Positions 1-39,512 of a stretch of DNA of 39,512 bases are shown in pieces (the stretch's first letter is position 1; the number at the start of each line of letters is the position of its first letter). Under the pieces are notes generated by a model, which saw only the letters and a program-made list of their open reading frames with translations, was not told the origin of the DNA and made no database searches. The position numbers and the translations under genes are program-made. The DNA comes from Clostridia bacterium (GTDB taxonomy: Bacteria > Bacillota > Clostridia > Oscillospirales > CAG-382). The stretch is from the NCBI GenBank assembly GCA_017561145.1, contig JAFZDO010000032.1, forward strand, positions 1 to 39,512. Reading direction: 5' to 3'.

Positions 1-38
1 AACCTACCCATATTAGATTTCCCTCTTGACCCAAAGGG

Positions 39-114
39 TGGAGCTGGCGATGGGACTCGAACCCGCAACCTGCTGATTCCAAATCAGCTGCTCTGCCAAT
101 TGAGCTACACCAGC
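39..114 (-). tRNA. tRNA with UGG (Pro) anticodon in a Thr-like body
   Basis: The complement folds as a 76-nt cloverleaf with encoded CCA. The acceptor stem GCTGGTG/CGCCAGC, D arm and anticodon stem GCTGA/TCAGC are intact. The anticodon loop TTTGGAA gives UGG, which reads proline CCA. Several things do not fit a normal Pro tRNA: position 37 is A rather than the usual G, the first pair is G1-C72, and the discriminator is U. From family knowledge the body resembles clostridial tRNA-Thr(UGU), differing at anticodon position 36. The T stem has a C50-A64 mismatch. It could be a true Pro isoacceptor, a hybrid tRNA, or a decaying Thr copy. The tRNA call is secure; the amino acid is not. Confidence 0.75.
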
Positions 115-118
115 AAGC

Positions 119-194
119 TGGTGCCTCAGAGTGGAGTCGAACCACCGACACAGGGATTTTCAGTCCCTTGCTCTACCAACTGAGCTACCGAGGC
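119..194 (-). tRNA. tRNA-Phe (GAA)
   Basis: A complete 76-nt cloverleaf with encoded CCA. The acceptor GCCTCGG pairs with CTGAGGC, allowing one G-U, and the discriminator is A. The anticodon stem AGGGA/TCCCT holds loop CTGAAAA, so the anticodon is GAA. It lies between tRNA-Asp and the UGG tRNA and is probably processed from the same transcript. Confidence 0.95.
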
Positions 195-231
195 ATGTAT
201 TTAGCCCGTGCATGGCACGGAGAGCATGCAA

Positions 232-308
232 TGGCGACCCGAATGGGACTTGAACCCATGATCTCCGCCGTGACAGGGCGGCATTCTAACCAACTGAACT
301 ACCGAACC
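232..308 (-). tRNA. tRNA-Asp (GTC)
   Basis: A 77-nt cloverleaf with encoded CCA. Anticodon stem CCGCC/GGCGG encloses loop CTGTCAC, giving anticodon GUC. The discriminator is G, as expected for Asp. The acceptor stem has several G-U pairs. It is the first gene of the minus-strand tRNA cluster and follows a good promoter. Confidence 0.95.
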
Positions 309-336
309 GTATTGGCTTGCGTCAGCGCGCTTGATT

Positions 337-365
337 ATAATAGCATATCTTTTTCCAAAATGCAA
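337..365 (-). promoter_or_regulatory. Sigma-A promoter of the tRNA cluster
   Basis: On the minus strand, TTGCAT (360-365) and TATTAT (337-342) are separated by 17 bp. They lie about 30 bp upstream of tRNA-Asp in an AT-rich stretch, so the cluster is likely one transcription unit. Confidence 0.7.
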
Positions 366-430
366 TACCTTTTTCAAAAATTTTTTCATTTTTTTGCATT
401 TTTTTGAAAAGCGCTGAAACAGCCTTTATT

Positions 431-883
431 TTAAAGCTTTTTCTCCTCGATAACACGGTCGAGAATATCGCAAGCATCACCGACAAACCTTGCACAGGGG
501 CGTGTCGCATAATATTCGGGAGTGCGAACGGCAGGGTCCTTTCCCTTCGCGTTGGCGATGCCTTGCAAAAGAGATTCGCAATTGATCGTTTCGTTAAGTG
601 CTATAAATTCCTCGGCTATTTTTCTTACAAGCGCGTAATGCTCGGATTTCTTTTCGTTGTCGTTAACGTCGTAACCGCCGTACATCGCACCGACAACCAT
701 CAAAGCACCGGTAAAAGCACCGCACGCCTGTCTTAACTTACCCATACCGCCGCCAAACGACGAGGAAATATTTCTTGCCGTAGCCATATCAATATTCAGA
801 TCCTCGGCATAGGCGCAAAAAACAGCCTGTGCGCAATTATATCCCGAGCAAAAAAGCTCTATCGCTTTTTCTCTGTGTGTCAT
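431..883 (-). CDS. C-GCAxxG-C-C family redox-type protein
   Basis: A 150-aa cytoplasmic protein matching the C_GCAxxG_C_C family. Near the N-terminus it has CSGYNCAQAVF, and then the signature region FGGGMGKLRQACGAFTGAL. Further cysteines (INCESLLQG, ATRPCARFVGDACD) complete the pattern. The family is described as probably redox active, and often sits near metal or electron-transfer genes in anaerobes; its precise reaction is not established. GAGG lies 8 nt upstream of the ATG, and a strong promoter precedes it. It is transcribed alone, toward the tRNA cluster. The family call is firm, the biochemical role is not. Confidence 0.85.
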   Translation of the reverse strand: MTHREKAIELFCSGYNCAQAVFCAYAEDLNIDMATARNISSSFGGGMGKLRQACGAFTGALMVVGAMYGGYDVNDNEKKSEHYALVRKIAEEFIALNETINCESLLQGIANAKGKDPAVRTPEYYATRPCARFVGDACDILDRVIEEKKL

Positions 884-915
884 AATAAATACCTCGTACC
901 AAAAAGTGCTACGGT

Positions 916-944
916 ATTCTACATCAAAAAAGCCGAAATGTCAA
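916..944 (-). promoter_or_regulatory. Sigma-A promoter of the C-GCAxxG-C-C gene
   Basis: Minus strand TTGACA (939-944), 17-bp spacer, TAGAAT (916-921), with the gene start about 33 bp downstream of the -10. Confidence 0.8.
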
Positions 945-997
945 CCGACAACGCATAAATTCAATGATTTTAAGCAAAATAATCGCGGTGATTTTTT

Positions 998-1468
998 ATG
1001 TTGACGGTCGCGTTACGCGCATTGTTTTTTTATATTATATTAATGGCGCTTATGCGCTTTATGGGCAAGCGTCAGATAGGCGAAATGCAGCTTTCGGAAT
1101 TTGTAACGACCATCCTTCTGTCCGAGCTTGCGGTCTACCCCGTGACCGACACGCGCGTACCTCTGTTTGTCGGTCTTATCCCCTTGCTTATCATCGCATC
1201 GGTCGAGGTGATCATCGCCATCCTCTGCCAGAAGAGCAAAAAATTCCGTACCTTTATAAACGGCAACCCGATAACCCTTTACGAAAACGGCGCCTTCAAC
1301 CGAAAAAGCCTTATAATGACGCGTCTTTCCAAAGAGGACGTAGCCGCGCAGGTGCGGATAAACGGATATTCGGATATGACCGACGTTTCAAAGGTCGTGC
1401 TCGAGCGTACGGGCAAAATGAGCGTACTGCCCAAGGAATCGAATACGCCCAACCAATCGGGCGGATAA
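998..1468 (+). CDS. DUF421 (YetF-type) membrane protein, short form
   Basis: A 156-aa protein of the DUF421/YetF family. Two or three N-terminal membrane helices (about residues 1-20, 35-50 and 55-75) contain the family motif RFMGKRQIGEMQLSEFVTTI. A soluble domain with NGNPITLYENGAF and the region around ALxxDVAAQVRINGYSD follows. Usual members run to about 200-230 residues, so this one lacks much of the C-terminal cytoplasmic part. It ends shortly after GKMSVLPKE with a low-complexity tail. The start follows a weak GGTG. Function is unknown; relatives are spore or envelope membrane proteins. It seems to be monocistronic. Confidence 0.85.
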   Translation: MLTVALRALFFYIILMALMRFMGKRQIGEMQLSEFVTTILLSELAVYPVTDTRVPLFVGLIPLLIIASVEVIIAILCQKSKKFRTFINGNPITLYENGAFNRKSLIMTRLSKEDVAAQVRINGYSDMTDVSKVVLERTGKMSVLPKESNTPNQSGG

Positions 1469-1495
1469 AAATAGCGTTTTATACTCTTTTTTGCA

Positions 1496-1524
1496 TTGAC
1501 ATAAAAGACAAAAAGGTATAGAAT
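1496..1524 (+). promoter_or_regulatory. Sigma-A promoter of rpe-vanY
   Basis: TTGACA (1496-1501), 17-bp spacer, TAGAAT (1519-1524). It leaves a leader of about 120 nt before rpe. The leader has short complementary runs (CAGGG/CCCTG) but I recognise no riboswitch. Confidence 0.8.
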
Positions 1525-1651
1525 ATATATAAAGACGGCAAACAGGGTAAAGCCTTTATATCCTTTTATTTTTAACGTCCGTATCCCTGCCCTCGCCGCC
1601 GTGTATTTACTACCATAATATGTCAAAACTTGTCAAAAGGAATAAAAATAT

Positions 1652-2320
1652 ATGAAAAAAATAAAGCTTTCACCCTCTGCGCTTTCCTGCAACTTTGCCA
1701 ATGCTGGCATACAGATCCAAGCATCGCGTGACGGCGGTGCCGAATATCTGCATCTTGACGTTATGGACGGCATCTTTGTGCCCAACATCTCGTTCGGTCA
1801 GCCCGTCGTAAAATCGCTTGCGAAATGCACCGATATGGTCATCGATACCCATCTTATGATCGTTGATCCCATCCGTTACATAGAGGATTTTGCAAACGCA
1901 GGCTCGGATATCATCACCGTCCACGTTGAAGCCTGTGAGGACGTAAAAGCGACCCTTAACAAAATAAAGGAATGCGGCAAAAAGGCAGGCCTTTCCATCA
2001 AGCCCAAAACTCCCGTCAGCGCTATTTACGAATATCTTCCCCTTGTCGATCTCGTTCTCGTCATGACTGTCGAGCCGGGCTTTGGCGGACAGAAGTTTAT
2101 GGCGGATATGCTCCCCAAGTGCGAGGAATTGCGCGATTTTGCCGAAAAGAATAACCTCGATTACGAAATATCGGTCGACGGCGGCGTTTCTGCCGAAAAT
2201 GCTCACCTCTGCGTAAAAGCAGGCGCAAACGTGCTTGTCGCAGGAAGCAGCGTGCTTGGCAAGGAAGATATCAAAAAAGCGGCTGAGGACGTGCTCAAAG
2301 CCGCAAGAATGGGTGAGTAA
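1652..2320 (+). CDS. rpe: Ribulose-phosphate 3-epimerase
   Basis: A 222-aa enzyme of full family length. It interconverts ribulose 5-phosphate and xylulose 5-phosphate in the pentose phosphate pathway. The TIM-barrel metal and catalytic residues are visible: S9 in LSPSALS, H34 and D36 in HLDVMDG, H67 in DTHLMI, and D176 in SVDGGV. The phosphate-binding and lid segment is EPGFGGQKFM (141-150). The start is preceded by AAAGGA. The stop is followed after 2 nt by the VanY gene, so the two are co-transcribed. Nothing looks abnormal, and the identification is very secure. Confidence 0.97.
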   Translation: MKKIKLSPSALSCNFANAGIQIQASRDGGAEYLHLDVMDGIFVPNISFGQPVVKSLAKCTDMVIDTHLMIVDPIRYIEDFANAGSDIITVHVEACEDVKATLNKIKECGKKAGLSIKPKTPVSAIYEYLPLVDLVLVMTVEPGFGGQKFMADMLPKCEELRDFAEKNNLDYEISVDGGVSAENAHLCVKAGANVLVAGSSVLGKEDIKKAAEDVLKAARMGE

Positions 2321-2322
2321 TT

Positions 2323-3453
2323 ATGCCGCAAGCCAAAAGAAGAAGGCGTAAAAACGCAAACAACTATCTTTATATCGCAATAACGCTTTTCATCGTCGTC
2401 GCAATGCTTTTCGTCGCGATACTGTGTGTCGCTTTCACAAGCTGCGGTGATGAATCGACCCCCGTTGAGGAAAGCCTTGAATCGGTCACCGAATCGAGCA
2501 CCGAGGAAAGCATTACGGTATCTGTCGACGAAAGCTATGAATCCTCGGTCGAGGAATCTGTCGAGGAAAGCTCGGAAGCGCCGACACTCTCCCCTACCGA
2601 GGCATACGAAAAATATATCGGCGTTGATTACGTTTGCGATATGGAGGAATACGAGCAATACATCTGCCCCGAAAACGAAAGCGATTTCGTTTATCTCGTA
2701 AATCCCGCAAACCCCTTAGCTGCCGATTACGTGCCCGCAAACCTCGTTAAATGCACCAACATCCGCGAGGGCAGACCCGAAAGCTATTCTTATATCGATG
2801 CAACCGCCAACAAAGCGCTCGAGGCATTCCTTTTCGAGGCGGCTCATTACGGCTTTGACGATATCACCGTTACCAACGCATACCGCTCCTATAAAACTCA
2901 GGCAGGACTTTTCAGCAACTACGTCGCAAGCGATTTAAAGGAAGACTTCAAATGCGACACCTGTGAGCTTTATATCGACTATTCCTATTTCCCCAACAAG
3001 GTAAAAACGGTCGTAGGCTGCTCTGCCTGCGGCGGTGAATTGACCGAATCGGAGGGCGAGCTTTTTTGCCTTACCTGTATGTCGGTTGCCGGAAAGGCGG
3101 AAAAGAAATGCTGTGCCGATTGCGGTAATCTTTTAAGAAGACCCACCGAGGAGGAAACCACCGCGCACGTGCTTACCTATTCCACCCGCCCCGGCACGAG
3201 CGAGCATCAATCTGGACTTTGCTGTGACATGCACAACCTCTCCGAAACGACAAGCAAGTTCGATAACACGCCCGAAGCAATTTGGCTTGCCGAAAACGCG
3301 CACCGCTTCGGATTTATCCTCCGCTATCCCCCCAACACCCAGCATATAACCGGCATCAAGCACGAATCCTGGCACTTCCGATACGTCGGACGCACCGCCG
3401 CAACCGAAATTTACGAACGCGGCATCACGCTTGATGAATACTTAGCGGATTAA
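2323..3453 (+). CDS. VanY/M15-type D-Ala-D-Ala carboxypeptidase with cysteine-rich insert
   Basis: A 376-aa exported protein. A basic N-terminus and one membrane helix (about 15-40) are followed by a Ser/Glu-rich stalk (to about 90). A peptidase M15B domain then carries the zinc ligands H295 and D302 (SEHQSGLCCDM) and H351 (ESWHFRY). The family trims terminal D-Ala from peptidoglycan stems outside the cell. Between the N-terminal half (AYRSYKTQ) and the first ligand sits an insert of roughly 60 residues. It holds four CxxC or CxxxC-type pairs (C211/C214, C233/C236, C249/C252, C264/C267) that look like two zinc ribbons. It is co-transcribed with rpe and followed by a bidirectional terminator. 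Confidence 0.88.
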   Translation: MPQAKRRRRKNANNYLYIAITLFIVVAMLFVAILCVAFTSCGDESTPVEESLESVTESSTEESITVSVDESYESSVEESVEESSEAPTLSPTEAYEKYIGVDYVCDMEEYEQYICPENESDFVYLVNPANPLAADYVPANLVKCTNIREGRPESYSYIDATANKALEAFLFEAAHYGFDDITVTNAYRSYKTQAGLFSNYVASDLKEDFKCDTCELYIDYSYFPNKVKTVVGCSACGGELTESEGELFCLTCMSVAGKAEKKCCADCGNLLRRPTEEETTAHVLTYSTRPGTSEHQSGLCCDMHNLSETTSKFDNTPEAIWLAENAHRFGFILRYPPNTQHITGIKHESWHFRYVGRTAATEIYERGITLDEYLAD

Positions 3454-3460
3454 ACAAACA

Positions 3461-3488
3461 AAAAAAGGACTCGTTTGAGTCCTTTTTT
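3461..3488. terminator. Bidirectional intrinsic terminator
   Basis: GGACTC/GAGTCC with a 4-nt loop, flanked by A6 and T6 runs. It serves the VanY gene on plus and the GH3 gene on minus. Confidence 0.9.
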
Positions 3489-3502
3489 CTTTTAAAACGA
3501 TA

Positions 3503-6181
3503 TTATATCTCGTACAATTCGATAGCAATTGCCTTGCACTGATCGTTTTCGGAGGTGAATACGAATTCGTTATTACCCTCGGAAAGACCGATCTCGCGGT
3601 AGTCTGCAAAGATATTGCCGTTTGTGCCGCCGATGATAAATCCGCCTGCGTTCTTGGTCGTTACGTTAAGCATAACGTTGGTCTGGGTGAGCTCGTCGGT
3701 GGTAGATACGAACTCTGCACGCAATATCACGCGTCTCGAATATCCCGAAGCGCAAACCGCCTTGCCGTCGACGACCTCGGCTCTCGCAAACGGCTCCTTG
3801 CCGTCGCATTCGGCTTTAAGGTCGCGTGCTCCGTAGCCGTTTCTTTGCGCCTCGTAGGAAAGGCTTAAGAGAGCATACTTAACGAGGTTGACACAGCATC
3901 TCTGAAGGTCGGCACGCTTAAGCGTTCCGTTTTCAAGCGATTCGAAAAGATCGTCCTCTCTTGCAACCGCATCGGGAGAAACCATATAAACGTCGTTTTG
4001 CGCGTGTACCATACCCGAAAGCGCAGTCTTGCATTCCTCGCCGTTTTTGCCGCTTACGTTTGCCCACCAGTCGGTCATAACGAATCCGTCAAAGCCGAAA
4101 TCGTTTCTGAGCAAGCGGGTCGTAAGGTCGTAATTCGAAGCCGCCCAACGGCCGTTTACACGGTTATAGGAGGTCATGACAGAGCGGACGTTGCTTTCAG
4201 TAACGCAAATTTCAAAGGGCTTCGCATAGATTTCACGTACCGCACGCTCGCTCAATATCGAATCCGCCGCGTGGCGGTTGTTTTCCTGACTGTTCGCCAT
4301 AAAGTGCTTGACCGCACCGCTTACGCCCGCATTGTCGAGACCGATACATACTGCCGCCGCCATCTTACCCGCAAGAAGCGGATCCTCAGAATAATATTCA
4401 AAGTTTCTGCCGCAAAGCGGATCGCGGTGGATGTTGGTGCCGGGGCCTAAAAGTATATCGACGCCGATGCTTGCAAGCTCGTTGCCGCACTGCTCGTACA
4501 TTTCGGTAACGAGCTGTGTGTTAAAGGTAGCCGCAAGGCAGGTTGCCGCAGGATATGCGACGTATTGACCGCCGCCCGTGATACGGATACCCGAAGGGCC
4601 GTCGGTACAGCAAAGTGCAGGAAGACCGAGCGACTTAAGCGAGGGGGTGATACCGACAAACGCCGCCGCGGTACCGGGAGTTACCTTGGGAGAAGCCATA
4701 CCCTCCGCACGGACGCAATGGATAAGGTCGGCATCCGAAAAACGTGCAACAAGCTCCTCTGCGGTAATTTTACCGTTATATACGTCGTCAAGAGTCATGC
4801 CGTCCTTTGCGACCTGCTTGATCTCATCGGGGACAGGCTCGTCAAGCGGCATTTTAAGAGGTGCGGGCTCATAGGTCATAATACCGCACTTATTGACCAT
4901 TCTGTCAAAGGGCTTAACAGGCGCAAGTGCGCTCGTAACCGATTTAGTAACAATATCCTCGTTAACGGTAAAGCTTATCGCCTCAACGCAATCGATGCTG
5001 TTACTGCCGAGCTCAACGATATATTCGCCCTTTTCAAGGATATAGCAATATTTATTACCGCTTACGCCCGAATCGTCATAGGACGAAATGGAGTAATCCG
5101 AAAATTCAAGAGTAACTGTGCAGCTTTCGCCTGCCTTAAGGATCGGAGTCTTTTGGAAAGCGGCAAGCACTCTCTTGGGCTTACCGAGATTACCGTTGGG
5201 AGCGGCGATATAGCATTGAAGCACCTCGCTTCCGTCGACCGTGCCGACGTTGCTTACCACTGCGCGGATAACGGTCTTGCCCTCCTTGCGGTGGATATCG
5301 ATAAAGAAATGCTCGAATTCGGTATAGGAAAGACCGTAGCCGAAGGGATAAATAATATCCTGCGGTGCAAAGGTGTTGAAATAGCGGTAGCCGACGAAGA
5401 TATCCTCGCGGTAATCGTTTGCGTTAGCATCGCCCCAGCAATCCGCCGAGGGATAAGCAGAACGCGAAACCGCCATCGTATCGGGCAGACGGCCCGAGGG
5501 ATTGACCTTGCCGCAAATAACGTTTGCCGCCGCAACGGCACCCATCATACCGCCCGTCCAAAGCATCAAAAGCGCATCGGGCGCGATTTCGTTTATCTCC
5601 TTAACGTCGATAACGCCGACCACGTTCAAAAGCACGGTAAGGCGTTTAAAATGCTTTCTTAAAAGCTTTAAATTGGCAAGCTCGGTTTCGGTAAGATAAT
5701 AACCGCCGCGCTCTGCCGACAGATCAAGACATTCGCCCGCCTCACGGGTGATAACGACAAGCGCGTGCTCGTTTCTTGCCGAAGCATTAGCCACAAAGCC
5801 TTCATCGAGCAAGGGCTCGACCTGACTCATCGGGTGAGTCCAGCCGTTTGACCTGTCATAAGGATTTTCGGCAACAAAATTATCATAAAATTCCTCGACG
5901 GTCTTATCAAGGCTCACACCGTTTTCTGCCAAGGAATCGAACAGATTGTGTCCTTCTATTGCGTGAACGCGTCCACCCGAGCCGGTACCGAGGATGATAT
6001 AATGCTTTTGCATCCTTCCGAAGAAAGCGACCGATTCGCCGCTCTTAAGCGGAAGAGTTTTGTTTTTGTTTTCCAAAAGGACAATGCCCTCTTCTCCGCC
6101 GCGAAGCGCGTATTCGCGCGCAAGCGTTACGTCGAATTGCTTTTTGCCCGATAAATATTCAAATGCCGACTTAATATTCAT
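3503..6181 (-). CDS. GH3 beta-glucosidase, domain-permuted
   Basis: An 892-aa glycoside hydrolase family 3 protein without a signal peptide, so it probably hydrolyses beta-linked oligosaccharides in the cytoplasm. The domain order is reversed relative to most GH3 enzymes. The alpha/beta-sandwich part comes first (EEGIVLLENKNKTLPL, then NPSGRLPDTMAV and YPFGYGLSYTEFEH). A fibronectin-III-like domain follows (about 290-390). The TIM barrel comes last (GPGTNIHRDPLCGRNFEYYSEDP, AVKHFMANSQE) with the nucleophile D704 in FVMTDWW. This order is known from Ruminococcus albus and Butyrivibrio enzymes. I chose the internal ATG because GGAG lies 9 nt before it. A start 14 codons upstream overlaps the promoter. 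Confidence 0.92.
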   Translation of the reverse strand: MNIKSAFEYLSGKKQFDVTLAREYALRGGEEGIVLLENKNKTLPLKSGESVAFFGRMQKHYIILGTGSGGRVHAIEGHNLFDSLAENGVSLDKTVEEFYDNFVAENPYDRSNGWTHPMSQVEPLLDEGFVANASARNEHALVVITREAGECLDLSAERGGYYLTETELANLKLLRKHFKRLTVLLNVVGVIDVKEINEIAPDALLMLWTGGMMGAVAAANVICGKVNPSGRLPDTMAVSRSAYPSADCWGDANANDYREDIFVGYRYFNTFAPQDIIYPFGYGLSYTEFEHFFIDIHRKEGKTVIRAVVSNVGTVDGSEVLQCYIAAPNGNLGKPKRVLAAFQKTPILKAGESCTVTLEFSDYSISSYDDSGVSGNKYCYILEKGEYIVELGSNSIDCVEAISFTVNEDIVTKSVTSALAPVKPFDRMVNKCGIMTYEPAPLKMPLDEPVPDEIKQVAKDGMTLDDVYNGKITAEELVARFSDADLIHCVRAEGMASPKVTPGTAAAFVGITPSLKSLGLPALCCTDGPSGIRITGGGQYVAYPAATCLAATFNTQLVTEMYEQCGNELASIGVDILLGPGTNIHRDPLCGRNFEYYSEDPLLAGKMAAAVCIGLDNAGVSGAVKHFMANSQENNRHAADSILSERAVREIYAKPFEICVTESNVRSVMTSYNRVNGRWAASNYDLTTRLLRNDFGFDGFVMTDWWANVSGKNGEECKTALSGMVHAQNDVYMVSPDAVAREDDLFESLENGTLKRADLQRCCVNLVKYALLSLSYEAQRNGYGARDLKAECDGKEPFARAEVVDGKAVCASGYSRRVILRAEFVSTTDELTQTNVMLNVTTKNAGGFIIGGTNGNIFADYREIGLSEGNNEFVFTSENDQCKAIAIELYEI

Positions 6182-6213
6182 GATCAGATTCTCCGTATTT
6201 ATAGTCTGTTCGT

Positions 6214-6242
6214 ATTTTACCACATTAAAGAGCTTTCGTCAA
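6214..6242 (-). promoter_or_regulatory. Sigma-A promoter of the GH3 gene
   Basis: Minus strand TTGACG (6237-6242), 17-bp spacer, TAAAAT (6214-6219). It is back to back with the promoter of the surface protein gene; the two -35 boxes are about 20 bp apart. Confidence 0.8.
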
Positions 6243-6261
6243 TGGATTGACCCAAAAAGTA

Positions 6262-6290
6262 TTGACTATTGTTAGCTTCTGTGTTAAAAT
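6262..6290 (+). promoter_or_regulatory. Sigma-A promoter of the anchored surface protein
   Basis: TTGACT (6262-6267), 17-bp spacer, TAAAAT (6285-6290), divergent from the GH3 promoter. Confidence 0.8.
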
Positions 6291-6322
6291 TTACACGTAA
6301 ATTTTATTTGGAGGATCTATTT

Positions 6323-7192
6323 ATGAAACGCATAATCGCACTTTTCGTATCTTTTATTCTCGTTTGCGCTTGTATCGCCTTGACCGCAGGTGCAGAAGAA
6401 GGCTCCTACACCCTCATCCCTTCCGAGGAAAACGTTGACAACTGGACAAAAACCGCTTGCCAGGGCTATAACCTCGAAATCGAATACGTCGACGGCGCGG
6501 CTGTATTTTCTGCCGAAAGCGTTTGGCCCTGCGCTGAATACTTCTATACCGACGAAGAGATCGTCACCGTCAGCGTAGAGGATTACTCCCTCGTTTACGA
6601 TTTCTCGGTTTCCACCGGCGCTACCAACATTAACTTCACCTTTACCGACGGCTTCGGATCCACCGCTGTATATTCCATCGCAAACAACTCGCTCGGCAAT
6701 GTTTTTTACGACGCAGGCAGCGGCGACCTTTATGCAGGCGATTACAAGGGTGCTATCAAGCTTTCTGATTTTGTAAACTCCACAATGTTCCTCGGCGGTA
6801 CCACCTTCCCCCAGAACCTGATCGTTGACGGCAATATCACCTTCTCTGCAATTCAGGTATATTCTGTTTCGGGCGCGACCGTTACCGTACGCGAGCTTTC
6901 TCTCGTTCCCACAAGCGAAATTCCCGAAGAGCCCGTTGACGAATCGAGCGCGGTTATCGAGGAATCTGTTGAAGAATCCGATGAAGCTTCCACCGAAGAA
7001 TCCGTTGAGGCTTCCACCGAAGAATCCGTTGAAGCTTCCGTCGAGGAATCTGTTACCGAATCTGTTGAAGAATCTACCGACACCACCGTTAACGAAGAAG
7101 AAGGCCTTGGCATCTGGCTTTACGTTATCATCGGCGCGGCAGCAGTAGTAATCGTTGTTGTTATCGTTGTTATCGCAAAGAAAAAGAAGTAA
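6323..7192 (+). CDS. Tail-anchored surface protein with Ser/Glu stalk, function unknown
   Basis: A 289-aa protein that I do not recognise by family. A signal peptide (about 1-23, ending ALTAGAEE) is followed by a beta-rich extracellular domain of about 170 residues. Then comes an ESVEES-type low-complexity acidic stalk of about 60 residues. A C-terminal membrane helix (LGIWLYVIIGAAAVVIVVVI) with a KKKK stop-transfer completes it. This gives an outside domain held off the membrane on a charged stalk. The extracellular domain resembles carbohydrate-binding sandwiches only in general composition (inference). GGAGG precedes the chosen ATG; an in-frame upstream TTG falls in the promoter. Its divergent partner is the GH3 gene. 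Confidence 0.85.
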   Translation: MKRIIALFVSFILVCACIALTAGAEEGSYTLIPSEENVDNWTKTACQGYNLEIEYVDGAAVFSAESVWPCAEYFYTDEEIVTVSVEDYSLVYDFSVSTGATNINFTFTDGFGSTAVYSIANNSLGNVFYDAGSGDLYAGDYKGAIKLSDFVNSTMFLGGTTFPQNLIVDGNITFSAIQVYSVSGATVTVRELSLVPTSEIPEEPVDESSAVIEESVEESDEASTEESVEASTEESVEASVEESVTESVEESTDTTVNEEEGLGIWLYVIIGAAAVVIVVVIVVIAKKKK

Positions 7193-7208
7193 ACCAATAG
7201 TATACAAG

Positions 7209-7233
7209 GGCGGCTTTAATTAGCCGCCTTTTT
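7209..7233 (+). terminator. Intrinsic terminator after the surface protein
   Basis: GGCGGCT/AGCCGCC with a 6-nt loop followed by T5. Confidence 0.9.
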
Positions 7234-7236
7234 CTA

Positions 7237-7265
7237 TTGCATTAATCAATCTTTTGTGATATAAT
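7237..7265 (+). promoter_or_regulatory. Sigma-A promoter of the M48 peptidase
   Basis: TTGCAT (7237-7242), 17-bp spacer, TATAAT (7260-7265). Confidence 0.8.
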
Positions 7266-7296
7266 ATCTCAACGCTAAACACGGAGGTTTCATTTT

Positions 7297-9348
7297 ATGA
7301 ACGAACGCTTTAATCCGCATCTTTCTCGTCCGCGTTACGTTGCATCATTCATTTTGATGCTGCTTTTGGTCGCGGCGGGTTATTTTTCACGCCCTCTTTT
7401 AAGCGAAGGATTTAAATCCGCATCGCTTTATATCTTTTTGGGTTTAATAATTTTCCTTGCCATTTTAGGTGTATCGAGTTATTTCGGCGAAAAGCGATAT
7501 ATTAAAAAGCACACCGAAAATATACAGATACGCGACCGTCACGAGGACTTTAACCGCAGAAAGGAGCTTGCGCTTTCCGACCTTGCGGCGGCAAAAGGAA
7601 GGGTCGCAAGATTACGCCTTTTGAACGTGCTGTACGGTGCATTCCTCTTTTTCTGCTCGCTTGCCGTCTCTTATCTCATCGGTGCTTCGGGACATTGGTT
7701 TCTTTTCATGCTGATAATACCCGTTTTCTTTTGCGTGATGCTCGTTGCGCTTCAGCGTATCACACCGCTTTACGCAAATTACAATTTTACGGATTATACC
7801 GAAGAAAAGGATTTCCCCCTCATCTACGCCGTCGCACGCAAGGCGGCAAAGACCGTCGATGTTGACGGCGAAATAAAAATACAGCTCTTAACCGACTGTA
7901 ACGCCGGCATAGCGAGATTTGGCAGAGTTATCTCGCTTCAGATAGGCACTATACTTTTAGACCTTATGACCGAGGAAGAGCTTTATACAATACTGCTCCA
8001 CGAATTCGGTCATATGGCAAAATCGGGTCAGATAAGCCAAGCCGATATCTCGCTGAATGAAAAAATAAGCACCCTGCGCGGACTTGATAACCTATCGCGC
8101 AAAATTATCGGTGCACTCTTTTCCTATCCCGACGTGCTCTTTTCGAGGGAATTTTACATCTACCGTATCACGGCATCCCAAGCACTTGAAATCATCGCCG
8201 ACGAAACCGAAAGAAAATACGGCGATCCCCAACTGATAGTCAGCTCGCTTGCAAAGATCAATATGTACGACCTCTTTTCACACGAGCTTTATAACTTCGA
8301 CGAGCCTATCTATGCTCCCGAAAAAATGAGAAGCGACGTTTCGCAATCTCTGATTTCGAAATTCCGCAAGGTGTTGCCCGAGCGCCATGATATATGGAAA
8401 AATCTCCTTATGAACGAGATCCAACCGCGAAGCGCATCGCACCCGATTTTCCGCGCGCGTATGGAGGCGATGGGGGTTTCGGATTTCACGGTTACCCTTC
8501 CCGACGGTTCGGACGGTTACCGCAAGGAATGTAAGATCGCAACCGCAAAAGCCGACAAGCAGTTTTTCGATCGAAGCAACGCAGAATACGATAAAATACG
8601 CAAGACCGAATACTTAAAGCACCTTGACGTTATCGAAAGCTGGGAGCGCAAGGGCAAGCCGATCACCGACGAATCCTCGCGTCCGATTCTCGAAGCGCTT
8701 TGGAAGCTTCACCGCTTTGTAGAGGTCGAAGCGCTCTGCGACGATATTATCGCAAACAACAAAAACCGCGCCGCAACGGCTCATTCGCGTCTGCTAAAGG
8801 GCATAATTCTTGCAATGCGCTACGACAAGGACTTTTTGGGCTACATCTACGATGCGATCGACATCAACAGCAATTACGTCGAGGAGGGACTTCAGGTAAT
8901 CGGCGAATACTGCTGTAAAATGGGCTTGCAAAAGGAGCTTGAGGAATACCGTGAAAGGTCGGTCGTTATCGCTCAATCCAATATCGACGAATTTTCCAAG
9001 CTCAGCGAACTTTTACCGACCGACAACGTTATGCAAGACGATATGAGCAAGGAAATGCTCGACTCGATACTTAAATATTTCGAAAGCATCAGCGAAAACT
9101 CGATAAGCCGTATATACCTTGTAAAAAAGGTCATAAACGAAAACTTCTTCGGAAGCTGCTTTATCATCCGCTTTAAGGAAGGCTCGCCCGAGGCTGTCGT
9201 TATGCGCGTTATGGACAAGATATTCAACCATTTAGACACCCACGAAAGCGAACGTCAATTCTCGCTGTTCTACTACGGCCCCAATTATGCCGATATCATA
9301 GCAAGAGTCGAAAACAGCTGTGTCTGGGATATCGCGGACAAAATGTAA
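7297..9348 (+). CDS. M48-type membrane zinc metallopeptidase
   Basis: A 683-aa protein with four predicted membrane helices near the N-terminus (about 14-32, 42-62, 108-128 and 133-153). A catalytic domain follows with the zinc-binding HEFGH at 235-239 and the downstream ALEIIADE region, where E298 is the likely third ligand. This arrangement matches Ste24/HtpX-like M48 peptidases, which degrade or process membrane proteins. The protein is much longer than HtpX (about 290 aa). The C-terminal 300 residues (from about 430) are helical and may be a TPR-like domain, which is my inference. GGAGG precedes the ATG. It is monocistronic and ends against the structured element shared with the copper operon. 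Confidence 0.88.
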   Translation: MNERFNPHLSRPRYVASFILMLLLVAAGYFSRPLLSEGFKSASLYIFLGLIIFLAILGVSSYFGEKRYIKKHTENIQIRDRHEDFNRRKELALSDLAAAKGRVARLRLLNVLYGAFLFFCSLAVSYLIGASGHWFLFMLIIPVFFCVMLVALQRITPLYANYNFTDYTEEKDFPLIYAVARKAAKTVDVDGEIKIQLLTDCNAGIARFGRVISLQIGTILLDLMTEEELYTILLHEFGHMAKSGQISQADISLNEKISTLRGLDNLSRKIIGALFSYPDVLFSREFYIYRITASQALEIIADETERKYGDPQLIVSSLAKINMYDLFSHELYNFDEPIYAPEKMRSDVSQSLISKFRKVLPERHDIWKNLLMNEIQPRSASHPIFRARMEAMGVSDFTVTLPDGSDGYRKECKIATAKADKQFFDRSNAEYDKIRKTEYLKHLDVIESWERKGKPITDESSRPILEALWKLHRFVEVEALCDDIIANNKNRAATAHSRLLKGIILAMRYDKDFLGYIYDAIDINSNYVEEGLQVIGEYCCKMGLQKELEEYRERSVVIAQSNIDEFSKLSELLPTDNVMQDDMSKEMLDSILKYFESISENSISRIYLVKKVINENFFGSCFIIRFKEGSPEAVVMRVMDKIFNHLDTHESERQFSLFYYGPNYADIIARVENSCVWDIADKM

Positions 9349-9350
9349 TA

Positions 9351-9375
9351 AAAAAGGCACTTCCCACGAAGTGCC
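9351..9375. terminator. Terminator hairpin P5 of element copy A
   Basis: GGCACTTC/GAAGTGCC with loop CCAC and an A run on its left. It terminates the minus-strand copper transcript and may also stop the M48 gene from the other side. Confidence 0.85.
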
Positions 9376-9587
9376 TTCAGACCGAAGACAAATGGTCTGT
9401 TTACACCCTTGAAAGGAAAAATAACAAAAAAGAGTTCTTTCGTTTACATCGGAAGAACTCTTGATTTTTATAAGGAATTTTGAAATTTTATTGTATTTTC
9501 AAGGGTTTTAACGAAAAGCTCGACTACCTTACCTTTGTAAGCCTACGCTCGCTTTTCGTTAAAAACAGCCTCATTTCTCTCAGTCTG
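9351..9587 (-). ncRNA. Structured 3' element, copy A (downstream part of copA)
   Basis: Read on the minus strand, this stretch folds into an ordered set of helices that recurs at 31222-31464. P0 is AAACAG/CTGTTT. P1 is AACGAAAAGC/GCTTTTCGTT (9551-9560 with 9510-9519), with an inner stem CTTAC/GTAAG. P2 is a long-range TTTCAAGGGT/ACCCTTGAAA-type pairing (9497-9506 with 9405-9414) that encloses P3, a stem of about 12 bp followed by a U run. P4 is CAGACC/GGTCTG. P5 is GGCACTTC/GAAGTGCC with a U run. The 5' end overlaps the last codons of copA, so the element is probably transcribed as the 3' end of the copper operon. Both P3 and P5 look like terminators. I do not recognise the family. Confidence 0.8.
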
Positions 9588-11729
9588 TTTCAGCTTGACT
9601 CTTTTCAAAAGCAGAGAATTGGTAACGACCGAAACCGATGAAAACGCCATCGCGCCACCTGCGATAATGGGGTTCAACAGTCCGAATGCGGCAAGCGGAA
9701 TACCGATGACGTTATAGAAAAACGCCCAGAACAGATTCTGCTTTATCTTTCGCATCGTCGCACGTGAAAGCATCATTGCAAAGGAAAGAGCGCTGATATC
9801 GCTTCCGACAAGCACGATATCGCCCGATTCGATGGCAATATCGGTGCCGCTTCCTATTGCAAATCCGACGTCGGACGCCGCAAGCGCAGGCGAATCGTTT
9901 ATACCGTCGCCGACCATAGCAACCGTTTTATATTTTTCCTTCAAGCGTTCAATTTCCTTTACCTTACCGTCGGGAAGCACGTTTGCAATATATTCGTCAA
10001 CGCCGACAGTATTAGCAACCGCTCTTGCAGTTTCCTCGTTATCGCCGGTAACCAAAACCGTACGAATACCCAACGCCTTTAACCTATGAACCGAATCAGT
10101 AGCATTGCTCCTGACAGCATCGGATATCGCAAAGGCAACGCTCGGCTGACCGTCGATAGCACAGACCACAAGCGTATTACCGCCGCTTGCGAGAGCAATA
10201 ACGCCGTCGTCAAGCTTTAAATTACATTCCTTTTCTATCCAATCGGGCTTTCCGACGAGAACGCTTTTGCCGTTTATCCTTGCAATAACGCCCTTGCCCG
10301 TGACCGATTCAAAGCTTTCGCATTCAAGCACTTCCTTGCAAAGCGATGCGATAACAACGCCTATCGGATGCTCAGATCCTGCCTCGGCGCTTGCCGCATA
10401 GACGACCGAATTTTCGTTTCCGTCGAGAATAACCGTTTCTCTGACGCTCGGCTTACCCTCGGTAAGGGTACCCGTTTTGTCAAGCACTATCGCCTTTATC
10501 GCACAAGCCTGCTCCAACGCGTCGGCGTTTTTGATCAAGACCCCGTTCGAAGCACCGCGACCGATACCGACCATCAATGCAGTCGGAGTTGCAAGCCCCA
10601 ACGAGCAGGGACAGGCGATAACAAGAACGGCAACCGCCGAATCAAGCGCATCCAAGGCGTTGTATCCGATAAAATAAGTCAATAAAAAGGTAATAAGCGA
10701 TATTCCCGTAACCGCAGGCACGAAAACAGCGGCAACCTTGTCTGCTATCGATTGGATATGTGCCTTTGTCGATTGCGCCTCCTCGACAAGACGGATAATG
10801 CCCGAAAGGACGGTATCGCCTCCGACACCCTCGGCGCGGAAATAAAAGGAACCGTTCCCGTTCACCGTACCGCCGAAGACCTTATCGCCAACGCGCTTTG
10901 CAACAGGCATGCTTTCGCCGGTCAGCGCCGATTCGTCGATATGGCTTTCGCCCTTGACGACGATTCCGTCGGCAGGGATCGATTCACCCGGACGGACGAG
11001 AATAATATCTCCGACAATTATATCGGAAACGGGAATGACCTCTTCCACCCCGTTCCGCACGACCGTTGCGCTTTTCGGTGCAAGGTCGGTCAATTTTTCA
11101 ATAGCCTCGTTCGTTCTTGCACGCGCACGCGATTCGAGCGTTTTGCCGAGAAGAACGAGAGTGATTATCATCGCCGAGCTTTCGAAATAAAAGGTTCCGT
11201 ATGCTCCGTTTGCAATAAGACTGTAAACGCTGTAGGCATAAGAAGCCGTCGTACCCAAGGCGACCAAAAGGTCCATGCTCGGGCTTTTGTTCATCAGACT
11301 CTTAAATGCGCCTCTGTAAAAGCGCCAACCCGCCACAAGCTGTATGGGAGTTGCAAAAATCAACTGCAATATCCCGTTGTGAAGAAAATGCACGACAGAG
11401 CTTTCGGGGATGATGAACATAAGCGCCATCATAATAAAAAAGGGCAACGAAAAAACAAGCGAGAAGATAAAAAGCCTTAAATTGCCCTTGAATTCCCGCT
11501 TTTTCGCCTCGCGCACGTCCTCCAAAACCTCATATCCCGCTTTTTTTATCGCCCTTTCGAGAGTCTTGATATTTACCCGTTCGTCGTCGAATATCACCTC
11601 TGCCCTGCCGTTTGCATAAGAAACGGAACAGCCTTCAACGCCGTCAACAGCGCAAATGGCATGCTCAACCGCGGCGGAGCATCGAACGCAAGACATTCCG
11701 CCGACCTTTATCGTTTTTTGAACTTTCAT
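9543..11729 (-). CDS. copA: Copper-exporting P1B-type ATPase
   Basis: A 728-aa heavy-metal P-type ATPase that pumps Cu(I) out of the cytoplasm. It has one N-terminal HMA domain with GMSCVRC (C14, C17), then eight membrane helices. The ion-binding CPC is at 373-375, followed by the phosphorylation motif DKTGTLTEG and the hinge [14 protein letters not shown]. The last-helix motif [13 protein letters not shown] is typical of Cu(I) pumps. Its ATG overlaps the copZ stop as ATGA, so translation is coupled. The last 15 or so residues ([15 protein letters not shown]) are encoded inside the structured element and reappear in frame beside an unrelated gene at about 31412-31462. No copper repressor gene is adjacent. 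Confidence 0.96.
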
Positions 11730-11950
11730 TTTACTTTTGCGGCAAATCCGATCGCCGTTACTGCCTCGGCTACCGCTTCGGGAGTCGTCTTGCCCTCTGC
11801 GTAAACGAATTCGGCAGTAGCCGTATCAAGCGAAACGGTAACCGCCTTAACGCCCTTGACCGCCTTGATAGCGTTTTCGACTCTTGCCTTACAGTGGTTA
11901 CAATGCATTCCGTCAACCGAAACCGTTGCATTTAATTTCTTTTCAAACAT
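11726..11950 (-). CDS. copZ: Copper chaperone
   Basis: A 74-aa HMA-domain protein with the Cu(I)-binding motif MHCNHC near residue 15. Length and fold match CopZ, which hands copper to CopA. GGAG lies 8 nt before the ATG. It is the first gene of the copZ-copA operon and overlaps copA by 4 nt. The substrate assignment rests on the pairing with the CPC-type ATPase. Confidence 0.93.
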
Positions 11951-11975
11951 ATCAAAAACTCCGTTTTTTTCTTTT

Positions 11976-12004
11976 ATTTTAACTCAAAAGAGCCGCAAAA
12001 ACAA
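11976..12004 (-). promoter_or_regulatory. Probable promoter of copZ-copA
   Basis: Minus strand TTGTTT (11999-12004), 17-bp spacer, TAAAAT (11976-11981). The -35 lies in the loop of the preceding terminator hairpin. No clear repressor palindrome is visible between it and copZ. Confidence 0.55.
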
Positions 12005-12014
12005 GTCTTGCGGC
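11992..12014 (-). terminator. Terminator of the feo operon
   Basis: GCCGCAA/TTGCGGC stem with a 9-nt loop. A short T-rich run follows on the minus strand and a better one on the plus strand. It overlaps the probable copZ promoter. Confidence 0.6.
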
Positions 12015-12027
12015 CCTTCTTTTTTAA

Positions 12028-12213
12028 TTATTTCTCGTTTTTTGCGTTTTTGCCGTGGCAGATATCAGCCATAGCACAGCCGCCGCAACCGCATCCGCAG
12101 CCGCCCTTGCCCCTTCTTTTGTCGCGAACCATTTTAAAAACGATCAGACCGACAATTACCAAAAGCACTGCCGAAACAGCGATCGTAGCGCCGTTTTCGA
12201 TGATCCAATCCAT
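12028..12213 (-). CDS. FeoB-associated Cys-rich membrane protein
   Basis: A 61-aa protein. One membrane helix (about 9-27) is followed by a basic linker (VRDKRRGKGG) and a cysteine-rich tail (CGCGCGGCAMADICHG). This is the FeoB-associated Cys-rich family, almost always encoded next to feoB. The tail may bind iron or protect FeoB, but no activity is proven. It starts 16 nt after feoB, with GGAG upstream. Confidence 0.92.
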   Translation of the reverse strand: MDWIIENGATIAVSAVLLVIVGLIVFKMVRDKRRGKGGCGCGCGGCAMADICHGKNAKNEK

Positions 12214-12229
12214 ATACGAACCACTCCGA

Positions 12230-14638
12230 TCAATTATTTTTTGCCTTATAGGGCCTTTTTACAAGCATAAACACGATCAATGCCGCAACGAGTATCGCGC
12301 AAACAAGACCGACAATGTTAAGTCCGCCGCTGAATGCCATACCGACCTGATAGATCATAAGCGAAACGGCGTAAGCAAAAACGCATTGATAGGTTATCGC
12401 AAACGCGGTCCATTTTGCCGAATTCATTTCGCGTCTGATAGCGCCCATCGCCGCAAAGCAGGGAGCGCAAAGCAGGTTGAACGCGAGGAAGGAATAGCCT
12501 TCCAAAGCGCTCATACCCTCGAAATCGAGCACACCGAACACGCCGACGACCTCTTCCTTTGCAAGAAGTCCCATAAGCGTTGCAATAGCGGCCTTGATGC
12601 TGTCAAAGCCCAAAGGAGCGAATAACCAGGATACCGCGCCGCCAATATAACCGAGGATCGAATTTTCAAGCTCCATATCTAAGGCAAAGCCAAATCCGTC
12701 GCCGGTGTTACCCAGCTTCGAGCCGAGCCAGATGACGATGGTCGAAAGCAAAATGACCGTACCCGCCTTTTTAATAAACGAGCTTGCTCTTTCCCACATC
12801 GAGCGCATTATCGCACCGAGGGTGGGCATATGGTACGCGGGCAGTTCCATAACGAAGGGTGTCGGCTCGCCCGAAAACGCCTTGGTCTTTTTAAGCATGA
12901 TGCCCGAGATGAGTATCGCCGCAATGCCCATAAAATATGCACTGGGGGCAACCCACCACGCACCGCCGAACAGTGCCGACGAGATAAGCGCAATTATCGG
13001 AAGCTTTGCACTGCAGGGTATGAAGGTCGTGGTGATGACCGTCATCCTGCGGTCGTTTTGATTTTCGATGGTACGCGATGCCATAATACCGGGAACACCG
13101 CAGCCCGTACCGATAAGTATCGGAATAAAGGATTTGCCCGAAAGACCGAAATTGCGGAATATTCTGTCCATCATAAAGGCAATGCGCGACATATATCCGC
13201 ACGCCTCGAGAAAGGCAAGGAATATGAACAAAACCAAAAGCTGGGGAATAAATCCGAGCACCGCGCCGACACCGGCAACGATACCGTCCTGAATAAGCGA
13301 ATAAAGCCATTCGGCAACAACGGGCTCGCCGTTTTCGTCAAGCAAAAGCTTATCGAACAATGCGGGAACACCGGGCACCCAGGTGCCGTAATCGGCAGGG
13401 CTTGGCTCACCCTCAAGAACGGGATCAACAATTTCCGCAACCGAAAATCCCTCTGCCGCAAGCTTTTCGCCGTAAGAGCCGTATGCCTCGGTAAATGCGC
13501 CGTAATCCTTATCGGCAAACGCAATATTAAGCTCTTCTGCACCCAAAACACCGTTTTCGTTTGCAGAAAGGATAATATCCTTAAGCTCGGTGTTTTCGAA
13601 AAGCATCTCGTTTCCGTAAGAATCGAGTGCGGCGTCATATTCATCCGAGCCTGCGATATGCCAGCCGTCACCGAAAAGTCCGTCGTTCGTCCAATCGGTC
13701 ACCCAAGCGCCGACGGTCGAAACCGAAATGTAATAAACAAGGAACATTATCACCGCAAATATCGGCAATGCGAGAAAGCGGTTGGTAACTATCCTGTCGA
13801 TCTTATCCGAGGTCGAAAGCTTACTTGCGTTCTTCTTTTTGACGCATTTTCTGACCACTCTCGTGATATATTCATATCTGTCGTTGATGATAATGCTTTC
13901 GGCATCGTCATCAAGCTCTGCCTCGCACGCCTTGATATCCTCTTCGATATGGGCAATAGTTTCGTCGGAAAGCTTTAAGGCGTCAAGCACCTTTGTGTCG
14001 CGCTCGAAAAGCTTTATCGCATACCAACGCTGCTGCTCTGCGGGAAGGTTATGAACGGTTACCTCCTCGATGTGAGCAAGCGCGTGCTCGACCGCACCCG
14101 AAAAGCTGTGCATCGGCAAATGCTTTTTGCTTTCCGCCGCCTTAAGAGTCGCCTCGATACACGCCTCGACAGCATCGTCGATGCCCTCCTCCTTAAGCGC
14201 CGAAATTTCAACGACCTTGCATCCAAGCGCCTTTGAAAGTCCGTCAAAATCGATATGATCGCCCTTTTTTCGAACCACGTCCGCCATATTTATCGCAACA
14301 ACGGTGGGAATACCGAGATCGATAAGCTGAGTGGTAAGATAAAGGTTACGTTCAAGATTCGTGCCGTCTACGATATTAAGTATCGCGTCGGGACGCTCGT
14401 CGACAAGATAATTTCTTGCAACGACCTCCTCAAGCGTATAGGGCGAAAGCGAATAAACGCCGGGAAGGTCGACGACGATAATTCCGTCGCGACCCTTCAT
14501 TTTGCCCTCTTTCTTTTCAACAGTTACACCGGGCCAGTTACCGACGAACTGATTCGAGCCGGTAAGCGCGTTAAAAAGCGTCGTTTTACCGCTGTTGGGG
14601 TTTCCGGCAAGTGCAATTCTAAGCTCTTTGTTACTCAT
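12230..14638 (-). CDS. feoB: Ferrous iron transporter B
   Basis: An 802-aa GTP-driven Fe(II) permease. The N-terminal G domain has GNPNSGKT (12-19), DLPG (57-60), NMAD (117-120) and SAL (146-148). The GDI helices run to about 270. The membrane part has two Gate repeats, the first around ADLxAVLGFIPQ to GTGCGVPGIM and the second ending in the KEEVVGVFGVL region. Between the first membrane helix (about 288-306) and the gate (about 450) is an acidic stretch of about 110 residues (325-435), which is longer than in the textbook FeoB. The SD is distant (AAGG about 12 nt upstream). It lies between feoA and the Cys-rich protein gene. Confidence 0.96.
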   Translation of the reverse strand: MSNKELRIALAGNPNSGKTTLFNALTGSNQFVGNWPGVTVEKKEGKMKGRDGIIVVDLPGVYSLSPYTLEEVVARNYLVDERPDAILNIVDGTNLERNLYLTTQLIDLGIPTVVAINMADVVRKKGDHIDFDGLSKALGCKVVEISALKEEGIDDAVEACIEATLKAAESKKHLPMHSFSGAVEHALAHIEEVTVHNLPAEQQRWYAIKLFERDTKVLDALKLSDETIAHIEEDIKACEAELDDDAESIIINDRYEYITRVVRKCVKKKNASKLSTSDKIDRIVTNRFLALPIFAVIMFLVYYISVSTVGAWVTDWTNDGLFGDGWHIAGSDEYDAALDSYGNEMLFENTELKDIILSANENGVLGAEELNIAFADKDYGAFTEAYGSYGEKLAAEGFSVAEIVDPVLEGEPSPADYGTWVPGVPALFDKLLLDENGEPVVAEWLYSLIQDGIVAGVGAVLGFIPQLLVLFIFLAFLEACGYMSRIAFMMDRIFRNFGLSGKSFIPILIGTGCGVPGIMASRTIENQNDRRMTVITTTFIPCSAKLPIIALISSALFGGAWWVAPSAYFMGIAAILISGIMLKKTKAFSGEPTPFVMELPAYHMPTLGAIMRSMWERASSFIKKAGTVILLSTIVIWLGSKLGNTGDGFGFALDMELENSILGYIGGAVSWLFAPLGFDSIKAAIATLMGLLAKEEVVGVFGVLDFEGMSALEGYSFLAFNLLCAPCFAAMGAIRREMNSAKWTAFAITYQCVFAYAVSLMIYQVGMAFSGGLNIVGLVCAILVAALIVFMLVKRPYKAKNN

Positions 14639-14659
14639 AAAAACAATTTACCTTTCGTT

Positions 14660-14677
14660 GGTTAGCCCGTGCTAACC
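14660..14677 (-). promoter_or_regulatory. DtxR/MntR-like operator before feoB
   Basis: Palindrome GGTTAGC-ccgt-GCTAACC, extended by TT/AA to 22 bp. The half-site matches the feoA operator. It lies in the feoA-feoB gap just after an attenuator-like hairpin, which suggests a second, feoB-specific control point. Confidence 0.65.
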
Positions 14678-14685
14678 AAACTGTA

Positions 14686-14712
14686 TAAAAACTTTGGGGT
14701 CACTTCCCCAAA
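14686..14712 (-). terminator. Attenuator-like hairpin between feoA and feoB
   Basis: TTTGGGG/CCCCAAA with a 6-nt loop, followed on the minus strand by GTTTTTAT. It may lower feoB transcription relative to feoA. Confidence 0.6.
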
Positions 14713-14718
14713 AACAAA

Positions 14719-14940
14719 TTATTCGATCTCGATAAGCTCGCAATCGGCCTTACGAAGCGAAAGCTCATAGCCGCGCACCGTTACCTCAACAGGGTCACCC
14801 AGAGGCGCTACCTTGCGGATATAGACCTCAACGCCCTTTGTGAGCCCCATATCCATAATTCTGCGTCTTAATGCGCCCTCTCCGTGAACTCGCACAACGC
14901 GCACGGTATCCTTGATTTTTGCATCGCGCATCGTTTTCAT
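14719..14940 (-). CDS. feoA: Ferrous iron transport protein A
   Basis: A 73-aa SH3-like FeoA protein that supports FeoB. Characteristic segments are HGEGALRRRIMDMGLTKGVEVYIRKVAPLGDPVEV and the closing LSLRKADCELIEIE pattern. I chose the second in-frame ATG because AGGAGG sits 6-8 nt before it; the upstream ATG is only 1-2 nt from the same SD. It is the first gene of the feo operon, behind a promoter and a metalloregulator-like palindrome. Confidence 0.93.
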   Translation of the reverse strand: MKTMRDAKIKDTVRVVRVHGEGALRRRIMDMGLTKGVEVYIRKVAPLGDPVEVTVRGYELSLRKADCELIEIE

Positions 14941-14956
14941 AAGCATTCCTCCTTGA

Positions 14957-14972
14957 GTTAGCCAATGCTAAC
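14957..14972 (-). promoter_or_regulatory. DtxR/MntR-like operator of feoA
   Basis: Perfect palindrome GTTAGC-caat-GCTAAC between the -10 and the feoA SD, so a bound repressor would block transcription at the start site. TTAGN6CTAA half-sites are typical of DtxR-family iron and manganese regulators. Confidence 0.7.
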
Positions 14973-14979
14973 CGACATA

Positions 14980-15008
14980 ATTTTATGCAAATTCATCCGT
15001 TTTGTCAA
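14980..15008 (-). promoter_or_regulatory. Sigma-A promoter of the feo operon
   Basis: Minus strand TTGACA (15003-15008), 17-bp spacer, TAAAAT (14980-14985), immediately upstream of the operator. Confidence 0.85.
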
Positions 15009-15124
15009 TAGCTTTCGGCAACATTTCGCACATTTCGGCGTTTTTCTGTCGCAAAAGTCAAATACGAAATCGACTTTTGTGAAATATCGCCAAAATTATC
15101 CTTTTAGGTTATGCGAAAAACGAA

Positions 15125-15153
15125 TTGACGGACGTTTCTTTCTGTGTTATATT
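15125..15153 (+). promoter_or_regulatory. Sigma-A promoter of the first SGNH/discoidin gene
   Basis: TTGACG (15125-15130), 17-bp spacer, TATATT (15148-15153). Confidence 0.8.
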
Positions 15154-15200
15154 TTTTATGTATATATTTTCAAACAAAATCAGAAGAATGAGGTGCTTTT

Positions 15201-17150
15201 ATGAAAAGAATTCTCAAATTCGCGCTCCTGACCCTCTTGTCGTTGGCAATGCTCACAAGCGCTATCCCCGCTGTGTCGGCAAAAACCTACGATAACACGG
15301 TCGAGGTCAAAATAAGCGGCGTCGACATAAAAACCGACAACGGTTATTTCTTCCTTTACCCCAACAAGACCGATTCGGTTCGCAAGATCAAGGCAGACGA
15401 ATACAACTTCCGTTACACCAAGATCTTCGTTTTCGATAAAGACGGCAAAATGATCGAGGCGGGCGAGAATATGTTCGCAAACAGCGCAACTCAATCGGGC
15501 TCGATCCAGGAATATCTTTCCATCCCCGCAGGCGGATTTGCATTTGCCTTCAAGGGTGCAGGCTCTCCCGAGCTTAAGAATTGCTACTCTGTCGTTACCG
15601 AAAACGCAATGCACTACAACTCGACGATCTCGGTCATCCACGAGGCAATAGGTAGCTATACCGATACCCACTTTACCGTTAAATACAACAACGTAAAAAA
15701 ATCCGAAACCGCAAAGAAATATCTCTTTGTCGGCAACAGCGCCACCTACGTAAACGGCACGCCCATTAAGTTCAAGGGCCTAGCCCTCGCCGCAGGCTTG
15801 GATATCGACGTTGCATACAGCACCGTAGGCAGCTCCTATCTTTCCGAATTTGCAAACGAAAGCCATACAAACGGCATCACTCTCCGCAGAAAGCTCAAGG
15901 ATGCAAAATACGATTACGTCGTTCTTCAAGACGCAGGCAGCTGTGTTTATTACAACACCAAGCCCGCAGTCGAAAAGCTCCTTCCCCTGATCAAGGAAAA
16001 CGGCGCGGAGGCTCTGCTTTATATGCGCTATTCCGCATCCTCCTCCGCACAGGGTCGTAAAGAGGGCGCAAAGCAGCACTTTGATAACTATTCAAAGATC
16101 TCCGAGGAATTCGATATTCCCTATGCTCCCGCGGCGCTTGCATATGCTATCTGTACCGAAAAATATCCCGAAATAGACCTTTATTCCGACGATAACTCCC
16201 ACCACTCCAAGGAGGGCAGCTATCTTATCGCCTGCACGATGCTTATGTCCTATCTCGGCAAGGACCCGAGAGGAAACAGCTATGACGCTCAGCTCGGCGA
16301 TATCGCGGCAAAATTGCAAGAATGTGCTTACATCGCCTGCACCGAGGGCTATGATTTCGAAGAAGAAAAGGTAAAAGAGGACGTCTATACCGATAAGAAC
16401 GGCGATATCTATAAGAACGTCGCGGCTAAGAAGCCCTACACCGTCACCGGTTCTGTATACACCTCCGACAAATGGACCGACGCCAATGCAGACGGCTCGC
16501 CCATCGGCAAGCTTACCGACGGCACCTACGCAGAAGACGGCACCGACCCCATGGTCGGCTGCTGGAAGGACGACGGTCACTCGGTAACCATCGACCTCGG
16601 CAGCATTTCACAGCTCCGCGCATTCAAGACAGATATGTTCGGTAACAACGCTTGGGGTATTACCGACCCGAAGGACGCAAAGGTAACCGTTGAAATTTCC
16701 AACGACGGCGTTAAATTCAATTCCGTCGGCACGGCAAGCTCCTCCAACAAAACACAAGACGGCGATTGGTTGAGATATGATTTCATGCTCGAGCTCGGCG
16801 CTCCCGTTATGGCAAAATACGTCCGACTCACCTTTAACGGCGGCGTCTTCAACTGGGTAAGCGAAATCAGCGTTTACGGCACGGAAGGCTCGGGCGGCTC
16901 GGGCGGCACGACCGATACCTCCGAAGAGACCGATACCTCCAAAGAGACCGATACCTCCAAAGAGACCGATTCGGATACTCAGGAAGGCCAGAACGGTCAG
17001 ACAAGCGATGAAGCGGCATCTGCCGAAGAAAGCCTCCCCGAATACGTCGAGCACGAAAACAAGAGCATTGCATGGCTCTATTGGGTCATCGGCGGCGTTG
17101 TGGTCGTTGCGGTAATCGCGATCGCTATCTTTATCACAAAGAAGAAATAA
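15201..17150 (+). CDS. Membrane-anchored SGNH-hydrolase-like protein with discoidin domain
   Basis: A 649-aa surface protein. After a signal peptide (about 1-28) and a beta-rich N-terminal region comes a DUF4886-type SGNH hydrolase domain. It has FVGNSAT (catalytic-type S180), KYDYVVLQDAG and the C-terminal DNSHHSKEGSY block (D331, H334). Such domains are esterase-like, often removing acetyl groups from polysaccharides; the substrate here is unknown. An F5/8 C (CBM32-like) domain follows at about 415-560. Then come a TDTSKET repeat stalk and a C-terminal membrane helix with KKK. GAGG precedes the ATG. The next gene is a paralogue with a different C-terminus. Confidence 0.88.
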   Translation: MKRILKFALLTLLSLAMLTSAIPAVSAKTYDNTVEVKISGVDIKTDNGYFFLYPNKTDSVRKIKADEYNFRYTKIFVFDKDGKMIEAGENMFANSATQSGSIQEYLSIPAGGFAFAFKGAGSPELKNCYSVVTENAMHYNSTISVIHEAIGSYTDTHFTVKYNNVKKSETAKKYLFVGNSATYVNGTPIKFKGLALAAGLDIDVAYSTVGSSYLSEFANESHTNGITLRRKLKDAKYDYVVLQDAGSCVYYNTKPAVEKLLPLIKENGAEALLYMRYSASSSAQGRKEGAKQHFDNYSKISEEFDIPYAPAALAYAICTEKYPEIDLYSDDNSHHSKEGSYLIACTMLMSYLGKDPRGNSYDAQLGDIAAKLQECAYIACTEGYDFEEEKVKEDVYTDKNGDIYKNVAAKKPYTVTGSVYTSDKWTDANADGSPIGKLTDGTYAEDGTDPMVGCWKDDGHSVTIDLGSISQLRAFKTDMFGNNAWGITDPKDAKVTVEISNDGVKFNSVGTASSSNKTQDGDWLRYDFMLELGAPVMAKYVRLTFNGGVFNWVSEISVYGTEGSGGSGGTTDTSEETDTSKETDTSKETDSDTQEGQNGQTSDEAASAEESLPEYVEHENKSIAWLYWVIGGVVVVAVIAIAIFITKKK

Positions 17151-17159
17151 TCAAATCAC

Positions 17160-17188
17160 GGGAAGGATAAAGCACCCTTCCCTTTTTT
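17160..17188 (+). terminator. Intrinsic terminator between the SGNH/discoidin genes
   Basis: GGGAAGG/CCTTCCC stem followed by T6. Confidence 0.88.
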
Positions 17189-17228
17189 ATATATACGCGC
17201 CTGCATCGCAATTTATATATTTTGCCGA

Positions 17229-17257
17229 TTGACAACTTTAGCATAATAATGTATAAT
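17229..17257 (+). promoter_or_regulatory. Sigma-A promoter of the dockerin-bearing gene
   Basis: TTGACA (17229-17234), 17-bp spacer, TATAAT (17252-17257): a consensus promoter. Confidence 0.88.
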
Positions 17258-17290
17258 AACTTCAATCATGATATCTATAAGGAGAGAACT

Positions 17291-20245
17291 ATGAAAAAGG
17301 CAATCAAAAAGGTCTTTTCCCTCGCGTTGATGACAGCCATGCTCGCAACTGCGGTTATCGGCGCCGTACCTGCAAGCGCAAAGACCTATGACAACACGTT
17401 CACCGTTACCATCAACGGTACAAACTGCTCCACGTTAAGCAACAACGTCGTGCTTTACACCAACGACACCGACACGGTACGCGTTATTAAAAGCACCGAT
17501 TATCGCGCTGACAATTTCAGATACTCCAAAATTATGATATTCAACAAGGACGGCCGTCTTATCGAAGCGGGCGGCGACCTTACCCACGTTGACGGCATTA
17601 ACGGCTCTGCTCAGGAATATATCAATATTCCCGCAGGCGGCTTTGCCATCGCTTTCAACCCCAGTGTTACAAACCTCAAAAAATGCTTTGACGTTGCAAT
17701 GGAAGGCGCAGTGCTTTACAATGCGACAATGTCGGTCATCCACGAGGTTATCGGTAGCTACAGCGGAAAAACTCTTACCATTAAGTATGACAACGCAACC
17801 GCTGCTCCCGAAGGTGCAAAGAAATTCCTCTTTGTAGGTAACAGCTCCACCTACTTCAACGGTACCCCCATCAAGTTCAAGGGTCTTGCTCAATCGGCAG
17901 GCGTTGACGTTGACGTTACCTACTGTACCTACGGCAGTGCGTTCCTTTATGAATACGCAAATGCAGGCCACGAACGCGGAAAAGCATTCCGTAACCACTT
18001 AAAAACCGGCAACTTCGATTACGTAGTGCTTCAGGACGGCGGTACTGCCGATTATTCCGACAGTAAGCCCGCAGTTTCCGTGCTTCTTCCTCTTATCAAG
18101 GATAGCGGCGCAGAAGCTCTGCTTTATATGCGCTATTCCTCCAACAGCGACCCTGCTCAAAGATTTATGAGCGCAAGAAAGCACTATATCAACTACACCC
18201 GTCTCTCCCGCGAGTACGGTCTTAACGTTTCTCCCGCGGCGACCTCGTTCCTCATCTGTACCGACAAATATCCCGAAATCAACCTTTATGCGACCGATAA
18301 CTCCCACCACTCCAAGGAGGGTAGCTATCTTATCGCCTGCACCTGGCTCTATTCCTATCTCGGAATCGACCCTGTCGGCGTTGAATACGATGCAGACCTT
18401 GGCGCTGACGTTGCAAGAAAGCTTCAGGAATGCGCAAAGATCGCATGCGAAGAAGAATATGATTATCAGGTAGAGGAAGAGGATCTTCTTCCCGACGAGG
18501 ATATCTATTACGTAAACGGCAACAAATACGAAAGCATTACGGTCAATAAGCCTTATACCACCAACGGCACCGCATATACCGGCACCTGGACCGAGCATAA
18601 CGAAGACGGTTCCCTTATCGGTAAGTACACCAACGGTATTTACGCAGACGATAACGGCTCGAGCTCTGCTATCGGCTGTGTCAAGGGCGCAAAGATAAAC
18701 GTCGATATCGACCTTAAGGGCAAATACGATATCAAGGCGTTCAGAACTCAATTGTACGGCAATCCCGGTTGGGGTATTCCCAATCCGTTCGATACCGCAA
18801 AGAACATCTACGTTGAATTCTCGGTCTCCAACGACGGCAAGAGCTATACCTTGGTCGGCAAGGCAGACGCTATCAAGGCGTTCGATGACGGCGATTGGAC
18901 AAAGGCAGTATATACTCTCGAGCCCAAAGAAAAGACCGAAGCAAGATATATCCGTGCGACCTTCTATAACACCGGCTTCCTCTGGTGCGATGAGATCAGC
19001 GCATACGGTGTCGAAGGCGGCAATATCGCGCTTAACAAGGATTACACCGTTTCTGGCGTAGGCGAAAGAAAGGATTCCTATTGCGCCAAGCTCAACGACG
19101 GTATCGCAACCGATAAGGTAGAATACGGCAAGGGTGAAGCAAGCACCTGGTTCGGCTTCTATTACCACACCGCATATAGCGACATCAATGCTCCGAACAG
19201 CCTCGGTACCGTTACCTACGATTTCGAAAAGCTCCACACTATCGACAAGGTAAGAGTTCACACCCTCTTCGGTAACACCTCAGGCATCAAATCACCTCAA
19301 TATATCAGCGTTGAAACCTCCGAAGACGGAACCACCTTTACCGAGGTTGCAAAGCAAACCTATTCCCCCTCCTCGGGCGCAGACGTCAAGTGGGCAGAAA
19401 TCGCTCTCAATAAGCCCGTTGACGCAAGATTCGTCCGCGTTTGCGTTAAGCTCGACGGAACCTTTGCATTCATCAATGAAATTGAAATCTACGGTGAAGA
19501 AAAGGTCGAGGGTGGCAACGACGATGACGATGAAGTTATCGAAGGCGAAAATCTCGCACTCGGCAAGGAATACACCACCCATTCTCCTCTCGACGGATAT
19601 AACGCAAAGCTCACCGACGGCATCAAGTCCGACAAGATGGCATACAGCGGCGACGTTTGGTTTGCCTTCAAGTGCCATCCCGACGATGCTTCGGGCAACA
19701 CCGGCGGTAACAGATTCGGTACCGTTACCATCGACCTCGGTGCTATCTATGATATCAGCGGCGTTAACATCAACACCATCTATAACGATGCGTCGGGTAT
19801 CAGCATCTGCTACGGTGCAAACGTTTATCTCTCCGACGACGGCGAAAGCTGGAGCAGCGCTTACCAGCTCAACGTTCCCGATGAATCCGAGCTTTATGCG
19901 AACGCAGTCTACACCGTAGGCGGTTCGGTAAAGGGCAGTGCAAGATTCGTTAAGATCGAAGCTTATCTCGGCGCAAAATCCTTCCTCTTCATCGATGAGA
20001 TCGAGGTTATCGGCAAGGAAAAGCAGGCAGGCGGCGATGACGAATTCACCCTCGGCGACGTAAACGGCAAGGACGGCATCGAAAAGTACGACTATATCGC
20101 AGTTAAGCGTGCGGTCATGGGTACTCTTACTCTTGACGAAACTCAACAAAAGGCTGCTGACGTAAACAAGAAGGACGGAGTCGAAAAGTACGACTACATC
20201 CTCATCAAGCGCCACGTAATGGGCACTTACAAGATCGGCGGATAA
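17291..20245 (+). CDS. Secreted SGNH-hydrolase-like protein with three discoidin domains and a dockerin
   Basis: A 984-aa secreted protein. It has a signal peptide (about 1-30, ending VPASAK), then the same N-terminal and DUF4886/SGNH modules as its upstream paralogue. These include FVGNSST (S185), DYVVLQDGG and DNSHHSKEGSY (D336, H339). Three discoidin-like beta-sandwiches follow (about 420-575, 580-735 and 745-905). A C-terminal type I-like dockerin has two repeats, GDVNGKDGIEKYDY and ADVNKKDGVEKYDY, starting at D923 and D957. The dockerin implies docking onto a cohesin-bearing scaffold, none of which is in this window. I chose the ATG preceded by GGAGAG. An upstream in-frame start falls inside the promoter. 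Confidence 0.92.
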   Translation: MKKAIKKVFSLALMTAMLATAVIGAVPASAKTYDNTFTVTINGTNCSTLSNNVVLYTNDTDTVRVIKSTDYRADNFRYSKIMIFNKDGRLIEAGGDLTHVDGINGSAQEYINIPAGGFAIAFNPSVTNLKKCFDVAMEGAVLYNATMSVIHEVIGSYSGKTLTIKYDNATAAPEGAKKFLFVGNSSTYFNGTPIKFKGLAQSAGVDVDVTYCTYGSAFLYEYANAGHERGKAFRNHLKTGNFDYVVLQDGGTADYSDSKPAVSVLLPLIKDSGAEALLYMRYSSNSDPAQRFMSARKHYINYTRLSREYGLNVSPAATSFLICTDKYPEINLYATDNSHHSKEGSYLIACTWLYSYLGIDPVGVEYDADLGADVARKLQECAKIACEEEYDYQVEEEDLLPDEDIYYVNGNKYESITVNKPYTTNGTAYTGTWTEHNEDGSLIGKYTNGIYADDNGSSSAIGCVKGAKINVDIDLKGKYDIKAFRTQLYGNPGWGIPNPFDTAKNIYVEFSVSNDGKSYTLVGKADAIKAFDDGDWTKAVYTLEPKEKTEARYIRATFYNTGFLWCDEISAYGVEGGNIALNKDYTVSGVGERKDSYCAKLNDGIATDKVEYGKGEASTWFGFYYHTAYSDINAPNSLGTVTYDFEKLHTIDKVRVHTLFGNTSGIKSPQYISVETSEDGTTFTEVAKQTYSPSSGADVKWAEIALNKPVDARFVRVCVKLDGTFAFINEIEIYGEEKVEGGNDDDDEVIEGENLALGKEYTTHSPLDGYNAKLTDGIKSDKMAYSGDVWFAFKCHPDDASGNTGGNRFGTVTIDLGAIYDISGVNINTIYNDASGISICYGANVYLSDDGESWSSAYQLNVPDESELYANAVYTVGGSVKGSARFVKIEAYLGAKSFLFIDEIEVIGKEKQAGGDDEFTLGDVNGKDGIEKYDYIAVKRAVMGTLTLDETQQKAADVNKKDGVEKYDYILIKRHVMGTYKIGG

Positions 20246-20253
20246 TCAAAATA

Positions 20254-20296
20254 ACGTCAAAAAAGGACTTGCACAGCGCAAGTCCTTTTTTGACGT
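20254..20296. terminator. Bidirectional terminator, 19-bp perfect stem
   Basis: A perfect 19-bp inverted repeat with core GGACTTGC/GCAAGTCC, A6/T6 flanks and an outer ACGTC/GACGT. It serves the dockerin gene and the convergent MATE gene. Confidence 0.92.
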
Positions 20297-20303
20297 TTCT
20301 TTT

Positions 20304-21689
20304 TTATTTCGTTTTATATTCGGGGCGCTTGAATTCGAATATTGCAAACACCAAAGCAAGCAAAAATGCAAGAAAATCGGTTATCGGTGCGGCATAAAGC
20401 ACGCCGTCGAGTCCCAAAAACAAGGGGATGATGATAAGCAACGGAACGATAAGCAAGACCTGACGGGTAAGCGAAAGTATTACGCCGCGCGTCGGCTTGC
20501 CGATTGCCGAGAAGAAGTTTGCAATGGTCATCTGCATACCCGTCGCAGGCACCATAAGAAGGAATATCGTAAGCGTCTTTACCGCAAATTCCTCGTAAAA
20601 GGCATCGCCCGATCCGAAGATACCGACTATCTGCTCGGGGAATATCTGGAAGCAAAGTATACCGATGGCGGCAATACCGCCGCAAAGCCCTGCGGCAATA
20701 AGACAAACCTTCTTAACACGGTCAAACTTGCGCGCGCCGTAATTATATCCGGCAATAGGCTGCATACCCTGCGCCATACCGATAAACACCGAAATGATTA
20801 TCGAATTGACCTTCATAACAACACCGAATGCGGCAAGAGGAGTATCCCAATCGGCTTCCGCCAGCTCCTTCATCGCATAGGTCGTAAGCTGAGCGTTCAT
20901 AACGATCTGAACCAAGCAGATAGCAAGCTGGTTAACACAGTTGCTCATACCGAGTGACGCAATTTTCAACATCTTGCGAATATTGAGCTCAAAGGTGCTT
21001 TTGCTGATCCTGACTGCAGTAAAGCGTCTTAAATAGGTCAAAGCGACCGCACAGGAGATAAGCTGTGAAATGGCTGTCGCTCCCGCGGCACCCGCCATAC
21101 CCCAATCAAAGCCCCAATCGCAAACGAAAAGCGCGTCAAGACCGATATTTATCACCGCACCGATTATCATACAAGTCATCGAAAATCTCGGTGAGCCGTC
21201 GGCACGGATAAAGTTGCTCATTACGTTTGAAATAATAAGAAACGGCATCGCAGGGATGATTAAATTCGAATATTCCATCGCAAGACGAAGCGTTTCACCG
21301 CTTCCGCCGAAAAGCGTAAGCAATTGCTCGCTGAAGATAAAGGCAAGCAGAGAATAAGTAATGCTTAAAATTGCGGCAAAGCCGAGCGCGTTGCCGATGC
21401 ACTTCCCTGCCTCGTCCTTGTTGCCCTTGCCGAGCTCAATGGAAAAACGCGAAGCACCGCCGACACCCGCAAGCACCGAAATGGCGATGCATATCGTCGT
21501 AAGCGGAAAAGCAACCGTCGTCGCGGCGTTTCCGAGCTTACCGACGTAGTTGCCGATAAACATCTGGTCGACCACGTTATAAAGCGAGCTTACAAGCATC
21601 GCAACTATACTCGGAAGCGCAAATCTGCGCAAAAGCGTCGTTATTTTCTCATATCCGAGGGGATTTTCCCTTGTGTTTTGTCCTGTCAT
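20304..21689 (-). CDS. MATE family multidrug/solute exporter
   Basis: A 461-aa integral membrane protein with about 12 helices and typical MATE segments. These include ALPSIVAMLVSSLYNVVDQMFIGNYVGKLG at the N-terminus and the repeat-half motif NPIAGYNYGARKFDRVKKV. The family exports cationic compounds or drugs in exchange for sodium or protons. The substrate cannot be read from sequence. GGGAG precedes the ATG. It is monocistronic, with a terminator shared with the dockerin gene. Confidence 0.93.
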   Translation of the reverse strand: MTGQNTRENPLGYEKITTLLRRFALPSIVAMLVSSLYNVVDQMFIGNYVGKLGNAATTVAFPLTTICIAISVLAGVGGASRFSIELGKGNKDEAGKCIGNALGFAAILSITYSLLAFIFSEQLLTLFGGSGETLRLAMEYSNLIIPAMPFLIISNVMSNFIRADGSPRFSMTCMIIGAVINIGLDALFVCDWGFDWGMAGAAGATAISQLISCAVALTYLRRFTAVRISKSTFELNIRKMLKIASLGMSNCVNQLAICLVQIVMNAQLTTYAMKELAEADWDTPLAAFGVVMKVNSIIISVFIGMAQGMQPIAGYNYGARKFDRVKKVCLIAAGLCGGIAAIGILCFQIFPEQIVGIFGSGDAFYEEFAVKTLTIFLLMVPATGMQMTIANFFSAIGKPTRGVILSLTRQVLLIVPLLIIIPLFLGLDGVLYAAPITDFLAFLLALVFAIFEFKRPEYKTK

Positions 21690-21726
21690 CTATTTTCTCC
21701 CGTAGATCCAATTCGTTAACCTCGAC

Positions 21727-21735
21727 ATTATACCA
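21727..21735 (-). promoter_or_regulatory. Extended -10 promoter of the MATE gene
   Basis: Minus strand TGGTATAAT, an extended -10. No convincing -35 lies 17 bp upstream. Confidence 0.6.
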
Positions 21736-21801
21736 CAAAATCCGCCAAAAATAAAGAAAAACTTATAATGAAATAGTAACAAAAATTTATCCGATTATCT
21801 A

Positions 21802-21830
21802 TTGCGTTTTTGACAATTAAGAGTTATAAT
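21802..21830 (+). promoter_or_regulatory. Sigma-A promoter of the two small exported proteins
   Basis: TTGCGT (21802-21807), 17-bp spacer, TATAAT (21825-21830). A TTGACA within the spacer has no -10 at a usable distance. Confidence 0.7.
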
Positions 21831-21859
21831 GATTTTATCTGTAACAAAAGGAGCATTTT

Positions 21860-22234
21860 ATGCGCAGAGCAATAATATTCCTTATTTTGCTTGTCTTGAT
21901 GTGCGGTATTGCCTTTGGCATCTACAGTGCCTATAACAACCACGACGAGATAATCGATCTTGTCGACCTGTCTTCCAAGGCGCGCAGGATCGAAAACGGC
22001 ACATTTACCGGAAAATTCAAGCCGACAAGCGGTGAAATGAAAATCAAAAGCTTTTCTTACGCCGTTATCAAGGGCGAGCTTTATATTTCCATCTACGTTG
22101 CCAAAGCAGGCGATTTTTTGGAAACCGATGACGAAGGATACGTCACCGTCACTATCAACGACCTTCCCGAGATCGATAAGATCTATTATTATAACGGAGA
22201 AAACAAGACCGTTTTATCCGCCGACAGAGATTAA
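21860..22234 (+). CDS. Small membrane-anchored exported protein, unknown
   Basis: A 124-aa protein not recognised by family. One N-terminal membrane helix or signal anchor (about 4-24) is followed by a beta-rich outside domain of about 90 residues (FSYAVIKGELYISIYV, YVTVTINDLPEIDKIYYY). AAAGGAG precedes the ATG. The next gene, encoding a lipoprotein, begins 18 nt later, so the two probably form an operon and may act together at the membrane. Confidence 0.8.
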   Translation: MRRAIIFLILLVLMCGIAFGIYSAYNNHDEIIDLVDLSSKARRIENGTFTGKFKPTSGEMKIKSFSYAVIKGELYISIYVAKAGDFLETDDEGYVTVTINDLPEIDKIYYYNGENKTVLSADRD

Positions 22235-22252
22235 CAGAGAGGTACCCTAAAA

Positions 22253-22828
22253 ATGAAAAAGACTTTAATACTCGTACTCACCCTTATAATGGTGTTTGCG
22301 TTTTGCGCCTGCTCCGATTCCAACGGTGAAATAATCGTTGCCCAAGGTCTTAAGCTTGCAGGCAATCAGGCAGGCAACCAAGCAGTTGAATACAGCTTCA
22401 CCTACCCCGAGGAATGGTCGCTCATCCGTAACGACGGCGTTATTGAGATCCAATTCGATTGCAACGAATCGAATATGTATGCACAGTACGCAACGATAAG
22501 CGTTCTCTCCTTCTCGCTTCAGGATCCCACTCAGGCAGCTAAGCCCTATTGGACCGAACACGAAAAGCAGCTCCAAACCATTTATACCGATTACAAGCTT
22601 ATCGACACCAAGGAATACCTTGAAGAAAAGGATCTCCTTGATGACGTCCCTGCATTGAAGGTTAAATATTCGGGCAAGATAAACGATATCACCTATCTCA
22701 ACGAGCAGATCATCGCCTGCCGCGAGGGTCAGGTCTACCTTATCACCTTGGTCGTTCCCGAGGAAAGCTATGAAAAGGTCGAAAACGCAATGAACGTCGT
22801 TAAGTCCGAGTTCACCTTCGTAAAATAA
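22253..22828 (+). CDS. Putative lipoprotein, PsbP/DUF1795-like
   Basis: A 191-aa exported protein. The N-terminus MKKTLILVLTLIMVFAFCAC followed by SDSNGE looks like a lipoprotein signal with a loose lipobox. The mature part begins with a stretch typical of PsbP-like or DUF1795 proteins (YSFTYPEEWSLIRNDGVIEI) and closes with a VENAMNVVKSEF pattern. Such domains occur in many clostridial lipoproteins of unknown role. GAGAGG precedes the ATG. It is the second gene of a two-gene operon and is followed by a strong terminator. Confidence 0.78.
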   Translation: MKKTLILVLTLIMVFAFCACSDSNGEIIVAQGLKLAGNQAGNQAVEYSFTYPEEWSLIRNDGVIEIQFDCNESNMYAQYATISVLSFSLQDPTQAAKPYWTEHEKQLQTIYTDYKLIDTKEYLEEKDLLDDVPALKVKYSGKINDITYLNEQIIACREGQVYLITLVVPEESYEKVENAMNVVKSEFTFVK

Positions 22829-22840
22829 AATCCATATAAA

Positions 22841-22883
22841 AAAGCAAGTGTACTTCCGCATCGTACGAAAGTACACTTTTTTT
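22841..22883. terminator. Intrinsic terminator, bidirectional
   Basis: AGTGTACTT/AAGTACACT stem flanked by an A run and T7. It lies between the lipoprotein and the convergent putP gene. Confidence 0.88.
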
Positions 22884-22916
22884 GCTTATTTAAAAAGGTC
22901 GAAGCAGTTTTTTTCT

Positions 22917-24479
22917 TTATTCGATCTCTCCGCTCTTTGCCGCTTCGAAATCCTCTTCGATCTCTTTGCTCGGCTTCTTGGTGAGAAGCGAAACGACCAC
23001 GATAAAGATACAGGAAACGATAAACGCGGGAAGAAGCTCATAAATACCGAACACGCCGCCCATGGGCTTTAAAAGAAGCTTCCATACGAAAACTACTATA
23101 CCGCCCGAAAGCATACCTGCAATCGCGCCTGCGCGTGTAGCACGCTTCCAGAAGAGCGAGAAGAGCACGAGCGGACCGAAGGTCGCGCCGAAGCCTGCCC
23201 AAGCAAAGGAAACGATCTGGAAGATAACGCTGTTTTCATCGATAGCGATGATAACGCCGATAACCGAAAGAACAAGCAAGGTGATGCGCGACATAAGCAT
23301 TACCTGCTTGTCGGTAGCATTCTTTTTGAACAAGCCCTGGAAAATGTTCTTCGAAAACGCGGAAGCCGCAATAAGAAGATAAGAGTCGGAGGAGCTCATT
23401 GTTGCGGCAAGAATACCTGCCATAACGAATCCCGCAAGCACCGCAGGAAGCAAGCCTGTCGAAAGCGTGATAAAGATATTTTCGGAAGAAGCAGAGGTAA
23501 GATGAGCAGTCGGCTCGAGCGTTCTGCCGATAAGACCGATAAATACCGCAACCGCAAGCGAAATGACGACCCAAACCACCGCGATACGGCGGGAGCGCTT
23601 CAATTCGCCTTCCTTACGGATAGCCATAAAGCGGAGAAGCACCTGAGGCATACCGAAGTAACCCAAGCCCCAAGCAAGAGTCGAGCAAACGGTAAGAGCA
23701 CCGTATTTTGCCGCCTCGCCGAACTGAGGAACACCGTTTATAACGGTCTGTGCGCCGTCGGCACCAAGCTCGGGAGAAGCCATACCGAAAAATTCAAGGA
23801 AGCCGGGGATATTCTGCGAATTTTCGATAACCGCACCGATACCGCCGGCGTTTATAGTACCGACGATAACCACAACTGCAAGCGCAACGACCATAATGAT
23901 CGCCTGGAAGAAGTCGGAAATACTTTCGGCAAGGAAGCCGCCGAGCAGAGTATATGCAACGACGAATACCGCACCGATGATCATCATAACGGTATAATCG
24001 GCATCAAAAAGCGCCGAGAACAGCTTGCCGCAGGTAACGAAGCAGCTGGAAGCGTAAACAGTGAAAAATACAAGAATAAAGATCGCCGAGATCGAAAGAA
24101 TGATCTTTTTCTTTTCTCTGTAACGGTTAGAAAAGAATTCGGGGAGCGTGATAGCGTTGGTACGAACGCTGTAGCGTCTTAAGCGCTTGGAAACGAGAAG
24201 CCAGTTGATATAAGTACCTGCCGCAAGACCGATAGCAGTCCAAGCAGCATCGGCAAGACCGCACCAATAAGCAACACCGGGCAAACCCATAAGCAGCCAG
24301 CCCGACATATCCGAAGCCTCTGCGCTCATTGCAGTGACCCACGGGCCAAGCGTTCTGCCGCCGAGGAAATAATCCGCGGAGCTGCGGTTGGCACGCTTTG
24401 AATAAAAAATACCGATAAATACAACGGCAGCCATGTAAACACACATAGCGATGATAATTTGTATCTGTTCGCTCGTCAT
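22917..24479 (-). CDS. putP: Sodium/proline-type symporter (SSS family)
   Basis: A 520-aa membrane protein with about 13 helices of the sodium:solute symporter family. Typical PutP segments are SADYFLGGRTLGPWVTAMSAEASDMSGWLLMGLPG, YSVRTNAITLPEFFSNRY and GFVMAGILAATMSSSDSYLL. It imports proline or a related solute with sodium. I chose the ATG with AAGGGA 8 nt upstream; a TTG eight codons earlier lacks an SD. It is monocistronic, with its own consensus-like promoter. The family is certain, the exact substrate probable. Confidence 0.92.
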   Translation of the reverse strand: MTSEQIQIIIAMCVYMAAVVFIGIFYSKRANRSSADYFLGGRTLGPWVTAMSAEASDMSGWLLMGLPGVAYWCGLADAAWTAIGLAAGTYINWLLVSKRLRRYSVRTNAITLPEFFSNRYREKKKIILSISAIFILVFFTVYASSCFVTCGKLFSALFDADYTVMMIIGAVFVVAYTLLGGFLAESISDFFQAIIMVVALAVVVIVGTINAGGIGAVIENSQNIPGFLEFFGMASPELGADGAQTVINGVPQFGEAAKYGALTVCSTLAWGLGYFGMPQVLLRFMAIRKEGELKRSRRIAVVWVVISLAVAVFIGLIGRTLEPTAHLTSASSENIFITLSTGLLPAVLAGFVMAGILAATMSSSDSYLLIAASAFSKNIFQGLFKKNATDKQVMLMSRITLLVLSVIGVIIAIDENSVIFQIVSFAWAGFGATFGPLVLFSLFWKRATRAGAIAGMLSGGIVVFVWKLLLKPMGGVFGIYELLPAFIVSCIFIVVVSLLTKKPSKEIEEDFEAAKSGEIE

Positions 24480-24524
24480 AAGTAATTTCCCTTTCTTACA
24501 CAAGTGATTGGATATATTAGTTGA

Positions 24525-24553
24525 ATTGTATCACATTATCACGCTAAAGTCAA
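24525..24553 (-). promoter_or_regulatory. Sigma-A promoter of putP
   Basis: Minus strand TTGACT (24548-24553), 17-bp spacer, TACAAT (24525-24530). Confidence 0.8.
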
Positions 24554-24577
24554 CTGTTTTGTTTATATTTATGTAAG

Positions 24578-24601
24578 AAAAAAAGCACCGATCGGTGCTT
24601 T
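24578..24601 (-). terminator. Palindromic terminator at the end of the hairpin array
   Basis: A perfect 20-bp palindrome with core AGCACCGATCGGTGCT. The minus strand continues into a T run, so it would end transcripts that pass through the hairpin array from the tRNA-Val side. Confidence 0.75.
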
Positions 24602-24605
24602 GATC

Positions 24606-24769
24606 AATGCGAAGCATTACATGTAATCCGCAACTTGTTGCGGTATGTAATCATTTCGAAGAAATGTATGTAATCCACCGTAGGTGGTATGTAATCAATC
24701 CGAAGGAAGATACACCTGCGGTGATGCCATACACGCTACGCGTGATTACATACCAATCCTTCGGATTGG
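24606..24769. repeat. Modular array of short perfect hairpins with 8-nt spacers
   Basis: Seven compact palindromes follow one another. They are AATGC-gaa-GCATT, CCGCAAC-tt-GTTGCGG, CATTTC-gaa-GAAATG, CCACC-gta-GGTGG, CACC-tgc-GGTG, CACGC-tac-GCGTG and CCAATCC-ttc-GGATTGG, plus a damaged one around 24696-24706. The first four are separated by copies of (T/C)ATGTAAT. The last separator is its exact reverse complement, ATTACATA (24745-24752), so the ends of the array can pair. No ORF is present. It fills the gap between putP and tRNA-Val. Confidence 0.85.
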
Positions 24770-24771
24770 AT

Positions 24772-24807
24772 AAAAAAATCGACAGGTCTAAACCTGTCGA
24801 TTTTTTT
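24772..24807 (-). terminator. Terminator of tRNA-Val
   Basis: ATCGACAGGT/ACCTGTCGAT with a 4-nt loop, flanked by an A run and a T run, directly after the tRNA 3' end. Confidence 0.85.
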
Positions 24808-24882
24808 GGTGGGGACTACAGGGCTCGAACCTGTGACCCTCTGCTTGTAAGGCAGATGCTCTCCCAGCTGAGCTAAACCCCC
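24807..24882 (-). tRNA. tRNA-Val (TAC)
   Basis: A 76-nt cloverleaf with encoded CCA. Acceptor GGGGGTT pairs with AGTCCCC (one G-U, one U-G) and the discriminator is A. Anticodon stem TCTGC/GCAGA holds loop CTTACAA, giving anticodon UAC. The gene stands alone between the GH2 operon and its own terminator. Confidence 0.95.
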
Positions 24883-24958
24883 AAAGCGTTGCTCACTCGC
24901 AACGCTGATTATATTATCATAAGTAATTTCAAAAGTCAATACCTTTTTTGAAATTTTT

Positions 24959-26665
24959 TTAATTTTTTTCAATTTCCGCTTCACGCCCAAAAATAGCGGA
25001 AATTTTGGCTGTATCAAACTTCGCAATGCGTGAATACGTGTAAAGTCCGTTGCATTCCTGCTCGACGTCGGTAAGCTGAGTATAGCAAAATCCAAACAGC
25101 GCCTTATTGTCAAGAATGGCGTCGGTAACGTCCTTCAGGCGTTTTAGAAATTCCTCCTCGGTTTTGGGAATGTTTCCGTATCCCCAACCGTTGTTATCGA
25201 GCATAAAGCCGATACCGCCGTACTCGCTTATAAACACCGGCAATTTGCCGTCATAGACTTGTCGGTCGGAAAATTTATCGACAAGAGTATGCTCGGTAAA
25301 AAGCCTGTCATAGCGCGAGCGTATCGCATCCCCCGATGCATCGTAATCATGCAGGTCGAAAACGTCGGTCATAACGTGGTAATTACCGCTTGTATCGATA
25401 CATGGACGGGTTTGGTCAAACGCCTTTGTTGTAAGATATGCAAGCCTTAAAACGTCATCGCACTGCCGTCTGCCCCCAACGTCCCAGGTTTCGTTAAAGG
25501 GACACCAGCCGATTATCGACGGGTGATTGAAATCGCGCTTTAATATTTCGAGCCATTCGGGAAGAAAATGCGCGACCGCCGAAGCATCGGTTATATCCAA
25601 TCCCCAGCTTGGATATTCGCCCCAAACGATATATCCCATTCTGTCGCAATGGTAAAGAAAACGCTCCTCGAAGACCTTTTCGTGCAGTCTTGCGCCGTTA
25701 AAGCCGCATTTCATCGAGCGCTTGACGTCGCCTAAAAGCTCTTCGTCGCTCGGCGCGGTATAGATACCGTCGGGATAAAAGCCCTGGTCGAGCACAAGAC
25801 GCTGAAAAACGCTTTTGCCGTTAAGCATAAACCTAAATCCGTCAAAGCCGACCGAGCGCATACCGAAATAGCTCTCTACCCTATCGTCACCGAAGGTGAA
25901 CACAATATCGTAAAGTCTTCCCTTGCCTACCTCCCAAAGATAAAGCTCGTCAAGGGTCAGTGTAAGGACGGCGTTGCCGCAATTTTCGTCAACGCTCGCG
26001 CTTCCCATAATTCTGCCCTCGTAAAACGCCTCTGCCTTTAATGCACCGCTTCCGACGAGCTCTGCTTGAACGGTAAGCGTTTTTGTCGAAGCATCGGTAA
26101 GGTATTTAAGCGATCTTATGTAATTTTTCGGCGTGAATTCAAGCCAAACAGTCTGCCAGATACCCGTTGTGCGGGTGTAAAAGCAGCCGTAAGATCCGTA
26201 CCTTTCGCTTTGCTTGCCCGACGGGATAAGAGGTGACCTTGTATCGTCCTCGGCATGTACCGTAAGGGTATTTTCACCGATTTCAACGTAATCGGTTATC
26301 TCAAAGCAAAACGACGAATAACCGCCGACGTGACTGCCGACGAGCACTCCGTTGATATAAACGGTCGCCTTGTAATCGACAGCACCGAAATGCAAAAATA
26401 TCCTGCCATTCTTTCGGGCTTCAGAGATATTTATTTTTCTTCTGTACCATACCGAATCGATAAAATCGGTATACCCTATTCCCGAAAGCTTACTTTCGGG
26501 GCAAAAGGGAACGTTGATCTCTTTCGAGAATTCGGCGTCGGCGGAAAACATTCCCCTTTCGGCGCCGCTGTTTCCGAAATCGAATTCAAAATCCCACAAG
26601 CCGTTAAGATTTTCCCAATCCGCACGCTTGAATTGAGGTTTCGGATGCTCACTGCGATAAATCAT
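24959..26665 (-). CDS. GH2 beta-galactosidase/beta-glucuronidase-like enzyme
   Basis: A 568-aa glycoside hydrolase family 2 protein without a signal peptide. The N-terminal sugar-binding sandwich (PQFKRADWENLNGLWDFEFD, then DSVWYRRKI and YINGVLVGSHVGGY) precedes a short immunoglobulin-like domain. A TIM barrel follows, with acid/base E392 in WCPFNETW and nucleophile E481 in FISEYGG. The length fits beta-glucuronidase-type or short beta-galactosidase enzymes rather than LacZ. The exact sugar is uncertain. It begins 7 nt after the 3-TM membrane protein gene, with GAGGG before the ATG, and is the last gene of a three-gene operon. Confidence 0.92.
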   Translation of the reverse strand: MIYRSEHPKPQFKRADWENLNGLWDFEFDFGNSGAERGMFSADAEFSKEINVPFCPESKLSGIGYTDFIDSVWYRRKINISEARKNGRIFLHFGAVDYKATVYINGVLVGSHVGGYSSFCFEITDYVEIGENTLTVHAEDDTRSPLIPSGKQSERYGSYGCFYTRTTGIWQTVWLEFTPKNYIRSLKYLTDASTKTLTVQAELVGSGALKAEAFYEGRIMGSASVDENCGNAVLTLTLDELYLWEVGKGRLYDIVFTFGDDRVESYFGMRSVGFDGFRFMLNGKSVFQRLVLDQGFYPDGIYTAPSDEELLGDVKRSMKCGFNGARLHEKVFEERFLYHCDRMGYIVWGEYPSWGLDITDASAVAHFLPEWLEILKRDFNHPSIIGWCPFNETWDVGGRRQCDDVLRLAYLTTKAFDQTRPCIDTSGNYHVMTDVFDLHDYDASGDAIRSRYDRLFTEHTLVDKFSDRQVYDGKLPVFISEYGGIGFMLDNNGWGYGNIPKTEEEFLKRLKDVTDAILDNKALFGFCYTQLTDVEQECNGLYTYSRIAKFDTAKISAIFGREAEIEKN

Positions 26666-26672
26666 ATATCCC

Positions 26673-26963
26673 TCACAGAACTATCATATTATAAACAAGA
26701 CAGCCTACAAATCCGATCATAAGCACGCTTTGCAGCGCGATCCATTTTTTCCCGTTGGCGTTGAAAATGCTCATCGCACCGGCAACCGCTATCGCAAGAA
26801 CGCCGATGATAAGGAAAACGAGCGTGCCTGTTTCGGGCAGACGGGTCTCGCTGATTATCTGCACGTATATCTTTTGGGGCAACAGGAAAACGGAAACGAT
26901 CGCAAAAGCAAGGCTTGTTGCCGATATCGCAAGAGACGCGACCTTTAACGCTTTTTTATCCAT
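26673..26963 (-). CDS. Small three-helix membrane protein, unknown
   Basis: A 96-aa hydrophobic protein with three predicted membrane helices (about 8-28, 45-66 and 72-94) and no recognised motif. Its start lies 3 nt after the lipoprotein gene and its stop 7 nt before the GH2 gene, so it is surely co-transcribed. It could be a partner of the lipoprotein in the membrane, an inference from position only. Confidence 0.78.
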   Translation of the reverse strand: MDKKALKVASLAISATSLAFAIVSVFLLPQKIYVQIISETRLPETGTLVFLIIGVLAIAVAGAMSIFNANGKKWIALQSVLMIGFVGCLVYNMIVL

Positions 26964-26966
26964 ATA

Positions 26967-28118
26967 TTACTTTGCATCCTTTTCAAATACGAACTGCCAG
27001 ATGCATTCGGTGTGATATTCGGTGCCTGCAGGTATCTTGCTCGATTTATTCTGGTCGTACTTCGAGAAATAAAGCTTGTTGCTGCTCGTGTTCATATCCC
27101 AGAATGCGGTCTTGAAGGTGTTCTTTTGATTTTCGAGAGAATCGGCAAAGGTGTTCACGCGGACGTCAAACTGATAACGCTTGTCGGTATAGCCGTAAAT
27201 ACGCACTCTCGTAGCCGCGTTGCCGCTGTTCATCGGGCCGGAATAGTCCGCCTTGCCCACCTTAAGAGTTTCGATAGTCTTGATAAGATTGCCGTCCTTG
27301 CCGATCATATCGCAGTAAAGACCGTATTTCTTTTCGATCGGGAACATACAGGTATAAGAAAGATAGTGATAGGTATCCTTTATATACTTATAGTCGACGT
27401 TAAGCTTGATTTCGGGGCCGACGAAGGTGTATTTTCTCGACACCTCTGCATAGATATCCTTTTCTTCATAGCTATCCTTATCCTTGTAACGGAAGCCGTA
27501 TCCGTCACCGTCGGTATCGGCACACCACAAAAGCTTGGTCTTTTCGATAACGTGAAGCTTGTTAACGGTAACGCTTTCGCCCTTGTTAAGCTCGATCTTT
27601 TCCTCGGTCTCGCCGTTGTAAAGCTCAAGAGAAATAAGAACCTCGTTGCCGTGGTTACCGCCCGACCAGATATTACCGCCCGACGGCTTGTCGCTTACGC
27701 GGTAAACGTATTCAAGATCGGTGCTGCCCGAAACGAAAACGTGCATCTTGTTATCCGCCTTCAGGCTCCATGCGCCGAGGTTAAAGGTGCCCCAAGGGGT
27801 CTCCTTGACCGTAACGGTATGGTCACCCGCATCGGTGGTAAAAGTTATCGTATAAAGAGAATCGCTTGTTTTTGTAACCTTCATTTCGTGTGTTTCAACC
27901 TCCTTGGGAGAATTTGGCTGTTCTGCTATATCATAAACTGTATTTCCCCAATATTCGGGGCGGACGGGAATAGATTCCTCGGAAATCTCTAAGCTTTCCT
28001 CTATCTCTTCGCTTTCTGCTTCGGGAACCGAGCTTGTTTCCGAAGTTTCCTCCGAGCAGGCGAAAAACGAGCTAGCGCAAAGCATCGATACAAGGGTAAA
28101 AAGCAATATTTTTCTCAT
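26967..28118 (-). CDS. Lipoprotein of unknown function in the GH2 operon
   Basis: A 383-aa exported lipoprotein. Signal peptide MRKILLFTLVSMLCASSFFAC ends at a lipobox cysteine and is followed by a Ser/Glu-rich linker (about 22-50). The mature domain of about 330 residues is rich in Tyr, Lys and beta-strands. Features include GGNIWSGGNHGNE around residue 150 and DTDGDGYGFRYKDKDSYEEKD, a possible calcium-binding acidic loop. I do not recognise the family. AGGAGG precedes the ATG. As first gene of the lipoprotein/3-TM/GH2 operon it may bind or process a glycan that the GH2 enzyme later degrades (inference). Confidence 0.82.
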   Translation of the reverse strand: MRKILLFTLVSMLCASSFFACSEETSETSSVPEAESEEIEESLEISEESIPVRPEYWGNTVYDIAEQPNSPKEVETHEMKVTKTSDSLYTITFTTDAGDHTVTVKETPWGTFNLGAWSLKADNKMHVFVSGSTDLEYVYRVSDKPSGGNIWSGGNHGNEVLISLELYNGETEEKIELNKGESVTVNKLHVIEKTKLLWCADTDGDGYGFRYKDKDSYEEKDIYAEVSRKYTFVGPEIKLNVDYKYIKDTYHYLSYTCMFPIEKKYGLYCDMIGKDGNLIKTIETLKVGKADYSGPMNSGNAATRVRIYGYTDKRYQFDVRVNTFADSLENQKNTFKTAFWDMNTSSNKLYFSKYDQNKSSKIPAGTEYHTECIWQFVFEKDAK

Positions 28119-28145
28119 AGTACGTCCTCCTACTTATTTGTCTTC

Positions 28146-28174
28146 ATTATAACAATTAACGCAATTTTATGCAA
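28146..28174 (-). promoter_or_regulatory. Sigma-A promoter of the lipoprotein/3-TM/GH2 operon
   Basis: Minus strand TTGCAT (28169-28174), 17-bp spacer, TATAAT (28146-28151). Confidence 0.82.
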
Positions 28175-28194
28175 CAGTTTTTTTAACAAAGCTC

Positions 28195-28223
28195 TTGAAA
28201 GACGCGATTTTATATGCTAAAAT
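28195..28223 (+). promoter_or_regulatory. Sigma-A promoter of the GH27 operon
   Basis: TTGAAA (28195-28200), 17-bp spacer, TAAAAT (28218-28223). Its -35 is about 20 bp from that of the divergent GH2 operon, so the two operons share one short control region. Confidence 0.8.
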
Positions 28224-28259
28224 ATTAATACCAACTTCAAACTTGAAAGGTGAATAAAA

Positions 28260-29396
28260 ATGATAGTACGCAAACCGCCGATGGGCTGGAACTCCTGGAA
28301 CACTTTCGGATGGAACATCGATGAAAATCTTATAAAAGAAACCGCCGATGCTATGGTCGAATCGGGCATGCTCGATGCAGGCTATGAATATCTCGTTATC
28401 GACGACTGCTGGTCGTTAAAAAAGCGCGATGAAAACGGACGCCTTGTTGCGGACCCCGTTAAATTCCCGAGCGGAATGAAGGCGGTAGCCGATTACGTTC
28501 ATTCAAAGGGACTTAAATTCGGTATGTATTCCTGTGCGGGTACCTACACCTGCGCGGGCTTCCCCGGCTCCTTCGATTACGAATTTATCGATGCCGAAAC
28601 CTTTGCTTCCTGGGGCGTCGACTATCTTAAATACGACTATTGCTTCCGTCCTATGGACCAACAAGGTCATTTGCTTTACAAAAAAATGGGCTTGGCTCTT
28701 GCAAACTGCGGCAGAGATATCTGCTTCTCGGCTTGTTCTTGGGGCGCCGACCAAACCAACGAATGGATAAAGCAAACCGGTGCACACCTTTGGCGCTCGA
28801 CAGGCGATATCGTCGATAGCTGGGATTCGGTTAAGTCGCTTATTATCAAGCAGGATGAATATCTTACCACCAACGGTCAGGGCTGCTTTAACGATATGGA
28901 TATGCTTATCGTAGGTATGCGCGGCAAAGGCAACGTTGGACTTTCGGGCTGTACCGATGAAGAATACCGCACTCACTTTTCGGCTTGGGCATTCCTCGGC
29001 TCGCCGCTTATGGCAGGCGGCGACGTTCGCGATATGGACGAAACCACAAAGAGCATTCTTTTGGATAAGGAAATTATTGCGATCAACCAAGACGAAGCAT
29101 ACAGACAACCCTTTAACTGCGGCAACCATTGGAAGATAAACGACGTTAAGGTTTGGGCAAAATATCTTGAAGGCGGCGATATCGCAATAGGTATATTTAA
29201 CCTTACCGACCACGCGGCAGATCCCTTTATTCCCCTTGACGCACTTGGACTTTCTCGCGTTTCGGGCAAGGCTGTCAGCGTTCGCGACCTTTGGAAGAAG
29301 GAAGAGCTTGGCGTTTATGCCGACGTTTTCCGTACCGACCACATCCCCGCACACGAATGCCGTATGTACCGCTTTAAGGTAGTCGATGCAAAATAA
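28260..29396 (+). CDS. GH27 alpha-galactosidase
   Basis: A 378-aa glycoside hydrolase family 27 enzyme, cytoplasmic, releasing terminal alpha-galactose from oligosaccharides such as melibiose or galactomannan fragments. Family signatures are PPMGWNSWNTFG at the N-terminus, DDCW, the nucleophile D126 in YLKYDYC and the acid/base D183 in WRSTGDI. A substrate-binding GSPLMAGGDVRDM segment follows, then a C-terminal beta domain. AAAGGTG precedes the ATG. Its last codons overlap the next small gene by 11 nt, so the two are translationally coupled. The released galactose could be handled by the galE product encoded nearby. Confidence 0.95.
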   Translation: MIVRKPPMGWNSWNTFGWNIDENLIKETADAMVESGMLDAGYEYLVIDDCWSLKKRDENGRLVADPVKFPSGMKAVADYVHSKGLKFGMYSCAGTYTCAGFPGSFDYEFIDAETFASWGVDYLKYDYCFRPMDQQGHLLYKKMGLALANCGRDICFSACSWGADQTNEWIKQTGAHLWRSTGDIVDSWDSVKSLIIKQDEYLTTNGQGCFNDMDMLIVGMRGKGNVGLSGCTDEEYRTHFSAWAFLGSPLMAGGDVRDMDETTKSILLDKEIIAINQDEAYRQPFNCGNHWKINDVKVWAKYLEGGDIAIGIFNLTDHAADPFIPLDALGLSRVSGKAVSVRDLWKKEELGVYADVFRTDHIPAHECRMYRFKVVDAK

Positions 29397-29592
29397 ATGT
29401 ATTAAATGCGATTCCACCCTTACGCCCGACGATATCGGAGCTTCGCGCAAGCTTATAAACCGCGGTATGGACAAGGATTTTCTTTGCATATCCTGTCTTG
29501 CCGAAAAATACGGCGTAACCGTTGAAAAGCTTAAGGAAAAGATCGAATATTGGCGCGAAAGCGGATGTATGCTCTTTGCGCCAAAAGAGTAA
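29386..29592 (+). CDS. Small CxxC-CxxC protein coupled to GH27
   Basis: A 68-aa protein. CIKC at 5-8 and CISC at about 34-37 suggest a small zinc-binding knuckle. A helical segment (EKYGVTVEKLKEKIEYWRESGC) with one more cysteine follows. I do not recognise a family. The gene starts 11 nt inside the GH27 gene and stops 5 nt before the DUF4855 gene, so it is the middle member of a tight operon. Tight overlap and sensible composition argue that it is real. It could be a regulator or a metal-site partner; its function is unknown. Confidence 0.78.
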   Translation: MQNKCIKCDSTLTPDDIGASRKLINRGMDKDFLCISCLAEKYGVTVEKLKEKIEYWRESGCMLFAPKE

Positions 29593-29597
29593 AGCGA

Positions 29598-31220
29598 ATG
29601 TATTACAACAACAATCCGATCGAAATAATACAACCGAATATTTCAGAAAGCCCGAGTAAGGAGATCAGAAACCTAATACTCGGGCTTCCGATTCATGCAA
29701 TCGATATAAAGGACGAATCGACCATTCACGCCGACCGTCCTCATATGAATTACAACACCGATTGCAGACTTCTTACCGACGGCGTTTATTCGCCCGACCG
29801 CGATTGGCACAACGAGCAATGGTTTCATTCTCACAGCGGCGGAGGAAGAGCGATAACCTTCAAGCTTCCCTGCCTTTGCTCAGTTTGCGGCTTTTCGATG
29901 AGCACCAACCGCGAGGATGCAGTCGGCATCCGCTCGCCGCGCTATATCAAGATCCGCGTTTCCTATGACGGAAGCGATTTTACAACCGTGTGGGAGCAGG
30001 ATACTCGCTCCCCGCGAGATATGCGCACCGTCCTTTACAAGGGCGAATTCGAGCCTGTGATGGCGACCTACGTACAATTCGTTTACGATACGGTGCACCA
30101 CGTTTATATCGACGAGCTCGAGCTTTATGGCTGTACCGATACAACCGGTGCTTTAATGCCGATAAACGACGGAAAGCCGATGTTCAACGAATTTGAATCG
30201 GCAACCGAAATTAACGAATATCCCGATGAAAATATCCTCGGCTCATCGAATATCGCTCTTTCCTATAACTACCGACCGATTGCCGATGACAAGGGATTGC
30301 AGACCGAATCGGATTATCTCCCCCTTGTCGCCTACCTTTCCGAAAAAGGCGAATTACTCGACACGTTTATGGACGGATTTCTTTATCTGCCCGACGTTTC
30401 CTTTGATTTTTCGCCGCGCGGACAACACGTCGAGGGCTGGCAGGAATACGTGGAAAGCGTTTTCGTCCCCGACAAAAACCTATCGGCGCTCGATAAAACC
30501 GTCGGACGTGTAAAGCAAGCGGTCGGTCTTGCCGATTATAAGGTCGGCGTATATTTCACGATCCTTTACACCTTTACGGGTCACGACGATTTCGGATATT
30601 TAAACGGCGAGCATCTTGTTTTCGATAACGTCGAAAGCCGCAAAAAGGCGATAAAGTGGCTTATTGACACGATGATAAGCCGCTATAACGAGTGCAATTA
30701 CGAAAACACTGCTCTTTTGGGCTTTTATTGGTTCGAGGAGGCATTGAACCCGACCGACAAATACGAAGAAGAGCTTATCAAATTCACCTGCGACTACGTT
30801 CATAAAAAGGGCTATAAATGCTTCTGGATACCCTATTTCCGCGCGCTCGGATATGAGCATTGGCAAAAATACGGATTTGATACCGCTTGTATGCAGCCGA
30901 ATTATATGTTCGACCTTGATATACAAAAAAGCCGCCTTTACGATACCGCAAGCGAAGCAAAGCGGATGGGTATGTGTGTCGAGCTTGAGGTATGGAAGAT
31001 ACAAGAGGACGTTCACGGAAATATCGACAACCCCGAGCATATAAAGCGTTTTATGGAATATCTTACCGTAGGTGCCGAAACCGGTTATATGAACACCGCA
31101 AAGATCTATTACCACGGCTCGGCTATCGGCGGCGTGATAACAAAGGGCTGGAGATCGAAAAATCCGCTCTACCGCGAAATGTACGATATGACCTACAAAT
31201 TCGCAAAGCGCAAGCTTTAA
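29598..31220 (+). CDS. DUF4855 protein with N-terminal discoidin-like domain
   Basis: A 540-aa protein. Residues about 50-180 look like a discoidin or F5/8 C sandwich (LLTDGVYSPDRDWHNEQWFHS, RYIKIRVSYDGSDFTTVWEQD, YVQFVYDTVHHVYIDELELYG). Residues about 210-530 match DUF4855, which has a glycosidase-like barrel (LLGFYWFEEALNP, GYKCFWIPYFRALG, AKIYYHGSAIGG). No signal peptide is visible. Catalytic function for DUF4855 is not established. I chose the ATG 5 nt after the preceding stop; the upstream in-frame start overlaps that gene. Co-transcription with an alpha-galactosidase suggests it acts on the same glycan (inference). Confidence 0.85.
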   Translation: MYYNNNPIEIIQPNISESPSKEIRNLILGLPIHAIDIKDESTIHADRPHMNYNTDCRLLTDGVYSPDRDWHNEQWFHSHSGGGRAITFKLPCLCSVCGFSMSTNREDAVGIRSPRYIKIRVSYDGSDFTTVWEQDTRSPRDMRTVLYKGEFEPVMATYVQFVYDTVHHVYIDELELYGCTDTTGALMPINDGKPMFNEFESATEINEYPDENILGSSNIALSYNYRPIADDKGLQTESDYLPLVAYLSEKGELLDTFMDGFLYLPDVSFDFSPRGQHVEGWQEYVESVFVPDKNLSALDKTVGRVKQAVGLADYKVGVYFTILYTFTGHDDFGYLNGEHLVFDNVESRKKAIKWLIDTMISRYNECNYENTALLGFYWFEEALNPTDKYEEELIKFTCDYVHKKGYKCFWIPYFRALGYEHWQKYGFDTACMQPNYMFDLDIQKSRLYDTASEAKRMGMCVELEVWKIQEDVHGNIDNPEHIKRFMEYLTVGAETGYMNTAKIYYHGSAIGGVITKGWRSKNPLYREMYDMTYKFAKRKL

Positions 31221-31221
31221 A

Positions 31222-31247
31222 CAAAAAGGGACTTCGCATGAAGTCCC
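31222..31247. terminator. Terminator hairpin P5 of element copy B
   Basis: GGGACTTC/GAAGTCCC with a 4-nt loop and an A run on its left. It is the end of the minus-strand element and lies just after the DUF4855 gene on the other strand. Confidence 0.85.
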
Positions 31248-31464
31248 TTCAGACCGAAGACAAATGGTCTGTTTACACCCTTGAAAAGAAAAACAACAAA
31301 AAAGCGCTCTTTCGTAATTATTCGAAGGAGCGCTTAATTTTTATAAGGAATTTAAATTTTTTATTGTATTTTCAAGGGTTTTGAAGAAAAACTTCGACTG
31401 CCGTAGTTTTCTACGCCAACGCTCGTTTTTCTTCAAAAACAGCCTCATTTCTCTCGGTCTGCTT
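31222..31464 (-). ncRNA. Structured 3' element, copy B
   Basis: This is the second copy of the element at 9351-9587, read on the minus strand and lying directly after the stop of the repeat-protein gene. The same helices appear with changed bases. P1 is GAAGAAAAAC/GTTTTTCTTC (31425-31434 with 31383-31392), with inner CGTAG/CTACG. P2 TTTCAAGGGT/ACCCTTGAAA pairs 31370-31379 with 31277-31286. P3 has a GCGCTC/GAGCGC core (31302-31314 with 31323-31335). P4 is CAGACC/GGTCTG and P5 is GGGACTTC/GAAGTCCC. A 41-nt block (31246-31286) is identical to 9374-9414. The stem differences are mostly compensatory, which supports selection for RNA structure. Confidence 0.8.
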
Positions 31465-31470
31465 CTTTTG

Positions 31471-32979
31471 TTATTCTCTTTCCCTCGGCTCGTACAAAAC
31501 TATCGGGTCCTTATAGGTTGCGTCCCGGTGCAAAACGCCGTTAAGGTATGTTGTCCTTTTAATAACGATACCGTCCTCATCGTATTCAAGAACGTATTCG
31601 TACTCTTCGGTGGTCTCGCCGTATTGACTGCCGAATTCCTTATAATTATTGTACTCTGTTTTTAAAATTGTGTTGCCGTATTTATCGTATTCAGAGGTGA
31701 TTTTATTTTTCAAGAATTCTTCGCCGCCATCTATACGCTTATAGGTTTCAGAAAGCGTTTCTCTTCCTTTGCCGTCGTATTCTGCAACGATCCTCGTGAA
31801 GATCCCGCTTTTGTAGCCTTCATAAAAAATATCTTGACCATCGGAATTATACTTATATTCATCTTGGATTGTAATATCGCCGTTTTCATCATACGTTATC
31901 ATATATATCAACCGGCTGTCATCGTCGTATGCATATTCGGTTTTTTCCCTAACGTTATCGTCTTTGTCATATATGACACTAAGTATCTTTTTACCGTTTG
32001 CATCGTACGTAGACCTTGTCCTGCTTGTTACGCCGAATTCTCCGTTTGAACGACCCGAACGCTCAAAAAAGACAGTGTTTCCGCTTGCGTCATACTCCCA
32101 AATACGCTTTTCTGTCAATTCATTGCTTTGGTTGTATTTCATCTCAAGCGTCTTATTTCCGTTTTCGTCGTATTCATATACGGTTTTTTGCTCTTTGCCG
32201 TTGGTGTCGGTCTCCTTTACCTCGATCTTCCGACCGTTTGCATCATATTTGTATACCGTTTTTTGCTCTTTGCCGTTGGTGTCGATCTCCTTTACCTCGA
32301 TCTTCCGACCGTTTGCATCATATTTGTATACCGTTTTCGACTCGCCGAATTCGTTTATCCGTGTTTCAACCGATATTTTTCCGTTTTCGTCGTATTGGTA
32401 ATAAGCTTTTGTGATCTGTATTTCACGTCCGGACATACTGTGGGTTTCATGATACCTTATTTTGCCGTCAGAGAAATATTCGTTATAGTCATTTTGAAGC
32501 AGAGTCCCGTCGGCCTTATTCTGCAAATGCAACAGTGTATCACCGTTTTCGTTACATTCGCGTTTTTCACGCAATAAACCCTCTTCGTCGTACCTCGAAA
32601 ACTCGCGTTCTTTCCCGTTTTCATAATACGATCTGAACGTTGTATCGCTCAGATCGCCGTATTCATCATAGTAAAGCAATTCTATATTTAAATAAACAAG
32701 CGTGAAATCCCGTAATATTTCTTTGCTGTCCTTGTAATTTCCAAGCGTTTTTAAGGTGATATAAGCGTCCTTGTAATTACCGTTTTCGATGTCCTCAAGC
32801 GCGTTACCGTATTTCATCGCAGGTACGATATAGGCGACCGTCGCAAACAAAATACAGCCGACGAGCAGTATCGATAGCGCGGTGATGATGATCGCTTTTT
32901 TATGCGAAGCAACAAAGCCCGCCTTTTTTTCGGGCATCTCGTTAAATACCTCTTCTATCTTTTTCATCTCGTTGTTCAT
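31471..32979 (-). CDS. Membrane-anchored YD-like repeat protein
   Basis: A 502-aa protein. It has a cytoplasmic N-terminus of about 25 residues, one membrane helix (about 32-54) and a short helical region (YGNALEDIENGNYKDAYITLKTLGNYKDSKEILRD). The rest is a long series of repeats of the kind YxYDxxGxxxxxxxxDxxG, resembling RHS/YD or YwqK-type beta repeats. Two repeats of 25 residues (YKYDANGRKIEVKE) are almost identical at DNA level. Such repeats form extended sheets that bind carbohydrate or protein; no toxin domain is present. I took the ATG following AAAGGAGG. Its TAA is followed in frame by the peptide tail of the structured element. Confidence 0.85.
   Translation of the reverse strand: MNNEMKKIEEVFNEMPEKKAGFVASHKKAIIITALSILLVGCILFATVAYIVPAMKYGNALEDIENGNYKDAYITLKTLGNYKDSKEILRDFTLVYLNIELLYYDEYGDLSDTTFRSYYENGKEREFSRYDEEGLLREKRECNENGDTLLHLQNKADGTLLQNDYNEYFSDGKIRYHETHSMSGREIQITKAYYQYDENGKISVETRINEFGESKTVYKYDANGRKIEVKEIDTNGKEQKTVYKYDANGRKIEVKETDTNGKEQKTVYEYDENGNKTLEMKYNQSNELTEKRIWEYDASGNTVFFERSGRSNGEFGVTSRTRSTYDANGKKILSVIYDKDDNVREKTEYAYDDDSRLIYMITYDENGDITIQDEYKYNSDGQDIFYEGYKSGIFTRIVAEYDGKGRETLSETYKRIDGGEEFLKNKITSEYDKYGNTILKTEYNNYKEFGSQYGETTEEYEYVLEYDEDGIVIKRTTYLNGVLHRDATYKDPIVLYEPRERE
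32183..32332. repeat. Two tandem 75-bp repeats inside the repeat-protein gene
   Basis: Two near-identical units of 75 bp (25 codons), offset from 32190 to 32265. They differ at few bases, for example GGTCTCC against GATCTCC. This suggests recent in-frame duplication by slippage. Confidence 0.9.
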
Positions 32980-33073
32980 CAAACCGCCTCCTTTAAATAT
33001 TCTTCGTCTATTGCTAATACTCGTCAAAAACGACCCGAGGTTTCATCGTTTTTTTAATTTTTTATTTATTTTA

Positions 33074-33102
33074 ATTATACCTCGCCTTTGTCTGTTTTTC
33101 AA
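33074..33102 (-). promoter_or_regulatory. Sigma-A promoter of the YD-like repeat protein
   Basis: Minus strand TTGAAA (33097-33102), 17-bp spacer, TATAAT (33074-33079). A leader of about 90 nt precedes the start. Confidence 0.75.
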
Positions 33103-33105
33103 GAC

Positions 33106-33130
33106 AAAAAGGAGCTTATCTCTAAGCCCC
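33106..33130 (-). terminator. Terminator after the Ser-rich lipoprotein
   Basis: GGGGCTTA/TAAGCTCC stem with one G-U and a 4-nt loop, then T5 on the minus strand. It sits directly upstream of the next promoter. Confidence 0.82.
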
Positions 33131-33138
33131 TATTTACT

Positions 33139-34173
33139 TCAGTTAAACTTTATAATATATCCCTGACCGTCCTCAAACACCCAAGCGCGGTCATTAAACG
33201 GCTGCGAGCCGCAATCGAACCCTTCGGGCGTGAGATTGTATCCGTCGGACGAAATATAATAGCTTCTTCCGTCCTTTATTGCAAGATAAACACCGAGAGT
33301 CTGACCCTCTGTCTGTGTTGTCGTTATAAAATCGTATTCAAACGGGATTATAACTTTTTCGTCACTCGCAACGCCGTATTTACCGAGCTTCGAATCGTCG
33401 ATAACGGGAGCATCTGTTCCGTCGAAAATTTCAAGCGGCGACTTTTCGGCTGTATATAAGCGGCAAGGCATCTGACCCTTTATTCCGCTCAGATCGAGGT
33501 CGACAACGTATACCCTTTTGTCTGCCTCGGAATAAACTGCCTCGTATGAGAAGTCATGAGCAGATATCACAAACTCGTCCAAATCAAACGTTACGTTGTT
33601 TTCGCTTATGCGGGTAAACCGAATAATTTGCTCATAATCCCCGTCCACGAATTCGCCGGGATTGAGATCAATCCAATTCAGGTCACACGGCTCGTATCTG
33701 CCGTACAAAGCGTGATAGTAAGTGCCGTTGACTGCGTCAAAAAAGCGGGTGACGGTTCCGTCGTAGATTGCGGTAATGCCGCCGCTTACACTCGTAAGGC
33801 ATTCAACAGCCTGCAAGGGGCTTATCTTGGTATAAGCGATGCTGTAGCCCTTTGCGGCCTTGGCAAAATCATACCTATCCATCTTATAAAGATCGTCGTA
33901 AGTTATATCGCCCGAAGGAGTCGAAACGTCGGTATCCGAGCTTTCGGGGATCGAGCTTTCGGGGACCGAGCTTTCCTGTGTCGGCTTCGACGAATTATCG
34001 ATTATAGTATTGCTGTAATCGTCGGGGACAGACGTGCTGTACCACGGTTTGCTTTCCTCGGTCGTTGCCGAAGAATCGGAATCGCCCGACGTTTCCTCAG
34101 AAGTATCGCACGAAGCCAAAACGCAGCTCAAACCAAGCAAAATAATAAGTAAAATAGATGTCAGCTTTTTCAT
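33139..34173 (-). CDS. Lipoprotein with Ser-rich linker and WG-like repeat end
   Basis: A 344-aa lipoprotein. The signal peptide ends in CVLASC (lipid cysteine 22), followed by a Ser/Thr/Glu-rich linker to about residue 90. The mature domain begins with SGDITYDDLYKMDRYDFAKAAKGYS. Its C-terminal 60 residues contain VYLAIKDGRSYYISSDGYNLTPEGFDCGSQPFNDRAWVFEDGQGYII, which resembles WG-type repeats. Function is unknown. GGAGG precedes the ATG. It is upstream of the repeat-protein gene but separated from it by a terminator and a promoter. Confidence 0.82.
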   Translation of the reverse strand: MKKLTSILLIILLGLSCVLASCDTSEETSGDSDSSATTEESKPWYSTSVPDDYSNTIIDNSSKPTQESSVPESSIPESSDTDVSTPSGDITYDDLYKMDRYDFAKAAKGYSIAYTKISPLQAVECLTSVSGGITAIYDGTVTRFFDAVNGTYYHALYGRYEPCDLNWIDLNPGEFVDGDYEQIIRFTRISENNVTFDLDEFVISAHDFSYEAVYSEADKRVYVVDLDLSGIKGQMPCRLYTAEKSPLEIFDGTDAPVIDDSKLGKYGVASDEKVIIPFEYDFITTTQTEGQTLGVYLAIKDGRSYYISSDGYNLTPEGFDCGSQPFNDRAWVFEDGQGYIIKFN

Positions 34174-34242
34174 ATTCTGCCTCCAAAAAGATTGTCTTCA
34201 CTTTATAAGACGAAAAAACATATACTTTTGTCACATAATTTC

Positions 34243-34277
34243 AAAAAAAAGTTAAGGGGAAGCCTTAACTTTTTTTG
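34243..34277. terminator. Bidirectional terminator
   Basis: AGTTAAGG/CCTTAACT stem with a 5-nt loop, between an A8 run and a T7 run. The stop codon of the zinc-ribbon protein lies within the stem. Confidence 0.88.
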
Positions 34278-34666
34278 TCGAACATATTTCTGCATCTCGG
34301 GCAGGTTATTGTAATTTTGCCTCTGCCGCGGGGTACGCGCAGACGGGATTTGCATTTGGGGCATTTAAAATAACGGTGCTTACGGTCGGCAAGACGGGCA
34401 AAGAAGCCCTTTACAGGTCTGAAAAACGCCTTTACCCTTCCCCAAATTCGCAAAAACACCATATTTTCGGCGCGTCTTTTGTAAAAATTACGCGAAAACG
34501 CGCGCATAAGCCAAAGTGCAAGGAACATCAGCTGCAGTATCGAGAAGATCAAATCGCCGATACCGTAGGCGAAAAAGGTTGCAACGCCGAAAACAAGCGA
34601 AACGAGCATTATAAAAAGGTTTAAATGATCGTTTCCGTACCGTCCCATTAAAAATCTGCGGAACAA
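34265..34666 (-). CDS. Membrane protein with C-terminal zinc ribbon
   Basis: A 133-aa protein. The N-terminus MFRRFLMGRYGNDHLNLFI is followed by two membrane helices (about 14-34 and 36-56), a basic linker and a zinc ribbon with CPKC and CPRC (about 101-104 and 121-124). Small clostridial proteins of this build are common but uncharacterised. A TTG start with GGATG upstream gives the family-like N-terminus; the in-frame ATG six codons later has no SD. It is downstream of galE on the same strand. Confidence 0.8.
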   Translation of the reverse strand: MFRRFLMGRYGNDHLNLFIMLVSLVFGVATFFAYGIGDLIFSILQLMFLALWLMRAFSRNFYKRRAENMVFLRIWGRVKAFFRPVKGFFARLADRKHRYFKCPKCKSRLRVPRGRGKITITCPRCRNMFDKKS

Positions 34667-34698
34667 TTGATCACATCCAAAAATATTTTAAAATACAA

Positions 34699-35694
34699 TT
34701 ACTTGCAGTTGTTTTCAAAGATCCAAGCCGAGCGGCACATTTCCTCAAGACCGCGTTCAGCCTTCCAGCCAATCTCCTCAAACGCCTTGCTTGCATCTGC
34801 ATAGCATTCGCCGATATCGCCGGGACGGCGGTCGGTGATCTGATAAGGGATCTTCACACCGTTAACGCGTTCAAAGGTGTGAACCATATCGAGAACCGAA
34901 TAGCCGTTGCCGGTACCGAGGTTGTAGACCGATGCGCCTTCCTTTTCAAGAGCCTTGAGAGCCGCATAGTGACCTGCCGCAAGGTCGAGCACGTGGATAA
35001 AGTCACGCACGCCTGTGCCGTCGTGGGTTTCGTAATCGTTGCCGAAAACGTTAAGGTGAGGAAGGATACCCTTTGCAACACGGGTAACGTAGGGCATAAG
35101 GTTGTTGGGGATACCGTTGGGGTTATCACCGATAAGACCGCTTTCGTGCGCGCCGATGGGATTGAAGTAACGGAGAAGAACTACCGAGAAACGCTTATCG
35201 GCAACGCAAAGGTCCTGAAGTATCTGCTCGATAAAGAGCTTGGTGGTGCCGTAAGGGTTGGTTGTGGAAAGCGGAAAATCTTCCTTTATCGGAACACTTT
35301 CGGGCTTGCCGTAAACGGTAGCGCTTGAAGAGAACACGAGCTTGAAGCAGCCGTGATCGCGCATTTCATAAATAAGGTTAAGGGTGCCGGTGATGTTGTT
35401 GTGGTAATATTCGATAGGCTTTGCAACCGATTCACCAACCGCCTTAAGACCTGCGAAATGGATAACGGTGTCGATATCGTTTTCATCAAACACCTTCTTA
35501 ACGCCTTCGCGGTCGAGAAGGTCGATTTCGTAAAACTTGGGACGGATGCCTGTGATAGCTTCGATATGGTCAACTACCTCTGCCTTGGAATTGGAAAGGT
35601 TATCGAGAATAACGATCTCCTTGCCCTTCTGAATAAAATCAACGCAGGTATGCGAGCCGATATAGCCCGTACCGCCGGTAATAAGTACGCTCAT
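34699..35694 (-). CDS. galE: UDP-glucose 4-epimerase
   Basis: A 331-aa short-chain dehydrogenase-type epimerase of full length. It interconverts UDP-galactose and UDP-glucose (Leloir pathway, cell-wall sugars). Visible are the NAD-binding GGTGYIGS near the N-terminus, HFAGLKAVGESV, the catalytic SSSATVYG and YGTTK (Tyr-x-x-x-Lys), and the C-terminal RRPGDIGECYAD. The start was moved to the ATG preceded by GAGGT; the longer reading runs into the promoter. The position near the GH27 alpha-galactosidase fits galactose use. Confidence 0.96.
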   Translation of the reverse strand: MSVLITGGTGYIGSHTCVDFIQKGKEIVILDNLSNSKAEVVDHIEAITGIRPKFYEIDLLDREGVKKVFDENDIDTVIHFAGLKAVGESVAKPIEYYHNNITGTLNLIYEMRDHGCFKLVFSSSATVYGKPESVPIKEDFPLSTTNPYGTTKLFIEQILQDLCVADKRFSVVLLRYFNPIGAHESGLIGDNPNGIPNNLMPYVTRVAKGILPHLNVFGNDYETHDGTGVRDFIHVLDLAAGHYAALKALEKEGASVYNLGTGNGYSVLDMVHTFERVNGVKIPYQITDRRPGDIGECYADASKAFEEIGWKAERGLEEMCRSAWIFENNCK

Positions 35695-35731
35695 TTGGAA
35701 TACCTCTGTGCTGTTATTATTGTATATGTAA

Positions 35732-35760
35732 AGTATAATATCATATTTCTCTTTTGTCAA
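35732..35760 (-). promoter_or_regulatory. Sigma-A promoter of galE
   Basis: Minus strand TTGACA (35755-35760), 17-bp spacer, TATACT (35732-35737). Confidence 0.85.
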
Positions 35761-35794
35761 GCAGAAAGAAGAGTCACAAACGATAACATTTTTG

Positions 35795-35823
35795 TTGACA
35801 TTGTTATATTTTTCATATAAAAT
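35795..35823 (+). promoter_or_regulatory. Sigma-A promoter of the carboxypeptidase/ispA operon
   Basis: TTGACA (35795-35800), 17-bp spacer, TAAAAT (35818-35823), divergent from galE. Confidence 0.85.
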
Positions 35824-35878
35824 ACAGATGTATTAATATGCCGTCTGGTAAATATACTCTCTTTTGGAGAGTGAATTT

Positions 35879-37057
35879 ATGAAACGGTATATCTTTATTG
35901 CAATTTCCGCACTTGTTCTTATATGCTTTATTATTTTTGCCTTCACCGTGCCGATATTTTCATCGGGCATCGAAAAAGAAGAGCTTCAAGCGCCCGAGGA
36001 ACCGGATGCCGTCGATTTCAAAAGTGCTTCCCCGATCAACGCCGCAAGGTGTATGACGGTCATCGATGCGAAAACGGGTAATATCCTCTTTTCGCATAAT
36101 GCAAACGAACGGCGCGGTATGGCAAGCACGACGAAGATAATGACCGCGCTTGTCGCTATCGAAAACGGCGACATAGAAGTCGAATTCGTCATCCCAAAAG
36201 AGGCTGTCGGCATCGAGGGAAGCTCGGTCTATCTTAAAGAGGGCGAAAGGCTTACCTTAAAGGAGCTTTTGTATTGCCTTCTGCTCGAAAGCGGCAACGA
36301 TGCGGCAACGGCGATAGCAATTTCGATCGGAGGCTCCGAAGCCGAATTCGTTAAAATGATGAACGAAAAGGCGAAGGAATTGGGGCTAACGGACACAAGC
36401 TTTGCAAATCCCCACGGATTAAGCGACGAAACGCATTACACCACCGCGCACGACCTCGCGATAATTACCGCAAACGCGATGCAATACCCATTGTTTTGCG
36501 AGATCGCGGCAACCAAAAGATATTCGGTGCGCTATGACGGAACCGAAAATGGCAGACGTCTTGTAAACCACAACAAGCTGCTTTTCGGTTATAGCTATGC
36601 AACGGGAGTTAAAACCGGATATACCAAGCGCGACGGAAAATGTCTGGTCAGCGCCGCCGAAAAGGACGGGATGACCCTTACAGCCGTCACTTTGCAGGAT
36701 GCCTTCCCTACCGCAACGCATAAGACTCTGCTCGAGCACGCCTTTTCGACACACGAAAGCATCAAGCTTGCCGATATCGGCGAACTAAAGCCGAGCCTAC
36801 CGATAAAAAACGGCTTTTTACAATTCACAAGTCTTACAAACGCCGATACTGCGGAAATTTTGCTTCCCAAGGGATGTAAAATTTCCTGCGAGCTCGTACT
36901 TCCGCAAACGCTCGTCCCACCTCTTGAAAAGGGCGAAGCGGTCGGCTATGCCGTCTTCCGCGCAAACGGAAGCATAGTTTACATAATCAGTTTAGAAACA
37001 ACCCAAGAAATAAAAGAAAAAAGGAAAACCTTAGCAGAAAAGCTTTTTGGAGAATAA
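35879..37057 (+). CDS. D-alanyl-D-alanine carboxypeptidase (S11, DacF/PBP5-like)
   Basis: A 392-aa penicillin-binding protein that trims D-Ala from peptidoglycan stem peptides outside the cell. An N-terminal signal or anchor (about 4-25) precedes the S11 domain. That domain has the nucleophile motif S83-T-T-K86, S138-G-N and K245-T-G. A C-terminal beta domain follows, and the last residues are basic and helical (TTQEIKEKRKTLAEKLFGE), suggesting membrane association. I chose the ATG after GGAGAG. It is the first gene of an operon with rluB, xseB and ispA; a dac gene near rluB is also seen in Bacillus. Confidence 0.94.
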   Translation: MKRYIFIAISALVLICFIIFAFTVPIFSSGIEKEELQAPEEPDAVDFKSASPINAARCMTVIDAKTGNILFSHNANERRGMASTTKIMTALVAIENGDIEVEFVIPKEAVGIEGSSVYLKEGERLTLKELLYCLLLESGNDAATAIAISIGGSEAEFVKMMNEKAKELGLTDTSFANPHGLSDETHYTTAHDLAIITANAMQYPLFCEIAATKRYSVRYDGTENGRRLVNHNKLLFGYSYATGVKTGYTKRDGKCLVSAAEKDGMTLTAVTLQDAFPTATHKTLLEHAFSTHESIKLADIGELKPSLPIKNGFLQFTSLTNADTAEILLPKGCKISCELVLPQTLVPPLEKGEAVGYAVFRANGSIVYIISLETTQEIKEKRKTLAEKLFGE

Positions 37058-37061
37058 ACTT

Positions 37062-37802
37062 ATGGAAAGCATCAAGCTTCAAAAATACGTTGCCGATTGC
37101 GGACTTATGTCGCGCAGAGCGGCTGAAAAGGAAATAGAACTCGGCTATTTCGCAGTAAACGGCATGACCGCTTCAATCGGTATGCGCGTAGATCCGAATA
37201 ACGACGCCGTTACCTACAAGGGCAAGCCCGTTGTTATGAAGAACGACAGAAAGGTTTACATAATGTTAAACAAGCCCAAGGGCGTCGTTACCACGATGAG
37301 CGACGAAAGGGGCAGAAAAAACGTCGGCGAATTGGTCGATATCGGCATACGCGTTTACCCTATCGGCCGTCTTGACCTTAACAGCGAAGGACTGTTGCTT
37401 ATGACCAACGACGGCGAGCTTGCAAACGCTATCGCCCACCCCAGAGGCGAGATCAAAAAGGTTTATGCCGTAACGCTTAAGGGCAAGGTAGAAAACGAAG
37501 AGCTTGACAGATTACGCGCGGTGCGTGAGCTTGACGGTGAAAAAATACAACCCGTCGGCGTCGAGCTCGTAAGCCGTAACGAAACGAGCAGTGTTGTAAA
37601 ATTCACCCTTTCCGAAGGTAAAAACCGCGAAATACGCCGCATTTGCGAGCAGGTCGGCGTTTATATCACCAAGCTTAAAAGGATATCGCTCGGCCCGATA
37701 CGCTTGGGCGATCTTAAGACAGGAGAATTCAGAGAATTGAATTCAAGCGAGCTGCGCGCATTAAAAAACGCCGTCAAGGGCGAAAAAGGAAGTAAAAAAT
37801 GA
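37062..37802 (+). CDS. rluB: RluB/RsuA-family rRNA pseudouridine synthase
   Basis: A 246-aa enzyme that isomerises a uridine in 23S rRNA (RluB-type) or 16S rRNA (RsuA-type). An N-terminal S4 RNA-binding domain (IKLQKYVADCGLMSRRAAEKEI) is followed by the synthase domain with the catalytic Asp in GRLDLNSEGLLLMTNDG and the EGKNREIRRICEQVG motif. The start is the ATG 9 nt after GGAG, 4 nt after the carboxypeptidase stop. An upstream TTG overlaps that gene. It overlaps xseB by 4 nt. Confidence 0.92.
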   Translation: MESIKLQKYVADCGLMSRRAAEKEIELGYFAVNGMTASIGMRVDPNNDAVTYKGKPVVMKNDRKVYIMLNKPKGVVTTMSDERGRKNVGELVDIGIRVYPIGRLDLNSEGLLLMTNDGELANAIAHPRGEIKKVYAVTLKGKVENEELDRLRAVRELDGEKIQPVGVELVSRNETSSVVKFTLSEGKNREIRRICEQVGVYITKLKRISLGPIRLGDLKTGEFRELNSSELRALKNAVKGEKGSKK

Positions 37803-38020
37803 GTAACGAAATGACATTTGAAACAGCACTTGCCAGACTCGAGCAGATAGTACGCTCGCTCGAAAGCGGCAACGTCCCCCTCGAAGACCTTATCAAGCTT
37901 TTCGACGAGGGCACGAGCCTCGTTAAATACTGCACGGGCGCCTTGGATAAGGCAGAGGAAAAGGTTCGCCTTCTTCAGATGAAGGACGGCGTTCTGACTG
38001 CAGAGGAGTTCGACAAATAA
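37799..38020 (+). CDS. xseB: Exonuclease VII small subunit
   Basis: A 73-aa protein with the XseB signature: TFETALARLEQIVRSLESGNVPLEDLIKLFDEGTSLVKYC, then LDKAEEKVRLL. It is the small subunit of exonuclease VII, which degrades single-stranded DNA together with XseA. The large-subunit gene is not in this operon. The ATG overlaps the rluB stop (ATGA), and its stop overlaps the ispA start. Confidence 0.94.
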   Translation: MSNEMTFETALARLEQIVRSLESGNVPLEDLIKLFDEGTSLVKYCTGALDKAEEKVRLLQMKDGVLTAEEFDK

Positions 38021-38907
38021 TGGACTTTATCCAGGCACTCGACAAATATGCCCAATCAACCGAAAACAGGCTTTTATTCCATGCCGAAAATAAATTCGGA
38101 GGCGTCTCCTCGCTCGACGAGGCGATAAATTATTCGCTTTTGGGCGGCGGAAAGCGCTTGCGCGCCTATCTCGTGCAGGAGTTTTGCGATCTCTGCGGCA
38201 GAACCGCCGAGCATTCGATCGATTACGCCTGCGCTATCGAAATGGTGCACGCGTTTTCGCTTATACACGACGATCTTCCGAGCATGGATAACGACGATAT
38301 GCGCCGCGGCAAGCCCTCGAACCACAAGGCGTTCGGCGAGGCGACCGCAATACTTGCGGGAGATTCGCTTGCGCTCGATGCTTTTCTTGTAATCTGCCAA
38401 ACCGAATTTTGCTCGCCTCAACAAAACGAGCAAGCCGTTATTGCCCTTTCAAAGCATGCGGGCTCACTCGGAATGTGCGCAGGTCAGAAGATAGATCTCG
38501 ACGGCGAGGGCAAAAGACTCGACGTTGACGAGCTGACACGTCTTGTCGACCTCAAAACGGGAGCATTGTTCTCCTGCGCGTGTCTTCTCGGCTGTATTGC
38601 GGCAAACGCAAGCGAAAAGCAAAAGCATGCCGCAATCAATTTCGGACTTTTAACGGGCAGAGCGTTCCAGATAGCGGACGATATTTTGGACATCCATTCG
38701 ACTGCCGAGGTTTTGGGAAAAACCGTCGGAAAGGATATCGAAAGCGAAAAGAGCACCTTTGTTTCGCTGCTCGGCGAGGAAAACGCAAAAACTTTAGCGC
38801 TTGAATATATCGAAAAAGCGAAAAGCTCGCTTGACGAATTTGATTCAACCGACGCAAAGGCGCGTCTGACCGAATTTTGCGATTTCATCCTAACGAGAAA
38901 AAAATAA
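38020..38907 (+). CDS. ispA: Geranyl/farnesyl diphosphate synthase
   Basis: A 295-aa trans-prenyltransferase that condenses isopentenyl diphosphate to farnesyl (or geranylgeranyl) diphosphate for undecaprenyl and quinone precursors. The first aspartate-rich motif D84-D-L-P-S-M-D90 and the second D220-D-I-L-D are intact, and GGGKRLRAYLV is present near the N-terminus. The start overlaps the xseB stop by one base (TAATG). It is the last protein gene of the operon and is followed by the large structured RNA region instead of dxs. Confidence 0.95.
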   Translation: MDFIQALDKYAQSTENRLLFHAENKFGGVSSLDEAINYSLLGGGKRLRAYLVQEFCDLCGRTAEHSIDYACAIEMVHAFSLIHDDLPSMDNDDMRRGKPSNHKAFGEATAILAGDSLALDAFLVICQTEFCSPQQNEQAVIALSKHAGSLGMCAGQKIDLDGEGKRLDVDELTRLVDLKTGALFSCACLLGCIAANASEKQKHAAINFGLLTGRAFQIADDILDIHSTAEVLGKTVGKDIESEKSTFVSLLGEENAKTLALEYIEKAKSSLDEFDSTDAKARLTEFCDFILTRKK

Positions 38908-38970
38908 GAAAATTAACAGAAATATACAAGTAAATTCAAACCTATATAATATAATTCGTGCTAATTGGTC

Positions 38971-38999
38971 TTGAATTTCCGTATATTATGTGTTATATT
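38971..38999 (+). promoter_or_regulatory. Probable promoter of the ispA-linked RNA
   Basis: TTGAAT (38971-38976), 17-bp spacer, TATATT (38994-38999). This predicts an RNA start near 39006. Confidence 0.65.
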
Positions 39000-39005
39000 A
39001 TACAT

Positions 39006-39512
39006 GATGGCGCAGTATCCTAGTTGTCCTTCTGCTGCTGAAAGCGTGCCTAAAAATACGCGTAAAGGCAAATCGATGAAGCTCCTTGTGCTTGCTGTCT
39101 ATGCCCAATAGAGGGTGGGTGCTGGGAGAATAGGTTTGTGGGCGGTCTGTAATGGCATACGGAATTCGACCCACCTACCTTTGGAGGCTTTTTTCTGTGG
39201 ATATCCGTACTCAAGAAGGGGTAAGCCCTTAGCATATGAGATATCTACAGTCTAAAGATTAAACCTATCATGCGGTGCATTTTTTGACGCTGTGGATAGA
39301 TGTAGCCTGCCTTGCGTGGATATTGGCGGATACAGGTCTCGCCCGTCGGCGATTAGCTACCAAAGACGGGATATCCCTGTTGAAATCATATCTGCAAAAG
39401 AGGATTAGGCAGATAAGAAGGGGTATTGAGGAAAACTCCTAGGCTGAGTTAGCATCATAGCACATAGGCACAAAACGGATTGCAGTGTGGACTTATAGGC
39501 AATCAAGTCGCG
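39006..39512 (+). ncRNA. Large structured RNA, probable OLE RNA, cut by window end
   Basis: About 510 nt without a credible ORF follow ispA, in a base composition unlike the AT-rich leader before it. Many helices can be drawn: GGTGGGT (39114-39120) with ACCCACC (39169-39175), TCTGT/ACGGA within it, CTGTGGATATC (39195-39205) with GATATCTACAG (39240-39250), AAGGG/CCCTT (39216-39230), TCGCC/GGCGA, and ACAGG (39333-39337) with CCTGT (39376-39380). From family knowledge, OLE RNA (about 600 nt, Firmicutes) lies directly downstream of ispA in an xseB-ispA cluster, which fits. The family name rests on context and size, not on a covariance search. Confidence 0.68.

Follow-up and report, generated by a model that had tools for sequence, protein, structure and literature searches.

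Group IIC introns are mobile structured RNAs that reside at intrinsic terminators. The element described here differs from them in its inverted ends, its target duplication and its two flanking terminators, and neither the window copies nor 18 further loci gave an Rfam match to a group II or group I intron. IStrons are, as far as the accessible part of their description goes (PMC4227781), likewise mobile DNA carrying an RNA that renders the insertion harmless; here, harmlessness would instead stem from the copying of a terminator, and the group I intron match is lacking. Bacterial MITEs such as QMITE2, SPRITE and RUP resemble the element, in the available portion of PMC10969869, in being short, non-coding and intergenic, with inverted ends, a stable transcript fold and a flanking duplication, and SPRITE itself resembles a terminator. 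In contrast to these MITEs, the duplication seen here is a terminator hairpin of variable length, the fold is strand-specific with covariation across the families of a class, and no parent transposon was present among the matches to the terminal palindrome (H) or the right end in 24 genomes of the genus, which are incomplete MAGs. The IS1202 family has TGT ends, and one of its subgroups makes 16-28 bp target duplications without a known target (PMC10132070, available in part). Inverted ends and, for that subgroup, long target duplications are held in common with the present element, which differs by its CAG ends, the lack of a transposase gene and a palindromic duplication of up to 40 nt. REP/BIME repeats and their RAYT (PMC2817692, available in part) are similarly palindromic, located at gene 3' ends and able to form arrays; the element differs in its longer folded core, its target duplication and the lack of a Y1 transposase match in the copy-rich genomes, which are incomplete MAGs. 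Among the matches listed in the open PMC literature, judged by titles and the beginnings of abstracts, there was no report of terminator duplication by a mobile element, and the accessible portions of PMC10132070 and PMC10969869 contain no description of a terminator duplicated in full.

The window analyzed here is a stretch of 39,512 nucleotides of a Clostridia bacterium genome (assembly GCA_017561145.1, contig JAFZDO010000032.1). A first-pass annotation of its letters had described two copies, A and B, of a structured RNA element with stems P0 to P5. We consider it very probable that this is a mobile element: it is repeated and scattered, sits at gene-end terminators whose hairpin is duplicated on both sides, is missing from an empty site at one locus and has a selected fold, and A and B are copies without H and the left terminator (T1). 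The insertion into terminators, the terminator duplication and the left truncation of A and B only become visible when other copies are compared.

Results

Architecture and ends of the element

Intact copies showed a constant order of terminator T1, palindrome H, a core of ∼210 nt and terminator T2. The element has a length of ∼240 bp, consists of the terminal palindrome H and the ∼210 bp core, and is bounded by CAG...CTG. The unit in copy A begins with CAGAC at 9587 and finishes with GTCTG at 9378, with P5 lying beyond it. Nearly all strong matches in the genus spanned query positions 1-212 and stopped where P5 starts, which sets the boundaries of the unit and places P5 outside it. H is located three bases before the core, e.g. 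CAGTTTGCAGACAAAGTCTGCAAACTG. Its 5' half and the right end are imperfect inverted copies of each other (CAGnnnGnAGACAAA in the genus, CAGnnTGTCGAnAAA elsewhere), and the two vary together between families, both as judged by eye; a class-level H is for example CAGCGTGTCGATAAACCTATCGACACGCTG, with the right end altered accordingly (CTTTTTCGACAGTCTG). Locus L048 is an exception, having an H of different sequence that does not match its own right end. In 19 of the 35 copies with an exact duplication the script-called ends were CAG and CTG; the others had different letters, partly through boundary slips, and TGT did not occur among the left ends listed for these copies. With the exception of L048, the element is thus short and non-coding with terminal inverted repeats, and it has a target site duplication; lacking a known parent, it otherwise has the structure that defines a MITE.

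Two further arrangements were observed. A second palindromic repeat (about GGGGTCCCCGAAAAYGC..GCRTTTTNGGGG) was present within the core, in P1 or in the right arm, in copies from several genomes (L040, L041, L125, L135, L060, L066, L082, L083). Head-to-tail core arrays with a period of about 190-220 nt and variable junctions were found at L033, L035, L036, L052 and L054. The first unit of some arrays is without the left arm, in which case P3 would serve as the terminator of the gene.

Copies A and B in the window

The features of the window are listed in Table 1. The likeness of A and B, including a 41-nt identical block, had been pointed out before, and their alignment gave a mean column identity of 89% over the 279 columns compared. 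The search of Rfam 15 resulted in no gathering-threshold match at either copy, and at 18 further loci, with E up to 2, no family matched the core at two loci, so that the description of the element as previously unplaced holds. The Rfam match with the smallest E, BTnc060, was rejected: it had 31 bits compared to a cut-off of 228.9 and did not recur on the 18 other loci.

Table 1. Positions of the element copies and associated features in the window.
Feature	Position	Strand	Basis or remark
Copy A, core	9376..9587	minus	CM match 225 bits (model R1), 180 bits (model R2); fold
Copy A, element proper	9378-9587	minus	
Copy A, P0 closing stem	9586-9564 with 9401-9379		
Copy A, P1 hairpin	9563-9507		
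Copy A, P2	9506-9497 with 9414-9405		
Copy A, P3 hairpin	9460-9432		
T2 of copy A (P5 of the first-pass annotation)	9350..9377	minus	intrinsic terminator-like site directly after the right end of the element
Junction CTGAAA of copy A	9588..9593	minus	stop codon, T1 and H missing here
Heavy-metal P-type ATPase gene	9543..11729	minus	ORF; Pfam E1-E2_ATPase, HMA
Copy B, core	31248..31461	minus	CM match 228 bits (R1), 177 bits (R2); fold
Copy B, element proper	31250-31461	minus	
Copy B, P0	31460-31438 with 31273-31251		
Copy B, P1	31437-31380		
Copy B, P2	31379-31370 with 31286-31277		
Copy B, P3	31333-31304		
T2 of copy B (P5 of the first-pass annotation), host terminator	31222..31249	minus	
RHS-repeat gene	31471..33027	minus	ORF; Pfam RHS_repeat
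Possible relic, lone P3-like terminator hairpin at a gene end	22838..22885	plus	tentative; fold and weak R2 match

The frame of the ATPase gene at copy A runs on to 9543 and ends inside P1, and the stop codon of the gene, T1 and H are all gone. In the ATPase ortholog of genome G012 (L031, L188), the stop codon is followed by T1, H, core and T2. CTGAAA is the gene end in the ATPase ortholog L193 of G006 (AAGCTGAAATGA) and is also the end of H. Because it closes both, the loss of the stop codon, T1 and H in copy A looks, from these sequences, like a deletion between two CTGAAA sites. A clean empty site was not found at this locus when the 3' ends of 15 ATPase loci were compared, as the sequences behind the gene differ. 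Copy B starts 9 nt past the end of the RHS-repeat gene, and H and T1 are absent there as well. A and B are left-truncated, decayed copies of a mobile element. Loss of the left end is common: an intact H was not seen in 30 of the 66 copies surveyed, a few of these because of a short flank or of script limits (L008, L068, L071; L053, L178). A further relic may be the lone P3-like terminator on the plus strand, where model R2 gave a weak match (22761-22925, 25 bits, E 6e-4) and the hairpin resembles P3 of other copies.

Three other features of the window were observed. An OLE RNA (RF01071, 271 bits) lies at 38991-39512 on the plus strand and is cut by the end of the window. At 20057-20227, near the end of a 1007-aa ORF, there are two direct repeats, which we take, from their translation by eye, to resemble dockerin repeats. 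Long direct repeats of 70-85% identity, 2.1 kb apart, were found at 15573-18372 between two adjacent large ORFs, which are probably paralogous genes.

Duplication of the host terminator

Comparison of the loci showed that T1 and T2 are the same hairpin within a locus and different hairpins between loci, which identifies P5 as the terminator of the host. The T1-T2 score exceeded the best of 1122 cross-locus pairs in 30 of the 34 evaluable copies with H (36 copies had H; L032 and L043 were excluded because the flank was too short). Among class-level copies, 17 of 18 evaluable ones were above all 306 cross pairs; 30 of 31 matches had been entered for this scoring, excluding a 28-bit opposite-strand match in L292, and 12 copies without a script-recognized H or enough flank were left unscored. 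The copies that did not beat the cross-locus maximum were L003 (similar stem), L009 (same stem, different loop), L013 and L183 (no match) in the first set and L307 in the second. The right flank formed by P5/T2 differed from locus to locus, the likeness of P5 between A and B being atypical. Of the proposed P0-P5 architecture, the conserved fold P0-P3 therefore stands as one element, whereas P5 is a host terminator that varies by locus and lies outside a unit that closes with CTG (at 9378 in copy A and at 31250 in copy B).

Exact duplications, 19-40 nt long, were found in 35 of 51 copies, and none of at least 14 nt in the remaining 16; the 51 comprise the 34 and 17 class-level copies, with L307 and the second L306 copy excluded and L302, which is not among the 18 scored copies and has no exact duplication, added. 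The first and last 7 bases of the duplication were fully complementary in 21 of the 35, i.e. the whole palindrome is duplicated, and in the others the exact run ended at a mismatch, at an edge slip or inside the hairpin. Some contigs are broken inside the core, and T1 and T2 allowed the split parts to be matched up by eye. The 8 bases preceding T1 contained on average 4.8 A and the 8 bases following T2 on average 5.1 T; the insertion sites look like bidirectional terminators. T2 is followed by a T-run, and CAG comes immediately behind T1 or is separated from it by no more than a few T. At L056, T2 is fitted much better by the reverse complement of T1 than by T1 itself (32 vs 18), a slighter preference of this kind was seen at L013, L031 and L059, and L178 resembles L056 by eye. 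The loop orientation at L056 and L178 is unlike that of most copies and would be consistent with a hairpin-capped intermediate or with subsequent inversion of the loop.

The copies adjoin unrelated genes. The position at gene 3' ends reported earlier was recovered in 33 of the 35 exact-duplication copies: by crude ORF calls, an ORF ends no more than 150 nt away on both sides in 21, on the upstream side alone in 4, on the downstream side alone in 8 and on neither side in 2. In a cruder survey covering 66 copies, 57 had ORF calls on each flank, and 30 of these were arranged convergently. The orientation of the 35 copies relative to the genes showed no clear bias, so that read-through would not necessarily transcribe the core strand.

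Empty sites

Of the two loci examined for empty sites, one, L067 in genome G008, gave clean ones. Here, a 34-nt hairpin is present on each side of the element, between what by eye are an apparent ABC exporter gene and glyS. The orthologous spacers of G014 (L208) and G003 (L205) contain one related hairpin without the element, and in G014 the bases after the single hairpin, GCTCTTTTC, are the same as those after T2 in L067. One unrelated hairpin without the element was found in G004 (L212) and G006 (L211), and G000 and G012 differ in their upstream sequence.

Conservation of the fold and the strand concerned

The predicted folds of copies A and B had z scores of -9.3 and -10.7 with respect to shuffled sequences, and none of 200 shuffles was equally good in either case; the opposite strand of copy A had a z score of -7.6. 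A structure of 53 pairs (P0, P1, P2 and P3) was aligned across 48 full-length cores, in which A and B replaced L001 and L002 and were joined by 46 of the other 47 distinct cores (L071 excluded). In this alignment 95.3% of the pairs were formed, both sides had changed at 29 of the 53 pairs, and the covariation score was 0.403, compared to 0.141 for shuffled alignments (0/500) and 0.05-0.08 with slid partners. The paired substitutions described earlier in P1 and P3 are present. The first-pass annotation had held that its structure claim would weaken if further copies with covariation were absent; they exist as a family of 48 copies, and the claim stands. From the pattern of base changes, the fold of the core is evidently under selection, as had been proposed from A and B.

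In P0 and P1 taken together, 57 G-U cells were counted compared to 4 A-C cells. Over all pairs of two wider sets the counts were 53 vs 10 and 98 vs 8, these alignments being fitted to the model so that their pair counts lean towards it. Neither P2 (A-C 2, G-U 0) nor P3 (A-C 26, G-U 12, cell counts affected by the poor alignment of this stem) showed a G-U excess. Because both strands of a DNA cruciform fold, no G-U excess would be expected from one, and the counts thus support a single strand in the direction of the core, most simply RNA, as the form that matters. The RNA strand of the core may have a role either in moving the element or in making its insertion tolerable: movement could depend on it, or it could shield the host transcript.

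Distribution among genomes

The search of the genome and its relatives with covariance models, suggested in the first-pass annotation, extended the family well beyond A and B. The genome of the window (1.55 Mb, 68% complete) contained 5 copies. Plain DNA search gave matches in 14 of the 24 genus genomes, several of them with 10-20 places and one with up to 20. With model R1, the core was detected at the family level in 19 of 63 genomes, representing 5 of 13 genera, and at the order level in 18 of 394 genomes, representing 8 of 168 genera. Model R2, for which divergent members were used, matched in 35 of 391 class-drawn genomes (28 of 223 genera), with six candidates scored per genome and often all six matching; the single weak matches in G591 and G669 are uncertain. 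The layout T1-H-core-T2 persists in the class-level copies. A pattern scan of named genomes resulted in 50 stretches, all from MAGs titled Clostridia or Oscillospiraceae bacterium, and the hosts, where a title gives one, were goat, sheep, yak, water buffalo and roe deer. By glyS, the genus genomes that carry the element stand nearest to the window (78% or more), and those that lack it had 68-73% or were unmatched; G019 (72%) had one 22-nt DNA match and none by model.

Phage and plasmid records gave no match with a window copy as query, nor did phage records with the class-level copy L290; a plasmid match of 31 bases to L290 was taken as chance. Three patterns applied to viral contigs resulted in 0, 0 and 1 stretch. 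The single viral contig, L317 (5978 bases), contains a core-like match at 602-818 (36.8 bits, E 1.6e-7), near ORFs that appear phage-like by eye.

Search for an autonomous partner or an enzyme

A search of the 24 genus genomes, mostly incomplete MAGs, through either end of the element gave no autonomous copy. The start of the core followed 31 of the 32 H matches, and the other one ends its contig. The right end had 46 matches, 6 of which lay outside strong core matches; inspection by eye showed that 5 of these are decayed copies and 1 is a chance match within a coding gene. ISNCY_2 (NF033594), the one ISNCY model used, matched in none of the 24 genomes. Y1_Tnp (PF01797) was present in 5, and did not match in the copy-rich genomes G003, G004, G006, G008 and G012, in a set of mostly incomplete MAGs. 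Cas1 (PF01867) was detected in 2 genomes of this set, G021 and G022, both without a match to the element. As candidates for an enzyme acting in trans, ISNCY_2, Y1 and Cas1 do not fit the distribution of the element in the genus, in which such co-occurrence comparisons are confounded because presence of the element tracks glyS similarity. We infer that the element is non-autonomous and may be mobilized in trans.

Discussion

Three roles had been offered for the element: a 3' UTR-derived sRNA, a mobile 3' module and a protein-binding element. The T1/T2 duplication, the empty site and the scattered copies single out the mobile 3' module. A vertically inherited, immobile 3' UTR regulatory RNA or sRNA, copied through gene duplication, would agree with the strongly conserved fold and the position at gene 3' ends, but copies with defined ends lie next to unrelated genes, terminators are duplicated around intact copies and empty sites occur at one locus, and this origin is very improbable. 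An alternative is a plain MITE of a conventional DDE transposon making long target duplications like those of IS1202, in which the palindrome would be a mere preference and the fold would simply result from inverted repeats. The ends are inverted and the duplications long, as expected of such a MITE, and 16-28 bp duplications are made by one IS1202 subgroup according to the available text of PMC10132070. Against such a MITE stand a duplication whose length follows the hairpin (19-40 nt), ends that are CAG and not TGT, the ISNCY_2 count of 0 in 24 genus genomes, and internal covariation in P1 and P3 that end repeats leave unexplained; we find it doubtful, with an appreciable chance of being correct all the same.

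The conserved RNA strand and the variable length of the duplication bring to mind a retroelement, the RNA of which would be reverse transcribed into a staggered cut at the terminator, as in target-primed reverse transcription, and a terminator target is shared with group IIC introns. The paired inverted ends on both sides speak against this route, which we consider improbable. Palindromes at gene ends and tandem arrays would also agree with REP/BIME-type repeats moved by a RAYT (Y1) transposase; with Y1_Tnp in 5 of 24 incomplete genus genomes and in none of the copy-rich ones, we give little credence to this relationship. Still less is given to insertion by a Cas1-type integrase, as in casposons or CRISPR repeat duplication: copying of an entire palindromic repeat is reminiscent of CRISPR adaptation, but Cas1 occurred only in G021 and G022 of the 24 incomplete genus genomes, where the element is missing.

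For the mobile element favored here, the following course is conceivable, and we regard it as a real possibility that falls somewhat short of an even chance. A putative enzyme supplied in trans would recognize the ends of the element together with the terminator palindrome, cut at both bases of the palindrome on opposite strands and join the element, after which repair would copy the terminator. When recognized, the palindrome could take the form of an extruded cruciform or of an exposed hairpin. If the stagger spanned the hairpin, repair would yield a duplication whose length follows that of the hairpin. With the T-run after T2, the neighboring gene would keep a working terminator, and the insertion would cost little. 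More tentatively, this may be a class-wide element of Clostridia that targets a DNA secondary structure and not a sequence, in which a putative, possibly resolvase-like and RNA-assisted enzyme would cut the base of the terminator cruciform and the folded RNA would be a working part.

The element appears to be a variant of MITE without a counterpart among the papers listed, with a real chance of being more. If the proposed reading is correct, the enzyme, when identified, could serve to insert DNA at the ends of genes, and there would be an explanation for the palindromic repeats that recur in gut Clostridia and interrupt their assemblies. The core would be a widely conserved RNA with a testable role. 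Bacterial transposition would include a target rule that is defined by structure, in which the hairpin, and not the enzyme, determines the length of the duplication. A widespread bacterial parasite would then insert safely by aiming at terminators and copying them, leaving the neighboring genes properly ended.
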